A DNA stretch of 53,187 nt from Legionella erythra (GTDB lineage Bacteria > Pseudomonadota > Gammaproteobacteria > Legionellales > Legionellaceae), in the NCBI RefSeq assembly GCF_001467615.1, contig NZ_LNYA01000002.1, positions 1-53,187 on the forward strand, read 5' to 3'. Each line of letters begins with the position of its first letter. The stretch's first letter is position 1. The position numbers were made by a program, and so were the translations under genes. The notes beneath the pieces were generated by a model. That model was not told the origin of the DNA. It did no database searches and was given only the letters and a program-made list of their open reading frames with translations. Positions 1-53,187 of the stretch are shown one piece after another.

Positions 1-3
1 CCC

Positions 4-41
4 TGATCTTTTTCTTACACCCACTTGATCTTTTTCTTACA
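4..41. repeat. Two direct copies of a 16-bp sequence; possible insertion-sequence end
   Basis: The 16-mer TGATCTTTTTCTTACA occurs at 4-19 and again at 26-41, 22 bp apart. Read on the minus strand, each copy begins TGTAAG, and the outer copy ends in CA on the plus strand. Repeated short motifs near a TG...CA terminus are typical of IS21-family ends, so an element lying to the left of the window could end at about 41. No transposase is visible. The remaining spacer up to the first gene (42-260) is AT-rich and holds no gene I can support. Confidence 0.35.
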
Positions 42-260
42 GCGTTTTAAAAATCAGGTGCGTTAGCCCTGGATATTCGTTCAGGACAAAAGCATTCTAC
101 GGACCAATTCAAATTATCCACTTTTCGCACTTTAGCGCGGAATCCAAATTATTTTGATTCGAATTAATGCTGTATATTAGGCTCAGCACGAGGTCTAAAG
201 ATTATTTATCAGGCCATATAGGCTAATTGTTGTGTCAGTAACAGTATAAGGATGACGATA

Positions 261-890
261 ATGAGTTCCCCCTGCCCCTTTGGTCCCAAACTTCAACTCT
301 ACTGGGACAGGCGATATGATTTTTTTCATCGCTTCGATGAGGGTATTCAGCTTGATGCCGAAGGCTTGCATACAGTCATGCCCGAAGAGGCCGCTCTCGC
401 CCAGGCGCGCATCATTCACGCAGCAGATTGTGTCCTCGATGGATTTTGTGGTGTGGGTGGGGCGGCGATTGCATTAGCACGCCTGGGCAAGAAAGTCATC
501 GCCATTGAATTGAATGCCCAGCGACTCGCTATGGCGAGGCATAATGCTCGTATTTATGGGGTTGAGGAAGCCATTACTTTTGTACACGGTGATTTTTTTA
601 AAGTGGCCCCCGCATACAGCGCGGATGCTCTGTTGGTTGATCCACCCTGGGGGTGGCCGCGATACCGGTCCCTGGATCGTTTTTTGTTAGAGCATTTTGA
701 GCCGCATGGCAAAAAAATACTCGATTTTGCCTTGTCCTATTCGAATCAGGTTATTTTGCGGGTGCCCACTCATTTTGATACGTCCGAATTAGAGCCCTTT
801 GGCGTTAATTACCAGTCGTACGATAACAAATTACACGACCGCATCATTTCAAAATCCATCCTGCTTTACCAAAAGCCATTGAAAAGATGA
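261..890 (+). CDS. Trimethylguanosine synthase (TGS1)-like RNA cap methyltransferase
   Basis: This 209-residue SAM-dependent methyltransferase resembles the catalytic domain of eukaryotic TGS1, which converts m7G caps of snRNA and snoRNA to m2,2,7G. The N-terminal YW-x-RY-x-FF-x-RFD-x-GI-x-LD-x-EG block (about residues 14-35) matches the segment before the TGS1 fold. Motif I, VLDGFCGVGG (58-67), and the catalytic DPPWGWP (127-133; SPPWGGP in eukaryotes) keep the Trp that stacks on the cap base. The ATG at 261 has AAGGA eight bases upstream, better than the ATG at 252. It converges on the next gene. The family call is strong. The substrate in a bacterium is unknown: it could be a host-directed effector or an RNA methyltransferase for another substrate. 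Confidence 0.8.
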   Translation: MSSPCPFGPKLQLYWDRRYDFFHRFDEGIQLDAEGLHTVMPEEAALAQARIIHAADCVLDGFCGVGGAAIALARLGKKVIAIELNAQRLAMARHNARIYGVEEAITFVHGDFFKVAPAYSADALLVDPPWGWPRYRSLDRFLLEHFEPHGKKILDFALSYSNQVILRVPTHFDTSELEPFGVNYQSYDNKLHDRIISKSILLYQKPLKR

Positions 891-926
891 ACGAGTCAGA
901 ATGGCCTCGCCGAAAGGAAGGCCCTG

Positions 927-1676
927 TTAATCTGCGTTGCTGCGGTTGAACAGGGGGCACTGCTGGGTCCGTTCAGCCCAGGCCTTGATAGCGCTGGGGC
1001 TTAAAAACATGAGATCGCCATCGATGTCCTGTTGGTTTTCAAAAAGCAATTGATCAAAAATGGTTTCCTGAAGCGGCATGAATCCCAGCTTGAAATAAAA
1101 TCGTCCCGACTTGCGCGCCGAATAAAGACAAATGCGCCCTTCGCAGCCTAATGCCTGGCTTTGCTCAAAAATGGCCTGAATCAGGATAGTGCCAAGCGAA
1201 TAATGCCCTTGCATCCGGGATTCAATGACATTTAAGGCAATGACAGGCGCGTCTCCATAAGCAGACACCAGACAGTCTGCCTGATCAAGAACGGTAAAAT
1301 GCGCGTATGCGGCCACGGTTTGTTCGGGAGTGATAAGGAAATAGTAATGCATGTCAGAAAATTGCTGGCAACGGACATGATACAGGTTGAGATCAAGGAG
1401 GCTCGCCGTTGAATGGTTTTTAGGGCGGATAGTGAGACGGCTGATGGGGGCATAATAAAAAGAGTTCCGGTTAGCCGGAAGGTTATCATGATGTTTGAGC
1501 GGGTGCAGAATGACTTCATGGATGTTTTCTGCGAGGGGTTCGCACCCATCCAGTAATCTTGGCGTGTCAGACGCAGGCATATAGGTTTGAATGTTTTGGG
1601 GTAATTGTTTGACCTGACAAGCCAAGTGCCGTTCTTTCACATGCAAAAAATTCATCCTGGTCAACGCATGACGCAC
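927..1676 (-). CDS. GNAT-like acetyltransferase
   Basis: The protein is 249 residues. Its C-terminal half has the look of a GNAT fold: a central strand (APVIALNVIESRMQ), then GTILIQAIFEQSQALGCEGRI in place of the acetyl-CoA loop and helix, then YSARKSGRFYFKLGFMP, the usual aromatic and GF motif near the end of the fold. The classical Q/RxxGxG/A loop is degenerate (YSLGTIL). The first 70 residues are less recognisable. The start is uncertain: the ATG at 1676 has no well-placed ribosome site and an internal ATG lies at 1655. It is convergent with the TGS1-like gene. Substrate is unknown. Confidence 0.5.
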   Translation of the reverse strand: MRHALTRMNFLHVKERHLACQVKQLPQNIQTYMPASDTPRLLDGCEPLAENIHEVILHPLKHHDNLPANRNSFYYAPISRLTIRPKNHSTASLLDLNLYHVRCQQFSDMHYYFLITPEQTVAAYAHFTVLDQADCLVSAYGDAPVIALNVIESRMQGHYSLGTILIQAIFEQSQALGCEGRICLYSARKSGRFYFKLGFMPLQETIFDQLLFENQQDIDGDLMFLSPSAIKAWAERTQQCPLFNRSNAD

Positions 1677-1798
1677 TTTTTTTCCCTAACTACCCAGGCC
1701 GGACATTTTAAGTATAGCATTTGCCACGTCAGGGCTTTACAAGAAAGCCTGTGCTTTGCTAGCCTGTTTTTTCATTCGCTATGGCTGCTATCCTGTCT

Positions 1799-2461
1799 AT
1801 GAAAATAACCGTGCCGCTCCATGCTGCTCTCCTGCTGCTTTGTACCCAGGCATTTGCCTTTTCCTGTCATGAACTTAAGCCCATTATTCAAAAGCCCATC
1901 CAGTTTGATAACGAGCGCAAGGCGTTGACGCGCGATTATCAACGAAGCCATTACGGCATTGATTCCGATTCCATCCTGATTGAGCCTAAAATGATCGTAC
2001 TGCATTGGACGATGCTGCCGACCATGGACATTGTTTTTCGCCTGTTTAACCCGTCTGCCTTACCCAAAAACTCACCCCGGCGGGAGGAGTTACCCGGTGA
2101 TTTAAACGTGTCCAGTCATTTTTTGGTGGACAAAGACGGCCGTATTTATCAATTGATGCCTGAAAACTGGATGGCCCGACACACGATTGGTTTAAACCAT
2201 TATGCCATCGGCATTGAAAATGTCGGCGGAGTCGACGGGAAAGACGATTTAACCGAAGAGCAGGTTCGTGCCAATGCCTTTCTTGTTTGTTACCTGAAAG
2301 ACAAATACCCTGAAATCAAGCATGTGATTGGCCACAATGAGTATTTGAATTATAAAAATACTGCCTTGTGGCTGGAAAAAGATCCCAACTATCAAACCGA
2401 TAAAACTGATCCCGGCCCAAGCTTTGTCAGCCGGGTGAAACAACGGATTGCCGCGTCTTAA
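1799..2461 (+). CDS. Secreted N-acetylmuramoyl-L-alanine amidase (amidase_2/PGRP family)
   Basis: This 220-residue protein hydrolyses the amide between N-acetylmuramic acid and L-alanine in peptidoglycan. A signal peptide is clear (MKIT, then a Leu/Ala core ending QAFAFSC). The zinc-site pattern of the family is visible: VLHWTM (first His), GHNEY (second His) and DPGPSF (acidic third ligand, as in AmiD-type enzymes). SSHFLVDKDGRIYQL and HTIGLNHYAIGIENVG are typical of the fold. I chose the ATG at 1799 because the signal peptide begins there; the ATG at 1781 would add six residues. Its last four bases overlap the stop of the convergent gene. Likely periplasmic or lipid-anchored, in peptidoglycan recycling or remodelling. 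Confidence 0.85.
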   Translation: MKITVPLHAALLLLCTQAFAFSCHELKPIIQKPIQFDNERKALTRDYQRSHYGIDSDSILIEPKMIVLHWTMLPTMDIVFRLFNPSALPKNSPRREELPGDLNVSSHFLVDKDGRIYQLMPENWMARHTIGLNHYAIGIENVGGVDGKDDLTEEQVRANAFLVCYLKDKYPEIKHVIGHNEYLNYKNTALWLEKDPNYQTDKTDPGPSFVSRVKQRIAAS

Positions 2462-4302
2462 AAATAGCGATAATGCAACAGGTATTGTGGTTGCCATTGC
2501 AGCCCGTTATCGTGGGCGTTGACCCTGAGCGATTTAACCCGCTTTGACGACAAAGCGGTGCCCTCACCAAAGAGCAAAGCAAATTCCTTGCTGTTTTCAA
2601 TAAGGGGAGACAGCAGAAATCCGGATTTTGCCATGCCAGCAATCAGGCGATAATGTTTTCTTTGCCCATCCGTTAACGTCACTTCAATGCCTAGCGCGGA
2701 TGGTTTGTACAGCCAAGTAAGTAAATGCCCGAGCCAATTGGTTTTGATTTCCATAGCCACAAATACACGGGATTTACTCGGCGGCAGGGTGATGGTTTCT
2801 CCCAGCGTATGAGTTTCCGTGACTGTGAACGGTTGTGGTTTTGCAGGCTGTCGCTGTTTTTTTAAAATTAAAAAATCCTTCACCAAATCAACAGGATAAT
2901 AGGCCGTGAGCAAGGCAGGCCAGGAGGCACCGTCTTCTAGGGAAGGCAGCCGTTCATCAATGGGTTCTATTTTAAACACAATCATGTCCGGTGCTTTTTC
3001 TGCCAGATGAATGGCATTTCGAATGGCCATGGCGTTAGAAAAAACCGAATAACTTTGAAAAACTGGCCGCGGTGCCCAATGGGCTTTGGAAGCAATCAAG
3101 AGGTTCTGTTCGAACGAATAAATATCACTTCGTCCCGGCAGGGGTGGAAATTTGACAAGATTAGCCAGGTAATCCTTTAACAAATAAAAATCTGTCTCTC
3201 GCCAGTGCCGGTCGTTCATGTCCATTTTTAGGGCTGTGAGGACATTGCTGCCAGTGACCTTTAAATAGGTCAGGGGAGAGTACGGAATAAAACCGGTCAA
3301 AATATAGTACCAGACTAATATGGCCAACAGCATCATGGGGAAGAGGCGTGAGGATTTTATCACGGTAGGCAGAAAAAAAGCCGCCATCAGGATAGCTGTG
3401 GCGGCGATGATGGAATGGCCGAAATGCCGGACGAAGCCAGCCTTAAATGCGCAAAATAAAAACAAGGCCAATACCGTGGTTAAAAAAAACTTGTCGATAC
3501 CTTGCAAGTCAGAGTGTTTGACCATGAGGATCAATAACAGCATGGAGCTGACTAAAAAGGCCAGGACTTCCCAACCATTTCCACTGGACGCCATGGCCTC
3601 GCTGTAGTTCAGGGCCATATCGATGGAACTCCCTAGATAAGGCGGTAAGACGGTCAGTGACTGATTGGCCAGGAGCCAACACAGGCATAAGGCCAGAAGA
3701 AAGGCAAGCCAAAGGATTAGAAGGGATTGTTTTTGTTTTTTTAAAAACAAATACAGACTGGCGGTGAACAGGATAAGCAGGGTTAACAGCAACAGGGTGC
3801 CCTTGACAAGAACCAGTAAACCCAAGGGGGCGGTTGTCAGCACCAGCAGCGTGCGCGAAGGATGAGGCAGATGACACTTGAATAGAGATAAACCCAGAAG
3901 CAGGGGGTAAGACAGCAGTAAGGCATCACGGGAATAAATCATGACCAGAAACAACACAATCAATGCCCACCGCCATCGCCAGGCGGTATCCTTCATTAAC
4001 CCGATCAGTAACAGGCCGTAACTTAACGCCAGGCAAAGGCACCCGCCATACATGAGATAAGCCGTATCGGGATGATAGGCTTTGGTATAAATGGCTGAAT
4101 AAGGGCCTAAGGTAAATACAATGTCTCGGCCAAAAGCTAAACCCTGCGACACCGCCTGATTAAGCGCCAAGGCCCAGGACGCATCGATGGTTAATCCCGG
4201 CATGATGGGTGTGAACGGGATAAAAAGCGGTAAAAGAACAGCCAGCATCAGGGCGTTAAATCCCCAAACAAGTCCTGATTTTTGCAACGCGGTTAAATCC
4301 AT
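2458..4302 (-). CDS. Polytopic inner-membrane protein of unknown function
   Basis: The protein is 614 residues. I see about ten to twelve hydrophobic segments in the first 370 residues, then a hydrophilic C-terminal domain of about 240 residues. Overall architecture resembles glycosyltransferase or O-antigen-polymerase-like membrane proteins, with early FTLGPYSAIY and a short charged loop after the first helix, but no catalytic motif is diagnostic. The ATG at 4302 is preceded by CAGGAC. It is transcribed toward the amidase gene and overlaps its end by four bases. Function not recognised. Confidence 0.7.
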   Translation of the reverse strand: MDLTALQKSGLVWGFNALMLAVLLPLFIPFTPIMPGLTIDASWALALNQAVSQGLAFGRDIVFTLGPYSAIYTKAYHPDTAYLMYGGCLCLALSYGLLLIGLMKDTAWRWRWALIVLFLVMIYSRDALLLSYPLLLGLSLFKCHLPHPSRTLLVLTTAPLGLLVLVKGTLLLLTLLILFTASLYLFLKKQKQSLLILWLAFLLALCLCWLLANQSLTVLPPYLGSSIDMALNYSEAMASSGNGWEVLAFLVSSMLLLILMVKHSDLQGIDKFFLTTVLALFLFCAFKAGFVRHFGHSIIAATAILMAAFFLPTVIKSSRLFPMMLLAILVWYYILTGFIPYSPLTYLKVTGSNVLTALKMDMNDRHWRETDFYLLKDYLANLVKFPPLPGRSDIYSFEQNLLIASKAHWAPRPVFQSYSVFSNAMAIRNAIHLAEKAPDMIVFKIEPIDERLPSLEDGASWPALLTAYYPVDLVKDFLILKKQRQPAKPQPFTVTETHTLGETITLPPSKSRVFVAMEIKTNWLGHLLTWLYKPSALGIEVTLTDGQRKHYRLIAGMAKSGFLLSPLIENSKEFALLFGEGTALSSKRVKSLRVNAHDNGLQWQPQYLLHYRYF

Positions 4303-4445
4303 GTCCTGTCCTGAAATAGCCTCGCAGGCGTCATTATGCCAGAGATTGGCAGAATTCTGCTGTTGTTTTAACGTGTTTACAAATTGAATATAAATTACTG
4401 CTCAGGCTAAACTAATGCTCCTGTAAACGGCTAGGGATTGTTATC

Positions 4446-5291
4446 ATGCCAACATTTACTGCCGCCCTGTTGGCGGCAACCTATAAGAATGGAAAGCCCA
4501 GCGGCGCCCTGACAGAGGTGCATGCCCGGGCGGAGCATCACCGCTTTAAAAAGGACTATCTTTTTAAAGACAAAGCGATACCCAAAGCGGTCTATGCTTC
4601 TCGCTTGATTCAACATTATCTGATTATTGACGCGTTGGAAAAGCAATTAGCAACGCTGCCCGAGGAAAAGGCGCAATCAATCAGTGCGTTTTTTTCTTTA
4701 TCCTACCTCGGGGAGCTTTGGCGTACCTCGGGCATAGAAAAAGATTTGCGGCAATTAGGTATCAATCCAGAAGAAATCATGGCGAGTGAAGTCGCCCCTG
4801 CAACGGTGAAGTATCTTGGAAAAATTGAAAACGCGTCGCCACTGGCATTGCTAACCCATTTCATGGTCCATGTCGCGGGTTTTATGCATGGTGGGAATAT
4901 CATTCTTAGCAAATACATTAAGCCTAGTAATGAATTGACCACCTATCAGATTTCAACGCACCAATATGATTTCTCAGCCGCATTTCCCTTATTGCCGGAA
5001 AAGAAAGGTTCCTTGATGGGGCTGTACGAGGATATGGTAGTGCATCTGGATGCCAATCTGTTGCTTTCACCCGTTGACTATGACGAGGTTTTAAACGAGG
5101 CACGGGATGTGTATGAGGCCATGACGACTATTTATGATGATTTATGTACCATGCAAATCCGTAAACCTCTTGTATCGCCCGCTTCCATCGTCACGATAGG
5201 AGTAAGCCTTATCGCCGTGGCCTGGATTTTAAAATGGCTGTTTGATTGGATGAACCCTGTCGTCAATTCCCTGCCAGCGGCTAATCCTTAA
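4446..5291 (+). CDS. Heme-oxygenase-like protein with C-terminal membrane anchor
   Basis: The 281-residue protein resembles biliverdin-producing heme oxygenases, which open heme to biliverdin, CO and iron. The proximal-helix pattern TEVHARAEHHRF (His about 26) matches the heme-ligating EVHxxAE of HO-1, followed by FKKDYLFKDKAIPKAVYA and a LxxLYHIYxALE-like stretch. The distal glycine-rich GDxSGGQ of canonical enzymes is altered to a form around FMHGGNIILSKYI. Residues about 247-268 form a single hydrophobic helix ending in a short Asn/Pro-rich tail, giving a tail-anchored topology like eukaryotic HO-1. Start ATG has AGGGA eight bases upstream. Catalysis is not proven; it could be a heme-binding relative. 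Confidence 0.7.
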   Translation: MPTFTAALLAATYKNGKPSGALTEVHARAEHHRFKKDYLFKDKAIPKAVYASRLIQHYLIIDALEKQLATLPEEKAQSISAFFSLSYLGELWRTSGIEKDLRQLGINPEEIMASEVAPATVKYLGKIENASPLALLTHFMVHVAGFMHGGNIILSKYIKPSNELTTYQISTHQYDFSAAFPLLPEKKGSLMGLYEDMVVHLDANLLLSPVDYDEVLNEARDVYEAMTTIYDDLCTMQIRKPLVSPASIVTIGVSLIAVAWILKWLFDWMNPVVNSLPAANP

Positions 5292-5307
5292 GCCTTGTTT
5301 TTCTGGT

Positions 5308-5330
5308 GCGGCGGTGTTTGGAACTGCCGC
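5308..5330 (+). terminator. Stem-loop after the heme-oxygenase-like gene
   Basis: GCGGCGGT at 5308-5315 pairs with ACTGCCGC at 5323-5330 (one G-U pair), with a seven-base loop, 16 bases after the stop codon. No clean T-run follows, so termination may be weak. Confidence 0.35.
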
Positions 5331-5489
5331 GCTGATTTGCCCTGTTACAACTTGTCTTTTTAAAAGGGTAATTGTTACTCGTTTACTAAATGTCGAATGT
5401 CTCCCATCATATCGCCACCTGAGAGTAATCAAGGCAGGCAGGGCTCATGAGGAGCGTTGCAGACTAACACTTAATCTCGGGTATCAACT

Positions 5490-5517
5490 GCCTGGCAGCA
5501 ATGGAATAGTGCCAGGC
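5490..5517 (+). promoter_or_regulatory. Leader stem-loop upstream of the precursor peptide gene
   Basis: GCCTGGCA at 5490-5497 and TGCCAGGC at 5510-5517 form a perfect 8-bp stem with a 12-base loop. It lies 13 bases before the AGGAG ribosome site (5531-5535). A weak promoter could be TTACAA (5345-5350) with GGTAAT (5367-5372). The hairpin may stabilise or regulate the peptide message. Confidence 0.4.
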
Positions 5518-5542
5518 TTCTTCAACAATTAGGAGTAATTTT

Positions 5543-5719
5543 ATGGAAAAAAACAACGAGCGAGTCCTGGCTTATTCAATGGCAAAGCCATTATCAGAAA
5601 AAGAAATGATGGAAGTGGCTGGAGGTGGGGCTAACTACACCACAAGACACACAATTCGTGTGACCGGGGGGACAGGGCCGTCAGCCGATGTGGCTTATGA
5701 CGTAAGCGTTGATTGGTAA
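5543..5719 (+). CDS. Double-glycine RiPP precursor peptide (candidate graspetide precursor)
   Basis: A 58-residue peptide whose ATG lies seven bases after a strong AGGAG. The leader ends in LSEKEMMEVAGGG, the classic pattern recognised by C39 peptidases (leucine and hydrophobic positions spaced before Gly-Gly, cut after GG). The core after cleavage, beginning ANYTTRHTIRVTGGTG, is rich in Thr/Ser in its first half and carries three Asp residues in its last 13 positions, ending in Trp. Thr/Ser donors before Asp acceptors are the residues ATP-grasp graspetide ligases join by omega-esters. The microviridin PFFARFLE leader motif is absent, so ligase recognition must differ. It lies immediately before the ligase gene and four genes before a C39 exporter. 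Gene reality is strong from context; the chemistry is inferred. Confidence 0.8.
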   Translation: MEKNNERVLAYSMAKPLSEKEMMEVAGGGANYTTRHTIRVTGGTGPSADVAYDVSVDW

Positions 5720-5728
5720 TCTAACAGG

Positions 5729-5754
5729 ACTGGGGTTTTGTAAGAGACCCCAGT
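5729..5754 (+). promoter_or_regulatory. Intercistronic stem-loop between precursor and ligase genes
   Basis: ACTGGGGT at 5729-5736 and ACCCCAGT at 5747-5754 form a perfect 8-bp stem with a ten-base loop. It starts nine bases after the precursor stop. No T-run follows, so it is more likely a partial terminator or 3' stabiliser that gives more peptide message than enzyme message, a common arrangement in RiPP operons. Confidence 0.6.
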
Positions 5755-5776
5755 GCGAAAGCGACAGGGATTTTAC

Positions 5777-6898
5777 ATGAAGTGTTTAATTGTGACGGAG
5801 CCTGACGACAGTCATGCGCTGTGTGTTAGATTGGCATTGGAAAAAACGGGGCATGAAGTCCGCTTGCTCTTTACGGCGGATTTACCGACCAAACAGAAAA
5901 ACTCGGTTTACATTGATAATGTCAGTTACGAGTGGAAAAGTACGGATGCCGAACAATGCCTGCGCGACAATTATTATGATGTGGTCTGGTGGCGTCGCGC
6001 CCGCAAGCCGTTTGTACCTAGGGAGGCTGTCCATCCTGACGATTATCCGTTTGTTTTGCGTGAGAATATTCTTTTCCATGAATCCATCACCAACAACCTG
6101 GCACCCAAAGCCTGGTGGATTAACAGCAAAGAGTCGGCTCTGAGAGCCAATTCTAAACTGTTACAATTGAAATTGGCTGTGCAGTGTGGTCTGACTATCC
6201 CGTCCACGCTTTGCTCAAACGATCCGAAAGATATCAGGTATTTCCTGTTAAAACATGAAGATCAGGGGGTAGTCTACAAGCCGCTCTGTTCCAATGTCTG
6301 GTTTGAGGAACGGGCGCTTAAAATTGCGTACACCACCAAAGTGGCTTTCCTGGATTTACCCACGAATAAATTGCTGCAGTTGGCACCGGGGCTTTTCCAG
6401 AAAGAAATCAAAAAGAAATACGAGTTGCGTGTTACTTGTTTTGGAGATTACCTGGTTGCGGCCAGATTAAACTCTCAGCAACATGAGGACGGACGTATCG
6501 ACTGGCGTGCCATACCTGATGGTCAATTGACGGTTGAGCCTTATGCATTGCCGGCTGAAATGGAAAACAAGCTCAGGCATTTTATGAAAAAAATGGGGCT
6601 GGTATTTGGCTGCATTGATTTAATTGTTTCGACGGATGATCAGTATGTTTTTCTCGAAGTGAATGAGCAGGGGCAATTTTTATGGATTGAAGATTTAAAC
6701 CCCGCATTCCCCATGCTGGATCGATTTGTTCAGTTCCTCACGAATCGATCCCCTCATTTTCATCCGCTTGGTCAGGAGCCCAGGCATTGGGTTAGCGACT
6801 ATGAAGCTGAGGCCAACGAATGGATGGGGAGAAACATGAAGCAGCATGTCGAGCTCAACACGTTTAAAACTAACCAAGGACAAAGACAACATGCGTAA
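5777..6898 (+). CDS. MvdD/MvdC-type ATP-grasp peptide ligase (graspetide maturase)
   Basis: This 373-residue enzyme belongs to the ATP-grasp ligases that activate Asp/Glu side chains of a precursor peptide and join them to Thr/Ser or Lys side chains. The pre-ATP-grasp domain shows MKCLIVTEPDD and the VWWRRARKP strand (about 70-78). The ATP-grasp core shows KPLCSN, the KYELRVTCFGD block (214-224), CIDLIV (279-284) and FLEVNEQGQFLWIE (292-305), which matches the microviridin-ligase signature almost position for position, including the metal-binding Glu and Asn. I start at the ATG at 5777, after AGGGA, rather than a GTG 24 bases upstream. It follows the precursor gene and overlaps the next gene by eight bases. 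Only one ligase is present, where microviridin clusters have two. Confidence 0.85.
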   Translation: MKCLIVTEPDDSHALCVRLALEKTGHEVRLLFTADLPTKQKNSVYIDNVSYEWKSTDAEQCLRDNYYDVVWWRRARKPFVPREAVHPDDYPFVLRENILFHESITNNLAPKAWWINSKESALRANSKLLQLKLAVQCGLTIPSTLCSNDPKDIRYFLLKHEDQGVVYKPLCSNVWFEERALKIAYTTKVAFLDLPTNKLLQLAPGLFQKEIKKKYELRVTCFGDYLVAARLNSQQHEDGRIDWRAIPDGQLTVEPYALPAEMENKLRHFMKKMGLVFGCIDLIVSTDDQYVFLEVNEQGQFLWIEDLNPAFPMLDRFVQFLTNRSPHFHPLGQEPRHWVSDYEAEANEWMGRNMKQHVELNTFKTNQGQRQHA

Positions 6899-7916
6899 AT
6901 TATTTTGTGTTTTTTGTGTTATTTTTCCCATGGTTCTATCAGCTAAAACGACAATCGATCTGTTTGGCGATGAAGGGCGACGCGCGGATCATGTTCTTAA
7001 AAAATACAGTGGGCCGATACTGGCCCTGGAGGCATCATTACATCAGTTTTTATTAAATGATGAATTACAAGACCACCCTGAAAAACTCAAAGAAGCGGGT
7101 GAGCGGAAAAGGGCGCTGATTAATAAAATAAAAAAAGACTACGGTTATGCCTATGTCGATTTATCGACCGTCAACTATTCGAGCGACTCAGTCTATATCA
7201 CAATTGAAGTGATTCGTAACGATGAGACTTATCGCCTTAAATTTATTGATGATCATAAGCCTGTAGTGCACAGTAATAAAAATGATCTCATCCATGAGAT
7301 GGAGCGGTATAACCGACTCGGCATTCAATTATTTTTGAATGATCAACTGGATCCTGAAAAACTGAATTGCCCCTTATATCACTGTACCTGGGGTTTTGAA
7401 CATCCAAAATTAAAACCGTTTTATAAGCAATTTAAAGAGGGCGTTGCTGCCCAGAAACCCTTGATTATCGATACCCTGAATACCGATCCGGATCCGGAAA
7501 GACGAGCCGCGGCTGTGTTTTTAGTCGGGCATTTTGATAATCCGCAGGAAATAATTGATGTATTGGTTCCGCATGTGTTGGATAACGACAGTGAAATGCG
7601 AAATAATGCCGTGCGTGTCATCGGGACAACGCTGATGAAATACAAGCCCGCTCATTTCAACATCAACCCCTTCCTTCACTTGCTGTCATCGCCTTATGAC
7701 ACGGATAGAAACAAATCCTTGTTGGTTCTGCTGCAGGTTTGTGATGGTAATCAACAAGAGATAATTAAAAAGGGGAAAGAATCCTTGTTGGCGCTTTTAG
7801 CATTAAAACAACCCAATAATCATGAGCCAGCCTATCAGATTTTGAAAAAAGTCAGCGGTAAAACCTACAGCGATACCGATCTTGAAGCATGGCGAGCATG
7901 GGCTGACTCCGTTTAG
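6891..7916 (+). CDS. Exported HEAT-repeat-like protein of the RiPP cluster
   Basis: The 341-residue protein begins with a signal peptide (MRKLFCVFCVIFPMVLSA). The first half is a mixed alpha/beta region with an internal cysteine pair (NCPLYHC, about 159-165). Residues about 195-330 read as alpha-helical HEAT-type repeats, for instance DPERRAAAVFLVGHFDNP and DSEMRNNAVRVIGTTL. The ATG at 6891 has AAGGA upstream and overlaps the ligase stop codon, so it is translationally coupled to it. Because it is exported it should not take part in cytoplasmic cyclisation; immunity, chaperoning of the mature peptide, or a receptor role are possible. I do not recognise a named family. Confidence 0.75.
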   Translation: MRKLFCVFCVIFPMVLSAKTTIDLFGDEGRRADHVLKKYSGPILALEASLHQFLLNDELQDHPEKLKEAGERKRALINKIKKDYGYAYVDLSTVNYSSDSVYITIEVIRNDETYRLKFIDDHKPVVHSNKNDLIHEMERYNRLGIQLFLNDQLDPEKLNCPLYHCTWGFEHPKLKPFYKQFKEGVAAQKPLIIDTLNTDPDPERRAAAVFLVGHFDNPQEIIDVLVPHVLDNDSEMRNNAVRVIGTTLMKYKPAHFNINPFLHLLSSPYDTDRNKSLLVLLQVCDGNQQEIIKKGKESLLALLALKQPNNHEPAYQILKKVSGKTYSDTDLEAWRAWADSV

Positions 7917-7942
7917 GCCATGATAAGAACGTCGATTTGGAT

Positions 7943-8947
7943 ATGCCCATGAGTCAATTATTCAGGCAGGAAGTCCTCGATTTCAGAAAAACTAAAAATC
8001 TTGGTCCGGTGTCTATTAATATCCCCTTTCATTATTATGCTCAGTCCTTTGGCCTGGTAATTATTTCTAGCCTGATTATCCTGTTCATGACTTTCGCAGA
8101 ATACTCAGAGAAATACCGGGTTAATGGGTATTTGGATTACTCCAGGGGTATTATTCAGATTCACCCTGATAAAAGCGGGCTGATTGTGGAAAGTCGGGTA
8201 AGAAATCATCACCACGTCAGACAAGGGGATGTGTTATTTAAGATAGACACCTCCCAGTCTAACGCATCCCGCCAACATCAAATTTTTAGTCGCTTAAACC
8301 ATCAAAAACACCGGCTTAATCAAGACATCGATCGTCTAAAAAATGAGTTATCTGTTCTTAAGCCATTGCTTGCCGATAAATTTATCTCAGCCGAAGTGTA
8401 CAACAATAAAAAAGACCACCTCCATGAATTAATGAATAAACGAAACCAACTGGAAATTGAACGAATTCAGCATCAAAAAATGAATGCCTACACCATTCGG
8501 GCGCCGATTAATGGCATGCTGACGTCTATTCATTACCAGGTCGGTCAGCAGGTGGACCCTTCTGCCGAGCTGGTAAAAATTATCCCGGATGATGCGGATT
8601 TAATTGCTGAAATTCAGGTCCCTGTTAAGGACGCAGGGTTTATGACCAGGAATGAGCCGATTAGGCTTCATTACGATGCATACCCGTATGAGCGGTTTGG
8701 CACTTATTCGGCCGTCATCAAAGACATCGAGCCAGTGATTAGCTTTGCCCACGCCGATACCAACCCATGGACAACACGTAAACCGTATTACAGGGTTAGG
8801 GCTAAATTGGCGAGCCAGGTTGTGATGATTTATGGTCGGCAAAAGGCCTTACAGCAGGGGATGACTTTTTCGGCCGTGATGACAGGGACCCGCAGGAAAG
8901 TCTGGCAATGGATTTGGGAACCGATTGACCGTTTTATGGAAAGTTAA
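7943..8947 (+). CDS. HlyD-type membrane fusion protein of the RiPP exporter
   Basis: The protein of about 334 residues links an inner-membrane exporter to an outer-membrane channel. One transmembrane helix lies near residues 33-51. Then come the lipoyl/barrel half-motif (IHPDKSGLIVESRVRNHHHVRQGDVLFKID), a coiled-coil hairpin (about 110-170) and the returning lipoyl half (YTIRAPINGMLTSIHYQVGQQVDPSAELVKI). The start is ambiguous among TTG 7937, ATG 7943 and ATG 7949, none with a strong ribosome site. It precedes the ABC gene by four bases. No TolC gene is nearby. Confidence 0.85.
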   Translation: MPMSQLFRQEVLDFRKTKNLGPVSINIPFHYYAQSFGLVIISSLIILFMTFAEYSEKYRVNGYLDYSRGIIQIHPDKSGLIVESRVRNHHHVRQGDVLFKIDTSQSNASRQHQIFSRLNHQKHRLNQDIDRLKNELSVLKPLLADKFISAEVYNNKKDHLHELMNKRNQLEIERIQHQKMNAYTIRAPINGMLTSIHYQVGQQVDPSAELVKIIPDDADLIAEIQVPVKDAGFMTRNEPIRLHYDAYPYERFGTYSAVIKDIEPVISFAHADTNPWTTRKPYYRVRAKLASQVVMIYGRQKALQQGMTFSAVMTGTRRKVWQWIWEPIDRFMES

Positions 8948-8951
8948 ATTC

Positions 8952-11051
8952 ATGAGTGCAACGCAAATCAATTTTAAATGGCGGGGACGCCAAAGTCTTC
9001 CGGTTATTCTCCAGAATGAAACCGCTGAATGCGGTCATGCCTGTGTGGCGATGGTCAGTAATTATCACGGCCATGACTTGAATCTGCCTGCATTAAGGGC
9101 GCTATCCAACCCCTCCAGTCGGGGGATAACCTTATTGGATATGAATCGATTACTGACAGATCTTGGGTTTAGAGCCCGAGCGTTGCGCGTGTCGCTTCAG
9201 GAACTCCATTTGGTTCAGTGTCCTGCTATTTTGCATTGGGACTTAAACCATTTCGTCGTATTAAAACAGGTTAAAAAAGGGGATGTGCTTATCCATGACC
9301 CGGCGAGTGGTATGAGGAAGTGCACAATGGAAGAGGTGTCGAGATACTTTACCGGGATCGCGTTGGAAATTGAAAAAGCAGATGATTTTAAGGCAATCAG
9401 AAATAATCAATCGCTGACGCTGACCCACCTTGCCTCGTCAGTCCGCGGCGTAAAAAAATTCATTACCTTACTCATTCTGTTTTCAGCGCTCATCGAACTA
9501 TTCAGTCTGATTAATCCCTTGTTTATGCAATGTGTGACGGACCATATTATCAGTACCCATAATGCTTATAATTTATACTTTATTGCGCTTGGGTTTGCTC
9601 TTTTGGTTCTTATCCAGACGTTTATCGAATACATCCGCGGCCATGTGGTGATTTATGTCAGTAATCACCTGACCGAACAGTTCTCGTCGAATATTGTACA
9701 GCATATTCTCAAATTGCCGTTGGAATTTTTTGAGAAAAGGCATAAGGGCGATGTTCAATCAAGGTTTCAATCCATTGATGAAATCCAAAAAAAGATCAGT
9801 ACCGATTTTATCAGTACTCTTTTTGACGGTCTGATGATTGCCGTTAATCTGACGGTCATGGCGCTTTACAGTATTCAGTTAACCTGCATTGTGCTGATGG
9901 CTTTATCGCTGTACGTGCTCATTCGCCAGGCCAGTTATCATTTTTTAAAAAAGCAAACCGATACATCCATTGCCCAGCACGCAAAAGCGTCATCGGCTTT
10001 TCTTGAAACCCTGCATGGCATTTTACCGATTAAAGCGTTTTTAAAAGAACAAACCCAATTTAATACCTGGAGAAACGCATTCATTGCTTCGCTGAACGCG
10101 GATATTCGCATTGCACGCATGAATGTCATGTACCGTGTTGTCAATCAATTCCTCTTCCATATTGAACAGATCATTGTCGTATGCGTGGGTGCATCGCTGG
10201 TGTTGGCTAACCAGTTTTCACTGGGGATGCTCATAGCCTTTCTGGCTTACCGCTTGTCGTTGGTCAATAAAGCGTCCAGCTTTATTCAGAGCTTATTTGA
10301 TTACAGACTCATCACCATCCAACTCCATCGCTTGAGCGATATTGTGTTTCAGGAACCAGAAGAACTAAACCTTGGCAGTGGAGAACATAAACAACCCATT
10401 CAGGGGGCATTGCGTATGCAAGCGGTTAGTTTTCGGTATAACCCGCAAGGGGAGGATGTGATAAGCCGGCTTAGCTTTGACATTAAAGCGGGAGAAAAGG
10501 TAGTCATTACCGGTGCATCCGGATGCGGCAAATCGACACTGCTGAAGGTGGCCATGGGGCTTTTAAACAAAACGGAAGGCGAAATCTTCATTGACGGGAA
10601 ACCCTTGCAGGCGTTTGGTATCCACAACTTAAGGCGAATCTCTGCATCCGTCATGCAGGATGATGTATTACTCAGTGGATCCATTCTCAATAATATTGCT
10701 TTTTTCGATGAGGAAATTGATTTGGCGCGCGTACATGAATCGGCCAAACTGGCCTGTATCCATGACGAAATTGAGCAATTTCCCATGGGTTATGAGACCT
10801 TGGTCGGCGATATGGGGTCTACGCTTTCCGGTGGGCAAAAGCAACGCATTCTTCTGGCCAGAGCCTTGTACAAACAACCCAAAATTCTATTTCTCGATGA
10901 AGCAACCAGTCATCTGGACATTGAAAACGAACAAAAGATAAACCAGTCGCTTAAACACCTGGCGATGACCCAGGTGGTGATCGCTCACCGGCCGGAAACC
11001 ATAAAAATGGCTGACAGGGTCATTCATTTGGAGGGCAGGAAACCCTCATAG
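8952..11051 (+). CDS. Peptidase-containing ABC exporter (C39-ABC, bacteriocin type)
   Basis: A 699-residue exporter that cuts double-glycine leaders and pumps the peptide. The N-terminal C39 peptidase shows oxyanion Gln (about 21) and catalytic Cys (about 27) in QNETAECGHACVAMV, His in NHFVVL (about 100) and Asp in HDPASG (about 116). A six-helix transmembrane domain follows (about 155-450). The nucleotide-binding domain has Walker A GASGCGKST (about 521-529), signature LSGGQKQR (about 625), Walker B ILFLDEATS and the H-loop VIAHRPE. All catalytic residues are present. The ATG at 8952 is preferred over one 27 bases upstream. The C39 domain fits the Gly-Gly leader of the peptide at 5543. It meets corA tail to tail with a six-base overlap. 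Confidence 0.93.
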   Translation: MSATQINFKWRGRQSLPVILQNETAECGHACVAMVSNYHGHDLNLPALRALSNPSSRGITLLDMNRLLTDLGFRARALRVSLQELHLVQCPAILHWDLNHFVVLKQVKKGDVLIHDPASGMRKCTMEEVSRYFTGIALEIEKADDFKAIRNNQSLTLTHLASSVRGVKKFITLLILFSALIELFSLINPLFMQCVTDHIISTHNAYNLYFIALGFALLVLIQTFIEYIRGHVVIYVSNHLTEQFSSNIVQHILKLPLEFFEKRHKGDVQSRFQSIDEIQKKISTDFISTLFDGLMIAVNLTVMALYSIQLTCIVLMALSLYVLIRQASYHFLKKQTDTSIAQHAKASSAFLETLHGILPIKAFLKEQTQFNTWRNAFIASLNADIRIARMNVMYRVVNQFLFHIEQIIVVCVGASLVLANQFSLGMLIAFLAYRLSLVNKASSFIQSLFDYRLITIQLHRLSDIVFQEPEELNLGSGEHKQPIQGALRMQAVSFRYNPQGEDVISRLSFDIKAGEKVVITGASGCGKSTLLKVAMGLLNKTEGEIFIDGKPLQAFGIHNLRRISASVMQDDVLLSGSILNNIAFFDEEIDLARVHESAKLACIHDEIEQFPMGYETLVGDMGSTLSGGQKQRILLARALYKQPKILFLDEATSHLDIENEQKINQSLKHLAMTQVVIAHRPETIKMADRVIHLEGRKPS

Positions 11052-12020
11052 CCACTTTTTCCGTTTGAAATAAAAGAAGGGCAGCCAGGCTGAAAAGACC
11101 ATCAACAGAATGGCTAACGGATAACCGATATACCAGTCCAGTTCTGGAATATGTCTGAAGTTCATGCCGTAAATGCTCGCGATAAGTGTTGGGGGAAGAA
11201 AAAGGACAGCCGCCACAGTAAAACTCTTAATGATGTTATTTTGTTCAAGCGTAATCATGCCCAGGGTGGCATCGTGCAGGAAATTAAATTTGGTTGAGAG
11301 AAAGGCGGAATAATCGCTTAACGAGTTCACGTCTTTTCCGATAGTCGCCAGGATCGATTTCATGTCGCCTGATAGTTTGATGTTTTCGGCCTGACTTAAA
11401 AAAGAAATCAGTCGGGTAAACGACATCAGACTTTCCCGGACTTTGGTGCCTAAATCCCCATGGGCGCCAATCATGGCGATGATCTGTTTATACGTGATTT
11501 CTTCGCCGCTGCCTATCCGCTCGGTTTGACGGAAAATCAGGGCGGATGTTTTATCAAACGCATGGCTGATTTTTTCAAGAATATCAGCGAGGCGGTCAAC
11601 AGCTGCTTCAAAAAGGCCAATCAGTAAAACGGGGGCTGTGGGTTTGTTGTATTGCGGCAACCGTGATTTGAATAAACTGAATGCATACAATTCGCCATAG
11701 CGCAGGGTCATCAGAATCCGCTCGTTTAAAATAAACGTCACCACATCGGTTTGCACTTCCGGTGATTCAGATTTGGCAACCATCGTGGCTGTCATAAACA
11801 AGGTACCGTTTTCTGCATAAAGGCGACTCGATAACTCTATTTCTTCGACTTCGGTTTTGGTAGGGATATTAATTTGGAAAAAATCTTCGAGAAGCCGCTC
11901 TTCTTCGACGGTTAAATTCATTAAATCAAGCCATACTGCTTGCTGAAGGAGATGATGATTACTTGACGTTAATGGTTCAGTTTGTAGTCCTGATTCGTTA
12001 TTAAAATGGATAATGACCAT
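11046..12020 (-). CDS. corA: CorA-family magnesium/divalent cation channel
   Basis: The protein of 324 residues has a long soluble alpha-helical N-terminal domain and two C-terminal transmembrane helices. The GMN selectivity motif occurs as ASIYGMNFRHIPELDW between the two helices, and the tail is the usual basic FYFKRKKWL. Length matches E. coli CorA. I start at the ATG at 12020, which gives the usual N-terminus, instead of in-frame ATGs at 12053 and 12077. Substrate could also be cobalt or nickel, since CorA paralogues vary. Confidence 0.88.
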   Translation of the reverse strand: MVIIHFNNESGLQTEPLTSSNHHLLQQAVWLDLMNLTVEEERLLEDFFQINIPTKTEVEEIELSSRLYAENGTLFMTATMVAKSESPEVQTDVVTFILNERILMTLRYGELYAFSLFKSRLPQYNKPTAPVLLIGLFEAAVDRLADILEKISHAFDKTSALIFRQTERIGSGEEITYKQIIAMIGAHGDLGTKVRESLMSFTRLISFLSQAENIKLSGDMKSILATIGKDVNSLSDYSAFLSTKFNFLHDATLGMITLEQNNIIKSFTVAAVLFLPPTLIASIYGMNFRHIPELDWYIGYPLAILLMVFSAWLPFFYFKRKKWL

Positions 12021-12122
12021 ATCTGCTCTTTTTAAGGAGAATGGAATTAGCATACGTTTATCAGGGACTGGACACAAATTTTTTGAATAGACTCGCGTGG
12101 TTAATGACCGTATACCATTCTG

Positions 12123-12476
12123 TTAGCCGGGAGCTGGGGCATTGGCATTGTTTTTTAAGTGGTTGTCCATGGCGCTCTTCTTCGTATGCAAGTAGGGTGG
12201 ACTGTCCATAAAGACTTCAATCGCAACGTATTTAAGATGAGGGTTACCCATTACGGCATCCATAATGGCTTCTGTGCCGGCCAGTGTTAAACGACAGCCT
12301 AATAAACTCAAGCTCTCAAGATGGGTATTATGCTTAATAACCTTAATCAACCGTGCCTCATCCGCAGCCGTAAACGGAAATAAGTCGAAAATAGCGTCGG
12401 TCACGCGAGGATTGTTTTTTTCTAATTCCAAAAGGATTCTGTCTTTCCCAGCATGTGGATTATTTACATTAAACAT
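12123..12476 (-). CDS. Short leucine-rich-repeat protein
   Basis: The 117-residue protein has one to two ribonuclease-inhibitor-type LRR units: NTHLESLSLLGCRLTLAGTEAIMDAVMGNPHLKYVAIEVF. AGGAG lies six bases before the ATG. It sits nine bases downstream of the 641-residue gene and reads in the same direction, so the two are probably cotranscribed. It is too short to form a full solenoid and could be a fragment of a longer LRR protein. Function unknown. Confidence 0.65.
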   Translation of the reverse strand: MFNVNNPHAGKDRILLELEKNNPRVTDAIFDLFPFTAADEARLIKVIKHNTHLESLSLLGCRLTLAGTEAIMDAVMGNPHLKYVAIEVFMDSPPYLHTKKSAMDNHLKNNANAPAPG

Positions 12477-12484
12477 GGGTTCTC

Positions 12485-14410
12485 CTAGGAATTACTCATT
12501 GAGTTACGTTGAATATATTGGGCTTCATCGATTAAGCCTTCAATGTTATGAAGACAACGACCCAAGCCGCTTTTGGTAAAGCAGCCATACGTTTTACCCC
12601 GGCGCTTCTCGGCCATCTGATTTTCATTGAAGGCCTTTGAAATTTTCTCCTGAAGGTCAGGATACGATGTTACATGATTTAAATCGTTAAGTAATGTAGT
12701 CGCAATTTTTACTTTTTCATTCGTCAGGGCTTGGTCTCGGAAATTCCTGCTAATGAAATTCAATTCATACCCCTCTTTTTTCTTATTGGCGCGTGAATCG
12801 ATATAGTTTTTAAGCAAGCCTTGAGTGGAGGCAATTAATTCGGATGAGACCGGATTAGATTTATTCTGGCCTGACAAAAGCGGTGTTTTTTCATCCGGTT
12901 CAATCTCCTCGAGTGTTGGTTTAATTTCCTCGGGTTTCGGTTTAACCTGGTGGGATGTTGCTTTAATCTCCTGGAGTACCGTCTTGTCCGCGGTTACCTC
13001 CATTTTGCCGTTATCCGATTGATCTTTCACACCCTGCTTCGGCCATTGTACAGGCTTATAATCGGGCAGATGTTTTGGAGCATAGGTGGTATTAAAGTAA
13101 CGAAGGTATTGTTCCCATGCTTGATCATGAAGGGCATTAAAATCAGGGTCAATGCTGGCCTGTTGATCAAAAAATTGTTGAAAATTAGGCGCTTTACTGA
13201 TTTTATGCGGTTCAGGAGGGCAAACCTGATAACCTGGAACCAGTTCCAGGGCGTATTGAGCGGGACCGATCACTTCATGCAGGCTGTGGAATCCGCCGCC
13301 GACAATATAGGCTACCACTGCAGCCAGATAATTCTTTTTAAGATCAACATCATTCAGATTTGCCAGAAATTCCATTTGCCCGAGAAGCAAACTGGTCATT
13401 CCAGAGGGACCAGCCACATAAATGGCATCGTTTTCAATGAGATCAAGGACATATGGGGAATGAAGGTCTGGCCGCTGTTCTTTGCAATCCGGAATCCAGC
13501 TACCCTGTTCGGTTGGGAATCCTGAAGCATGTTCCTCTTGGCCATTTAGCATCAGGCCCAATTGGTTGTGGGTTCTTGTATTGATTGGTCCTGAGCGGCC
13601 ACGATTCCCTTTAGCCGTATAAAGAGGACTTCCATAAAACAAATCATCGGCAATATAACCACGATACCGTCTTCCTTCCCAGGTCCCCCGGATCCCTTCC
13701 GTAAAAAATTTAATCAATCGTGCGTCCTCGGCGCTCCTGCTTTCTTGATCTAGCGGTTTTTCGTAGAGATCGCTGACAATGTTTCTTAATTTACCTACAG
13801 GTACCCGAGCAGGGGCCGTGGTAATGGAAACGCCGCGGGTAATGCACTGAGCATATTTAAAATGAATAAACATAATGCGGAGAAAATCTTCTGGTTTATT
13901 ATCAGCCAGTATTTTTATAATCTTTTCAGGCGTGAGTTCTTCATTATTGGGGAAGGCGCCAAGCGCAATAGCAATATTGTTACCCTGACGTAATACATCG
14001 AGATCGTCGAGCTCCTTTTCACGCTCCTTAATCAGTTTTATCAGCTCGGCTGATACGCGACCCACGGCGTTCCTAATCGCAGGGGTTGGGCTTTTCAGGA
14101 GGAGCACGGGTACTTCGGACTCCAGGCGACGCCCAAGGGGATTTTCAAATTTTTCTTGCGGGCTTTGCTGAAAAGTGGCCGCCTTAATATCTATAATTAA
14201 CGCCGCAATGTTCGGGACGTCTGCGAATTTCTCTAAGATTGCTATGACTTGTTGAGGATTTTGTTCATGATTTGCAATGGCGCTTTTAATTTGAGCAATG
14301 GCACGATCAATACGATCAGTTAACTTTTTATTATCCGCGATTCCATTTTTTAAACGCATCAATTCCATGATGGCAACGGTGTAGGCTTCGGTTTTGGATT
14401 TAAATAGCAT
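12485..14410 (-). CDS. Large effector-like protein with S-HxxxE-type motif (paralogue of the divergent gene)
   Basis: The 641-residue protein has no signal peptide. A central domain shares blocks with the product of 14537-15919: GSWIPDC/ASWMPDC, YVAGPSGMTSLL (Ser about 336) and GGGFHSLHEV (His 375, Glu 379), giving Ser, 39 residues, then HxxxE. That combination resembles the S-HxxxE site of the Legionella phosphoryl-AMP transferase LnaB, which acts on phosphoribosyl ubiquitin and needs actin. The resemblance is motif-level only. The C-terminal third is a low-complexity Pro/Glu/Lys stretch followed by a helical tail. Start site is weak. Likely a Dot/Icm effector; target unknown. Confidence 0.7.
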   Translation of the reverse strand: MLFKSKTEAYTVAIMELMRLKNGIADNKKLTDRIDRAIAQIKSAIANHEQNPQQVIAILEKFADVPNIAALIIDIKAATFQQSPQEKFENPLGRRLESEVPVLLLKSPTPAIRNAVGRVSAELIKLIKEREKELDDLDVLRQGNNIAIALGAFPNNEELTPEKIIKILADNKPEDFLRIMFIHFKYAQCITRGVSITTAPARVPVGKLRNIVSDLYEKPLDQESRSAEDARLIKFFTEGIRGTWEGRRYRGYIADDLFYGSPLYTAKGNRGRSGPINTRTHNQLGLMLNGQEEHASGFPTEQGSWIPDCKEQRPDLHSPYVLDLIENDAIYVAGPSGMTSLLLGQMEFLANLNDVDLKKNYLAAVVAYIVGGGFHSLHEVIGPAQYALELVPGYQVCPPEPHKISKAPNFQQFFDQQASIDPDFNALHDQAWEQYLRYFNTTYAPKHLPDYKPVQWPKQGVKDQSDNGKMEVTADKTVLQEIKATSHQVKPKPEEIKPTLEEIEPDEKTPLLSGQNKSNPVSSELIASTQGLLKNYIDSRANKKKEGYELNFISRNFRDQALTNEKVKIATTLLNDLNHVTSYPDLQEKISKAFNENQMAEKRRGKTYGCFTKSGLGRCLHNIEGLIDEAQYIQRNSMSNS

Positions 14411-14536
14411 AATTAACGATTAATATGATGAATTCATATGGCAATTATAGGGGAGAAATATTATGCCAAGCTTAGCAGACTTCCCCTTTTTATGTAAAAA
14501 AAATATAATTGTTGCTTTTAATGCGCCCAATTTATC

Positions 14537-15919
14537 ATGACTTTCTTCGACGACCTGAAAAAACTTCCGTATCCTGACCGTAGCAACGTCTATGCTTTGT
14601 TAGTGAGTAAATTAGCCGGCTATGCTGCTAATTCCATTCCGATTAATGATAAGATTGCTTGCAATGGTCTAATCAAAGAGGTTAGGGAATTATTCTTCAA
14701 TCATGAACAGGAATTTGCTGTTTTAAAATTTATTCTGCAACAGTATTTAGCCTCGTACGCAGAAAAGCTTTCAGTGACGTTATTTAGCTTTCTTAATGAG
14801 GTACTGGGGCATCTGGATTCAAAGGAATTTCAGAATTATTTCAGTAACAGGGAAATCAGTGAAAAGGCTCTGGATTGTCGTTTACAACGCCTTTTTGAGT
14901 CCCATCTGGCAGTCAATCTGCTGGAAAAGCCTAATCAGAAAGTTTGGGCCAGTGTGAATAAAGTTAGCCAATTCATCGTGTCTCTCCTCAGCAAATATGG
15001 AAAAGATGAAGATTACACCCAATTTTTAACTGATTTGGGTCCTGATCCAGAGGATAGCGACATCCCTAATCTGGCATTAGCCTTCGCACGTTTTAAGACG
15101 CGTCCCTCGCTTGAACAAGTCATCAAAGTCTTATTAAGGCAAGACGACCTGGCGCAGGTTTTATTAATACAGTTTATGTTTATGCGTGATGCGTTTGTGC
15201 AATTTAAAATGAAAACTTACCCGGGGAGCTACCTGACTTATGGGGGGGATTTCAAAAATTATTTGAATGATGCCTCTGAAGCAGTGGACCCACGTCTATT
15301 TTTCTGGAATTACACCCAAAATGCTCCCCATTTATACACTGATCGAGGCCGTGGAGAGTTTCATCCGATTAACTCAACCAGGATGGGAATATGTATAGAC
15401 ACGGACGATAGAAAAATATTTCCCGTGCGGGATGCGTCATGGATGCCTGATTGTATTTGTCAGGACGCTGATTTGGATTCCAAATATGTTCAATCGTTAA
15501 TAGAACAGGGTATTCCTTATGTGGCAGGGCCTTCCGGGATGACGTCGTTGCTCTGCGGCGCGATGATTTTTCTGGGCAATTTAACGGATGAGTCGCAGCG
15601 TCATTATTATTTGCTCGCCATTGCGGCTTTTATTACCGGCGGTGGATTGCATAGTATTCATGAAGTTTTAACGATACCCCATGTGCGTCTTGGATTATTA
15701 CCTCAATACAAAGCCTTTGGTAGCAAGGCTGGCAATTACAGCAGTTTTTTTAAGCTTTTTGCTGATGATGCTCTTGTTCAGGAATGTATTAATAATGCCT
15801 GGGATTCAACGATGAATTGGCTGAAAAATAAGTACCCGGGTATTGCTTTGATATCGAACCCAAAACAGGAAATCGATGATCTTGCAATGGTTAAAGTTGA
15901 CCCATGTCGCTTTCTTTAG
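14537..15919 (+). CDS. Effector-like protein with S-HxxxE-type motif (paralogue of the 641-residue gene)
   Basis: The 460-residue protein is divergent from and paralogous to the 641-residue gene. Shared blocks are ASWMPDC (about 300), YVAGPSGMTSLL (Ser about 333) and GGGLHSIHEV (His 372, Glu 376), with the same 39-residue gap from Ser to His. The N-terminal 250 residues are helical and unlike the paralogue. It lacks the Pro/Glu-rich C-terminal extension. It has no signal peptide or transmembrane segment. Divergent effector paralogues are common in Legionella after tandem duplication and inversion. The S-HxxxE reading is inference from the motif and spacing; no strong ribosome site was seen before the ATG. 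Confidence 0.7.
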   Translation: MTFFDDLKKLPYPDRSNVYALLVSKLAGYAANSIPINDKIACNGLIKEVRELFFNHEQEFAVLKFILQQYLASYAEKLSVTLFSFLNEVLGHLDSKEFQNYFSNREISEKALDCRLQRLFESHLAVNLLEKPNQKVWASVNKVSQFIVSLLSKYGKDEDYTQFLTDLGPDPEDSDIPNLALAFARFKTRPSLEQVIKVLLRQDDLAQVLLIQFMFMRDAFVQFKMKTYPGSYLTYGGDFKNYLNDASEAVDPRLFFWNYTQNAPHLYTDRGRGEFHPINSTRMGICIDTDDRKIFPVRDASWMPDCICQDADLDSKYVQSLIEQGIPYVAGPSGMTSLLCGAMIFLGNLTDESQRHYYLLAIAAFITGGGLHSIHEVLTIPHVRLGLLPQYKAFGSKAGNYSSFFKLFADDALVQECINNAWDSTMNWLKNKYPGIALISNPKQEIDDLAMVKVDPCRFL

Positions 15920-15994
15920 GGAAAGAATGGGTTGTTAATGGCTCTGTTTTTTTCTAAAAAACAGTTTAAACTCTGAATTTTGCAAGGATCGCCG

Positions 15995-16888
15995 ATGATG
16001 TATGCAAGGATTCTGGGCTTATGGCTGTTCATGCATATGGCTCTGGCTGGCCCCTGGATGACAGGCCCGCTTTTGGCGCCTTCAGGGAAAACCATTCCCC
16101 CAGGCCATTTTAATATTGAACCCTACGGTTTTTACACGGTTTATCCTCAGGACTTCAAAAACATTGAAGCCATGCCCATTATCAGTGCCGGGATTAACGA
16201 GTTTATGGATTTGCAGACATCCTTGCCGATTGACTACAGTTGGGCGCGTGGACAACACGGCAGCGGGATCGGGGATTATAGCCTCGGTTTAGGCATTCAA
16301 TTATTGAGGCAGCAGGACAATTCATGGCGGCCCGATGCGCGTCTAATCATCCAGGAAGTGTTTCCCACTGGCCGCTTTGAGAATCTTCATCCTGAAAAAC
16401 GCGGCACGGATCAAACCGGCTCAGGCTCCTATCAAACCTCGCTTGCCTTAACCCTGCAACGCTTATCCCGTTTACCCAACGAGCATTATCTGCGTACGCG
16501 CCTTAACTTGACAGTGACCATGCCAAGCGATGTCACTGTGGAGGGCCTCAATGTCTTTGGCGGCAGTGTTGGCACGTCGGGTTCGGTGAAGCCAGGAGAT
16601 AATTATGCCGCTGATCTTGCCTTTGAATACACACTGACCCAACATTGGGTGGCGGTGTTTGAAACCCTGTATAACAATAGCTCTTCGTCCAGTTTCAATG
16701 GCAACCCGGGCTTCACCCCGGGTGCGTCAGTCGGTGGGCCAGGCGGTAATAACGCCTCTTTGGCTCCGGCGCTCGAGTACAATTTTAACGCGAATGTTGG
16801 CATTATTGGCGGCGTTTGGTTTTCAGTAACGGGTCCGCATGCGGCTAAATTTACTGCCTACACGGTAGCCGTTAACTGGTTCATTTAA
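15995..16888 (+). CDS. Outer-membrane beta-barrel protein
   Basis: The 297-residue protein has an N-terminal signal peptide (MMYARILGLWLFMHMALAG). The rest is made of alternating strands with aromatic girdles and Gly/Asn/Ser-rich loops, and it ends in a strand closing with Phe-Ile (VAVNWFI), a usual terminus for barrel insertion by the Bam machine. It resembles proteins annotated as phenol-degradation-type outer-membrane channels, but the similarity is general. The ATG at 15995 has AAGGA six bases upstream. It is followed 17 bases later by a small exported cupin gene. Confidence 0.7.
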   Translation: MMYARILGLWLFMHMALAGPWMTGPLLAPSGKTIPPGHFNIEPYGFYTVYPQDFKNIEAMPIISAGINEFMDLQTSLPIDYSWARGQHGSGIGDYSLGLGIQLLRQQDNSWRPDARLIIQEVFPTGRFENLHPEKRGTDQTGSGSYQTSLALTLQRLSRLPNEHYLRTRLNLTVTMPSDVTVEGLNVFGGSVGTSGSVKPGDNYAADLAFEYTLTQHWVAVFETLYNNSSSSSFNGNPGFTPGASVGGPGGNNASLAPALEYNFNANVGIIGGVWFSVTGPHAAKFTAYTVAVNWFI

Positions 16889-16905
16889 TGAAGATGGAGG
16901 TTGGT

Positions 16906-17259
16906 ATGATAAAATTAACGGGTTTTCTTTTTTTACTGATCACTGCAGCTGCATTCGCGGCTCCCTGCGAAACCCGGCGTGAAATGTTGCTTGAAAACGG
17001 TGAAACCAAAGTATGGCGGTCAACCATTTGTCCCAATCAACGATTGCCTTTTCATACGCATGAGCATGCAAGAGTTGCAATCCCCGCAGAAAATGGTGTG
17101 CTTAAAGTGATTTATCAATCCGGCAAAACCGAGATCATTGAGTTTAAGAAGAACCAACCGGTTTTTCTCAATAAAGCCCAGGGAAAGGCGCCGCACCAGG
17201 ATGTGAATACGTCTAAAAACAGGCTGCACATAACAGTGATTGAATTCAGCAACGATTAG
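16906..17259 (+). CDS. Small exported cupin-like protein
   Basis: The 117-residue protein has a signal peptide ending AAAFAA. The mature part reads as a single cupin domain: CPNQRLPFHTHEHARVAIPAENGVLKV carries the H-x-H-x-H half-motif expected for metal binding, with a later His in KAPHQDV. GGAGG lies five bases before the ATG at 16906, favouring it over the upstream ATG overlapping the barrel gene. Probably cotranscribed with the barrel gene. Substrate unknown. Confidence 0.7.
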   Translation: MIKLTGFLFLLITAAAFAAPCETRREMLLENGETKVWRSTICPNQRLPFHTHEHARVAIPAENGVLKVIYQSGKTEIIEFKKNQPVFLNKAQGKAPHQDVNTSKNRLHITVIEFSND

Positions 17260-17270
17260 CCCCTCGTCAT

Positions 17271-17294
17271 CCGCATCAGGTAAGCCTGATGCGG
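17271..17294 (+). terminator. Terminator-like hairpin after the cupin gene
   Basis: CCGCATCAGG at 17271-17280 and CCTGATGCGG at 17285-17294 form a perfect 10-bp stem with a four-base loop, 12 bases after the stop. The downstream tract is only partly T-rich. Confidence 0.5.
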
Positions 17295-17400
17295 GTTGTG
17301 ATATAGATAGACACCGGTTACCCTTGCGGTATTTGCAGAGCATTCGGACGATGAGCTATAATTCAAATGTGTTTATATTTTAGTCAATTGTGAGGCTAAA

Positions 17401-18237
17401 ATGGACATCTATCAAAAGACAGCCCTGGTGAGCCGCTATTTTCAATTGCAGCAGAAATTTCACAGTTATTTTATTCTCGAAAATACCCATCCGGGGGATG
17501 AAGAAAACATTGAAGTCAGTTTAAAAGAAACAATTGATGATATTAAACAGTACATTAAGCCGCAGGAAATTCATTCGTTGATTAATTTAACCTTTGACAA
17601 ACTGTTTTTAGCCAATCCCATCGAGAAATCGCGCTTTCTGGAATTTGAAGCCAACGCGGAGCAATTGATTACCCTGCTGGCAAACCAGGAAAAAGAAAAA
17701 ACCCGCTCAAAAGCCTTCTGGGCTACTTTGTTTTGCTGTCTGCCCATCGTGACTTTACTGTTTATGCGTTCAATTCACACTGCCTGGTTTAAGCATTTTT
17801 CTCAAAAACAGGTTTTGCAGCCCGGGAGTTTAGCCCGCAAACCCCCCACGCCGTTTAAACCCAAGAGTCAGACTGCTGCCAAAGCTAATGAAAAAAAGAC
17901 AGCGGCAGCCTCATCCGATGCAGAATGGCAAACCCTGCAGCAAGTGCAGCAATTGCATTTAAAAGTCATGATTCACAACATGATGAAGGCCCGGAATATT
18001 TTCCTGCATCAGGATCCTTTCCAACTCGATGATGAGGAACTGGATTTCACCTATAAATCCCACGAAGAGGCCTGCAAAGTGTTGAGCAAAACACCCCCAA
18101 ACCGGTACACGTTTGAAAGTTTACCGGGCGGCAGTTTGATTGACGATTTTGAAAAAGCCATTGATAAATTAAACAAGGATAATTTGACATCCCTTTCGAA
18201 GAACGTGATGCCCATTTCTTCCCATGTGAAACATTAA
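17401..18237 (+). CDS. Hypothetical protein with one transmembrane segment
   Basis: The 278-residue protein has a helical N-terminal region of about 100 residues, one hydrophobic helix at about 104-123 (KAFWATLFCCLPIVTLLFM), a Pro/Lys/Ala-rich linker and a soluble, acidic helical C-terminal region. GAGG sits eight bases before the ATG. I do not recognise the family. The arrangement of short helical bundle, single membrane span and flexible linker is compatible with an effector or a membrane-bound protein. Confidence 0.6.
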   Translation: MDIYQKTALVSRYFQLQQKFHSYFILENTHPGDEENIEVSLKETIDDIKQYIKPQEIHSLINLTFDKLFLANPIEKSRFLEFEANAEQLITLLANQEKEKTRSKAFWATLFCCLPIVTLLFMRSIHTAWFKHFSQKQVLQPGSLARKPPTPFKPKSQTAAKANEKKTAAASSDAEWQTLQQVQQLHLKVMIHNMMKARNIFLHQDPFQLDDEELDFTYKSHEEACKVLSKTPPNRYTFESLPGGSLIDDFEKAIDKLNKDNLTSLSKNVMPISSHVKH

Positions 18238-18288
18238 CATCTGCGTGGTAACGTATTATAGTGGATGTTTTTTCAGAGAGGATCAGGT

Positions 18289-19002
18289 TTGAAATTGGGC
18301 AAATTACTGCATCATGCTGTCAGAATAATCAGTGGCCTGGCTCTGGGTTTGCTGGCCGGGCAGGTACCGGCGGCTCTCCCCACTCAGGACATGCAGGTGT
18401 GGACTAATGTAACCCTTAATGGCCCGCTCAGTTCAAAAACGCCAAAAATAAAATACTGGCTTGAAGCGCAACCGCGTTTTGGCGAGGATGTGTCACGGCT
18501 ATCGCAAGTCTTGCTGCGGCCTGGTCTAGGCTATGCATTAACGCCAACCACCAGTATCTGGGGAGGCTATGCCTGGATTTACACCACGCTGCCATTCGCT
18601 AGCCCCTCATTTGATGAAAACCGTATCTGGCAGCAATTATTATGGAGCCGAAAATTCAATACAGTGCGTTTAGTCAGCCGTACACGGCTGGAGCAACGAT
18701 TCATCCAGCAGAATATTCATGTCGCCTGGCGCCTCAGGCAGTTTTTTAAAGCGGAAATCCCGTTGCCGATTCAGCCCGCATTCAGTGCAATTGTCAGCAA
18801 TGAAGTGTTCGTTCACTTAAATGATTTTAATCGAAACAACAACCAGGGGTTTGATCAAAACCGATTTTTTATAGGGATAGGTAAAGAACTGGCTCCACAC
18901 ATTAAAGCGGAGGCAGGTTACCTCAATCAGACGATACGGCGCATCAATGCCGCCGATTACAGCGCTAATTACCTGTCGTTGAATGTATTATGTAATTTCT
19001 AG
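18289..19002 (+). CDS. Predicted outer-membrane protein (DUF2490-like)
   Basis: The protein of about 237 residues has an N-terminal signal peptide ([20 protein letters not shown]...AAL) followed by a beta-barrel-like sequence with [33 protein letters not shown] and a C-terminal SLNVLCNF, ending in Phe. This pattern matches the DUF2490 group of outer-membrane proteins. The start is uncertain: a TTG at 18289 has an AGAGGATC site and gives a compact signal peptide; an ATG at 18265 would add eight residues. Confidence 0.65.
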
Positions 19003-19037
19003 ATGGGGCCGTAAGTCCAGGCAGCAGGGTGTATTGT

Positions 19038-19670
19038 ATGAGCAACAACTATTTTGAAAGCCCATTTAAGGGCATTCCTTTAAGTGAACAGGTTACCAAT
19101 CCCAATATCCTGGTCGGTCAGCACAGTTATTATTCAGGCTATTATCATGGACATTCGTTTGATGACTGTGCCCGTTATTTAATGCCGGATGAGCCCCATG
19201 TCGACAAGCTCATCATCGGCAGTTTTTGCTCTATCGGCACGGGTGTCTCGTTTATGATGGCAGGTAATCAGGGTCATCGCATGGACTGGATCAGCACATT
19301 TCCTTTTTTCTATACGGGTGAGGCTATGTTTGCCGACGCTCTCGATGGCTATCTTCCTGCCGGCGATACGGTAGTTGGCCATGATGTGTGGATCGGCGCG
19401 GAAGCCATGATTATGCCCGGAATTCACATTGGTCATGGCGCTATAATAGGCAGCCGTGCTGTCGTTACCCGTTCTGTTGAACCGTACAGCATCGTTGCTG
19501 GTAATCCAGCGCGTCTTATCCGCAAGCGCTTTAATGAGCACGACATTCATCGCTTGCTGGAAATGGCCTGGTGGGATTGGCCACCACCGCGGTTGTCAGA
19601 AGCAATGAAATGGTTATGTGCCAGCGATATTGAGGCGCTTTATACTTACTGGCAAACGTGGCGGACTTGA
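19038..19670 (+). CDS. CatB-type hexapeptide acyltransferase (xenobiotic acetyltransferase family)
   Basis: The 210-residue protein belongs to the left-handed beta-helix acetyltransferases. Hexapeptide repeats are seen as [29 protein letters not shown] and [15 protein letters not shown], followed by the family signature [17 protein letters not shown]. The conserved active-site region [15 protein letters not shown] carries the catalytic His. The ATG at 19038 has AGGG eight bases upstream; a GTG nine bases earlier is less likely. This family includes chloramphenicol and virginiamycin acetyltransferases, but many chromosomal members act on sugars, so resistance should not be assumed. Confidence 0.85.
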
Positions 19671-19770
19671 AAAGGAAAGGGAATAGTGTTAAAAAACTGA
19701 CCGTGACATTTGATGCGTTTTTGGTGAATTTTTTATCAAAATGCGGTAGAATGGCATCCCTTTCCACTGG

Positions 19771-20487
19771 ATGTCCAGGACAATGACTTTAAACGGTTTA
19801 GTGTTTCTCTTTATGGTTATTAATGGCTTAATACATACCGAAGTGCACACGGTTAAACTCGGGGATACGCCGGTTAAAATCGTAAAACAGCAAGGTAAAG
19901 GAAAAACCTTTGTTCATTTGCACGAAAATGAAACCACCGCGCTCATGGCCGCTCAGTATTATGTTAATAAAGAAGGCGGGACCCTCATCACCTTAAAGCA
20001 TTCTGGCCAGCGCAATATTGTTTTTCATCTGCACAAGGTTAAATATGAATTTGACCCGAATCGGATTTTTACTGAACAGGGCATTAAAAAAACCTTGCAG
20101 CAATACGGGCATTACTCACTGGCTGCTCATCAGGAAGTCAGCCGTTTTGCTTCAACGATTAAACACCTTATTCCGTCGGGGAAAGTGATTGCCGTCCATA
20201 ACAACAGGGACTATTCGATTCGGGAATATTTTCCAAGGCATCCTCTGGCCGGGGATGCCAAAGCCATTAATTATCATCCGAACAGCAATTACCGCAATTT
20301 TTATTTTGTGACGCAGCCTAAAGAATTTGAGCGTCTTAAACATCTTAAATTCAATGTGGCTCTGCAGTCACCAAAAGCCCAGGACGATGGCTCGTTGTCT
20401 TATTACCTGGGTGCTAAAAATTACATTAATATTGAATCCGGTTATGGTCAGTTAAGCGCACAGCTTAAAATGCTTTATCATGCCTGA
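19771..20487 (+). CDS. Exported hypothetical protein
   Basis: The protein of 238 residues begins with a hydrophobic stretch (LNGLVFLFMVINGLIHTE) that reads as a signal peptide or anchor. The mature part has HLHENETTALMAAQYYV, TIKHLIPSGKVIAVHNNRDYSIREYFP and a C-terminal NYINIESGYGQL; the conserved His, Glu and Asn residues could form an active site. I do not recognise a family. A second ATG at 19783 is possible. It precedes the moxR operon by 58 bases. Confidence 0.65.
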   Translation: MSRTMTLNGLVFLFMVINGLIHTEVHTVKLGDTPVKIVKQQGKGKTFVHLHENETTALMAAQYYVNKEGGTLITLKHSGQRNIVFHLHKVKYEFDPNRIFTEQGIKKTLQQYGHYSLAAHQEVSRFASTIKHLIPSGKVIAVHNNRDYSIREYFPRHPLAGDAKAINYHPNSNYRNFYFVTQPKEFERLKHLKFNVALQSPKAQDDGSLSYYLGAKNYINIESGYGQLSAQLKMLYHA

Positions 20488-20545
20488 CGGCTTGGCATAA
20501 CCTGCTTTTCAAGATAGGATTAAGCTTTTGCACAGGGTAGGACGA

Positions 20546-21550
20546 ATGGAGCAGCTTGACGAGAAAGTGACATCATCACAGACAACAATCCAACAGCAAA
20601 TAGTGCAGCTCAGTTCGCATTTAAATGAGCGCATTCTCGGGCAGAAGGCACTGGTCTCACGGTTGCTGATTGCGCTGCTGGCCGATGGTCATCTGTTGGT
20701 TGAAGGGGCTCCCGGACTGGCCAAAACCCGGGCCGTCAAAGAGCTATCTGCCTTGATTGAAGGCAGTTTCCATCGTATCCAGTTTACACCCGATTTATTG
20801 CCAGGCGATTTAACCGGTACGGATGTCTTCCATCCGGAAGACGGTTCGTTTGTGTTTCAGCCCGGCCCTATTTTCCATCATTTAATTCTCGCGGATGAGA
20901 TTAACCGGGCTCCGGCAAAAGTGCAGTCGGCCCTGCTGGAAGCGATGGCGGAGCGCCAGGCCACCATTGGCGGTAAGACTTATCCCTTACCGGAATTGTT
21001 TTTGGTGATGGCAACTCAGAACCCCATTGAGCAGGAAGGGACTTATCCGTTACCGGAAGCGCAGTTAGACCGGTTTTTGATGTACGTCAAAATCGGCTAT
21101 CCAGACGCAGCAGTTGAACATGATATTTTGTCGTTAGCCAGAAAAGAAGCCTTGGGTGTGGAAGGCAGCCAATTTAAATCGATAGAGCCTTTAACCCAGC
21201 GCGCCTTATTCGAAGCCCGCAAACAAGTGTTAAAAGTGCATACCAGCAGTGCCCTTGAGCATTATCTGGTGCAATTGGTGGTCGCTACCCGCAATCCCGC
21301 CGCTTACAGTGACGAGTTGACCCGTTGGCTGCGCTTTGGTGCGAGTCCCAGGGCGACGATTGCACTTGATCGCTGCGCCAAGGCCCATGCATGGCTTGCC
21401 GGCCGCGATTACGTCACACCGGAGGATATCCATGTAATCGCGCATGACGTGTTACGTCATCGTATTCTCCTTAGTTTTGAGGCGGAAGCGGAAGGGGTAA
21501 ACAGTGATGATTTCATCGATGTTTTATTACGCTTGGTAGCAGTCCCCTAG
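20546..21550 (+). CDS. moxR: MoxR-family AAA+ ATPase
   Basis: The 334-residue ATPase is the chaperone-like partner of von Willebrand factor A (VWA) proteins. Walker A is the MoxR form GAPGLAKT, and Walker B is LILADEINRAPAKVQSALLEAM, followed by sensor 1 (LVMATQNPIEQEGTYPLPEAQLDRFLM) and sensor 2 (SPRATIALDR). The ATG at 20546 has GTAGGA upstream; a TTG 18 bases earlier is in frame. It heads an operon with DUF58, DUF4381 and VWA genes. MoxR is thought to remodel the VWA partners in the inner membrane or periplasm-facing complex. Confidence 0.92.
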   Translation: MEQLDEKVTSSQTTIQQQIVQLSSHLNERILGQKALVSRLLIALLADGHLLVEGAPGLAKTRAVKELSALIEGSFHRIQFTPDLLPGDLTGTDVFHPEDGSFVFQPGPIFHHLILADEINRAPAKVQSALLEAMAERQATIGGKTYPLPELFLVMATQNPIEQEGTYPLPEAQLDRFLMYVKIGYPDAAVEHDILSLARKEALGVEGSQFKSIEPLTQRALFEARKQVLKVHTSSALEHYLVQLVVATRNPAAYSDELTRWLRFGASPRATIALDRCAKAHAWLAGRDYVTPEDIHVIAHDVLRHRILLSFEAEAEGVNSDDFIDVLLRLVAVP

Positions 21551-21558
21551 GAGGTTGA

Positions 21559-22470
21559 ATGACCGACGGCGTTATCGCTCCCCTTAATGAATTGATTGAT
21601 TTGAGGCGGTATGCACGTAAAATCCATTATAAACCCGGCAACAGCTCGGTGAGTGCGGGCAACCATTTGTCTAAACTGCGCGGGCGGGGTATGGATTTTT
21701 CCGAGGTAAGAAATTACCAGGCGGGGGATGAAATTCGTCATATGGAATGGCGGGTTACTGCCCGCACCGGCCGCCCTCATATTAAAATTTACCAGGAAGA
21801 ACGTGAGCGTCCGGTGGTTATCCTGTCAGACTTCAATCCCTCTATGTATTTTGGTACCCGGGTGGCATTTAAATCGGTACTGGCTGCTCGACTGGCGGCT
21901 TTGATTGCCTGGACTGCGGTCAGGCAGGGTGATCGCGTCGGAGGGCTGGTTTATTCGGCAAGCCGACATGATGAATTCATGCCCCGAAGCCGCGAGGCCG
22001 GTATTTTACCCTGGCTTGCCTCCTTGAGCGACTACACCAATCAAGGGATTAATCCTGCGCAAGCGGAGCCGCGCCTGTTGAGTGATGCCTTGTTGCGCTT
22101 GCGCCGTGTGACCCGACCTGGCAGTATTTTAGTATTAATCAGTGATTTTTATCAGCTGGATGCCGACAGTGAAAAGCATTTAAGCCGTCTGCGTGCCCAC
22201 AATGACATTCTGGTTTATCACATTTGCGATGCCCTGGAGTTAAATCCCCCACGACCTGATGTGTATGCCATCACCAATGGCGGCGAGGAAATTCTCGTTG
22301 ATACCCGCATCCATCGCGTCAGCGATGATTACCGTCATTATTGCCAGCAGCGGTTATTGAACCTGCAATCCCTGTGTAAACGCTTGCAGATTCAGTATGT
22401 GACGGTGACGGCTGAGCAGGATCTGGTGCAATTGGTGAGACAGACTTTCCCACGGAGGTCACGTGACTGA
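21559..22470 (+). CDS. DUF58 domain protein
   Basis: The 303-residue protein shows the hallmark DUF58 block at YQAGDEIRHMEWRVTARTGRPHIKIYQEERERPVV, where a basic Trp-Arg-x-Thr-Ala core is conserved. Downstream it has a VWA-like fold (ILSDFNPSM, VLISDFYQLD). It begins eight bases after moxR with AGGAGG before the ATG. DUF58 proteins partner with MoxR ATPases in Bat-type complexes. It overlaps the next gene by eight bases. Confidence 0.9.
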   Translation: MTDGVIAPLNELIDLRRYARKIHYKPGNSSVSAGNHLSKLRGRGMDFSEVRNYQAGDEIRHMEWRVTARTGRPHIKIYQEERERPVVILSDFNPSMYFGTRVAFKSVLAARLAALIAWTAVRQGDRVGGLVYSASRHDEFMPRSREAGILPWLASLSDYTNQGINPAQAEPRLLSDALLRLRRVTRPGSILVLISDFYQLDADSEKHLSRLRAHNDILVYHICDALELNPPRPDVYAITNGGEEILVDTRIHRVSDDYRHYCQQRLLNLQSLCKRLQIQYVTVTAEQDLVQLVRQTFPRRSRD

Positions 22471-22948
22471 TCTGCAACCACTTGCACAATTACGCGACAT
22501 CCATCTGCCCGCGCCTGTCGGCTGGTGGCCTTTAGCGCCTGGCTGGTATCTGTTGGCAGCGATTGCCCTGCTCGGGTTTTTGCTGTTGACCGGGGTGGTT
22601 TACCGATACTATACCAACGGCCGGGCGAAGCGACAGGCTTTAAAATTGCTCGCGGTTTACCAACAGGATTATCTGCGCGAAGGCGACAGTCAGGCGGCCA
22701 GCGCCAAGGTGTCGGAATTATTACGCCGCGTGGCGCTGGTTTATTTTCCGCGCGAGAAGGTAGCCAGTCTGCAAGGGGAAGAATGGCTGGCTTTCTTGAA
22801 TCAAACCGGGAAAAACATCAATTTCAATGCCGTGCGTGAATGTTTGTTGGAATTACCCTATCAACGCGAAGCGGAGGTGAATGTGAAGCCCTTGCTTGCG
22901 CGTGCAAAAGCCTGGATTCAGCAAAGGGGAGTGCCATGTTCCAATTAG
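22463..22948 (+). CDS. DUF4381 membrane protein of the Bat operon
   Basis: The 161-residue protein has the DUF4381 start (QLRDIHLPAPVGWWPLAPGWYLL) and one transmembrane helix at about residues 28-48. A soluble helical domain follows (LLRRVALVYFPREKVASLQGEEWLAFLN). The GTG start has GGAGG five bases upstream and overlaps the DUF58 stop, so the genes are coupled. It is the usual companion between DUF58 and the VWA genes in these operons. Confidence 0.87.
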   Translation: MTDLQPLAQLRDIHLPAPVGWWPLAPGWYLLAAIALLGFLLLTGVVYRYYTNGRAKRQALKLLAVYQQDYLREGDSQAASAKVSELLRRVALVYFPREKVASLQGEEWLAFLNQTGKNINFNAVRECLLELPYQREAEVNVKPLLARAKAWIQQRGVPCSN

Positions 22949-23964
22949 CCCAACCCTGGATTCTGCTGTTTCTGCCGGTGCCGGTTCTGATTTGGTTTCT
23001 CGTGCCGCGGGCTGTTTTAGCGCTGCCTGCGGCCCTCTGCGTGCCGTTTTATGATGCGATGTATGCCATTATGCAGCAGGAAAAACGCATGTTAGCCAGC
23101 CAGGTGCGTTCCGGACTGTTTTTAGCCATTTGGATCCTGCTGGTTGTTGCGGCCGCGGGGCCGCGATGGGTCGGAAACCCTCTCCCTCTGGAAAGGGAGG
23201 GGCGTGACATCATGTTGGTCCTTGATATTTCCGGTAGTATGGAATTAATGGATATGATGCTGGATGGCCGACCGGTGAATCGCTTAACCGTGGTGAAACG
23301 CAGCGCCGAGCAATTCATCAGTGAACGGGCTGGCGACAAAATCGGCCTGATTCTGTTTGGTACCAGGGCTTACCTGCAGACGCCGCTAACCTATGATCGT
23401 CACAGTGTACTGATGCGCATTGAAGATGCCACCATCGGCCTGGCAGGAAAAACCACTTCCATAGGCGATGCGTTGGGGTTAGCGGTAAAACGACTACAAA
23501 ATGTGCCGCCAGAGGGCCGGGTGATTATCCTGTTAACTGATGGCGCCAATACTTCTGGCATGCTTCAGCCTTTAAAAGCCGCCGAATTAGCCGCTACCGA
23601 TCACATCAAGGTCTACACGATTGGTCTTGGTTCCGAGAGCAATGTCCAGTCATTGAATGATGTGTTTTTAGGCATGGGAACCGGATCGGATTTAGACGAG
23701 GAGACCCTTAAAAAAATTGCCGAGGTTACCGGGGGACATTATTTCCGTGCCACGGATCCTCAATCACTGGCGGCTATTTATGAAAAAATAAACCAGTTGG
23801 AAACCGTTTCACGGGATGAGGTGAGCATAACGCCTGAGCAGGATTATTATCCCTGGTTGCTCGCTATCGCCCTGGCGTTGTTTTTATACTGGTTTGCTGA
23901 GCGGGCGGGATGGTTAAGGACCTTCAGCAACCTGCGCTTTAAGGAGACGCGCCATGCTGGCTAA
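22936..23964 (+). CDS. batA: BatA-type VWA membrane protein
   Basis: The 342-residue protein has an N-terminal membrane region, a VWA domain with the metal-ion-dependent adhesion site DISGSM, a second conserved Thr and Asp (LLTDGANTSG), and a C-terminal transmembrane helix (LLAIALALFLYWF). VWA domains mediate protein binding through a bound divalent ion. The ATG at 22936 lies inside the end of the DUF4381 gene. It is the first of two adjacent VWA genes. Confidence 0.9.
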   Translation: MFQLAQPWILLFLPVPVLIWFLVPRAVLALPAALCVPFYDAMYAIMQQEKRMLASQVRSGLFLAIWILLVVAAAGPRWVGNPLPLEREGRDIMLVLDISGSMELMDMMLDGRPVNRLTVVKRSAEQFISERAGDKIGLILFGTRAYLQTPLTYDRHSVLMRIEDATIGLAGKTTSIGDALGLAVKRLQNVPPEGRVIILLTDGANTSGMLQPLKAAELAATDHIKVYTIGLGSESNVQSLNDVFLGMGTGSDLDEETLKKIAEVTGGHYFRATDPQSLAAIYEKINQLETVSRDEVSITPEQDYYPWLLAIALALFLYWFAERAGWLRTFSNLRFKETRHAG

Positions 23965-24889
23965 TCTGCATTTTTTGCGGCCCTGGTGGTTGCTCGCTCT
24001 CCTGCCGCTGGCTATATTGACCGTTCAATTGTGGCGCAGTAATGCCCGACTCGATGCCTGGGCTTTTGTGTGTGATCGCCATTTATTATCTCATTTAGTC
24101 TTGTCGACAGGTGAAAATAAACGCCATGTTGCCCTCCTGTCTCTTGTCGTAAGTGCCCTGTGCCTTGTCATCAGCCTGGCTGGTCCTGCTTTCCAAAAAC
24201 TGCCTGTGCCTTCCTATCATCGCATCCAGCCTCGTATTCTGGTTCTTGATATGTCTGATTCCATGCTGGAGCGGGATTTGGTCCCGGACCGGTTAACGCG
24301 GGCTAAATTCAAATTGCATGATTTGTTTTCACGCACGGATATCGGCCAAACCGGCTTGGTGGTGTATACTGGTGAGCCGTTTATTGTTTCCCCCCTGACT
24401 GAAGATGCTCAAACCATCGATGCGCTCCTGTCTTCATTAACGCCGGACATTATGCCAGTGGGTGGTCAAAAACTGGATACTGCCTTAAAGCAGGCTGGGC
24501 AGTTAATTACCCAGGCAGGATTTAACCAGGGGCAGATTCTGGTGCTCACGGCGGAATCGCCAAGCAGCGAAGCCATTAAAGAAGCAGCTATCCTGGCCAA
24601 GCAGTCTATTCTCACTTCCGTCATGCCGGTTGTTGGCGGCAATACATCGATTAATCCCCTTTTTCAGGAGCTGGCAAAAGCTGGCGATGGGCTGGTTATT
24701 CCATTCAGAGACAATGCCAGTGATTTGGAACAATGGCTAAATGCGTCGGCAGCGAGCCGGCAATACAATCTCGATGAACAGAATTTAATCCCGGTTTGGC
24801 GTGATGAAGGGCGCTGGTTTTTAATTCCGGCTTTGATTTTTTTATTGCCGGTATTTCGCCGGGGATGGTTACAAAGGATAGAAACATGA
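23954..24889 (+). CDS. batB: BatB-type VWA membrane protein
   Basis: The 311-residue protein parallels BatA: N-terminal membrane segments (FLRPWWLLALLPLAIL and HVALLSLVVSALCLVISLAG), then a VWA domain with a MIDAS-like DMSDSM and the block LTRAKFKLHDLF, and a C-terminal hydrophobic helix. The second half of the MIDAS (Thr and Asp) is weaker than in BatA. It overlaps batA by 11 bases and batC by four bases. Confidence 0.88.
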   Translation: MLANLHFLRPWWLLALLPLAILTVQLWRSNARLDAWAFVCDRHLLSHLVLSTGENKRHVALLSLVVSALCLVISLAGPAFQKLPVPSYHRIQPRILVLDMSDSMLERDLVPDRLTRAKFKLHDLFSRTDIGQTGLVVYTGEPFIVSPLTEDAQTIDALLSSLTPDIMPVGGQKLDTALKQAGQLITQAGFNQGQILVLTAESPSSEAIKEAAILAKQSILTSVMPVVGGNTSINPLFQELAKAGDGLVIPFRDNASDLEQWLNASAASRQYNLDEQNLIPVWRDEGRWFLIPALIFLLPVFRRGWLQRIET

Positions 24890-25794
24890 GATTTGTCCTA
24901 TTTTTCATCCTGTGGCTAAGCAGCGCCATGGCCCATGCGTTTGGTTGGCAGGATTTGTGGGCAACGGATGATCAACAGGCCCAGGCGCTGATGAATAAAG
25001 GCCAATACAAAAAGGCTCAGGAACGTTTTCAGCAACCAGACTGGCAGGCTGCTGCGGCTTATCGGGCTGGCGATTATGAGCAGGCAGCTAACCATTTCGG
25101 CGCCCTGGAAACACAACAGGGCTATTACAATCAAGGCAATGCTCTGGCGCACATGGGGCGATACGAAGACGCGATCAAGGCTTACGATGAAGCGCTTAGA
25201 ATCAACCCCAATGACAAGGATGCTCTGCATAATCGTCAGTTAGTCGAAAACTTGCTGAAAAAAGATGAGAATAAACAGCAAAACCAGGATCAAAACAACC
25301 AAAATCAGCAACAGAATCAAGGGCAACAGGGTAATAATCAACAGGATCAGCAGCAGAATCAGGGGCAACAGGGCAACAATCAACAGGATCAGCAACATAA
25401 TCAGGGGCAACAGGGCAACAATCAACAGGATCAGCAGCAGAATCAGGGGCAACAGGGCAACAATCAACAGGATCAGCAGCAGAATCAGGGGCAACAGGGC
25501 AATAATCAGCAGGATCAGCAGCAGAATAACAATCAACAGGGTGATAATCAACAGACCAGGCAGGGTAAGGCCTCAAAGCAGAACTCAGCCACGCAAGCAC
25601 AACAGAATAAAAATAAGCGAATGGATGAGTCACCTGGACAATCAGAGGTACAAAATCAACAGTCAGCAGAAAACCGTGAGAAACAGCAGGCGAAAGAGCA
25701 AATGTTAAATTTGATTCCTGATGATCCGGGCGGGTTAATGCGAGAAAAATTCCTGCGCGATCATCTAAAGCGCAAACGAGGGTGGTATCAATGA
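24886..25794 (+). CDS. batC: BatC-type TPR protein with Gln/Asn-rich repeat tract
   Basis: The 302-residue protein has a signal peptide, then a TPR region (about 40-125; YNQGNALAHMGRYEDAIKAYDEALRINPND is a full TPR). From about residue 127 to 230 it is a low-complexity Gln/Asn/Gly tract built of a 14-residue unit, and it ends in a charged helical segment. The ATG at 24886 has AAGGA upstream. TPR proteins in Bat operons bridge partners. The tract may act as a flexible linker or be length-variable; similar Gln/Asn tracts can be prone to slippage. Confidence 0.88.
   Translation: MRFVLFFILWLSSAMAHAFGWQDLWATDDQQAQALMNKGQYKKAQERFQQPDWQAAAAYRAGDYEQAANHFGALETQQGYYNQGNALAHMGRYEDAIKAYDEALRINPNDKDALHNRQLVENLLKKDENKQQNQDQNNQNQQQNQGQQGNNQQDQQQNQGQQGNNQQDQQHNQGQQGNNQQDQQQNQGQQGNNQQDQQQNQGQQGNNQQDQQQNNNQQGDNQQTRQGKASKQNSATQAQQNKNKRMDESPGQSEVQNQQSAENREKQQAKEQMLNLIPDDPGGLMREKFLRDHLKRKRGWYQ
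25315..25524 (+). repeat. Five 42-bp tandem repeats inside batC
   Basis: Copies start at 25315, 25357, 25399, 25441 and 25483, followed by a degenerate partial copy. Each encodes a 14-residue unit that reads NQGQQGNNQQDQQ plus one variable residue. The unit is a multiple of three, so copy-number change keeps the frame. Confidence 0.95.
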
Positions 25795-27425
25795 AACGAT
25801 GTTTGATTCTTATCGGTTTAACCTTATGGCTGGGGCTTGCACAGGCTGCAGTAACCCTGCAGGTGGACTCTCAAAAAGTGCAGATGGGGCAGCCCTTTCG
25901 GTTAACCTTAACCCTGGATGATGAAGCCGGGTTGCCTGATCTGACGCCCTTACGGAAGGATTTTACGGTGGTCGGTACCGAGCGCAGCATTAACTACACT
26001 GTGATCAATGGTCAGGCGCGCTCAGTGAACCAATGGATAATTATGCTGATGCCGAAGCGCACGGGCATGCTGACTATCCCTGCAATCCGCATTGGGCAAG
26101 AGCAGACAGCAGCAACAACCGTGGAGGTGATGGAGGACCAACCCGACGAGACGCAATCCATGGATGAGCCTAAGGACATCATGTTGCTGACGGAAGTAAG
26201 CGATGAACACCCTTACGTTAATCAGCAGGTGATTTATACTGTCAAATTGTATTATAACCGCCGGTTACTGGATGCGGATTACCAAACCCCGGAAATCAAT
26301 GACGGGTTATTGGTCCCATTAGGTGAGGGCAGACGCTATCAAAAGTCCATTAATGGCATCGCCTATGCTGTGGAAGAGCAGCAGTATGCACTCTTCCCGC
26401 AAAAAAGTGGCCCCTTGAAAATCAAGTCGCCGGTCTATAATGCCCTGGTGGCTGATGTCATACCGAGACGTGCCAGCGTTAAAGCGAAAACAACGACGTT
26501 AATGGTAAAACCGGCTCCGGCCAACGCCGGAACCAACTGGTTTCCGGCCAAGCAGGTTCAATTGACGGAATCCTATGATGAACCCTCCCTTCGTTTAAAG
26601 CAGGGCGATACGTTGACCCGCACCATCACGGTGCAGGCTACAGGTGCCGCTGCGCAACTGATGCCACGTCTTAACCTGCAAAAGAGTGATGAATACAGTA
26701 TTTATCCTGAAAAACCGGTTGAAAAAACCACATTGCAAGCCGACAATCTGGTCGGAACGACCACGCTTAAGGTGACTTACCTGCTCAATAAATCAGGAAA
26801 AATCGTTATCCCCGAATTAAAGCTTCCCTGGTTTAACACCGTGACACACCGTGCCGTTGTCGCCACGTTGCCGGCACGTACCCTCAACGTTGCATCCTTG
26901 GGTGACAGTACCCAGTCTGCACCGACGGCATCAGGTCCGTTGCTAAAATCATCGCAGTCCCCGGCTACTGGTCAGTCGGCTCAGGTTGCAAGCTCAGCTG
27001 AGCCCGAAAAAAATAACCTGCTGGCCTGGATCCTTGCCGCCCTGTTTGCGTTAGCCTGGATGATCACGCTGCTCCTTTGGTGGTTAAAGCAAAAACGGCC
27101 TTCCCCACATCGTCACTTTGCGGCCAGTCGAAAAAAGCTACGGGAGGCATGCCTCGCTAATGATCCTTCAGCGGCGAAAGATGCCTTGCTTGCATGGGCG
27201 AATTTACAATGGCCTGAGGCTGGCATCCTCCAGATCAACGACATAACACGTGTGGTACGTGATGCCGGGCTTAAAAGGCAATTGGCGCTGTTATCGGAGG
27301 CGGTGTATCAATCCGGCCAGCACACCTGGTCAGGAGAGCCCCTCTGGCGGTGTGTTGTTACGTTGAAAAACAGTCAAGGCACACCAATGAAGGCTGACCC
27401 CTTACCGCCTATTAACCCATTGTGA
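25791..27425 (+). CDS. batD: BatD-type membrane protein
   Basis: The 544-residue protein has a signal peptide (MKRCLILIGLTLWLGLAQA). A long periplasmic region of Ig-like beta-sandwich domains follows (VDSQKVQMGQPFRLTLTL, VNQQVIYTVKLYYNRRLLD, GDTLTRTITVQATGAAA), then one transmembrane helix near residues 410-430 (LLAWILAALFALAWMITLLLWW) and a cytoplasmic tail. This domain order is that of BatD. The ATG overlaps the batC stop codon as ATGA. It closes the operon. Confidence 0.88.
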   Translation: MKRCLILIGLTLWLGLAQAAVTLQVDSQKVQMGQPFRLTLTLDDEAGLPDLTPLRKDFTVVGTERSINYTVINGQARSVNQWIIMLMPKRTGMLTIPAIRIGQEQTAATTVEVMEDQPDETQSMDEPKDIMLLTEVSDEHPYVNQQVIYTVKLYYNRRLLDADYQTPEINDGLLVPLGEGRRYQKSINGIAYAVEEQQYALFPQKSGPLKIKSPVYNALVADVIPRRASVKAKTTTLMVKPAPANAGTNWFPAKQVQLTESYDEPSLRLKQGDTLTRTITVQATGAAAQLMPRLNLQKSDEYSIYPEKPVEKTTLQADNLVGTTTLKVTYLLNKSGKIVIPELKLPWFNTVTHRAVVATLPARTLNVASLGDSTQSAPTASGPLLKSSQSPATGQSAQVASSAEPEKNNLLAWILAALFALAWMITLLLWWLKQKRPSPHRHFAASRKKLREACLANDPSAAKDALLAWANLQWPEAGILQINDITRVVRDAGLKRQLALLSEAVYQSGQHTWSGEPLWRCVVTLKNSQGTPMKADPLPPINPL

Positions 27426-27432
27426 CCCAATC

Positions 27433-28809
27433 ATGGACGTGAAGGACTACTGCCGGCTGGATGCTCACGGCCTGGCCGCAAAAATAAAGGCAAGTGAAAC
27501 CACGCCCAATGAAGCAATGGATTGTGCGCTGACCCGCCTTAAGCAAGTCAATCCGTTCCTGAACGCCATTGTGCACGATTGCAGCGGCTGGGCCTTTGAC
27601 CGGCTAAAAGCCATGAGTGGCAACGAGCCATTTTATGGTGTGCCCGTGGTGGTGAAAGATTTGGGTTTTACTCTGGACGGGGTGCCTTTTACGGCAGGTT
27701 CGCGCTTTTTTGCAGGGACTGTGGCCAATGCCAATAGTGATTACATTAATAATTTACTGTCACTTGGCATGCTGCCATTTGCAACCACCAATACCCCGGA
27801 GCTGGGCTTGTCTTTTGTGACTGAGGCCGCTTTACATGGCCCGGCGAAAAATCCCTATGATCTATCCTTAACGCCCGGCGGCTCTTCAGGCGGTTCCGCG
27901 GCTGCTGTGGCGGCGGGTATTGCCCCGGTCGCCACCGCCAGTGATGGCGGGGGATCCATCCGCATTCCGGCCGCTTGTTGCGGCTTGTTTGGGTTTAAGC
28001 CTACGCAAGGGTTAATTTCTCTGGGGCCATGGGTGGATGAGTCCTGGTCGGGTTTAAGCGGGCAGCATGTGATTACCCGCACAGTACGCGATTCGGCCAG
28101 TGTGTTTGCCCATCAGATACAGCATCAACGCCCCCTAACGCCTGTAACACCTTCAAGGTCTAAAACGGTGGCTTTAGTGCCCAAGGCGTTTACGCCGGTT
28201 GCGGTCGATAAACCCTGTCTTTTGGCGGTAGACATCATGCGTCAGCATCTGGAAGCGCTGGGTTATCATGTCATTGAACAGGATTTGTCGCTCGATCTGG
28301 AGTTGATTAATCATTGCGCTCGGATGTTAATTACAGCCAATACAGCGGCCGTTATTGAGAGCCAGCAGCAGGTGCTGGGAAGAAAAGCGAGAAAGCACGA
28401 ACTGGAGCCGGCAACCTGGGAATTTTATCGTGAAGGGAAGGCAATGACCGCGAGTCAGCTTATCCGGGCACGCACACAGCTTTACCGTTGCCTTCGCCCT
28501 CTGCACGCGTTGCTGAATGACACGGCGTTTCTGTTGACCCCGGCATTAGCGCAATTGCCGCTTAAAATCGGCAGCCTCGTCTTTAATCACGATCTTGAAG
28601 CCTACCTTGAGGAAGGCCGCGCATTCTCACCCTTCACCCCCTTATTTAATCAGGCGAACTTACCTGCAATGACCATGCCTGTTATGCAGCATGGAGGTTT
28701 GCCTGTCTCGGTCCAGATTGCTTCGGGAAGATGGCGTGATTGGTCATTACTCGCTTTGGCTGAACAATTGGAGCCAACCTTGCCAACATTCTGGCCGCCG
28801 TTGCCCTGA
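27433..28809 (+). CDS. Amidase-signature family hydrolase
   Basis: The 458-residue enzyme hydrolyses C-N amide bonds with a Ser-cis-Ser-Lys triad. The Lys lies in VPVVVKDLG (about 76), the cis-Ser in TPGGSSGGSAAAVAAG, and the nucleophile in SDGGGSIRIPAACCGLFGFKPT. All triad residues are present. General arrangement is like 6-aminohexanoate-cyclic-dimer hydrolases and fatty-acid amide hydrolases; substrate cannot be read from sequence. It begins seven bases after batD and may be cotranscribed, though it is not a standard Bat component. Confidence 0.88.
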   Translation: MDVKDYCRLDAHGLAAKIKASETTPNEAMDCALTRLKQVNPFLNAIVHDCSGWAFDRLKAMSGNEPFYGVPVVVKDLGFTLDGVPFTAGSRFFAGTVANANSDYINNLLSLGMLPFATTNTPELGLSFVTEAALHGPAKNPYDLSLTPGGSSGGSAAAVAAGIAPVATASDGGGSIRIPAACCGLFGFKPTQGLISLGPWVDESWSGLSGQHVITRTVRDSASVFAHQIQHQRPLTPVTPSRSKTVALVPKAFTPVAVDKPCLLAVDIMRQHLEALGYHVIEQDLSLDLELINHCARMLITANTAAVIESQQQVLGRKARKHELEPATWEFYREGKAMTASQLIRARTQLYRCLRPLHALLNDTAFLLTPALAQLPLKIGSLVFNHDLEAYLEEGRAFSPFTPLFNQANLPAMTMPVMQHGGLPVSVQIASGRWRDWSLLALAEQLEPTLPTFWPPLP

Positions 28810-29073
28810 TGGCTGGGTTATCAGGAAAGCTAATTCAGCAATGCGCCTATTAACTGGCAGCATTGAAGAAATATTTTCTAGGCGGCTCGCTATTTATTTC
28901 CTGCTGGAGTATAATAACAAGACTTGGTTGTTTTCTATATCTCAGCGGAAAATGTTACTCTCGTGAAAATCCCTCTTTGAATATCAAGTGACGAATTATC
29001 GCGTAAAGTCCCATTCTGATGGCTCTGATTAGATAACTCCAAGTGTGTGTTTAATTTTATTTGGAAAATATAA

Positions 29074-29295
29074 ATGTCCGCTATAGTAGAAACTGGCCAC
29101 GTCAAGTGGTTTAATGATGATAAAGGTTATGGCTTCATTAGCCGCGATAATGGTCAAGACGATGTTTTCGTCCACTTCCGCTCCATCAAAAGCGAAAGTT
29201 CCGGGCGCAGAACATTAGTTGAAGGTCAACGTGTACAGTTCACCGTCAGTAAAGGCCCTAAAGGATTGCAAGCAGAAGAAGTATCTGCCATCTAA
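29074..29295 (+). CDS. Cold-shock domain protein (CspA family)
   Basis: The 73-residue protein is a single OB-fold cold-shock domain that binds single-stranded RNA and DNA. The two RNA-binding motifs are present: KGYGFI (RNP1) and VFVHF (RNP2), with the trailing [10 protein letters not shown]. Basic and aromatic surface residues are typical. A ribosome site GGA precedes the ATG. The 264-base spacer after the amidase gene (28810-29073) holds no other gene I can support and is long enough for a csp leader of the kind known in E. coli. Confidence 0.92.
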
Positions 29296-29317
29296 TCCTG
29301 TTGTTTCTACCCATTTT

Positions 29318-29355
29318 TTCTCTTTACCAGCAGCATCGCTGCTGGTAAAAGAGAA
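29318..29355. terminator. Long hairpin after the cold-shock gene
   Basis: ACCAGCAGC and GCTGCTGGT form a 9-bp GC-rich stem with a three-base loop (ATC). The arms extend with TTCTCTTT and AAAAGAGAA, one base bulged. It ends nine bases before the next start codon. Lacking a T-run on the plus strand, it may pause or terminate only partly, or act as a translation-controlling leader. Confidence 0.45.
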
Positions 29356-29363
29356 TAGTCGCT

Positions 29364-30545
29364 ATGAAAAATCCAGATGTTATAATCATTGGCGCTGGCG
29401 CTGCCGGTTTGATGTGTGCTATCGAAGCGGGTTTTCGTGGCCGTCAGGTATTGGTTATTGACCACGCTAACAAAGCGGGCAAAAAGATACTGATGTCCGG
29501 GGGTGGGCGTTGTAATTTTACCAATTATCACATCGAAGCTCATCATTATCGCTCTGCCAATCCTCATTTTTGTAAATCCGCATTAAAACGCTACACAGCG
29601 TATGATTTTATTGATCTGGTCAGAAAATTCCGTATTCCTTTTCATGAAAAATCGCACGGACAGCTGTTTTGTGACAATAAATCATCCGATATTGTCAACA
29701 TGCTGCTTGCCTGTTGCGAAGATGCTGGCGTAACTATCGCATTAAATACCTCGATTCAAGCGGTTAAGCGTGAGGAAACCGGTTATCTTTTGCATTTGGC
29801 TTGTGGCACACGCCTTAAAAGTAAATCATTGGTTATAGCAACCGGCGGCTTATCCATCCCAACCATGGGGGCATCGCCTTTCGGTTATCAATTGGCAACG
29901 CAATTCGGCTTGCATGTGCTCCCTACGCGGGCAGGATTGGTTCCTTTTACCCTGCAGCCGCATGATAAGGAACGGTATGGCGCTTTATCCGGTATTTCCG
30001 TCCCTTGCCGTGTGGTCTGCAATAACCAGGACTTCACTCTGGACATGTTGTTTACCCATCGGGGATTAAGCGGCCCGGCCATGTTGCAGATTTCTTCCTT
30101 CTGGCAACCGGGCGATGAGTTAGTCATCGATCTGGCGCCAGGTGAAGATCTGGTTGCTGAAATCCTGGCTGCGAAACGCAACAACCCAAAAATGCGGCTG
30201 AAAACCTGGCTTGAACAGAAATGGCCAAAACGGGTTGTGGCGACCTGGCAGGAGGATGCTGTGCTTGAGAAAGAGCTGACCACCTTTTCCGATCAACGCT
30301 TGCAGGACGTGGCCTTCAGTTTTAGTCAATGGCACATCAAACCCAATGGCACAGAGGGCTATCGCACAGCTGAAGTCACTCTGGGCGGTGTGGATACCGA
30401 GGCTATTTCTTCGCAAACGATGGAAGTTAAGGCAATTCCTGGTCTGTATTTTATCGGCGAGGTCCTGGATGTGACCGGCTGGCTGGGCGGGTATAATTTT
30501 CAATGGGCCTGGTCTTCTGGTTGGGCGGCAGGACAAGTGGTTTAA
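29364..30545 (+). CDS. HI0933/YhiN-family flavoprotein
   Basis: The 393-residue protein has the N-terminal FAD-binding Rossmann motif VIIIGAGAAGLMCAIEAGFRG and the second FAD block LMSGGGRCNFTN, a hallmark of the HI0933 family. The C-terminal signature reads TLGGVDTEAISSQTMEV and GLYFIGEVLDVTGWLGGYNFQWAWSSG. The family is widespread; its reaction is not settled. The start has only a weak AGAG ribosome site and lies just after the hairpin. Confidence 0.9.
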   Translation: MKNPDVIIIGAGAAGLMCAIEAGFRGRQVLVIDHANKAGKKILMSGGGRCNFTNYHIEAHHYRSANPHFCKSALKRYTAYDFIDLVRKFRIPFHEKSHGQLFCDNKSSDIVNMLLACCEDAGVTIALNTSIQAVKREETGYLLHLACGTRLKSKSLVIATGGLSIPTMGASPFGYQLATQFGLHVLPTRAGLVPFTLQPHDKERYGALSGISVPCRVVCNNQDFTLDMLFTHRGLSGPAMLQISSFWQPGDELVIDLAPGEDLVAEILAAKRNNPKMRLKTWLEQKWPKRVVATWQEDAVLEKELTTFSDQRLQDVAFSFSQWHIKPNGTEGYRTAEVTLGGVDTEAISSQTMEVKAIPGLYFIGEVLDVTGWLGGYNFQWAWSSGWAAGQVV

Positions 30546-30617
30546 CTCGGCAAAATCCCTCGTAAGTTAACGAAAGTTCTGTATAATCAGTGTGCCTTGG
30601 ATTGACAGGATGCTCAC

Positions 30618-31586
30618 GTGATCAGAATAATTGTATCGTTATTGTCCATATATGCGGTATTAGCCCAGGCTTCGGTGCCAGTGGAAGGTACGTTTATTGC
30701 CGGTAAATCGTGTCCAGCCTATCTTTCCAAAAATAAAAAGACGAATCCCGCCAATGTTTCTGTTGAGGCGGGACGGCGTTATCCTTTAATCGAGATCAAC
30801 AAACCTTACAAACCGGTTTGGCTGCGCATTGCCATAGCCGATGGACGCTGGGTGGCCAGCGAATGCGGCGAAGCCGATTACCAGGCCAAACCAGCTCAGT
30901 GCGATCAAAGTCCCGGTATGGCTGATTCATACGTGCTGGCGCTAAGCTGGCAGCCGGCTTTTTGCCAGACTTATGGTTATGAAGCAGGTAAACCCGAGTG
31001 CATGAAATTGAAACCGGCCTCTTATGCAGCCTCTCATTTGGCCTTGCACGGCATGTGGCCAAACCAGAATCAATGCGGGCAGAATTACGGTTTTTGCGGC
31101 GTCGAACCGCAAGCCAATCATTGCGATTACCCGATCGTGAATTTAAGTGATGACGTAGCAGATTCGTTACGCGTATTAATGCCCAGTTATGCCTTTGGCA
31201 GTTGCCTTGAGCGGCATGAGTGGTACAAGCATGGCAGTTGCCAGATTTTAAGTGCGGATGCCTATTTTTCGTTGGCCATGCGCTTGACCAGGGAAGCGGA
31301 TCGCTCGCCATTAGGGAATTATTTGCATGAGCATCTCGGTAAAACAGTGACCCGGAATGAATTGGAAGATCAGGTACGTCTTGCTTTTGGCAGCGAGGCC
31401 GCGAAAAAGGTCTATCTGGGTTGCAAAAACGGTTTATTAGTCGATATCTATATTCAGTTGCCGGCCTTGATACCCTATTCGGAATCCCTTAAATCCTTAG
31501 TCCAGCAAGCGCCGGAATTAAAACGCCACTCGGGTTGCCCGGCCTCGGTAGGCATTTCTGATTTCACCAAAGACGCCTGGTTTTAG
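30618..31586 (+). CDS. srnA: Secreted RNase T2 (SrnA-type)
   Basis: The 322-residue exported enzyme cleaves single-stranded RNA through 2',3'-cyclic phosphates. A signal peptide (MIRIIVSLLSIYAVLAQA) precedes an N-terminal extension of about 80 residues. The two catalytic segments are present: LHGMWPN (CAS-1 His) and EWYKHGSC (CAS-2 Glu, Lys and His). Many Cys residues fit disulfides. In L. pneumophila the SrnA RNase is a type II secretion substrate that supports growth in amoebae. The start is GTG with AGGA eight bases upstream; an ATG nearby is out of frame. Confidence 0.92.
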   Translation: MIRIIVSLLSIYAVLAQASVPVEGTFIAGKSCPAYLSKNKKTNPANVSVEAGRRYPLIEINKPYKPVWLRIAIADGRWVASECGEADYQAKPAQCDQSPGMADSYVLALSWQPAFCQTYGYEAGKPECMKLKPASYAASHLALHGMWPNQNQCGQNYGFCGVEPQANHCDYPIVNLSDDVADSLRVLMPSYAFGSCLERHEWYKHGSCQILSADAYFSLAMRLTREADRSPLGNYLHEHLGKTVTRNELEDQVRLAFGSEAAKKVYLGCKNGLLVDIYIQLPALIPYSESLKSLVQQAPELKRHSGCPASVGISDFTKDAWF

Positions 31587-31697
31587 GCAGTTAAAGGCCA
31601 TAAGTCAAGCCTGGACTAGTCTTCAACAGGATGAGCTTGCGCATTGCTTTAACTTCCTCTAATGTAGGGAGTAAACGTTTATTTGGAAACGAAGCTT

Positions 31698-32660
31698 ATG
31701 TTGACCCGCTTTTTGGCATTGATTTTTATAGCGTTTCTGCTTGCTGGTTGCCACCGTCAGGCGATAGCAACCAGAGAGCAGCCCGTGGCGGTGGCCAAAG
31801 TTCGGACCACACAGGTACGTACGGTGCCCCGTTTCAATCAGGTCATTGCCAGAGGGCGTCTCAATGTCGATTTGCACACGGGTTACTCCAAACCACAGGT
31901 CATTCTGCGTGGCGCAGCCAGCGATCTGCAGCAAGTGGTAACCAAAGTCCAGAATGGTCAGTTACTTATTCAGATTGGTGAAGGTTATCCTCGCTGTGGG
32001 TCGGTTTCAGTGGAGGTGCGCGGGCATTATTTAAATTCATTCACCTATCAGGGAGGCGGCGTCATTACCGGGTCGCGTCTTCATTCCGGGTTACTGGATT
32101 TAAGTATTGATAATCCAGGTAATACAACCTTGGGCGGTGATATTTTTCTGCGTAAGCTAGACGTTCGGGGCAGCGGTAATGTTCAGATTAACGGCGTTCA
32201 CGCGCATTATTTACAATTGTCCATGCACGGCAAACCGCATGTGCAATTGACGGGCATGGCCAATTTGTCGATGGTCGAACTGGCGGGTGAAGGCTGGTTC
32301 AGTATGTATTGGATAAAGAGTGATAAATTAAAAATTCGTGCTAAAAACAAAGCCTTTATGCAGTTAGCTGGTATTGCCAATGTCATTGATGTGGAATTAT
32401 GGGGAAATGCCCAATTTAAAGGACGTTACTTACGGGCCAACCGCGCTTTTGTTAAGACCCATGATCACGCCGTGGCTGAGCTATCAGCGGTAAAGCGGCA
32501 GCATACGCTGGCGACGGATGCCAGTGACATCTATTTTTACAACATCCCGGAGATGCGAACCGACTTCATGGCCTATAATGGCGCGGTGCTTGACATGCGT
32601 GACTGGGGTTTTTATTCCCTGCAGGAATACACCCGGTATAATAAGAGTTTAAATAATTAA
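31698..32660 (+). CDS. GIN-domain (DUF2807) lipoprotein
   Basis: The 320-residue protein has a lipobox signal (FIAFLLAGCHRQ, Cys about 18). The rest reads as a right-handed beta-helix of the DUF2807 head/GIN/tail family: RGRLNVDLHTGYSKPQVILRG, TLGGDIFLRKLDVRGSGNVQING, LQLSMHGKPHVQLTG and repeated asparagine turns. The role is unknown; homologues are outer-surface or periplasmic. The ATG at 31698 gives the best lipoprotein signal. Confidence 0.8.
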   Translation: MLTRFLALIFIAFLLAGCHRQAIATREQPVAVAKVRTTQVRTVPRFNQVIARGRLNVDLHTGYSKPQVILRGAASDLQQVVTKVQNGQLLIQIGEGYPRCGSVSVEVRGHYLNSFTYQGGGVITGSRLHSGLLDLSIDNPGNTTLGGDIFLRKLDVRGSGNVQINGVHAHYLQLSMHGKPHVQLTGMANLSMVELAGEGWFSMYWIKSDKLKIRAKNKAFMQLAGIANVIDVELWGNAQFKGRYLRANRAFVKTHDHAVAELSAVKRQHTLATDASDIYFYNIPEMRTDFMAYNGAVLDMRDWGFYSLQEYTRYNKSLNN

Positions 32661-32686
32661 CAGCCCCTACGGGCTGTTGTTATTTT
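32659..32686. terminator. Bidirectional terminator
   Basis: AACAGCCC at 32659-32666 and GGGCTGTT at 32671-32678 form an 8-bp stem with a four-base loop, then GTTATTTT on the plus strand. On the minus strand the stem is followed by AATTATTT. It lies between two convergent genes. Confidence 0.75.
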
Positions 32687-32910
32687 CCAAAGCTGAAGGA
32701 TGTCGCTGAAAAGTCCAGGTCATCATCAAAGAAATCGAAATCAAGCCCATGGATCATCAGGGCTGGATCGATCTCGGCTGTATTTGGCTCATCCCCCATG
32801 TCCTGCTGCAATCCCTCGTTCACAAGATAAGCCACGGAAAAAACAGCGGCCATCCAGGCACCTACATTGCCCAGCGTTTTAATCACTTCTTTTTCTCTTT
32901 TAGAAAACAT
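32680..32910 (-). CDS. Small membrane protein with acidic-aromatic tail
   Basis: The 76-residue protein has a basic start, one hydrophobic helix (LGNVGAWMAAVFSVAYLVN) and an acidic, Phe-rich tail (GLDFDFFDDDLDFSATSFSFG). AGGGAG lies five bases before the ATG. A hairpin at 32918-32942 just upstream (TCCCTTTATT and AATAAAGGGA) sits in the leader and would mask the ribosome site. No family recognised. Confidence 0.6.
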   Translation of the reverse strand: MFSKREKEVIKTLGNVGAWMAAVFSVAYLVNEGLQQDMGDEPNTAEIDPALMIHGLDFDFFDDDLDFSATSFSFGK

Positions 32911-32966
32911 GACGACTCCCTTTATTTGCTGAATAAAGGGATTGAGTGTACATGATTAAATCAGAC

Positions 32967-33761
32967 TTAACCAGTCGTCAGATTCTGATTAATGCACTGA
33001 ATGATTTCGTCAATATCACCATCCAGCGGCAATACATGGGCGGATTTGGCAAGCCAGTGAATGGTGGTATGGTCGCAGTTGGCAAAGCGGGCGGCAACCT
33101 GGCGCGAAGCCACCACTTCATCATAACAGCCAAGAAACACATCAGTCGGGCAGGTGGGCGGGGTAAATTCAAACTGCTTGACCAGAGTCAGAATTTCAAT
33201 AATAGTCGTCAGGGGAAGTTGGCGGTATGCAATTTCACAATGATTCGCGGTGAATAGATTACCGGCTGCACTCCGCAGTTGACGAAATCCCAGTTGGTAG
33301 AGGATTCTCGCGAGTTTAAGGGAACCCGGTAAAGCCAATTGCAAATCAAGAGCCGGTGCCAGTAAATACAGGTGGTGCAGAGGAAAGCGGCTGCTTAAGT
33401 GACAAGCTAAAAGCCCGCCCAATGACAAACCCATGACATCAACGTATTGAAATTCCGCCACCAGCGCTGCACAAACATCTTCGACATAGGCAAGCCAATC
33501 CGAAGCTTTAACTTCGGCAAAGGCATTCAGATTTTCACTATGGCCAGGCAGCACCGGGGCAACCACGGCATCGTAACCTGTCAAGGCGCCTAGCAGGTTG
33601 CGAAAAACGGCGGGTGAAGAAGAAAAGCCATGCAATAACAGTAAAACACGGTTTTTTTCCTGACCTTCACGCTTAAAAGGCCGTAGCAAATCAGCATCTT
33701 TTCTTCGCAACGTGGAAACTTGTACCCCCCGTCTCATACAGCGAAAATCATTTAAATTCAT
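32967..33761 (-). CDS. Alpha/beta hydrolase, carboxylesterase type
   Basis: The 264-residue enzyme has the oxyanion loop LLLHGFSSSP, the nucleophile elbow GLSLGG (Ser about 120), a catalytic Asp near DVFLGCYDEVV and the final His in SAHVLPLDGD, so the triad is complete. The pattern matches est30/YvaK-type monoacylglycerol lipase-like carboxylesterases. AAGGGA precedes the ATG. No signal peptide, so it acts in the cytoplasm. Substrate is likely a small ester. Confidence 0.87.
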   Translation of the reverse strand: MNLNDFRCMRRGVQVSTLRRKDADLLRPFKREGQEKNRVLLLLHGFSSSPAVFRNLLGALTGYDAVVAPVLPGHSENLNAFAEVKASDWLAYVEDVCAALVAEFQYVDVMGLSLGGLLACHLSSRFPLHHLYLLAPALDLQLALPGSLKLARILYQLGFRQLRSAAGNLFTANHCEIAYRQLPLTTIIEILTLVKQFEFTPPTCPTDVFLGCYDEVVASRQVAARFANCDHTTIHWLAKSAHVLPLDGDIDEIIQCINQNLTTG

Positions 33762-34002
33762 TCAATTCCCTTCTGGATAAGCATGTCGTTGGCCATAATA
33801 ACAAACCCACGCGCAGGTGAAAATGCCATTCATTATTGCCCCTTAGTGTGTCCAGGTGAAAAAAAACTGTAAATACAGGCTGTCTGTGGCGAAAATCAGC
33901 GGTATTCATCATATTATATGCTAAATACCCGTGAAGCCTATTGTCGTGTAATGGGTATGCTATTCTTTAAAGAGTAAATGAAATTTTTGACAGGTGATTT
34001 AT

Positions 34003-34557
34003 ATGTCTGGAACGGAATTATCAGGGTCCATACCTAACCCCACGTCGACAACGCCCACTCCTGGTGCTGGCAGTAGCAGTAAAGATGACAATGATTTACT
34101 CAATCAGAATCAGACCAGCAACAATGCCAATCAGGACAAGGATGAATTAGATTCCCGAATGAAGCAGCTTGAGGAATTAATGAAATTTGTCGATGAGATA
34201 AATGATCAACTCACAGGTGCGATTAATCAAGCCATATCGCCAATGATGGGGGCGGCCGGTAATGCCATTAGTCAAGGGTTTAATTCGGTCCAGGGGATGT
34301 TTTCCAGCGGCAGTAGCAACGGGAGTAGTAATGATGCCCCAGAGATGGATAACGATCAGGATGATTCCATGGGCATGGGAGCTGGCATGGAAATGTCCAT
34401 GATGAGTTCTGACACCATGACGAACCCCATGGATGAAATTGAGAACATGCCGGAGCTGGATCAGTTTCAAAGCATCGTCAGCGGTCCAAGTCAGGGTCAA
34501 AGTCAGGACATGGGTATAGAGGAAGAAGTGACTCAGGGCGTTTCAATGGTGATGTGA
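34003..34557 (+). CDS. Low-complexity Ser/Asn/Met-rich protein
   Basis: The 184-residue protein is rich in Ser, Asn, Asp and Gln at both ends, with a central predicted helix (ELDSRMKQLEELMKFVDEINDQLTGAINQAISPMM) and a Met-rich segment (GMGAGMEMSMMSSDTM). The C-terminus is acidic then neutral. There is no signal peptide. AGGTG lies seven bases before the ATG at 34003. Such compositions are frequent in type IV substrates and in secretion-related proteins but are not diagnostic. No family recognised. The spacer upstream (33762-34002) shows nothing I can name. Confidence 0.6.
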   Translation: MSGTELSGSIPNPTSTTPTPGAGSSSKDDNDLLNQNQTSNNANQDKDELDSRMKQLEELMKFVDEINDQLTGAINQAISPMMGAAGNAISQGFNSVQGMFSSGSSNGSSNDAPEMDNDQDDSMGMGAGMEMSMMSSDTMTNPMDEIENMPELDQFQSIVSGPSQGQSQDMGIEEEVTQGVSMVM

Positions 34558-34647
34558 TCGAATGCGTAAGCGGCAGACACGTCCTCAAAAGGTTTTTTAC
34601 CTCCGTGCTGTGCTGCATAGCACCCATTTAATCCTGACTTGCGAAGA

Positions 34648-34680
34648 AACCAGGTTCCGCGATAAGCACGGAACTTGGTT
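34648..34680. terminator. Bidirectional terminator between convergent genes
   Basis: AACCAGGTTCCG at 34648-34659 pairs with CGGAACTTGGTT at 34669-34680 (one G-U pair), with a nine-base loop, then ATTTAACT. It lies between the low-complexity gene and the convergent guaC. Confidence 0.65.
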
Positions 34681-34733
34681 ATTTAACTCAGTACAGGCTG
34701 TTTAGTCCCACATGAGCGGCATCTAAACGAGCG

Positions 34734-35747
34734 TTATGATTCCATTAATTTATGCGGCAAACTTTCAAGACGACCAGCTTGAGTAATCACCACATAATTT
34801 AATTTGCGTTGCAGTTCGGAAATAGTGTCTGAGCCTGCATAGGTTAGGCCCGAACGCAATCCACCAACGATGTCAGCAATAATGGCATCCTGATTGGTTT
34901 TGTAGGGAACCTCAGTCGCTACGCCCTCGGCTGTTTTCCATTCATGCATTTGCCCGAGAAAATCTTCCTGCGCTTCACGCGACGCCATGCCGCGGTAGCG
35001 TTTAACCAGGCGGCCATCGTCTTTTTTAATGGCCTCACCTGGTGTGGGCTCCGTGCCCGCTAACATGCCGCCGATCATGACGAAGTCAGCACCAAACGCC
35101 AGGGCTTTAACAATGTCACCGGAAGTACGGATGCCGCCGTCAGCTACGATGGACCGATCGGTGCGGGCGCAATCGTGAATGCAGGTGAGCATGGGAATGC
35201 CAAAACCGGTTTTGATGCGGGTACTGCAGACCGAACCGCCGCCGATACCGGCCTTGATAATGTCTGCGCCGCAGGAGGCTAAGTAATCAGCGCCGGCATA
35301 AGTCGCGACGTTACCGGCCATGATGCAGCGGCTGCCCAAAAGTTTACGCAGGCTTTTTAAGGTTTTGCCGACGTATTTGGCATGCGCATGGGCCACATCC
35401 ACGCAGAAAAAATCAGCACCGGCATCGCGCAGGGCTTCCGCACGCTGCAGTTCTGTTTCGGTGCAACCGACGGATACGAAGACTTGTCCCTGGCATTGCT
35501 TGAATTCACGAATATTGTCTTCGATGCTTAAAAAGCGGTGCATCACGCCGATGCCACCTTTGCTGTGCATGAAGTTAGCCATTTTACTTTCGGTAATGGT
35601 ATCCATGTTCGAGCTCATCACAGGCAATTTAAGGCTTAATTTGCCGAGCCGATCCGTCATGCCGAGATTCACAACCCGGCGAGACTCATGATGATTGTAG
35701 GCAGGAACCAACAATACATCATCGAAAGTAATGGCTTGCATACTCAT
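34734..35747 (-). CDS. guaC: GMP reductase
   Basis: The 337-residue enzyme converts GMP to IMP with NADPH, in purine salvage. The fold is that of IMP dehydrogenase without the CBS domains. Catalytic Cys lies in [39 protein letters not shown] forms the phosphate site, and [12 protein letters not shown] is the flap. The length and lack of CBS domains separate it from GuaB. AGGAG sits about eight bases before the ATG. It is 24 bases downstream of the PhoH-family gene on the same strand. Confidence 0.93.
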
Positions 35748-35771
35748 GCTTATTCTCTCCTAAAACGCGTA

Positions 35772-37175
35772 CTATAAATGTTCCGCTGCATAATAAGCAA
35801 GCCTTGAGCGTTCGCCGCGTGTCAGGGTCATGTGGGCGCTATGCTGCCAATGTTTGAAACGATCCACGGCAAAGGTAAGGCCCGAGGTTGTTTCGGTGAG
35901 ATAGGGCGTATCAATCTGTTTGATATCGCCGAGGCAGATGATTTTACTGCCAGGGCCTGCCCGGGTAACCAGGGTTTTAATTTGCTTGGAGGTGAGGTTC
36001 TGCGCTTCGTCAATGATGATAAACCGATTTAAAAACGTGCGGCCGCGCATAAAATTCAGTGAACGGATTTTAATTTTGTTCTGCAATAAATCCTGCGTGG
36101 CATTGCGGCCAAAGGTGCCGCCTTCCTGAGAACTGTGCAGTACCTCGAGGTTATCCATCAAAGCACCCATCCACGGCGTCATTTTTTCTTCTTCAGTACC
36201 GGGTAAAAAACCAATGTCCTCACCCACGGGGATGGTGACGCGCGTCATTAAAATTTCATTGTAGCGGTTCTGATCAAGCACCTGGGTCAAACCAGCGGCA
36301 ATAGTCAGCAAGGTCTTGCCTGTGCCCGCTGAGCCTTGCAGGGTGACAAAATCAATGTCTGGGTCAAGAAGCATATTTAAAGCAAAATTCTGTTCGCGAT
36401 TACGCGCATTGATGCCCCAGACGGAATGCTTGGGTTGGGTAAAATCACGGGCGACCTGTACCACAACGCCGTTGGATTCAATGGTTTTAACCATGGCCTG
36501 GAACTGGTTGTCTTCCGTACTTAAACAATCGTTGTAATTCCATTGATTGGTTAATGGGCCAGTAATGCGGTAAAACGTGCGGCCGTTTTCCTGCCAGGCC
36601 TCCATGTTTTTGGAGTGGCTATCCCAGAAATTGTTTTCAAGGATGTGCAAGCCGCTGTGCAGGAGGTTGACGTCATCCAGCACCTGATCATTGTAATAAT
36701 CTTCGGCAGGAATACCGAGAATACCGGCTTTAATCCTGAGATTAATGTCTTTGGAAATAATGACCACCGCCCGATCGGGGTGTTTTTTCTGTAGACCCAG
36801 GGCCGTGGCGAGCAGGGTATTGTCTGCTTTATGACCCGGTAAAGACGTGGGTCGCAATTGTTCAAATTCATCGGTCTGGAAAAATAGCCGCCCGCTGCTT
36901 TTGACATGTTCAGAAGTCAGGAAACTCGGAATGGGCAGGCCGGCTACGATTTGAGTGTGGCTGGCATTGCTCATCAGCTCCACTAACATGCGGTTGGTTT
37001 GCCGGACGTTGCGTGCGACTTCTGAGAGACCGGTTTTGTGGCTGTCGAGTTCCTCGAGCACCACCATCGGTAAATAAATATCATGCTCCTCAAACCGGTA
37101 TATGGCGGTGGGATCATGCATGAGGATGTTGGTATCCAATACGAACAATTTTCGGCTTTCAGATTTGTTTTCCAT
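35772..37175 (-). CDS. PIN-domain/PhoH-family ATPase
   Basis: The 467-residue protein fuses an N-terminal PIN-type nuclease domain (LFVLDTNILMHDPTAIYRF with Asp, then EELDSHK, and DNTLLATAL) to a C-terminal PhoH ATPase. Walker A is GSAGTGKTLL, and Walker B is FIIDEAQNLTSKQIKTLVTR, followed by a GDIKQIDTPYL segment. This architecture is shared with YlaK-type proteins, predicted RNA-processing ATPases. PIN acidic residues are mostly conserved, so nuclease activity is possible. AGGGA sits six bases before the ATG. Confidence 0.9.
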   Translation of the reverse strand: MENKSESRKLFVLDTNILMHDPTAIYRFEEHDIYLPMVVLEELDSHKTGLSEVARNVRQTNRMLVELMSNASHTQIVAGLPIPSFLTSEHVKSSGRLFFQTDEFEQLRPTSLPGHKADNTLLATALGLQKKHPDRAVVIISKDINLRIKAGILGIPAEDYYNDQVLDDVNLLHSGLHILENNFWDSHSKNMEAWQENGRTFYRITGPLTNQWNYNDCLSTEDNQFQAMVKTIESNGVVVQVARDFTQPKHSVWGINARNREQNFALNMLLDPDIDFVTLQGSAGTGKTLLTIAAGLTQVLDQNRYNEILMTRVTIPVGEDIGFLPGTEEEKMTPWMGALMDNLEVLHSSQEGGTFGRNATQDLLQNKIKIRSLNFMRGRTFLNRFIIIDEAQNLTSKQIKTLVTRAGPGSKIICLGDIKQIDTPYLTETTSGLTFAVDRFKHWQHSAHMTLTRGERSRLAYYAAEHL

Positions 37176-37232
37176 GAGAATCCCTGTCTACTAAGTCAAT
37201 TTATTGTGATAAGGGTGAGGGGTACAGTCAAG

Positions 37233-37283
37233 TGAATTCATGAAGGTGGCGAAGATTAGGTTGCTTGAGGTTTGAATTCATGA
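37233..37283. repeat. Two direct TGAATTCATGA motifs 40 bp apart
   Basis: TGAATTCATGA occurs at 37233-37243 and 37273-37283, exactly 40 bp apart. Within each copy lie the palindromes GAATTC and TCATGA. They sit in a 305-base gap between the PhoH and bcp genes and could be an operator for a dimeric regulator acting four helical turns apart. This is suggestive only. Confidence 0.35.
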
Positions 37284-37350
37284 GGTACTTGGTGAGCTCG
37301 CGTAACCCATCGTTTGCTGTGGCTTTTGAGCCAGGAACCCACGGTATAAA

Positions 37351-37446
37351 TAGACTCGTGACTTAGAAGGATCGCAGATTTCCAAAACCGGCCATTTTTT
37401 GAGACAGCAATACCCATTGCAAAATCTGCGATGGGTTGCGTTTTTT
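37351..37446 (+). ncRNA. Candidate small RNA with intrinsic terminator
   Basis: A TATAAA box lies at 37345-37350 with no good -35. Downstream, ATCGCAGATTT (37371-37381) is complementary to AAATCTGCGAT (37422-37432). A terminator-like stem, GCAA..CCCAT (left arm near 37408) with ATGGG..TTGC (right arm to 37439), is followed by GTTTTTTAT (37440-37448). No plus-strand coding region lies upstream, so the terminator would end a short transcript of about 95 nucleotides. The two pairings overlap by a few bases, so they may be alternative folds. Confidence 0.45.
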
Positions 37447-37480
37447 ATAATAACTTACAATGACTCGCTCCCTTACTCTG

Positions 37481-37945
37481 TTATTGCTGGAGTGATTTAA
37501 GCACGGCCAGCACCTCATCAACATGCCCGGGTACGCTGACCTTGCGCCATTGCTGCCGCAGAACGCCCTGCGGGTCGATAAGGAAAGTGCTGCGCTCGAT
37601 GCCGCGTACTTCTTTGCCATACAGTGATTTCATTTTAATGACATCAAAAAGCCGACAGATGGCTTCGTCGTTGTCGCTGATTAAGTCGAAGGGAAATTGC
37701 TGATTGCATTTAAAGTTGTCATGGGATTTCAGTGAATCACGGGAAATACCAAAGATTTCAGCATTTAATGCCTGGAAATCAGGATAAGCGTCGCGAAAAT
37801 TTTGTCCTTCCACCGTACAGCCCGGCGTAGAATCCTTGGGGTAAAAATAAAGCACAACCCATTTCCCCTGATAGTCATTTAAGTTCGCTGCAAGACCATT
37901 GGTTGCAGTAAACGAAAAAGCAGGGATTTTTTCACCAATATTCAT
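37481..37945 (-). CDS. bcp: Thiol peroxidase of the BCP/PrxQ family
   Basis: The 154-residue enzyme reduces peroxides, using a peroxidatic Cys in DSTPGCTVEGQNFRDAYPDF (the family block, TPGCT). The typical resolving Cys five residues later (CTVxxC in E. coli Bcp) is Gln here, so it behaves as a one-Cys variant or uses another Cys. The downstream DNDEAICRLFDVIK and ERSTFLIDPQGVLRQQWRKV are standard. AAGGATA precedes the ATG. The 305 bases between this gene and the PhoH gene hold the candidate small RNA. Confidence 0.9.
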   Translation of the reverse strand: MNIGEKIPAFSFTATNGLAANLNDYQGKWVVLYFYPKDSTPGCTVEGQNFRDAYPDFQALNAEIFGISRDSLKSHDNFKCNQQFPFDLISDNDEAICRLFDVIKMKSLYGKEVRGIERSTFLIDPQGVLRQQWRKVSVPGHVDEVLAVLKSLQQ

Positions 37946-38058
37946 TGTATATCTTATCCTTACGTAGCGTGGTATTTATTCTAAAATACACGAGAACAGC
38001 CAAGCCTGCAAAGCCGCTCAAGTTATGCACGTCATGCGGACAGAATTGCTTTCTGGTG

Positions 38059-38064
38059 TATAAT
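38059..38064 (+). promoter_or_regulatory. Extended -10 box upstream of smpB
   Basis: A perfect TATAAT occurs at 38059-38064, 33 bases before the smpB start, preceded by a TG. The -35 region is weak, fitting an extended -10 promoter. Confidence 0.55.
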
Positions 38065-38096
38065 CTCCCTCTTTGTTAAATAATGATAAGCAGATT

Positions 38097-38567
38097 ATGA
38101 CTACTCACAAGGCGTCGGACGGCTCCATTGCCGTCAATAAAAAGGCGCGGTTTGATTATTTTATCGAGGATGAATTCGAGGCGGGCATGGTGCTTGAAGG
38201 GTGGGAGGTCAAAAGCCTTCGCGCCGGGAAGATTAACCTGTCCGATGCCCACGTGATTATTAAATACGGCGAAGCGTTTTTACTCGGCGCCCAAATTCAG
38301 CCCTTACCGACAGCCTCTGCCCACACACTGCCCGACGCAACCCGCACGCGTAAGCTATTATTAAATAGGCGTGAATTGAATAGGCTGATTGGCAGTGTTG
38401 AGCGGCAAGGTTACACCATTGTTCCGTTGTCGCTTTACTGGAACAGCAAAAACCGCGTCAAAATCAAAATCGCGCTGGCGAAGGGTAAAAAAACCCATGA
38501 CAAGCGGGATACGATTAAAGATCGCGATTGGCAACGTGACCGCGCCCGATTGCTCAAAAAGAAATAA
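38097..38567 (+). CDS. smpB: SsrA-binding protein SmpB
   Basis: The 156-residue protein binds tmRNA and brings it to stalled ribosomes for trans-translation. It has the SmpB OB-fold start [40 protein letters not shown], the [11 protein letters not shown] block and the C-terminal [25 protein letters not shown] tail that enters the decoding centre. Length and composition are typical. I start at the ATG at 38097; a TTG 24 bases earlier is in frame. Confidence 0.96.
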
Positions 38568-38580
38568 CTGACCCCATGCG

Positions 38581-38608
38581 TTGACAAGCGTATACTGTCA
38601 GGGATAAT
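38581..38608 (+). promoter_or_regulatory. Sigma-70-type promoter of the GDSL lipase gene
   Basis: TTGACA at 38581-38586 and GATAAT at 38603-38608 are separated by 16 bases. This leaves a leader of about 105 bases before the next start codon, with AGGAGA at 38710-38715. Confidence 0.65.
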
Positions 38609-38719
38609 GGGGGTAAGTTGCTAGAAATTTGCTGCAAGTTTTTTTCACGCGTGAACCTGACTGAGTAATTTCTATCGCATTGCAGGGATTCAATGGATTA
38701 ATGATTCTAAGGAGAGATC

Positions 38720-40006
38720 ATGTCTAATTTTGCCAGACTCTGTAAATGGTTATGCCTTGCGCTCGTCTGTGTGCCTCTTTCGCTTCACGCTGGTAAAACC
38801 ATCCAGGCCATGGTGGTTTTTGGCGACAGCCTGTCTGATACGGGCAATACCACCCATCTGCTTAAAAGTTTAAGGCAGGAAGAAAGCCCTGCCTATCTGG
38901 TACGCCCCTTAAAAGTCTTTGTCATCAATAAAATGACCGAATTTGCCTATGATTATTATGTTCCGCAAATGGTTCTTGATGCCGGCATTGAGATAGTCAA
39001 TAACTATTTCGATACGGAATTCGGGCCATTTTTAGCGTCAGTAATCAGTAAAGTGAGGAAGGTCCCAGTTCTACCCGGTGACCCCTATTGGCAAAATCAT
39101 TTCTCCAATGGCCGCGTCTGGAATGAATACTTGGCCCCCATGCTGGCCCTTGACCGTGAAGATCAGGATGATTTCAGCAATCAGGCGTTCGGCGGCAGCT
39201 GGGCTGTGACGTATGATTATCAACTGACCGTATGGAACCTTATCCGCCATCCGTTAAATACATTAAAGACATTGATTGTCGGTAAATTGATTCCACCCAG
39301 TCTGGGCTTAACCGTACAGGCTTATCTGTTAATGAATGAAGTCCTGGATGATCGCACAGCCTATTTCGTCTTCACTGGCGCCAATGATTACCTGAATGTG
39401 CTGGTGTTTGAAGACAATTATAACCCAGCGGTGATGAGCGCCTACATTGATAATGTCCTTGACGGCATTATGTCTGGCGTGCATAAATTGACCAAAGCCG
39501 GGGCGCGGCATGTCATCATCATGGGTTTGCCAGACGTTGGCCTGACGCCGAAATTTGTTCACACCACGGACAGACCGGTCTTGAGCGCGGCCATTAAGCT
39601 GCATAATGAGCGCTTGGCGGCCCGTGTCGAAACCCTGCGTCAGGCCCAACCCGAGGTTAATTTTCTCTACATCGACATTAACCCGTTTTTACAAAAAGCG
39701 TTGGATCATCCAGAGGATTATGGATTGACTAATATCACGGATGCCTGTATTGATGTCAAATTGCCTATGTTTGGTGCATTTGCCGCATCGCCTTATGCAC
39801 GCAACTACGTGCTGCTGTATGCTCAGGTTCTGCAATACCGTGATGCAAGCTTTAAGCGCGGTGAACGTAATTATCATGTTTGTGATACGCCGGATAACTA
39901 CCTGTTCTGGGATGAAATTCACCCGACAACACGCGCTCATCGTTACCTGGCTTATGAAATTTGCGAGGTGATGAAAGCCAATGGTTATAAAACTAATTGC
40001 CAATAA
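38720..40006 (+). CDS. plaC: Secreted GDSL lysophospholipase/acyltransferase (PlaC-type)
   Basis: The 428-residue protein has a signal peptide ending SLHAG. GDSL block I is VVFGDSLSDTGNT (nucleophile Ser), block III has the Asn in FTGANDYLN, and the C-terminal block V DEIHPTTRAH carries Asp and His. Conserved Cys pairs near the C-terminus (ITDACIDVK and YHVCDTPDN) are those of the PlaC group, where a disulfide loop limits activity until a protease acts. PlaC of L. pneumophila moves acyl groups to cholesterol and is secreted by type II secretion. The family call is firm; PlaC rather than PlaA or PlaD rests on length and Cys pattern and is less certain. Confidence 0.85.
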   Translation: MSNFARLCKWLCLALVCVPLSLHAGKTIQAMVVFGDSLSDTGNTTHLLKSLRQEESPAYLVRPLKVFVINKMTEFAYDYYVPQMVLDAGIEIVNNYFDTEFGPFLASVISKVRKVPVLPGDPYWQNHFSNGRVWNEYLAPMLALDREDQDDFSNQAFGGSWAVTYDYQLTVWNLIRHPLNTLKTLIVGKLIPPSLGLTVQAYLLMNEVLDDRTAYFVFTGANDYLNVLVFEDNYNPAVMSAYIDNVLDGIMSGVHKLTKAGARHVIIMGLPDVGLTPKFVHTTDRPVLSAAIKLHNERLAARVETLRQAQPEVNFLYIDINPFLQKALDHPEDYGLTNITDACIDVKLPMFGAFAASPYARNYVLLYAQVLQYRDASFKRGERNYHVCDTPDNYLFWDEIHPTTRAHRYLAYEICEVMKANGYKTNCQ

Positions 40007-40070
40007 CCGTCTACTATTTAGTATATCCTCGGTATTGTGGCATACTTGGCCATTTTTTAAATGATTGAGG

Positions 40071-40096
40071 CACCGGCATGCAAGGGCATGCCGGTG
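40071..40096 (+). promoter_or_regulatory. Strong hairpin in the glmS leader
   Basis: CACCGGCATGC at 40071-40081 and GCATGCCGGTG at 40086-40096 form a perfect 11-bp stem with a four-base loop, 34 bases before glmS. No T-run follows, so a leader role or a T-less terminator of the upstream gene are both possible. It is not a glmS ribozyme, which is a Gram-positive element. Confidence 0.5.
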
Positions 40097-40130
40097 AACT
40101 GCCAAAAAGAATTTGGGTAAGGAGTGAATT

Positions 40131-41945
40131 ATGTGCGGGATCATGGGGGCAACCTCTCAACGTGATATCAGCAAAGTATTACTGGAAGGCTTAAGGCGTC
40201 TGGAATACCGCGGTTATGATTCTGCCGGCATTGCAGTCATTGATAAGTCAGGCCGATTGAAGCGCGTTCGAATCCAGGGCAAAGTCCAGGCATTGGCTGA
40301 CGCCATGCAGGAAGTATCCGTTCATGGCACAACCGGTATCGCGCATACCCGCTGGGCAACCCATGGCAAACCCTGCGAAGAAAATGCCCATCCTCACCTG
40401 TCCCATGATGAGATTGCCGTAGTGCACAATGGCATCATTGAAAACTATGAATCCCTGCGTAAAAAATTGCAAAACGCCGGCTATCAGTTTAATTCCGAAA
40501 CCGATTCGGAAGTGGCTGCTCATTTGATCCATTTCCATTATCAACAGCATGAAAACCTGTTGACTGCGGTCCAGGATGCCGCGGCGGAGATGCATGGCGC
40601 CTTTGCTTTGGGTGTTATCCACCAGAAGCGGCCGCAGGAGCTGGTTGCGGTACGCAAAGGCAGTCCGCTGGTTGTCGGAATGGGCATCGGCGAACAATTT
40701 ATTGCCTCGGATCCGCTGGCGCTGCGATCGTTTGCGCAATCGGTCATTTTTCTTGATGAAGGCGATAGTGCCTTGCTAACCGCTAATGAAATCCATGTCT
40801 TTGACATCAATAAAAAATCAGTGCAACGGCAGCAGCATCCGCTTGATGATGATAATCAAACGGCCACCAAGGGCAATTATCGCCACTTTATGCTCAAAGA
40901 AATTCACGAGCAGAGCAAAGTGCTTGCCGATACGCTGGAAGGACGGATTGTCAGTCTGGATGTACTGAAGGCCAGTTTTGGTGAACATGCCGCCGCGATT
41001 TTTCCGCACGTCAGGCAGATTCACATTGTCGCCTGCGGTACCAGTTATCATGCCGGTCTGACGGCGCGCTATTGGCTGGAATCCTTAACGGGCCTGCCCA
41101 CCCAGGTTGAAATTGCCAGCGAATACCGCTACCGGGATGTGGTCGTTGGTGATAAAACGCTGTTTATTGCCATTTCACAATCCGGTGAAACAGCCGATAC
41201 GCTCGCCGCGCTGTATAAAGCAAAATCTTTAAATTATTTATCCACTTTAGCCATTTGTAATGTGGCCACCAGCACGCTGGTGCGGGAAGCCGAATGCGTT
41301 TTCCTGACGCGCGCCGGCATCGAAATCGGGGTGGCCTCTACCAAAGCCTTTACGACCCAATTGGCGGCTTTGCTGATGCTGTCAGCCGCGTTATGCCGCG
41401 ATGAACGGGCAAAGACGGTATTGGCGCAGTTGCAGGAACTGCCCGCCTGTTGCGAACGGGCATTGAAAATGAACAAAACCATTGAGTCTCTGTCTGCTCT
41501 CTTTGTCAATAAATCGCACACCTTGTTTTTGGGACGAGGCGTACAGTATCCTGTCGCGCTGGAAGGGGCCTTGAAGCTCAAGGAAATTTCCTATATCCAC
41601 GCGGAAGCGTATCCAGCCGGTGAGTTGAAGCACGGTCCATTAGCATTGGTAGATAATGAAATGCCGGTTATTGCGGTGGCACCCAATGATGAATTGTTGG
41701 ATAAACTGAAATCCAATCTTCATGAAGTGAGCGCCCGCGGCGGCCAATTGGTGGTTTTTGTGGATGATTCCCAGGTTTGGGAGCCCAACGGCGCCCGCCT
41801 GATTCCCGTGCCTTCCTGCGGCCAGTGGGTGGCACCCATTGTGTATACCATTCCGCTGCAGTTATTAGCCTATCATGTGGCAGTGGCGAAAGGGACTGAT
41901 GTGGATCAGCCGCGTAATCTCGCCAAATCGGTGACGGTGGAGTGA
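40131..41945 (+). CDS. glmS: Glutamine-fructose-6-phosphate aminotransferase
   Basis: The 604-residue enzyme makes glucosamine-6-phosphate from fructose-6-phosphate and glutamine, the first step toward UDP-GlcNAc. The glutaminase domain starts at the nucleophile Cys (MCGIMGAT) and has RRLEYRGYDSAGIAV and TRWATHG. Two SIS domains follow (HIVACGTSYHAGLTARYWLE, SQSGETADTLAAL, SKAFTTQLAALLML), and the C-terminus is PRNLAKSVTVE. AAGGAG precedes the ATG. Its stop overlaps the GTG start of tpm, indicating coupling. Confidence 0.97.
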   Translation: MCGIMGATSQRDISKVLLEGLRRLEYRGYDSAGIAVIDKSGRLKRVRIQGKVQALADAMQEVSVHGTTGIAHTRWATHGKPCEENAHPHLSHDEIAVVHNGIIENYESLRKKLQNAGYQFNSETDSEVAAHLIHFHYQQHENLLTAVQDAAAEMHGAFALGVIHQKRPQELVAVRKGSPLVVGMGIGEQFIASDPLALRSFAQSVIFLDEGDSALLTANEIHVFDINKKSVQRQQHPLDDDNQTATKGNYRHFMLKEIHEQSKVLADTLEGRIVSLDVLKASFGEHAAAIFPHVRQIHIVACGTSYHAGLTARYWLESLTGLPTQVEIASEYRYRDVVVGDKTLFIAISQSGETADTLAALYKAKSLNYLSTLAICNVATSTLVREAECVFLTRAGIEIGVASTKAFTTQLAALLMLSAALCRDERAKTVLAQLQELPACCERALKMNKTIESLSALFVNKSHTLFLGRGVQYPVALEGALKLKEISYIHAEAYPAGELKHGPLALVDNEMPVIAVAPNDELLDKLKSNLHEVSARGGQLVVFVDDSQVWEPNGARLIPVPSCGQWVAPIVYTIPLQLLAYHVAVAKGTDVDQPRNLAKSVTVE

Positions 41946-42613
41946 ATAAGGGAAAACAATTCTGGCATGAGCTGTGGGAAAGCGGCAATCTGCCGTTCCA
42001 CCGCCTCGCAGTCAATGAGGACTTAATTGAATTCTGGTCGTTCCTGCAGACCGCCGCTAAACCCACGATTCTGGTTCCCTTATGCGGCAAGAGCCTGGAT
42101 TTGCTGTGGTTGGTTGAGCAGGGGGCTGCGGTGACCGGCATTGAATTAAGCGAGCTGGCCGTTCAGCAACTGGCCGCTGAAAGCCGGATCCCGCTAAAGC
42201 CGCAAAGGATTGAGCATGGTTTGTGTTATTCATCGCCTGCGCTATCCATATGGGTCCATGACATTTTTACACTGCCCAAGCACTGCATAGAACCGGTTGA
42301 CGGCGTTTATGATCGCGGCGCGCTTGTTGCTTTGCCCGCGTCTTTGCGTCCTGCTTATGCTCAACGCTGCCTTAACTGGCTAAAGGCAGGCGGTCGTATT
42401 CTGCTTAAAACCTTAACCTATGATGAGGCGCTGATGGCCGGGCCGCCTTACCATGTCGGCGCCGATGAATTGATGGACCTGTACCCCGGCTGCACGCTTA
42501 AGTTACTGAAGAAAAGCCAACGCCGCATGGAAGACTCGGACTCCCTGTTTCTACGAGGCTTAAGGGATGTTGTCGATTATGTCTGGTTAATAGAACAGGG
42601 CAAACGCCGCTAG
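41942..42613 (+). CDS. tpm: Thiopurine S-methyltransferase
   Basis: The 223-residue SAM-dependent enzyme shows the TPMT blocks: FWHELWESGNLPFHRLAVNEDL, a nucleotide-binding ILVPLCGKSLDLLWLVEQGAAVTGIELSE, and VYDRGALVALPASLRPAY. Bacterial TPMTs methylate thiopurines and also selenium and tellurium oxyanions. Start is GTG, overlapping the glmS stop by four bases. A hairpin TGCGCAC/GTGCGCA at 42643-42661 lies 30 bases after the stop, without a T-run. Confidence 0.92.
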   Translation: MNKGKQFWHELWESGNLPFHRLAVNEDLIEFWSFLQTAAKPTILVPLCGKSLDLLWLVEQGAAVTGIELSELAVQQLAAESRIPLKPQRIEHGLCYSSPALSIWVHDIFTLPKHCIEPVDGVYDRGALVALPASLRPAYAQRCLNWLKAGGRILLKTLTYDEALMAGPPYHVGADELMDLYPGCTLKLLKKSQRRMEDSDSLFLRGLRDVVDYVWLIEQGKRR

Positions 42614-42783
42614 CGTGTGTCACCTAATCAAATGGCCTGCTTTGCGCACGTTATGTGCGCACCATTCACCTGATAGCGATTCAGGATCGCGCGGATTCTG
42701 TGCATAAGGTACAGCAGACAGGCAAAAAAGACCTTTTTAGTGTTCAAAATCCAGGCGCTATTACCCGGGTTAATTGAAAGGAT

Positions 42784-42813
42784 TTAACCAAAGGCGGCAA
42801 AGTAGTATATAAT
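42784..42813 (+). promoter_or_regulatory. Probable promoter of tex
   Basis: TTAACC at 42784-42789 and TATAAT at 42808-42813 are separated by 18 bases. The -10 is perfect. The leader is about 35 bases to the ATG at 42853, with GGGGA just upstream. Confidence 0.6.
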
Positions 42814-42852
42814 GCCTTCGTTTTTTTTATCATCATGTTTTCGGGGAACTGA

Positions 42853-45195
42853 ATGAGTCAAGAGATGTTGTCTACGGCAGCGACAATTGCCCAGGAACTT
42901 AAAGTAAAGGTGTCGCAGGTAGAAACTGCCATTCGCCTGTTGGATGAAGGCGCAACCGTACCTTTTATTGCCCGCTATCGTAAAGAAGCGACCGAAGGTC
43001 TCGATGACACCCAATTAAGACAACTGGCTGAGCGCCTGCTTTATCTGCGTGAACTGGATGAGCGCCGTGCTGTTATTCTGCAGTCCATCCGCGACCAGGA
43101 GAAATTGACGCCGGAACTTGAGCAGGCCATTCTGGCAGCGGATACCAAAACCCGGCTTGAAGATCTTTACCTCCCGCATCGCCCCAAACGACGCACCAAG
43201 GCGCAACTGGCTCGAGAAGCCGGCCTTGAGCCGCTGGCGATGACTCTCTGGCAGGAGCCCAGCCATGATCCCGAAACGCATGCGCAGCAATTTCTAAATG
43301 CCGAGGCTGGCATTGCCGACACAAAAGCCGCTCTGGAAGGCGCAAGACAGATTTTAATGGAGCAGTTTGCCGAAGATCCGGAATTACTCAACGAACTAAG
43401 AGAATACCTGTGGCAACACGCTGTGCTTAAATCCACTGGAGAAGCCAAGGATAAAAAAGACGCGGCCAATAAATTTTCCGACTATTTTGATTACGCCGAA
43501 CCAATTAAAAAAATCCCCTCGCACCGCGCGCTGGCATTATTCCGCGGCCGTCGCGAAAGCGTTTTGCAAATCAGCCTGCACCTGGTGGACGATCCGGAGT
43601 ACGGCGAGAAAAAGGTGGCTGGTTATTTCAATATCACGCAGCAGGGGCGCGCAGCAGACAGCTGGTTGCTTGATACGGTGCGTATGACCTGGAAAATTAA
43701 ATTATTCACCAAACTGGAGCTGGAGTTACTCGCTCGTTTACGTGAGTCAGCCGATGAAGAGGCGATTCAGGTGTTCGCCCGTAATCTCCGCGGACTGCTA
43801 CTGGCCGCCCCAGCGGGTCCCCGCATCACCATTGGCCTTGATCCCGGTATACGCACGGGCGTGAAGGTGGTGGTCGTGGATATGACCGGCAAGGTGCTGG
43901 ACTATACTACGGTTTTCCCTTTTGCTCCGCAAAATGAATGGCATCAAGCCATTGCTGAACTGGCTAAACTGGCTGCCAAATATAATGTAAACCTAATCAG
44001 TATTGGCAATGGCACCGGTTCTCGTGAAACCGAACGGCTGGTTGCGGATATGATTAAAATGTATCCCGATTTGAAATTAACCAAGGTACTGGTCAGCGAA
44101 GCCGGTGCGTCAGTTTATTCCGCCTCCGAACTGGCGGCGAATGAATTTCCTGATTTGGATGTCAGTTTGCGAGGTGCTGTGTCCATTGCCAGGCGGTTGC
44201 AGGATCCCTTAGCCGAATTGGTAAAAATTGAACCAAAGGCCATTGGCGTTGGCCAATACCAGCATGACGTCAATCAGACCCGTTTAGCCCGTAGCCTGGA
44301 TGGGGTGGTCGAGGATTGCGTGAATGCGGTTGGGGTCGACGTAAATACCGCGTCGGTCGCCTTGCTGACCCGTGTTTCTGGCTTAAACGAAACTCTGGCA
44401 AAAAATTTGGTCGAATACCGCGATCAGCATGGCGTCTTTGTTGACCGTAACCAGTTGAAGCAGGTGCCGCGTATGGGCGAAAAGACCTTCCAGCAGGCAG
44501 CAGGCTTTCTACGCATCATGAATGGCAGCAACCCGCTGGATGCTTCCGCTGTTCACCCGGAGGCCTATGCTTTGGTTGAGCGAATTCTTGCGGATAAAAA
44601 CATGACGATCGCGCGCGTGATTGGCAATCATGATCTGCTAACCAGCGTCAATGCGGCTGACTACGTCGATGAGCAATTTGGATTACCAACTGTGCGTGAC
44701 GTGCTGCGCGAATTGGAAAAACCCGGTCGCGATCCACGCCCTGAATTCAAGACTGTTAACTTTAAAGAAGGCGTTGAAGACATCAGCCACCTGGAAGAAG
44801 GCATGATTCTGGAAGGGGTGATCAGTAACGTCACCAATTTCGGTGCATTTGTGGATATCGGCGTTCATCAGGATGGGTTAGTGCATATTTCCGCCATGAC
44901 CAATCGGTTCATTACCGATCCACACACGGTGGTCAAAGCCGGTGATATCGTGACAGTCAAAGTGGTTGAAGTGGATAAGGAGCGTCGTCGTATTGGTTTG
45001 AGCATGAAACTGGATGAGGCGAGACCCGCTGTTGTGCAGAAGAAAACCAGCAAGCCGCAGGCTAAAAAAGCGCCGGTGGTAAAAAAAGACCATGCGCGCA
45101 AAAAAGAAGACAAGCGGCAGGTGCAACCCGCCAAAAAGGGTGTTTTTAACACCGCGATGGCGGATGCCCTGGCTAAACTGAAACAAGGATCATAA
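42853..45195 (+). CDS. tex: Transcription accessory protein Tex
   Basis: The 780-residue protein has the Tex order: N-terminal helical region ([26 protein letters not shown]), YqgF-like domain ([18 protein letters not shown]), helix-hairpin-helix pair ([33 protein letters not shown]), and a C-terminal S1 RNA-binding domain ([33 protein letters not shown]). It ends in a Lys-rich tail. Tex binds RNA and affects transcription. The yciA gene starts one base after its stop. Confidence 0.95.
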
Positions 45196-45196
45196 C

Positions 45197-45574
45197 ATGG
45201 CACCTCGCGGCGAAATCACCATTCAAACGCTCGCCATGCCGGCAGATACCAATGCGAATGGCGATATTTTTGGCGGATGGATTGTTTCGCAAATGGATTT
45301 GGCCGCCGGTGTTTTGGCTAAAAAATTGGCCCGTGGACGGGTGGCGACAGTGGCCATTCATTCCATGACCTTCCTAAAGCCGGTGCACGTGGGCGATGTG
45401 GTCAGTTGCCATGTGGAATTGATTAAGCGGGGCACTACCTCGATGACTATCGCTGTTGAAGTCTGGGCAGAACCTGCCGCTGGCCTGGGACGCTACCAGG
45501 TCACCGAAGGAACCTTTGTTTTTGTAGCCATTGACGAGGAAGGGAAATCAAGAAAGGTGCCTGATCCGGAATGA
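45197..45574 (+). CDS. yciA: Acyl-CoA thioesterase (YciA type)
   Basis: The 125-residue hotdog-fold enzyme hydrolyses acyl-CoA to free acid and CoA. Its motif ANGDIFGGWIVSQMDLAAGVLA carries the catalytic Asp and the FGGW loop; THSM-type residues follow in VATVAIHSMTFLKPVHVGDVVSCHVE. Length matches the family. AAGGA precedes the ATG, one base after tex. Its end overlaps the start of the next gene by four bases. Confidence 0.93.
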   Translation: MAPRGEITIQTLAMPADTNANGDIFGGWIVSQMDLAAGVLAKKLARGRVATVAIHSMTFLKPVHVGDVVSCHVELIKRGTTSMTIAVEVWAEPAAGLGRYQVTEGTFVFVAIDEEGKSRKVPDPE

Positions 45575-47208
45575 CTATTGAACTGGAACATTTAAAAAAA
45601 TGGATTGCCAGCATGGCAGCCCTGATTGAGAAAGATGGCGATCCGGAACCCCAGCATTACACCCCCTTTTTGCAGGAACCTGAATTAGCGTTGCGTCTTG
45701 TCGATTTAATTGAGGAATTGGAAGAATCGTCCTACGAGGAAGAGCGCCCTTATTATTCCGCCTGCGTGTTTGCCTTGGATATTTGTGTTGCCCAATTACA
45801 GGCGGCCTATGAAAACGGCAACAAGGCCGGTGCTAAAATCCTTCATCAATTGATGGATTACATGGCTGCGACCATCAATAAAACAAAACATACCTTAAGC
45901 TTTTGGCTGCCTATCCTGAATGCCTTTTACGAAGTGCACGTCGAATTGTCAGTACCTTTGAAAGAGGCCTATTTAAATCTTGCCGGCGAAGAAGAGGAGT
46001 TAACACCCGAGGAGGAAGCGAATCATTTAAGCGCCATTAAGGACATGATTCAGGAGCTTTCCGATTTGTCTGTGTTTGATATCGCCGAGAATTTTTTTGC
46101 GCAAAGCTATGCCATGCCGGATGACTTTTTCTCCGATCTGGTTATCGATCTTTACAGCATTGAGGAAGGCCAGGATATTGCCTTGCTCCTGCTGTTGCAT
46201 CCCAAGGCCCATGTACGCCAGGTGGTGGTGGATACCATAGCCCAGATTATTGATACCATTGTACTCTCTTCCATCTCCTTGTCGCGTCTGCAGGTTATCA
46301 AGAGCTGGTACCCTGCCTCCTACCATGATCAGTTTAATTCCTGGATAAAGATCCAGCGGAAAAAGGGCGTTATCTTCCATCCACCAGGCACTCCGCCGGT
46401 ATTTCGTGTAAAAGCCAGCGAAGTCGATGGCAGCGGTGCACAGGGAGTATTTGTGCATTTAAAAAAATACCGTGGCAATCGTCTGGCCGGGTTATTGCTG
46501 AAACAGGAAATCGGCGTTAAGGATGCCTGGGTGACGCCAATCATTGCAGCGAAGGAAGTGACCAACTATTACGATGAAGCATTCGATGAAACAGTGACCT
46601 TACGGGAAGTCGACAGCGATTATTTTGTCTTAATTACCAATCATTTTCTGGCGCTTACGATCGCGCACGGTGCAATGCCGGATTTGCATTTATTTGAAAT
46701 CCAGGAACTGTTAGGTTTGCATTTTGTACCGGAATTCCTTGATATCGCCGCGCTAATGGAAGAAATCAGTATTCAGATTGCCCCCTTTACCCCGACGGCC
46801 ATGGACGAATCATTCAAACGGTCGCGCGGTTGGCTGACCCGCAAGAAATTCACCGAATCCTGGTATATCGAAAATGCCACTATTGATAAGCTGGTGAATC
46901 GCTCAAGCAGTTTTGTAGAAGGGGTAAGGGTTTGTGATATCGAGACAGCCATGCAAGCTGTTTTTGAGCATGAAATGGAAAAGAACCGCGATAAATGGTT
47001 GTTTCATTTCTTATGGATAACCCTCTGGATGAAAGCGAAAGCCCGTAAAACGGAAAAATTGTGGCAGGACAGTTTTTTTATTGCCTACGCTATCCAGCAA
47101 GGAACGCCGCTGCATACCATTCCGGTGATGCAGGAGATTTGCCGTCAAACCGTGATCAACAGCGCGGAGACGATGAATGAGCGGCGGACTCATCTGAATA
47201 AAGAATAA
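45571..47208 (+). CDS. Hypothetical protein coupled to yciA
   Basis: The 545-residue protein has no signal peptide or clear membrane span. The first 180 residues are helical and acidic, with GluGlu-rich linkers; a middle part (about 200-330) has HEAT-like helices (HPKAHVRQVVVDTIAQIID); the last third is a mixed fold. It begins in the overlap ATGA with yciA, so it is translated from the same message. I do not recognise a family. It is not a close relative of the two large proteins that follow. Confidence 0.7.
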   Translation: MTIELEHLKKWIASMAALIEKDGDPEPQHYTPFLQEPELALRLVDLIEELEESSYEEERPYYSACVFALDICVAQLQAAYENGNKAGAKILHQLMDYMAATINKTKHTLSFWLPILNAFYEVHVELSVPLKEAYLNLAGEEEELTPEEEANHLSAIKDMIQELSDLSVFDIAENFFAQSYAMPDDFFSDLVIDLYSIEEGQDIALLLLLHPKAHVRQVVVDTIAQIIDTIVLSSISLSRLQVIKSWYPASYHDQFNSWIKIQRKKGVIFHPPGTPPVFRVKASEVDGSGAQGVFVHLKKYRGNRLAGLLLKQEIGVKDAWVTPIIAAKEVTNYYDEAFDETVTLREVDSDYFVLITNHFLALTIAHGAMPDLHLFEIQELLGLHFVPEFLDIAALMEEISIQIAPFTPTAMDESFKRSRGWLTRKKFTESWYIENATIDKLVNRSSSFVEGVRVCDIETAMQAVFEHEMEKNRDKWLFHFLWITLWMKAKARKTEKLWQDSFFIAYAIQQGTPLHTIPVMQEICRQTVINSAETMNERRTHLNKE

Positions 47209-47253
47209 CCCCCGCCTGTTTTATGCCTTATAGTAGTAATTGAGATCAAAGCC

Positions 47254-49755
47254 ATGACGTTATCGGTGGACGAAATCAAAAAGCGAATGGACGCCATGAT
47301 GTTTACCCTTGGCTACGGAGAAACCGTTACCCTTTCGTTTTCTTTCGCTACCCAATTGCGTTTTGACGTCCATTTCTTGCAACGGGTTAAAACAACCAGA
47401 GGCTACGGTACGGTTATCGGCGAGCTGATTGAGGATGACCTTAAGCCCCTGCTTTTTGTGTGGTGGGATGAATCGGCTTATCCAAGCCCGTTACCGGCCA
47501 ACACACCGCTCAAGAAGATAGCCGTCAACTCACTTTATAGCTTCCATCCCGCCAGTGTCTTTAACTATATGGGTAACCATTTCAGCAAGACTGCCATCAA
47601 AACACTGATTGCGGCGGGCAATTATCCTTTAGGGAAGAAGGATATCCCGTGTCTGTTTAACGTCGAAGCACTACAGGTGCTTGATCGGGCCGAAGAAAAT
47701 TGGTCGGAATGGTTACTCATGGCCTCTTACCATGTTCAGGAGGTCGCAACAGCTCTTGAGAGCTACCTTCACGCGTATTTTCAGCTACCGCTTCATGCGA
47801 TGGAAGCCGTGGGGAACTATTCCATGGCATCAGGGGTTAATTGGCACGACTTCCCCATATTGGAATCAAGTCAGGGTATCGAAGGTGAAATCGATGGTGT
47901 TAATCAACAGCTCGATTATCTGCAGGCAAAAGCATCCATGCCAGTGGGTTTACCCGCCCAAAAGGAATACGTTAAAAAACTCGTGGTCGTGTTGACTGCA
48001 CCTTTAAATAAAAGACTTTCTCTGCTTAAAAAGGTCCAGCAGGCGCCTGTGAACGAAGCCTTATTATGGCAAGCGGAGGCATTGCGGGCGAAACAGGCAT
48101 TCGAGTGGCTTTTTTCCAATCTCCACTATCAGCATTTTGATGCCCACAACCGGATCATGCAGTTCATTTTTAATACCTGGATTGAAATACAGGGGCAATT
48201 AAAAGCCCATCAGCAGGCACAAAACCAGACCGTTTTACTTAGGCTTAGTGAATACGCTTATCACGAGGCATTAAAAGAAGAAACGCCGCCGGCAGGACGT
48301 GATGCCGTGCAAGAACAGACCGCATGGCCACCTTATTATTTGTGGGCCTTTGTTTTTGCTCTGAGTCAGAGCGACCCATTTATTAGAAAGGCTTGCACGC
48401 ACCTGCTCATCAAAACCTGGTATCCCCAACAGGTGGATAGCCTGGCTTTAATGGATTTTGAACAGTGGTGCGTACAAAACCAGGCGGGCGTCAGTTTACT
48501 TTATGATCGATTGATGAACAATGAGCATTTTAAAAATTTAAAAGGAGCATTATTCACTCATGGGCAGCAATCCTTTCAGTTCGAAATGGTCAAGTTGGCG
48601 TTTCATGCGCTGAAGGCCATGGTTTCGCTAAAACAGGCCCCGTTTAAAGCTTGTGCAGCGCGTTTCGCGAGCGAGGTTTTGCCTGTCCTGTCCGAACTCA
48701 TACTGATGGGTTATGAACCAGCGATTGATTTTGTAACCACCCGTTTAAAAGAAGCATCGTCGGGCGCTGTATTTCTGGGTTCAGATTATAACCTGGTCAT
48801 GATGTTAATGACCTACCATGAGCGTCGTGATGACTTTCCTAACGCCTGGTCTTTTTTACAACGACTGGAGACGTATGTACAGGCTAAGGTAATAAAACCC
48901 GACGTCATCCCAAAGGAAACACGGGCATTGCTCCAAATCCTGTTTGATGAAAAAGCCCGTGAGACCGCGCTTGATTTTTTAATTGGACAGGCAAAAAATG
49001 GTGACTCCGAAACCCTGAGAAGCAAGGCTCTGGATGCCCTGCAGCGAGCAGGCCATTTTACCCCTGTCGCGGCCTTGGCCTGCGTCAAATATTCCATTGA
49101 TACCGAGACGACTCAGGATAATAAAATTTTAAAATTCATGCGCTTGGCAGCCGAGGCGGATCCGGCTGAAGCGTCTTATCTGAATTACCTGTTTTTGCGG
49201 CAGAGGAAAATGATTGCGCTGGAATCATTAATCAAAGCTGCTTCGTTCGGACATGGCTTGGCCAGTAGCGAATTGCAGGATTGCATGAATCGGTATGTAG
49301 AAGAAAAGAATGCTCAACTGGTTAAGGATTTTTTTATACCTGCCCTGCTGCAAGGGAAAATTCAAAAATACCTGTCCCCTGACACTGTCGTCAACACCTT
49401 GATTTTTATGATCGATACGCAGATGGAGGAAAATCAAGCGGCTTATGCAGATAAGATCGTCTCGATGTTTATTGACGTGTTGAAAAGCGAAAACCCACCC
49501 AGCCGTAACACCTTGATTGCCATGCTTCTTGCGAAAGCACCCGGTCGATTTTCTGTCGGTATTTGCGATAAGCTGTCTCAGGCTGTGGACGATAGTCATT
49601 TGCAAAAAAATGAGATGACAAACCCCGCTACACAGGCAGGCGTCAGGCCTTCTTTCGCCAGACAAAAAGGCTTCTTTGCCAGGAATGAATCGACCAAAGA
49701 GGATGATGCGGCAGAGAATACCTCTGCAGCCTACCCTGGCACTAACTCCCTGTAG
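47254..49755 (+). CDS. Large hypothetical protein (paralogue family, copy 1)
   Basis: The 833-residue protein shares with the next gene an N-terminal block LRFDVHFLQRVKTTRGYGTVIGEL and a following WSEWLLMASYHVQEVATALESYL; the equivalent in copy 2 is FGFSFLQRVSWHQQKGTVLGQF and WGQWLSVAPLVLELLATMFREY. The remainder is mostly helical, with Sel1/HEAT-like short helices in the last third (LRSKALDALQRAGHFTPVAALACVKYS). There is no signal peptide. No ribosome site stands out before the ATG. Large intracellular helical proteins of this type are common among Dot/Icm substrates; function unknown. Confidence 0.7.
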   Translation: MTLSVDEIKKRMDAMMFTLGYGETVTLSFSFATQLRFDVHFLQRVKTTRGYGTVIGELIEDDLKPLLFVWWDESAYPSPLPANTPLKKIAVNSLYSFHPASVFNYMGNHFSKTAIKTLIAAGNYPLGKKDIPCLFNVEALQVLDRAEENWSEWLLMASYHVQEVATALESYLHAYFQLPLHAMEAVGNYSMASGVNWHDFPILESSQGIEGEIDGVNQQLDYLQAKASMPVGLPAQKEYVKKLVVVLTAPLNKRLSLLKKVQQAPVNEALLWQAEALRAKQAFEWLFSNLHYQHFDAHNRIMQFIFNTWIEIQGQLKAHQQAQNQTVLLRLSEYAYHEALKEETPPAGRDAVQEQTAWPPYYLWAFVFALSQSDPFIRKACTHLLIKTWYPQQVDSLALMDFEQWCVQNQAGVSLLYDRLMNNEHFKNLKGALFTHGQQSFQFEMVKLAFHALKAMVSLKQAPFKACAARFASEVLPVLSELILMGYEPAIDFVTTRLKEASSGAVFLGSDYNLVMMLMTYHERRDDFPNAWSFLQRLETYVQAKVIKPDVIPKETRALLQILFDEKARETALDFLIGQAKNGDSETLRSKALDALQRAGHFTPVAALACVKYSIDTETTQDNKILKFMRLAAEADPAEASYLNYLFLRQRKMIALESLIKAASFGHGLASSELQDCMNRYVEEKNAQLVKDFFIPALLQGKIQKYLSPDTVVNTLIFMIDTQMEENQAAYADKIVSMFIDVLKSENPPSRNTLIAMLLAKAPGRFSVGICDKLSQAVDDSHLQKNEMTNPATQAGVRPSFARQKGFFARNESTKEDDAAENTSAAYPGTNSL

Positions 49756-49762
49756 GCTTTTC

Positions 49763-52087
49763 ATGTTCTTATATAAAAAGCACCTTGAGCGGTTAAGAAA
49801 AAAAATGCGATCCTTCAGTATCCCTCTAAGTCCAACGCATGCCTTGCATTTACAGTTTACGGCCGAAACACGCCGGCAGTTTGGTTTTTCCTTTTTACAG
49901 CGCGTGAGTTGGCATCAACAAAAAGGGACGGTGCTCGGGCAATTTTCTCATGATTTGCTGATTTGGTCAGATGCCGACAAGCCAGTGCTTATCCCGAAGA
50001 AGAATTTACCCGAACTTACTCTTTTGCATGAGCATACCTACTCGCCCAAGTTAACGGAAGTAATCAAAAACCTATTCAATGAGGACATTGTTATCCTGGC
50101 TAAGAACATGGCGGATTTGGAGCGGTTTGAAGAAAAAATTCCCTTGCTTTATCAAGAGGGCAATCTCGAATTGACTGCTTTGGCCGAAGCCTCATGGGGC
50201 CAATGGCTGAGTGTGGCCCCCCTGGTGCTTGAATTGCTGGCAACTATGTTTAGGGAGTATGTGGACTGTCAGGAACAATCCTTTCTCGAGGTACCTAAGG
50301 CTAAACAAGGGGCAGATTGCCATACGGCCATCATGCAATTTACCTTCAATACCCTGCTTGATATAAAACCGGATTATGCTGATAAAACGGTGATGGCCCC
50401 CTACTTCAGTATGGCCAATCAGCTGGCTCATTATTTTTATACCCAAGCGTTGATGAATCCTGTAAAAAAGAATGAAGTGGACAATGCTTTAGATGCACAA
50501 ATAGACCTGGTGCCTGATGCTGTTGCGGCGCTGGTCTGTGCCATGATGGGGGCTGGCAAGGATACCTTTATCCATCATGCCTGTTATCTTTTGTGGATAA
50601 AAGAGCTTTTTCCTGATGGGATACCAGGATTAATGCCGCATCAATTCAATCTGGATGAATGGTACAGGGATAATCCTGACAAAGTCATTGTTCTTTACCG
50701 TCAGCTTATGGCCGATCCCCATTTTATTGCCTGCAACGATCGGTTACAAAAAAACAGGCAGCCTGCTGTGCAATTTGAAATCGCAAAATTGCGTTATTTT
50801 TATGTGCATGCGCTCTTTAAAACATCCTCTCCCAGAATACCCCCTCGCCAGGATGCCTTACACCCCCTGCTCCAGCTGGTGCGCAACAATTGGCCAGATG
50901 CGGTACAATTTCTAATTCAGGAACTGAATGGACCAGCGTTTAACGATAGAGTCCCCTGTTTTTATCTGGATAGGGATGTTGCCTTGGCACTTAGCCATTA
51001 TTACGGACGCAGTTTTAATTACAGTGATAATGAGTTGGCATGGTCTTTTTGGCAAAAGGGGAAAACCATGCCCTCGCCACATGCCCGTCTTTTTGATCAG
51101 TCTCACATTAAAACCAAACTGGAAGTATTGTTTGAGCGCGGGGATACCCAGCATGTTGCCATTCAACGATTAAAAGACGACGCACAGGCCGGGCATCCTG
51201 TGGCCTTGCAGTATTTAAGAGAAACCAGTCACCATGTACCGAGAGCGGCTCTCGCCTGCCTTGAGTTTTTTGCCGGCAAACAGACACTCACCTCCTTTCA
51301 ATACGATGAAGCGAAAATATTTTACTCATTGGCAAGTCAGCAAAACAGAGCGCTTGCTGCACGCTGGTATAGTGACATTTTAAAGCATCATAAAAAGTTA
51401 ACATTAAAGACACTGCTGGTCTGGGTTGAGGAAGGCCATGAATTCGCCATTGAGGCGCTTGAGTTAAAAATTAAAGAGTATTTAAAGAAAGGGGAGGTGG
51501 ATGCAATCGAAAAGAAAATTCTGCCCCTTTTAGAACGCGAAGCGATTCTTAAAAACCTGTTGCCGGAAATAGTGATTTTGCTGATTCAGTATATGGATAA
51601 GGTGTGGCGGGATGATTTTGCAGACGACGAGCGGGATGTAGACGAGCAGTCGCCGGTGTTTTGTAACGAGTGGTTGCTGACCTTTTTACATCGCTTAAAA
51701 CGGATGCCATTAAGCAACAAAAAGCAGTTAATCCCTTTTCTTTTGAAGCATACGGCCGCGTTGCTGACGGATGAGGGGCATTTGTTATTGCTGCAACTGG
51801 TCGCTCAGGAATACTCCTTCTCGGAATTGGCTGTTGCAACCTGGCTGAAGTCGATAGCGGCTCTGTTGATAAACCATACTCAGGGCAAGAGTAATCTTTT
51901 TAAACTTAAGATAGACGAATTCCTGTTAAACAATCCCCATGTCGTTAAAGCGCTGGCTGTGTGTCAGGATTCGCGCATGCGATTAACCGGCAACCCGTTC
52001 TTTGCGAAGGCCGTCAAGGCGCTCGAAGGGTCGTCCGACGTGCCAGACTATCATGAAGAAGATACCGTTAGATCGTCTATACCTTAA
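49763..52087 (+). CDS. Large hypothetical protein (paralogue family, copy 2)
   Basis: The 774-residue protein starts seven bases after copy 1, at an ATG with TAGG upstream. The same FLQRV and W-x-x-WL blocks open it, and a matching late block reads HHVPRAALACLEFFAGKQTL, opposite HFTPVAALACVKYS in copy 1, followed by a helical repeat region that looks Sel1-like (ALAARWYSDILKHHKKL). The tail (about 650-774) is helical and acidic. No signal peptide. The direct adjacency suggests tandem duplication. The reading frame extends upstream without an ATG of better context. Confidence 0.7.
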   Translation: MFLYKKHLERLRKKMRSFSIPLSPTHALHLQFTAETRRQFGFSFLQRVSWHQQKGTVLGQFSHDLLIWSDADKPVLIPKKNLPELTLLHEHTYSPKLTEVIKNLFNEDIVILAKNMADLERFEEKIPLLYQEGNLELTALAEASWGQWLSVAPLVLELLATMFREYVDCQEQSFLEVPKAKQGADCHTAIMQFTFNTLLDIKPDYADKTVMAPYFSMANQLAHYFYTQALMNPVKKNEVDNALDAQIDLVPDAVAALVCAMMGAGKDTFIHHACYLLWIKELFPDGIPGLMPHQFNLDEWYRDNPDKVIVLYRQLMADPHFIACNDRLQKNRQPAVQFEIAKLRYFYVHALFKTSSPRIPPRQDALHPLLQLVRNNWPDAVQFLIQELNGPAFNDRVPCFYLDRDVALALSHYYGRSFNYSDNELAWSFWQKGKTMPSPHARLFDQSHIKTKLEVLFERGDTQHVAIQRLKDDAQAGHPVALQYLRETSHHVPRAALACLEFFAGKQTLTSFQYDEAKIFYSLASQQNRALAARWYSDILKHHKKLTLKTLLVWVEEGHEFAIEALELKIKEYLKKGEVDAIEKKILPLLEREAILKNLLPEIVILLIQYMDKVWRDDFADDERDVDEQSPVFCNEWLLTFLHRLKRMPLSNKKQLIPFLLKHTAALLTDEGHLLLLQLVAQEYSFSELAVATWLKSIAALLINHTQGKSNLFKLKIDEFLLNNPHVVKALAVCQDSRMRLTGNPFFAKAVKALEGSSDVPDYHEEDTVRSSIP

Positions 52088-52130
52088 ATTTACCCTTGAC
52101 AGTGACACGATTTCGATTTCTGTGGATAAC

Positions 52131-52261
52131 TTTGTTCATAAATTTGTTTCTCATCCATAAAAAAATACAATATTAAGACTATCTTTTTGATTTAAATATA
52201 ATTTTTAATTTTTATGGCGACAACATAACTGAAAGAGGGGTGTGGGTAACTTTGTGGATGG
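52131..52261. other. Spacer with DnaA-box-like motifs flanking AT-rich DNA
   Basis: TGTGGATAA at 52131-52139 is the reverse complement of the perfect DnaA box TTATCCACA. TGTGGGTAA at 52241-52249 has one mismatch, and TGTGGATGG at 52253-52261 has two. About 100 bp of very AT-rich sequence lies between them. dnaA, dnaN and gyrB are not in the window, so I do not call this an origin. Confidence 0.35.
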
Positions 52262-52296
52262 ATGCTTGAATAATAGAAAAAACAAGGGGTAAGTAA

Positions 52297-52320
52297 ACCC
52301 GTGCGTGTCGACGCACGGGT
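52297..52320 (-). terminator. Terminator of the J-domain gene
   Basis: ACCCGTGCGT at 52297-52306 and ACGCACGGGT at 52311-52320 form a perfect 10-bp stem with a four-base loop, six bases past the stop of the minus-strand gene. A T-rich tract follows on that strand at some distance. Confidence 0.7.
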
Positions 52321-52326
52321 AAGATC

Positions 52327-53028
52327 TTATCTGACGCGATGAGTATTGCTGGTAAAAAGTGGGGCTGCTTGCGTCGCCAATTCCAGAAGAATCATTTGTG
52401 CAATTACCTGATCAATCATGCGTTCCATACTGGGAGCATGGTATGTTTTAATGGCGATAAACTCAGGCGTGGAAGAATTTCCGCGATGATAGCGATAGGA
52501 TTGAGCTTTTTCTTCCGGGCGCAGATGCGCATCAAAATCGGTAAACAAATTAAAGAGCGTGCTCAGTGGAGTAGGGGTCGTGTAAATAAAAAACTGGGCT
52601 TGCTCTGGTTTCGGAGTGAAGGTTCTGGCCGCTGAGGGGGAGTTGTAAAACCGATAATAGGTCGGGGTTGGCCGTGGATAAAAGCGGTATGAATCGTAAT
52701 CCTGATGGGGTGCCGCATTTCTTGCTGGCTGAGGTTTGGGGGTAGCTTCTTGCCGGGCTTGTGGCTGCGGTCTGCGCGGCATAGGCTGTGCCTGAACTGG
52801 ATTACCTGCTTCATCAATCACACCGGCATCGTATTGGGCGCGTTTGTCGTTATTACCTAAAATGCTATAGGCGGCGCCAACTTCCTTGAATTTTTCTTCT
52901 GCGGATTTATTATTCTGGTTTTTATCGGGATGGTATTGCAAGGCCTTTTTGCGATAGGCTTTACGTATCTCATCCTCAGAGGATTTTTCATTGTCGAGTC
53001 CTAAGACTTCGTATAATTTTTTAGGCAT
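52327..53028 (-). CDS. J-domain protein with Pro/Gln-rich linker
   Basis: The 233-residue protein has a complete N-terminal J domain ([11 protein letters not shown]...[18 protein letters not shown], with the HPD motif that stimulates Hsp70 ATPase). Then come a Pro/Gln/Arg-rich linker and an unassigned C-terminal region. It lacks the Gly/Phe, zinc-finger and substrate-binding domains of full DnaJ, so it is a type III J protein. GGGAG precedes the ATG at 53028; the upstream ATG would add 14 residues. The chaperone partner could be its own DnaK or host Hsp70; type III J proteins are known as effectors in some pathogens. Confidence 0.85.
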
Positions 53029-53131
53029 TATGACTCCCGCAATTAAAAATATACCTGAAGTATATCGCATGAAGCTTAAGCAAATATTATGTCATGGATA
53101 ATGGCCTTTAGCCGACCACGGCCTACGCACT

Positions 53132-53187
53132 TCAATTTTCAATCAAACTGAGCAAATTTTCTAAAAAGGAATTGTCCCATCCACCGA
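53132..53187 (-). CDS. Possible C-terminal end of a gene running off the window
   Basis: On the minus strand the last 56 bases read in one frame as GGWDNSFLENLLSLIEN then a stop at 53132-53134. The composition looks like a protein C-terminus, but the piece is too short to identify. Confidence 0.3.
   Translation of the reverse strand, partial: GGWDNSFLENLLSLIEN

What the first reader, a model, noticed from the sequence alone, without database searches (positions are those of the whole stretch)
5543..11051. A five-gene graspetide-like RiPP pathway with C39 export in a Legionella-type genome
The sequence shows, in order: a 58-residue peptide with a Gly-Gly leader, an MvdD-type ATP-grasp ligase with the FLEVNEQGQFLWIE signature, an exported HEAT-like protein, an HlyD fusion protein and a C39-ABC exporter with all catalytic residues. 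Microviridin and related graspetides are made by such ligases. Here a single ligase, a double-glycine leader and a C39 exporter are combined with an exported HEAT-like protein, an arrangement I do not recognise as described.
Basis: partly seen in the sequence, partly recalled or inferred. Interest (0 to 1): 0.9.

Follow-up and report, generated by a model that had tools for sequence, protein, structure and literature searches.

The report
Legionella stapled-hairpin peptide gene cluster
This Legionella operon appears to make a small peptide folded into a hairpin and stapled by three side-chain bonds, then trim and export it together with a little-noticed exported helper protein; the chemistry is of a known kind, while the helper protein looks new.

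Summary
Observation confirmed. Window 5543-11051 (+) holds, in order, a 58-aa double-glycine precursor, a graspetide-type ATP-grasp ligase, an exported HEAT protein, HlyD and a C39-ABC exporter. It is conserved: ligase matches in 68 of 143 Legionellaceae genomes; the HEAT gene directly follows the ligase in 59 of 81 units. The graspetide reading is supported: 53 of 86 precursors carry [TS]x3[TS]x3[TS]...Dx3Dx3D (shuffles mean 0.023), predicting three nested Thr-Asp esters in a hairpin (T33-D57, T37-D53, T41-D49). Not wholly new: graspetides with C39 exporters are known, and Gra-7 of L. pneumophila was published as dehydrated three times (PMC9576775). I found no description of the HEAT protein: it is predicted as a POTRA-like domain plus ARM/HEAT solenoid, present in 53 of 53 genomes with this exporter and absent from 9 of 15 ligase genomes without an exporter match. 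In three species the ligase has lost catalytic residues while the upstream peptide lacks GG and ladder, and exporter and HEAT gene are missing: a natural control. Verdict: new variant of a known kind. Ring pattern and helper role are inferred.

The parts
5543..5719 (+). Precursor peptide, 58 aa; leader 1-28 (conserved RVLAY, GG at 27-28), core 29-58; predicted rungs T33-D57, T37-D53, T41-D49
   Evidence: dN/dS 0.03-0.04
5727..5755 (+). RNA hairpin between precursor and ligase genes, no U-tract; recurs in relatives
   Evidence: window z -3.9; 41 of 64 stretches z <= -2
5777..6898 (+). Graspetide-type ATP-grasp ligase, 373 aa (listed ORF starts at 5753)
6891..7916 (+). Exported companion protein, 341 aa: signal peptide (by eye), POTRA-like domain (about residues 19-110), ARM/HEAT solenoid (about 125-341)
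7937..8947 (+). HlyD-family membrane fusion protein (ATG at 7943 possible)
8952..11051 (+). C39 peptidase-ABC exporter, 699 aa (listed ORF starts at TTG 8925)

Best explanation
A graspetide (omega-ester RiPP) operon. A 58-aa precursor is made; the ATP-grasp ligase recognises the conserved leader (RVLAY region) and joins three Thr to three Asp side chains, T41-D49, T37-D53 and T33-D57, nested around a 7-residue loop (42-48), so the core becomes a hairpin with three covalent rungs on one face (three losses of water). The C39 domain cuts after G27-G28 and the ABC exporter with HlyD (and presumably the cell's TolC) secretes the 30-aa product. The exported POTRA-HEAT protein acts in the periplasm on the same product, most likely as a dedicated binder that protects the producer (immunity or receptor), less likely as an export accessory. 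Shown here: gene order, conservation, motif, co-occurrence, predicted folds. Inferred: the chemistry, ring pattern, cleavage, export and the companion's role. My odds: graspetide chemistry 0.93; three nested esters in this register 0.65; companion tied to the exported product 0.75.
For: Ligase: E 5.7e-56 to 2.5e-51 to the three closest graspetide-ligase models, 1.7e-42 to solved 5ig9; 71 of 77 intact ligases keep all of R218, D281, E294, N296 (roles of these residues recalled). Precursor: 53 of 86 distinct precursors fit the ladder; shuffled cores mean 0.023, at most 1 in any of 1000 rounds; other spacings give at most 14. Ladder lengths agree in 65 of 85 cores against mean 48.1 and maximum 59 in 5000 re-pairings; the loop is 7-8 in 48 of 54 three-rung and in 13 of 15 two-donor cores, so the outer rung is the one missing, as nesting predicts. 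Asp strand: hydrophobic at 129 of 184 odd against 21 of 78 even positions in 39 non-redundant three-rung cores. Published Gra-7: three dehydrations, for precursor A localised to the core after C39 (LahT150) digestion (PMC9576775). Companion: 53 of 53 exporter genomes. Coupled loss in G002, G005, G006: no exporter or companion match, peptide without GG or ladder, ligase with R218V, D281S, N296H.
Against: No bond was measured. 33 of 86 precursors miss the full motif; 8 of 85 cores have three donors and two acceptors, 3 the reverse with two donors, 8 only one donor in register. The register was chosen by maximising the ladder and sequences share ancestry, so significance is overstated. The Thr strand does not alternate cleanly (positions -5 and -7 hydrophobic in only 9% and 19% of 54 cores). 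T34, T44 and S47 are other possible donors. Precursors were collected by a leader pattern, so outliers are missed; 16 of 78 ligase units had none within 700 bases. Three otherwise intact ligases lack one catalytic residue (L080, L088, L108). For the companion: whole copies exist outside clusters (L149, in a genome without ligase or exporter match; L150), and 6 of 15 ligase genomes without an exporter match have it.
Confidence: 0.7

Rival explanations
1. Same class, other ring pattern: the three bonds interlock or use other donors (T34, T44, S47), as in cage-like microviridins or rosaritide.
For: Interlocked three-bond graspetides exist (PMC13097080); the core has spare Thr/Ser; the Gra-7 links were not mapped.
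Against: The 4-residue step on both strands, agreement of ladder lengths and the constant loop favour nesting.
Confidence: 0.22
2. The POTRA-HEAT companion is an export or assembly accessory (periplasmic chaperone of the HlyD/ABC channel or of the peptide), not a protective binder.
For: 53 of 53 exporter genomes have it; it evolves at the rate of HlyD (dN/dS 0.12-0.13 and 0.13-0.14); POTRA domains act in periplasmic assembly (PMC13067283 passages).
Against: Whole copies outside clusters, one in a genome without ligase or exporter match (L149, L150).
Confidence: 0.35
3. The ligase does not cross-link but adds residues (RimK-like), or the peptide is a plain GG bacteriocin or signal.
For: Weak Pfam RimK match (17.4 bits, under its cut-off of 21); weak bacteriocin-leader matches to the peptide, all under cut-off.
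Against: Much stronger graspetide-ligase matches, the donor/acceptor ladder and the Gra-7 precedent.
Confidence: 0.05
4. A decaying, inactive cluster.
For: Some relatives are broken (L114, L060), and three species have lost ligase catalysis.
Against: In the window all five frames are open and dN/dS is 0.03-0.14.
Confidence: 0.02

Closest known systems
Gra-7, group 8 graspetide of Legionella pneumophila (PMC9576775; abstract, passages and section 11 seen)
   Same: Legionella; ATP-grasp ligase; product dehydrated three times; precursor A cut by a C39 peptidase; two precursors per ligase, as in some relatives here (L062, L100)
Stem-loop graspetides OEP6-1, fuscimiditide, amycolimiditide (PMC12291112, passages seen)
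   Same: Nested cross-links forming a stem-loop; OEP6-1 has three
   Different: Here a 4-residue step on both strands, GG/C39 export and a POTRA-HEAT companion; sequences not compared
Microviridin-type ligases 5ig9, 5ig8, 7m4s, CdnC 7mgv, and 7drm (names MdnC/MdnB and PsnB recalled)
   Same: Ligase homology, E 1.7e-42 to 1.1e-6
   Different: No PFFARFL in the leader (motif as named in PMC8939145); different core; below all NCBIfam subfamily cut-offs
Rosaritide with partner protein MirC (PMC13097080; abstract, sections 5 and 7, passages seen)
   Same: Graspetide cluster with an extra conserved protein; three macrolactones
   Different: MirC is a PPIase-like partner of the synthetase; here the companion has a signal peptide (by eye) and goes with the exporter
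POTRA domains of BamA, Omp85, TamA
   Same: Predicted fold of the companion's N-terminal domain ranks them first
   Different: No outer-membrane barrel; no Pfam POTRA match; joined to an ARM/HEAT solenoid

Membership tests
Graspetide (RiPP class) | ATP-grasp ligase of the graspetide superfamily beside the precursor | tested here: met
   (E 5.7e-56 to 2.5e-51)
Graspetide (RiPP class) | Core with donor (T/S/K) and acceptor (D/E) residues in a conserved pattern | tested here: met
   53 of 86 distinct precursors; 54 of 85 distinct cores by the second count
Graspetide (RiPP class) | Macrolactone or macrolactam bonds made by the ligase | not testable with these tools
   needs mass spectrometry; published for Gra-7 (PMC9576775), not for this locus
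NCBIfam MvdD and MvdC equivalogs | Score above the curated cut-off | tested here: not met
   174.8 of 475 and 174.7 of 425 bits
Graspetide group 8 | Ligase groups with group 8; group 8 core consensus | not tested
   group sequences and consensus not in the texts held; Gra-7 is placed in group 8 by PMC9576775
C39 peptidase-containing ABC exporter with GG substrate | C39 domain with catalytic residues, ABC domains, GG leader in the substrate | tested here: met
   (residues assigned by eye)
Microviridin | PFFARFL leader motif | tested here: not met
   absent from the 58-aa sequence; motif as named in PMC8939145
POTRA domain | beta-alpha-alpha-beta-beta fold | tested here: met
POTRA domain | Match to a Pfam POTRA family | tested here: not met
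   none among 10 members at E <= 0.01
ARM/HEAT solenoid | HEAT_2 match and helical repeat fold | tested here: met

The most novel reading that the evidence does not exclude
The product is a covalently stapled amphipathic beta-hairpin, often ending in Trp (26 of 54 three-rung cores), that imitates an outer-membrane-protein strand and acts on the BAM machinery of competing bacteria, as darobactin does (PMC10945584 passages). The POTRA-HEAT companion is its dedicated periplasmic binder, taking the hairpin by strand addition to the POTRA sheet and so protecting the producer.
Probability: 0.08. Interest if true: 0.92.

Novelty: new variant of a known kind. Interest (0 to 1): 0.58.

Why it matters
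If right, a widespread exported peptide of legionellae (ligase matches in 68 of 143 genomes) has a covalent structure that can be predicted from sequence, and a distinct exported companion (POTRA-like plus HEAT) marks these operons. In the one annotated record that I opened (L. adelaidensis) ligase and companion are named 'hypothetical protein', so such clusters can be overlooked. The strict 4-residue ladder makes the ring pattern directly testable, and the three species with a dead ligase show a peptide-modifying enzyme apparently kept for another use.

Tried and rejected
One search covered an unrelated ATP-grasp family (PF14305) and rang nowhere, controls included; it says nothing about this ligase. 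In one search my HEAT query was read from the wrong base (out of frame); corrected from then on. Rfam gave no match at 4000-12500 at gathering scores. Promoter and terminator scans were at shuffle level (8 against a mean of 11.1; 7 against 6.3). PADLOC gave three matches, all within residues 500-694 of the exporter, which is its ABC-ATPase part, and PHROGs one generic ligase match, so no defence or phage link was seen. Plasmid collection: of 87 records with a match the best, and the only Legionella among the 25 listed, is L. adelaidensis 'plasmid 26', which carries dnaA, dnaN and rpmH and so looks chromosomal. Immunity by fast divergence was considered: companion dN/dS (0.12-0.13) is like HlyD (0.13-0.14), not raised. 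The PDB comparison of the whole companion listed only the solenoid, so the N-terminal part was folded alone; I had noted it as POTRA-like before that search (note). 'Not described' for the companion rests on: searches for POTRA + HEAT repeat + periplasm (1 paper, not opened), graspetide + Legionella (3 hold, 2 listed), graspetide + group 8 (1), Legionella + RiPP + ATP-grasp (1), and no occurrence of 'HEAT' in the main texts of PMC8939145 and PMC13097080. Supplements could not be read, and subscription papers are mostly not held.
Full report
What is there. Five open genes lie on the + strand at 5543-11051. The peptide reads MEKNNERVLAYSMAKPLSEKEMMEVAGG | GANYTTRHTIRVTGGTGPSADVAYDVSVDW. The ligase start at 5777 is better supported than the listed 5753, because relatives align from it. 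Ligase and companion genes overlap by 8 bases (6891-6898); companion and hlyD are 20 bases apart. Pfam confirms HlyD and C39-ABC; the ligase lies in the graspetide-ligase superfamily but below every named subfamily's cut-off. Solved relatives by sequence are 5ig9, 7m4s, 7mgv, 5ig8, 9bou and 7drm.

Spread. The nearest named match is Legionella rubrilucens (89% ligase identity, L016). The ligase has a match in 11 of 11 genomes of the window's genus and in 68 of 143 of its family at E <= 1e-10, a few of them fragments. In an even sample of the class, 8 of 369 genomes match at E <= 1e-15; three are Legionellaceae, and G246 and G460, of one other family, carry the closest outside copies. In G246 the order peptide-ligase-companion is kept (companion 34% identical). 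The companion profile rings in 5 of 369 class genomes: the same three and those two, weakly and partially in G460.

Gene order. From the window and 74 fetched stretches (L051-L124) I took 83 ligase units of at least 850 bases. Of 81 with at least 1.2 kb downstream, 59 have the companion next within 450 bases, 12 have hlyD next, 1 a precursor, 9 none of these. Eight of the 12 are second units of tandem clusters, peptide1-ligase1-companion-peptide2-ligase2-hlyD-C39 (L054, L055, L056, L063, L071, L072, L073, L122); the others are L061, L080, L085 and L092. For L061 (G023), L080 (G054) and L092 (G089) the same genome has the companion elsewhere; for L085 (G058) no companion was found. Of 78 units with 700 bases upstream, 62 have a recognised precursor. 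Of 62 units with at least 5 kb downstream and 0.7 kb upstream, 49 have a precursor and also companion and exporter in the same stretch.

The precursor family. A leader pattern (R-V-L/F-A-Y ... GG, with variants) gave 88 precursors, 86 distinct. 53 of 86 carry [TS]x3[TS]x3[TS] followed by Dx3Dx3D; shuffling each core gave a mean of 0.023 and never more than 1 in 1000 rounds; no other pair of spacings from 1 to 6 exceeds 14. With E allowed and the best register chosen per core, 54 of 85 distinct cores have three donors and three acceptors, 11 two and two, 8 three and two, 12 other mixtures; 65 of 85 agree in length against a mean of 48.1 and a maximum of 59 in 5000 re-pairings. The innermost loop is 7-8 in 48 of 54 three-rung and 13 of 15 two-donor cores, so the outer rung is what the short ones lack: this fits nested, not parallel, links. 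The Asp strand alternates, hydrophobic at 179 of 254 odd and 26 of 108 even positions; K/R sits at even positions of the Thr strand in 43 of 108 against 18 of 216 odd ones; in 39 non-redundant cores 129 of 184 against 21 of 78, and 30 of 78 against 14 of 156. Against this, the Thr strand is hydrophobic at -3 and -9 but hardly at -5 and -7. These counts are not corrected for ancestry.

Prior work. PMC9576775 (abstract, passages, section 11 seen) reports Gra-7 from L. pneumophila: two precursors expressed with one ligase, three dehydrations each, localised to the core of A by a C39 peptidase, group 8, links not mapped. PMC8939145 (abstract and passages) lists C39-ABC exporters and HlyD among the commonest neighbours of graspetide ligases. 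PMC13097080 (abstract, sections 5 and 7, passages) lists group 8 among groups with NHLM-type transporters. PMC12291112 (passages) describes stem-loop graspetides with two, three and four nested links. So the class, the export route and nesting are known; I met neither the companion nor this double ladder in the parts that I read.

A natural control. G002, G005 and G006, in the window's own genus, keep a ligase homologue (48-51%) and a 63-aa upstream peptide. The peptide keeps RVLAYQLALTI but has RR where GG would be, and no ladder; exporter and companion gave no match. The ligase has V, S and H for R218, D281 and N296, a combination seen in no other of 77 intact ligases; three others lack one residue each (L080 and L088 at E294, L108 at N296). 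Both genes look constrained (ligase dN/dS 0.056-0.076 in three comparisons, peptide 0.036 in one; synonymous change is near saturation in all but one). So GG, ladder, catalysis, exporter and companion are lost together here, and the remnant pair has been kept, perhaps for something else.

RNA. Between precursor and ligase a hairpin without U-tract is found: window z -3.9, three relatives z -2.5 to -4.0 with changed but pairing stems; 41 of 64 such stretches, window included, have z <= -2, median -2.6 (100 shuffles each). A role in keeping precursor in excess of ligase is likely but inferred.

Verdict. A real, conserved graspetide operon: known class, new variant. Most uncertain are the ring pattern and the companion's role.

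Noticed in passing
L057, L058, L059 (G002, G006, G005): Ligase homologues with V, S, H for catalytic R, D, N, apparently under purifying selection, beside a 63-aa peptide that has the leader but neither GG nor ladder: a possible repurposed pseudo-ligase pair.
   Followed up: partly
window 5727-5755 and relatives: RNA hairpin between precursor and ligase genes, with different but pairing stems in close relatives.
   Followed up: partly
L155 (NZ_LR134435.1, L. adelaidensis 'plasmid 26'): A record named plasmid carries dnaA, dnaN, recF, rpmH, rnpA, yidC and mnmE and looks like a piece of chromosome; its ligase, companion and three small upstream ORFs are annotated as hypothetical proteins.
   Followed up: partly
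L149, L150, L151: Companion gene in a genome without ligase match (L149), away from any cluster gene (L150), or beside a precursor without ligase (L151).
   Followed up: partly
L054, L055 and L067 (second units): Second peptide-ligase units whose cores keep the Thr ladder; in L054 and L055 the acceptors alternate as DxDxD.
   Followed up: no
L070, L082, L087, L098, L100, L101, L102: Two-rung precursors (several of the form IPTxxxTG...PDxxxD); in L070, L082, L087, L100 and L101 beside another precursor of the same locus.
   Followed up: partly
window 4446-5291: Heme-oxygenase-like protein (Pfam E 3.6e-8) with a hydrophobic C-terminal stretch; similar ORFs lie upstream of the cluster in the three nearest relatives.
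   Followed up: no
L058, L059, L080, L092, L107, L108, L123: Helix-turn-helix-like genes beside ligase genes, judged by eye only.
   Followed up: no
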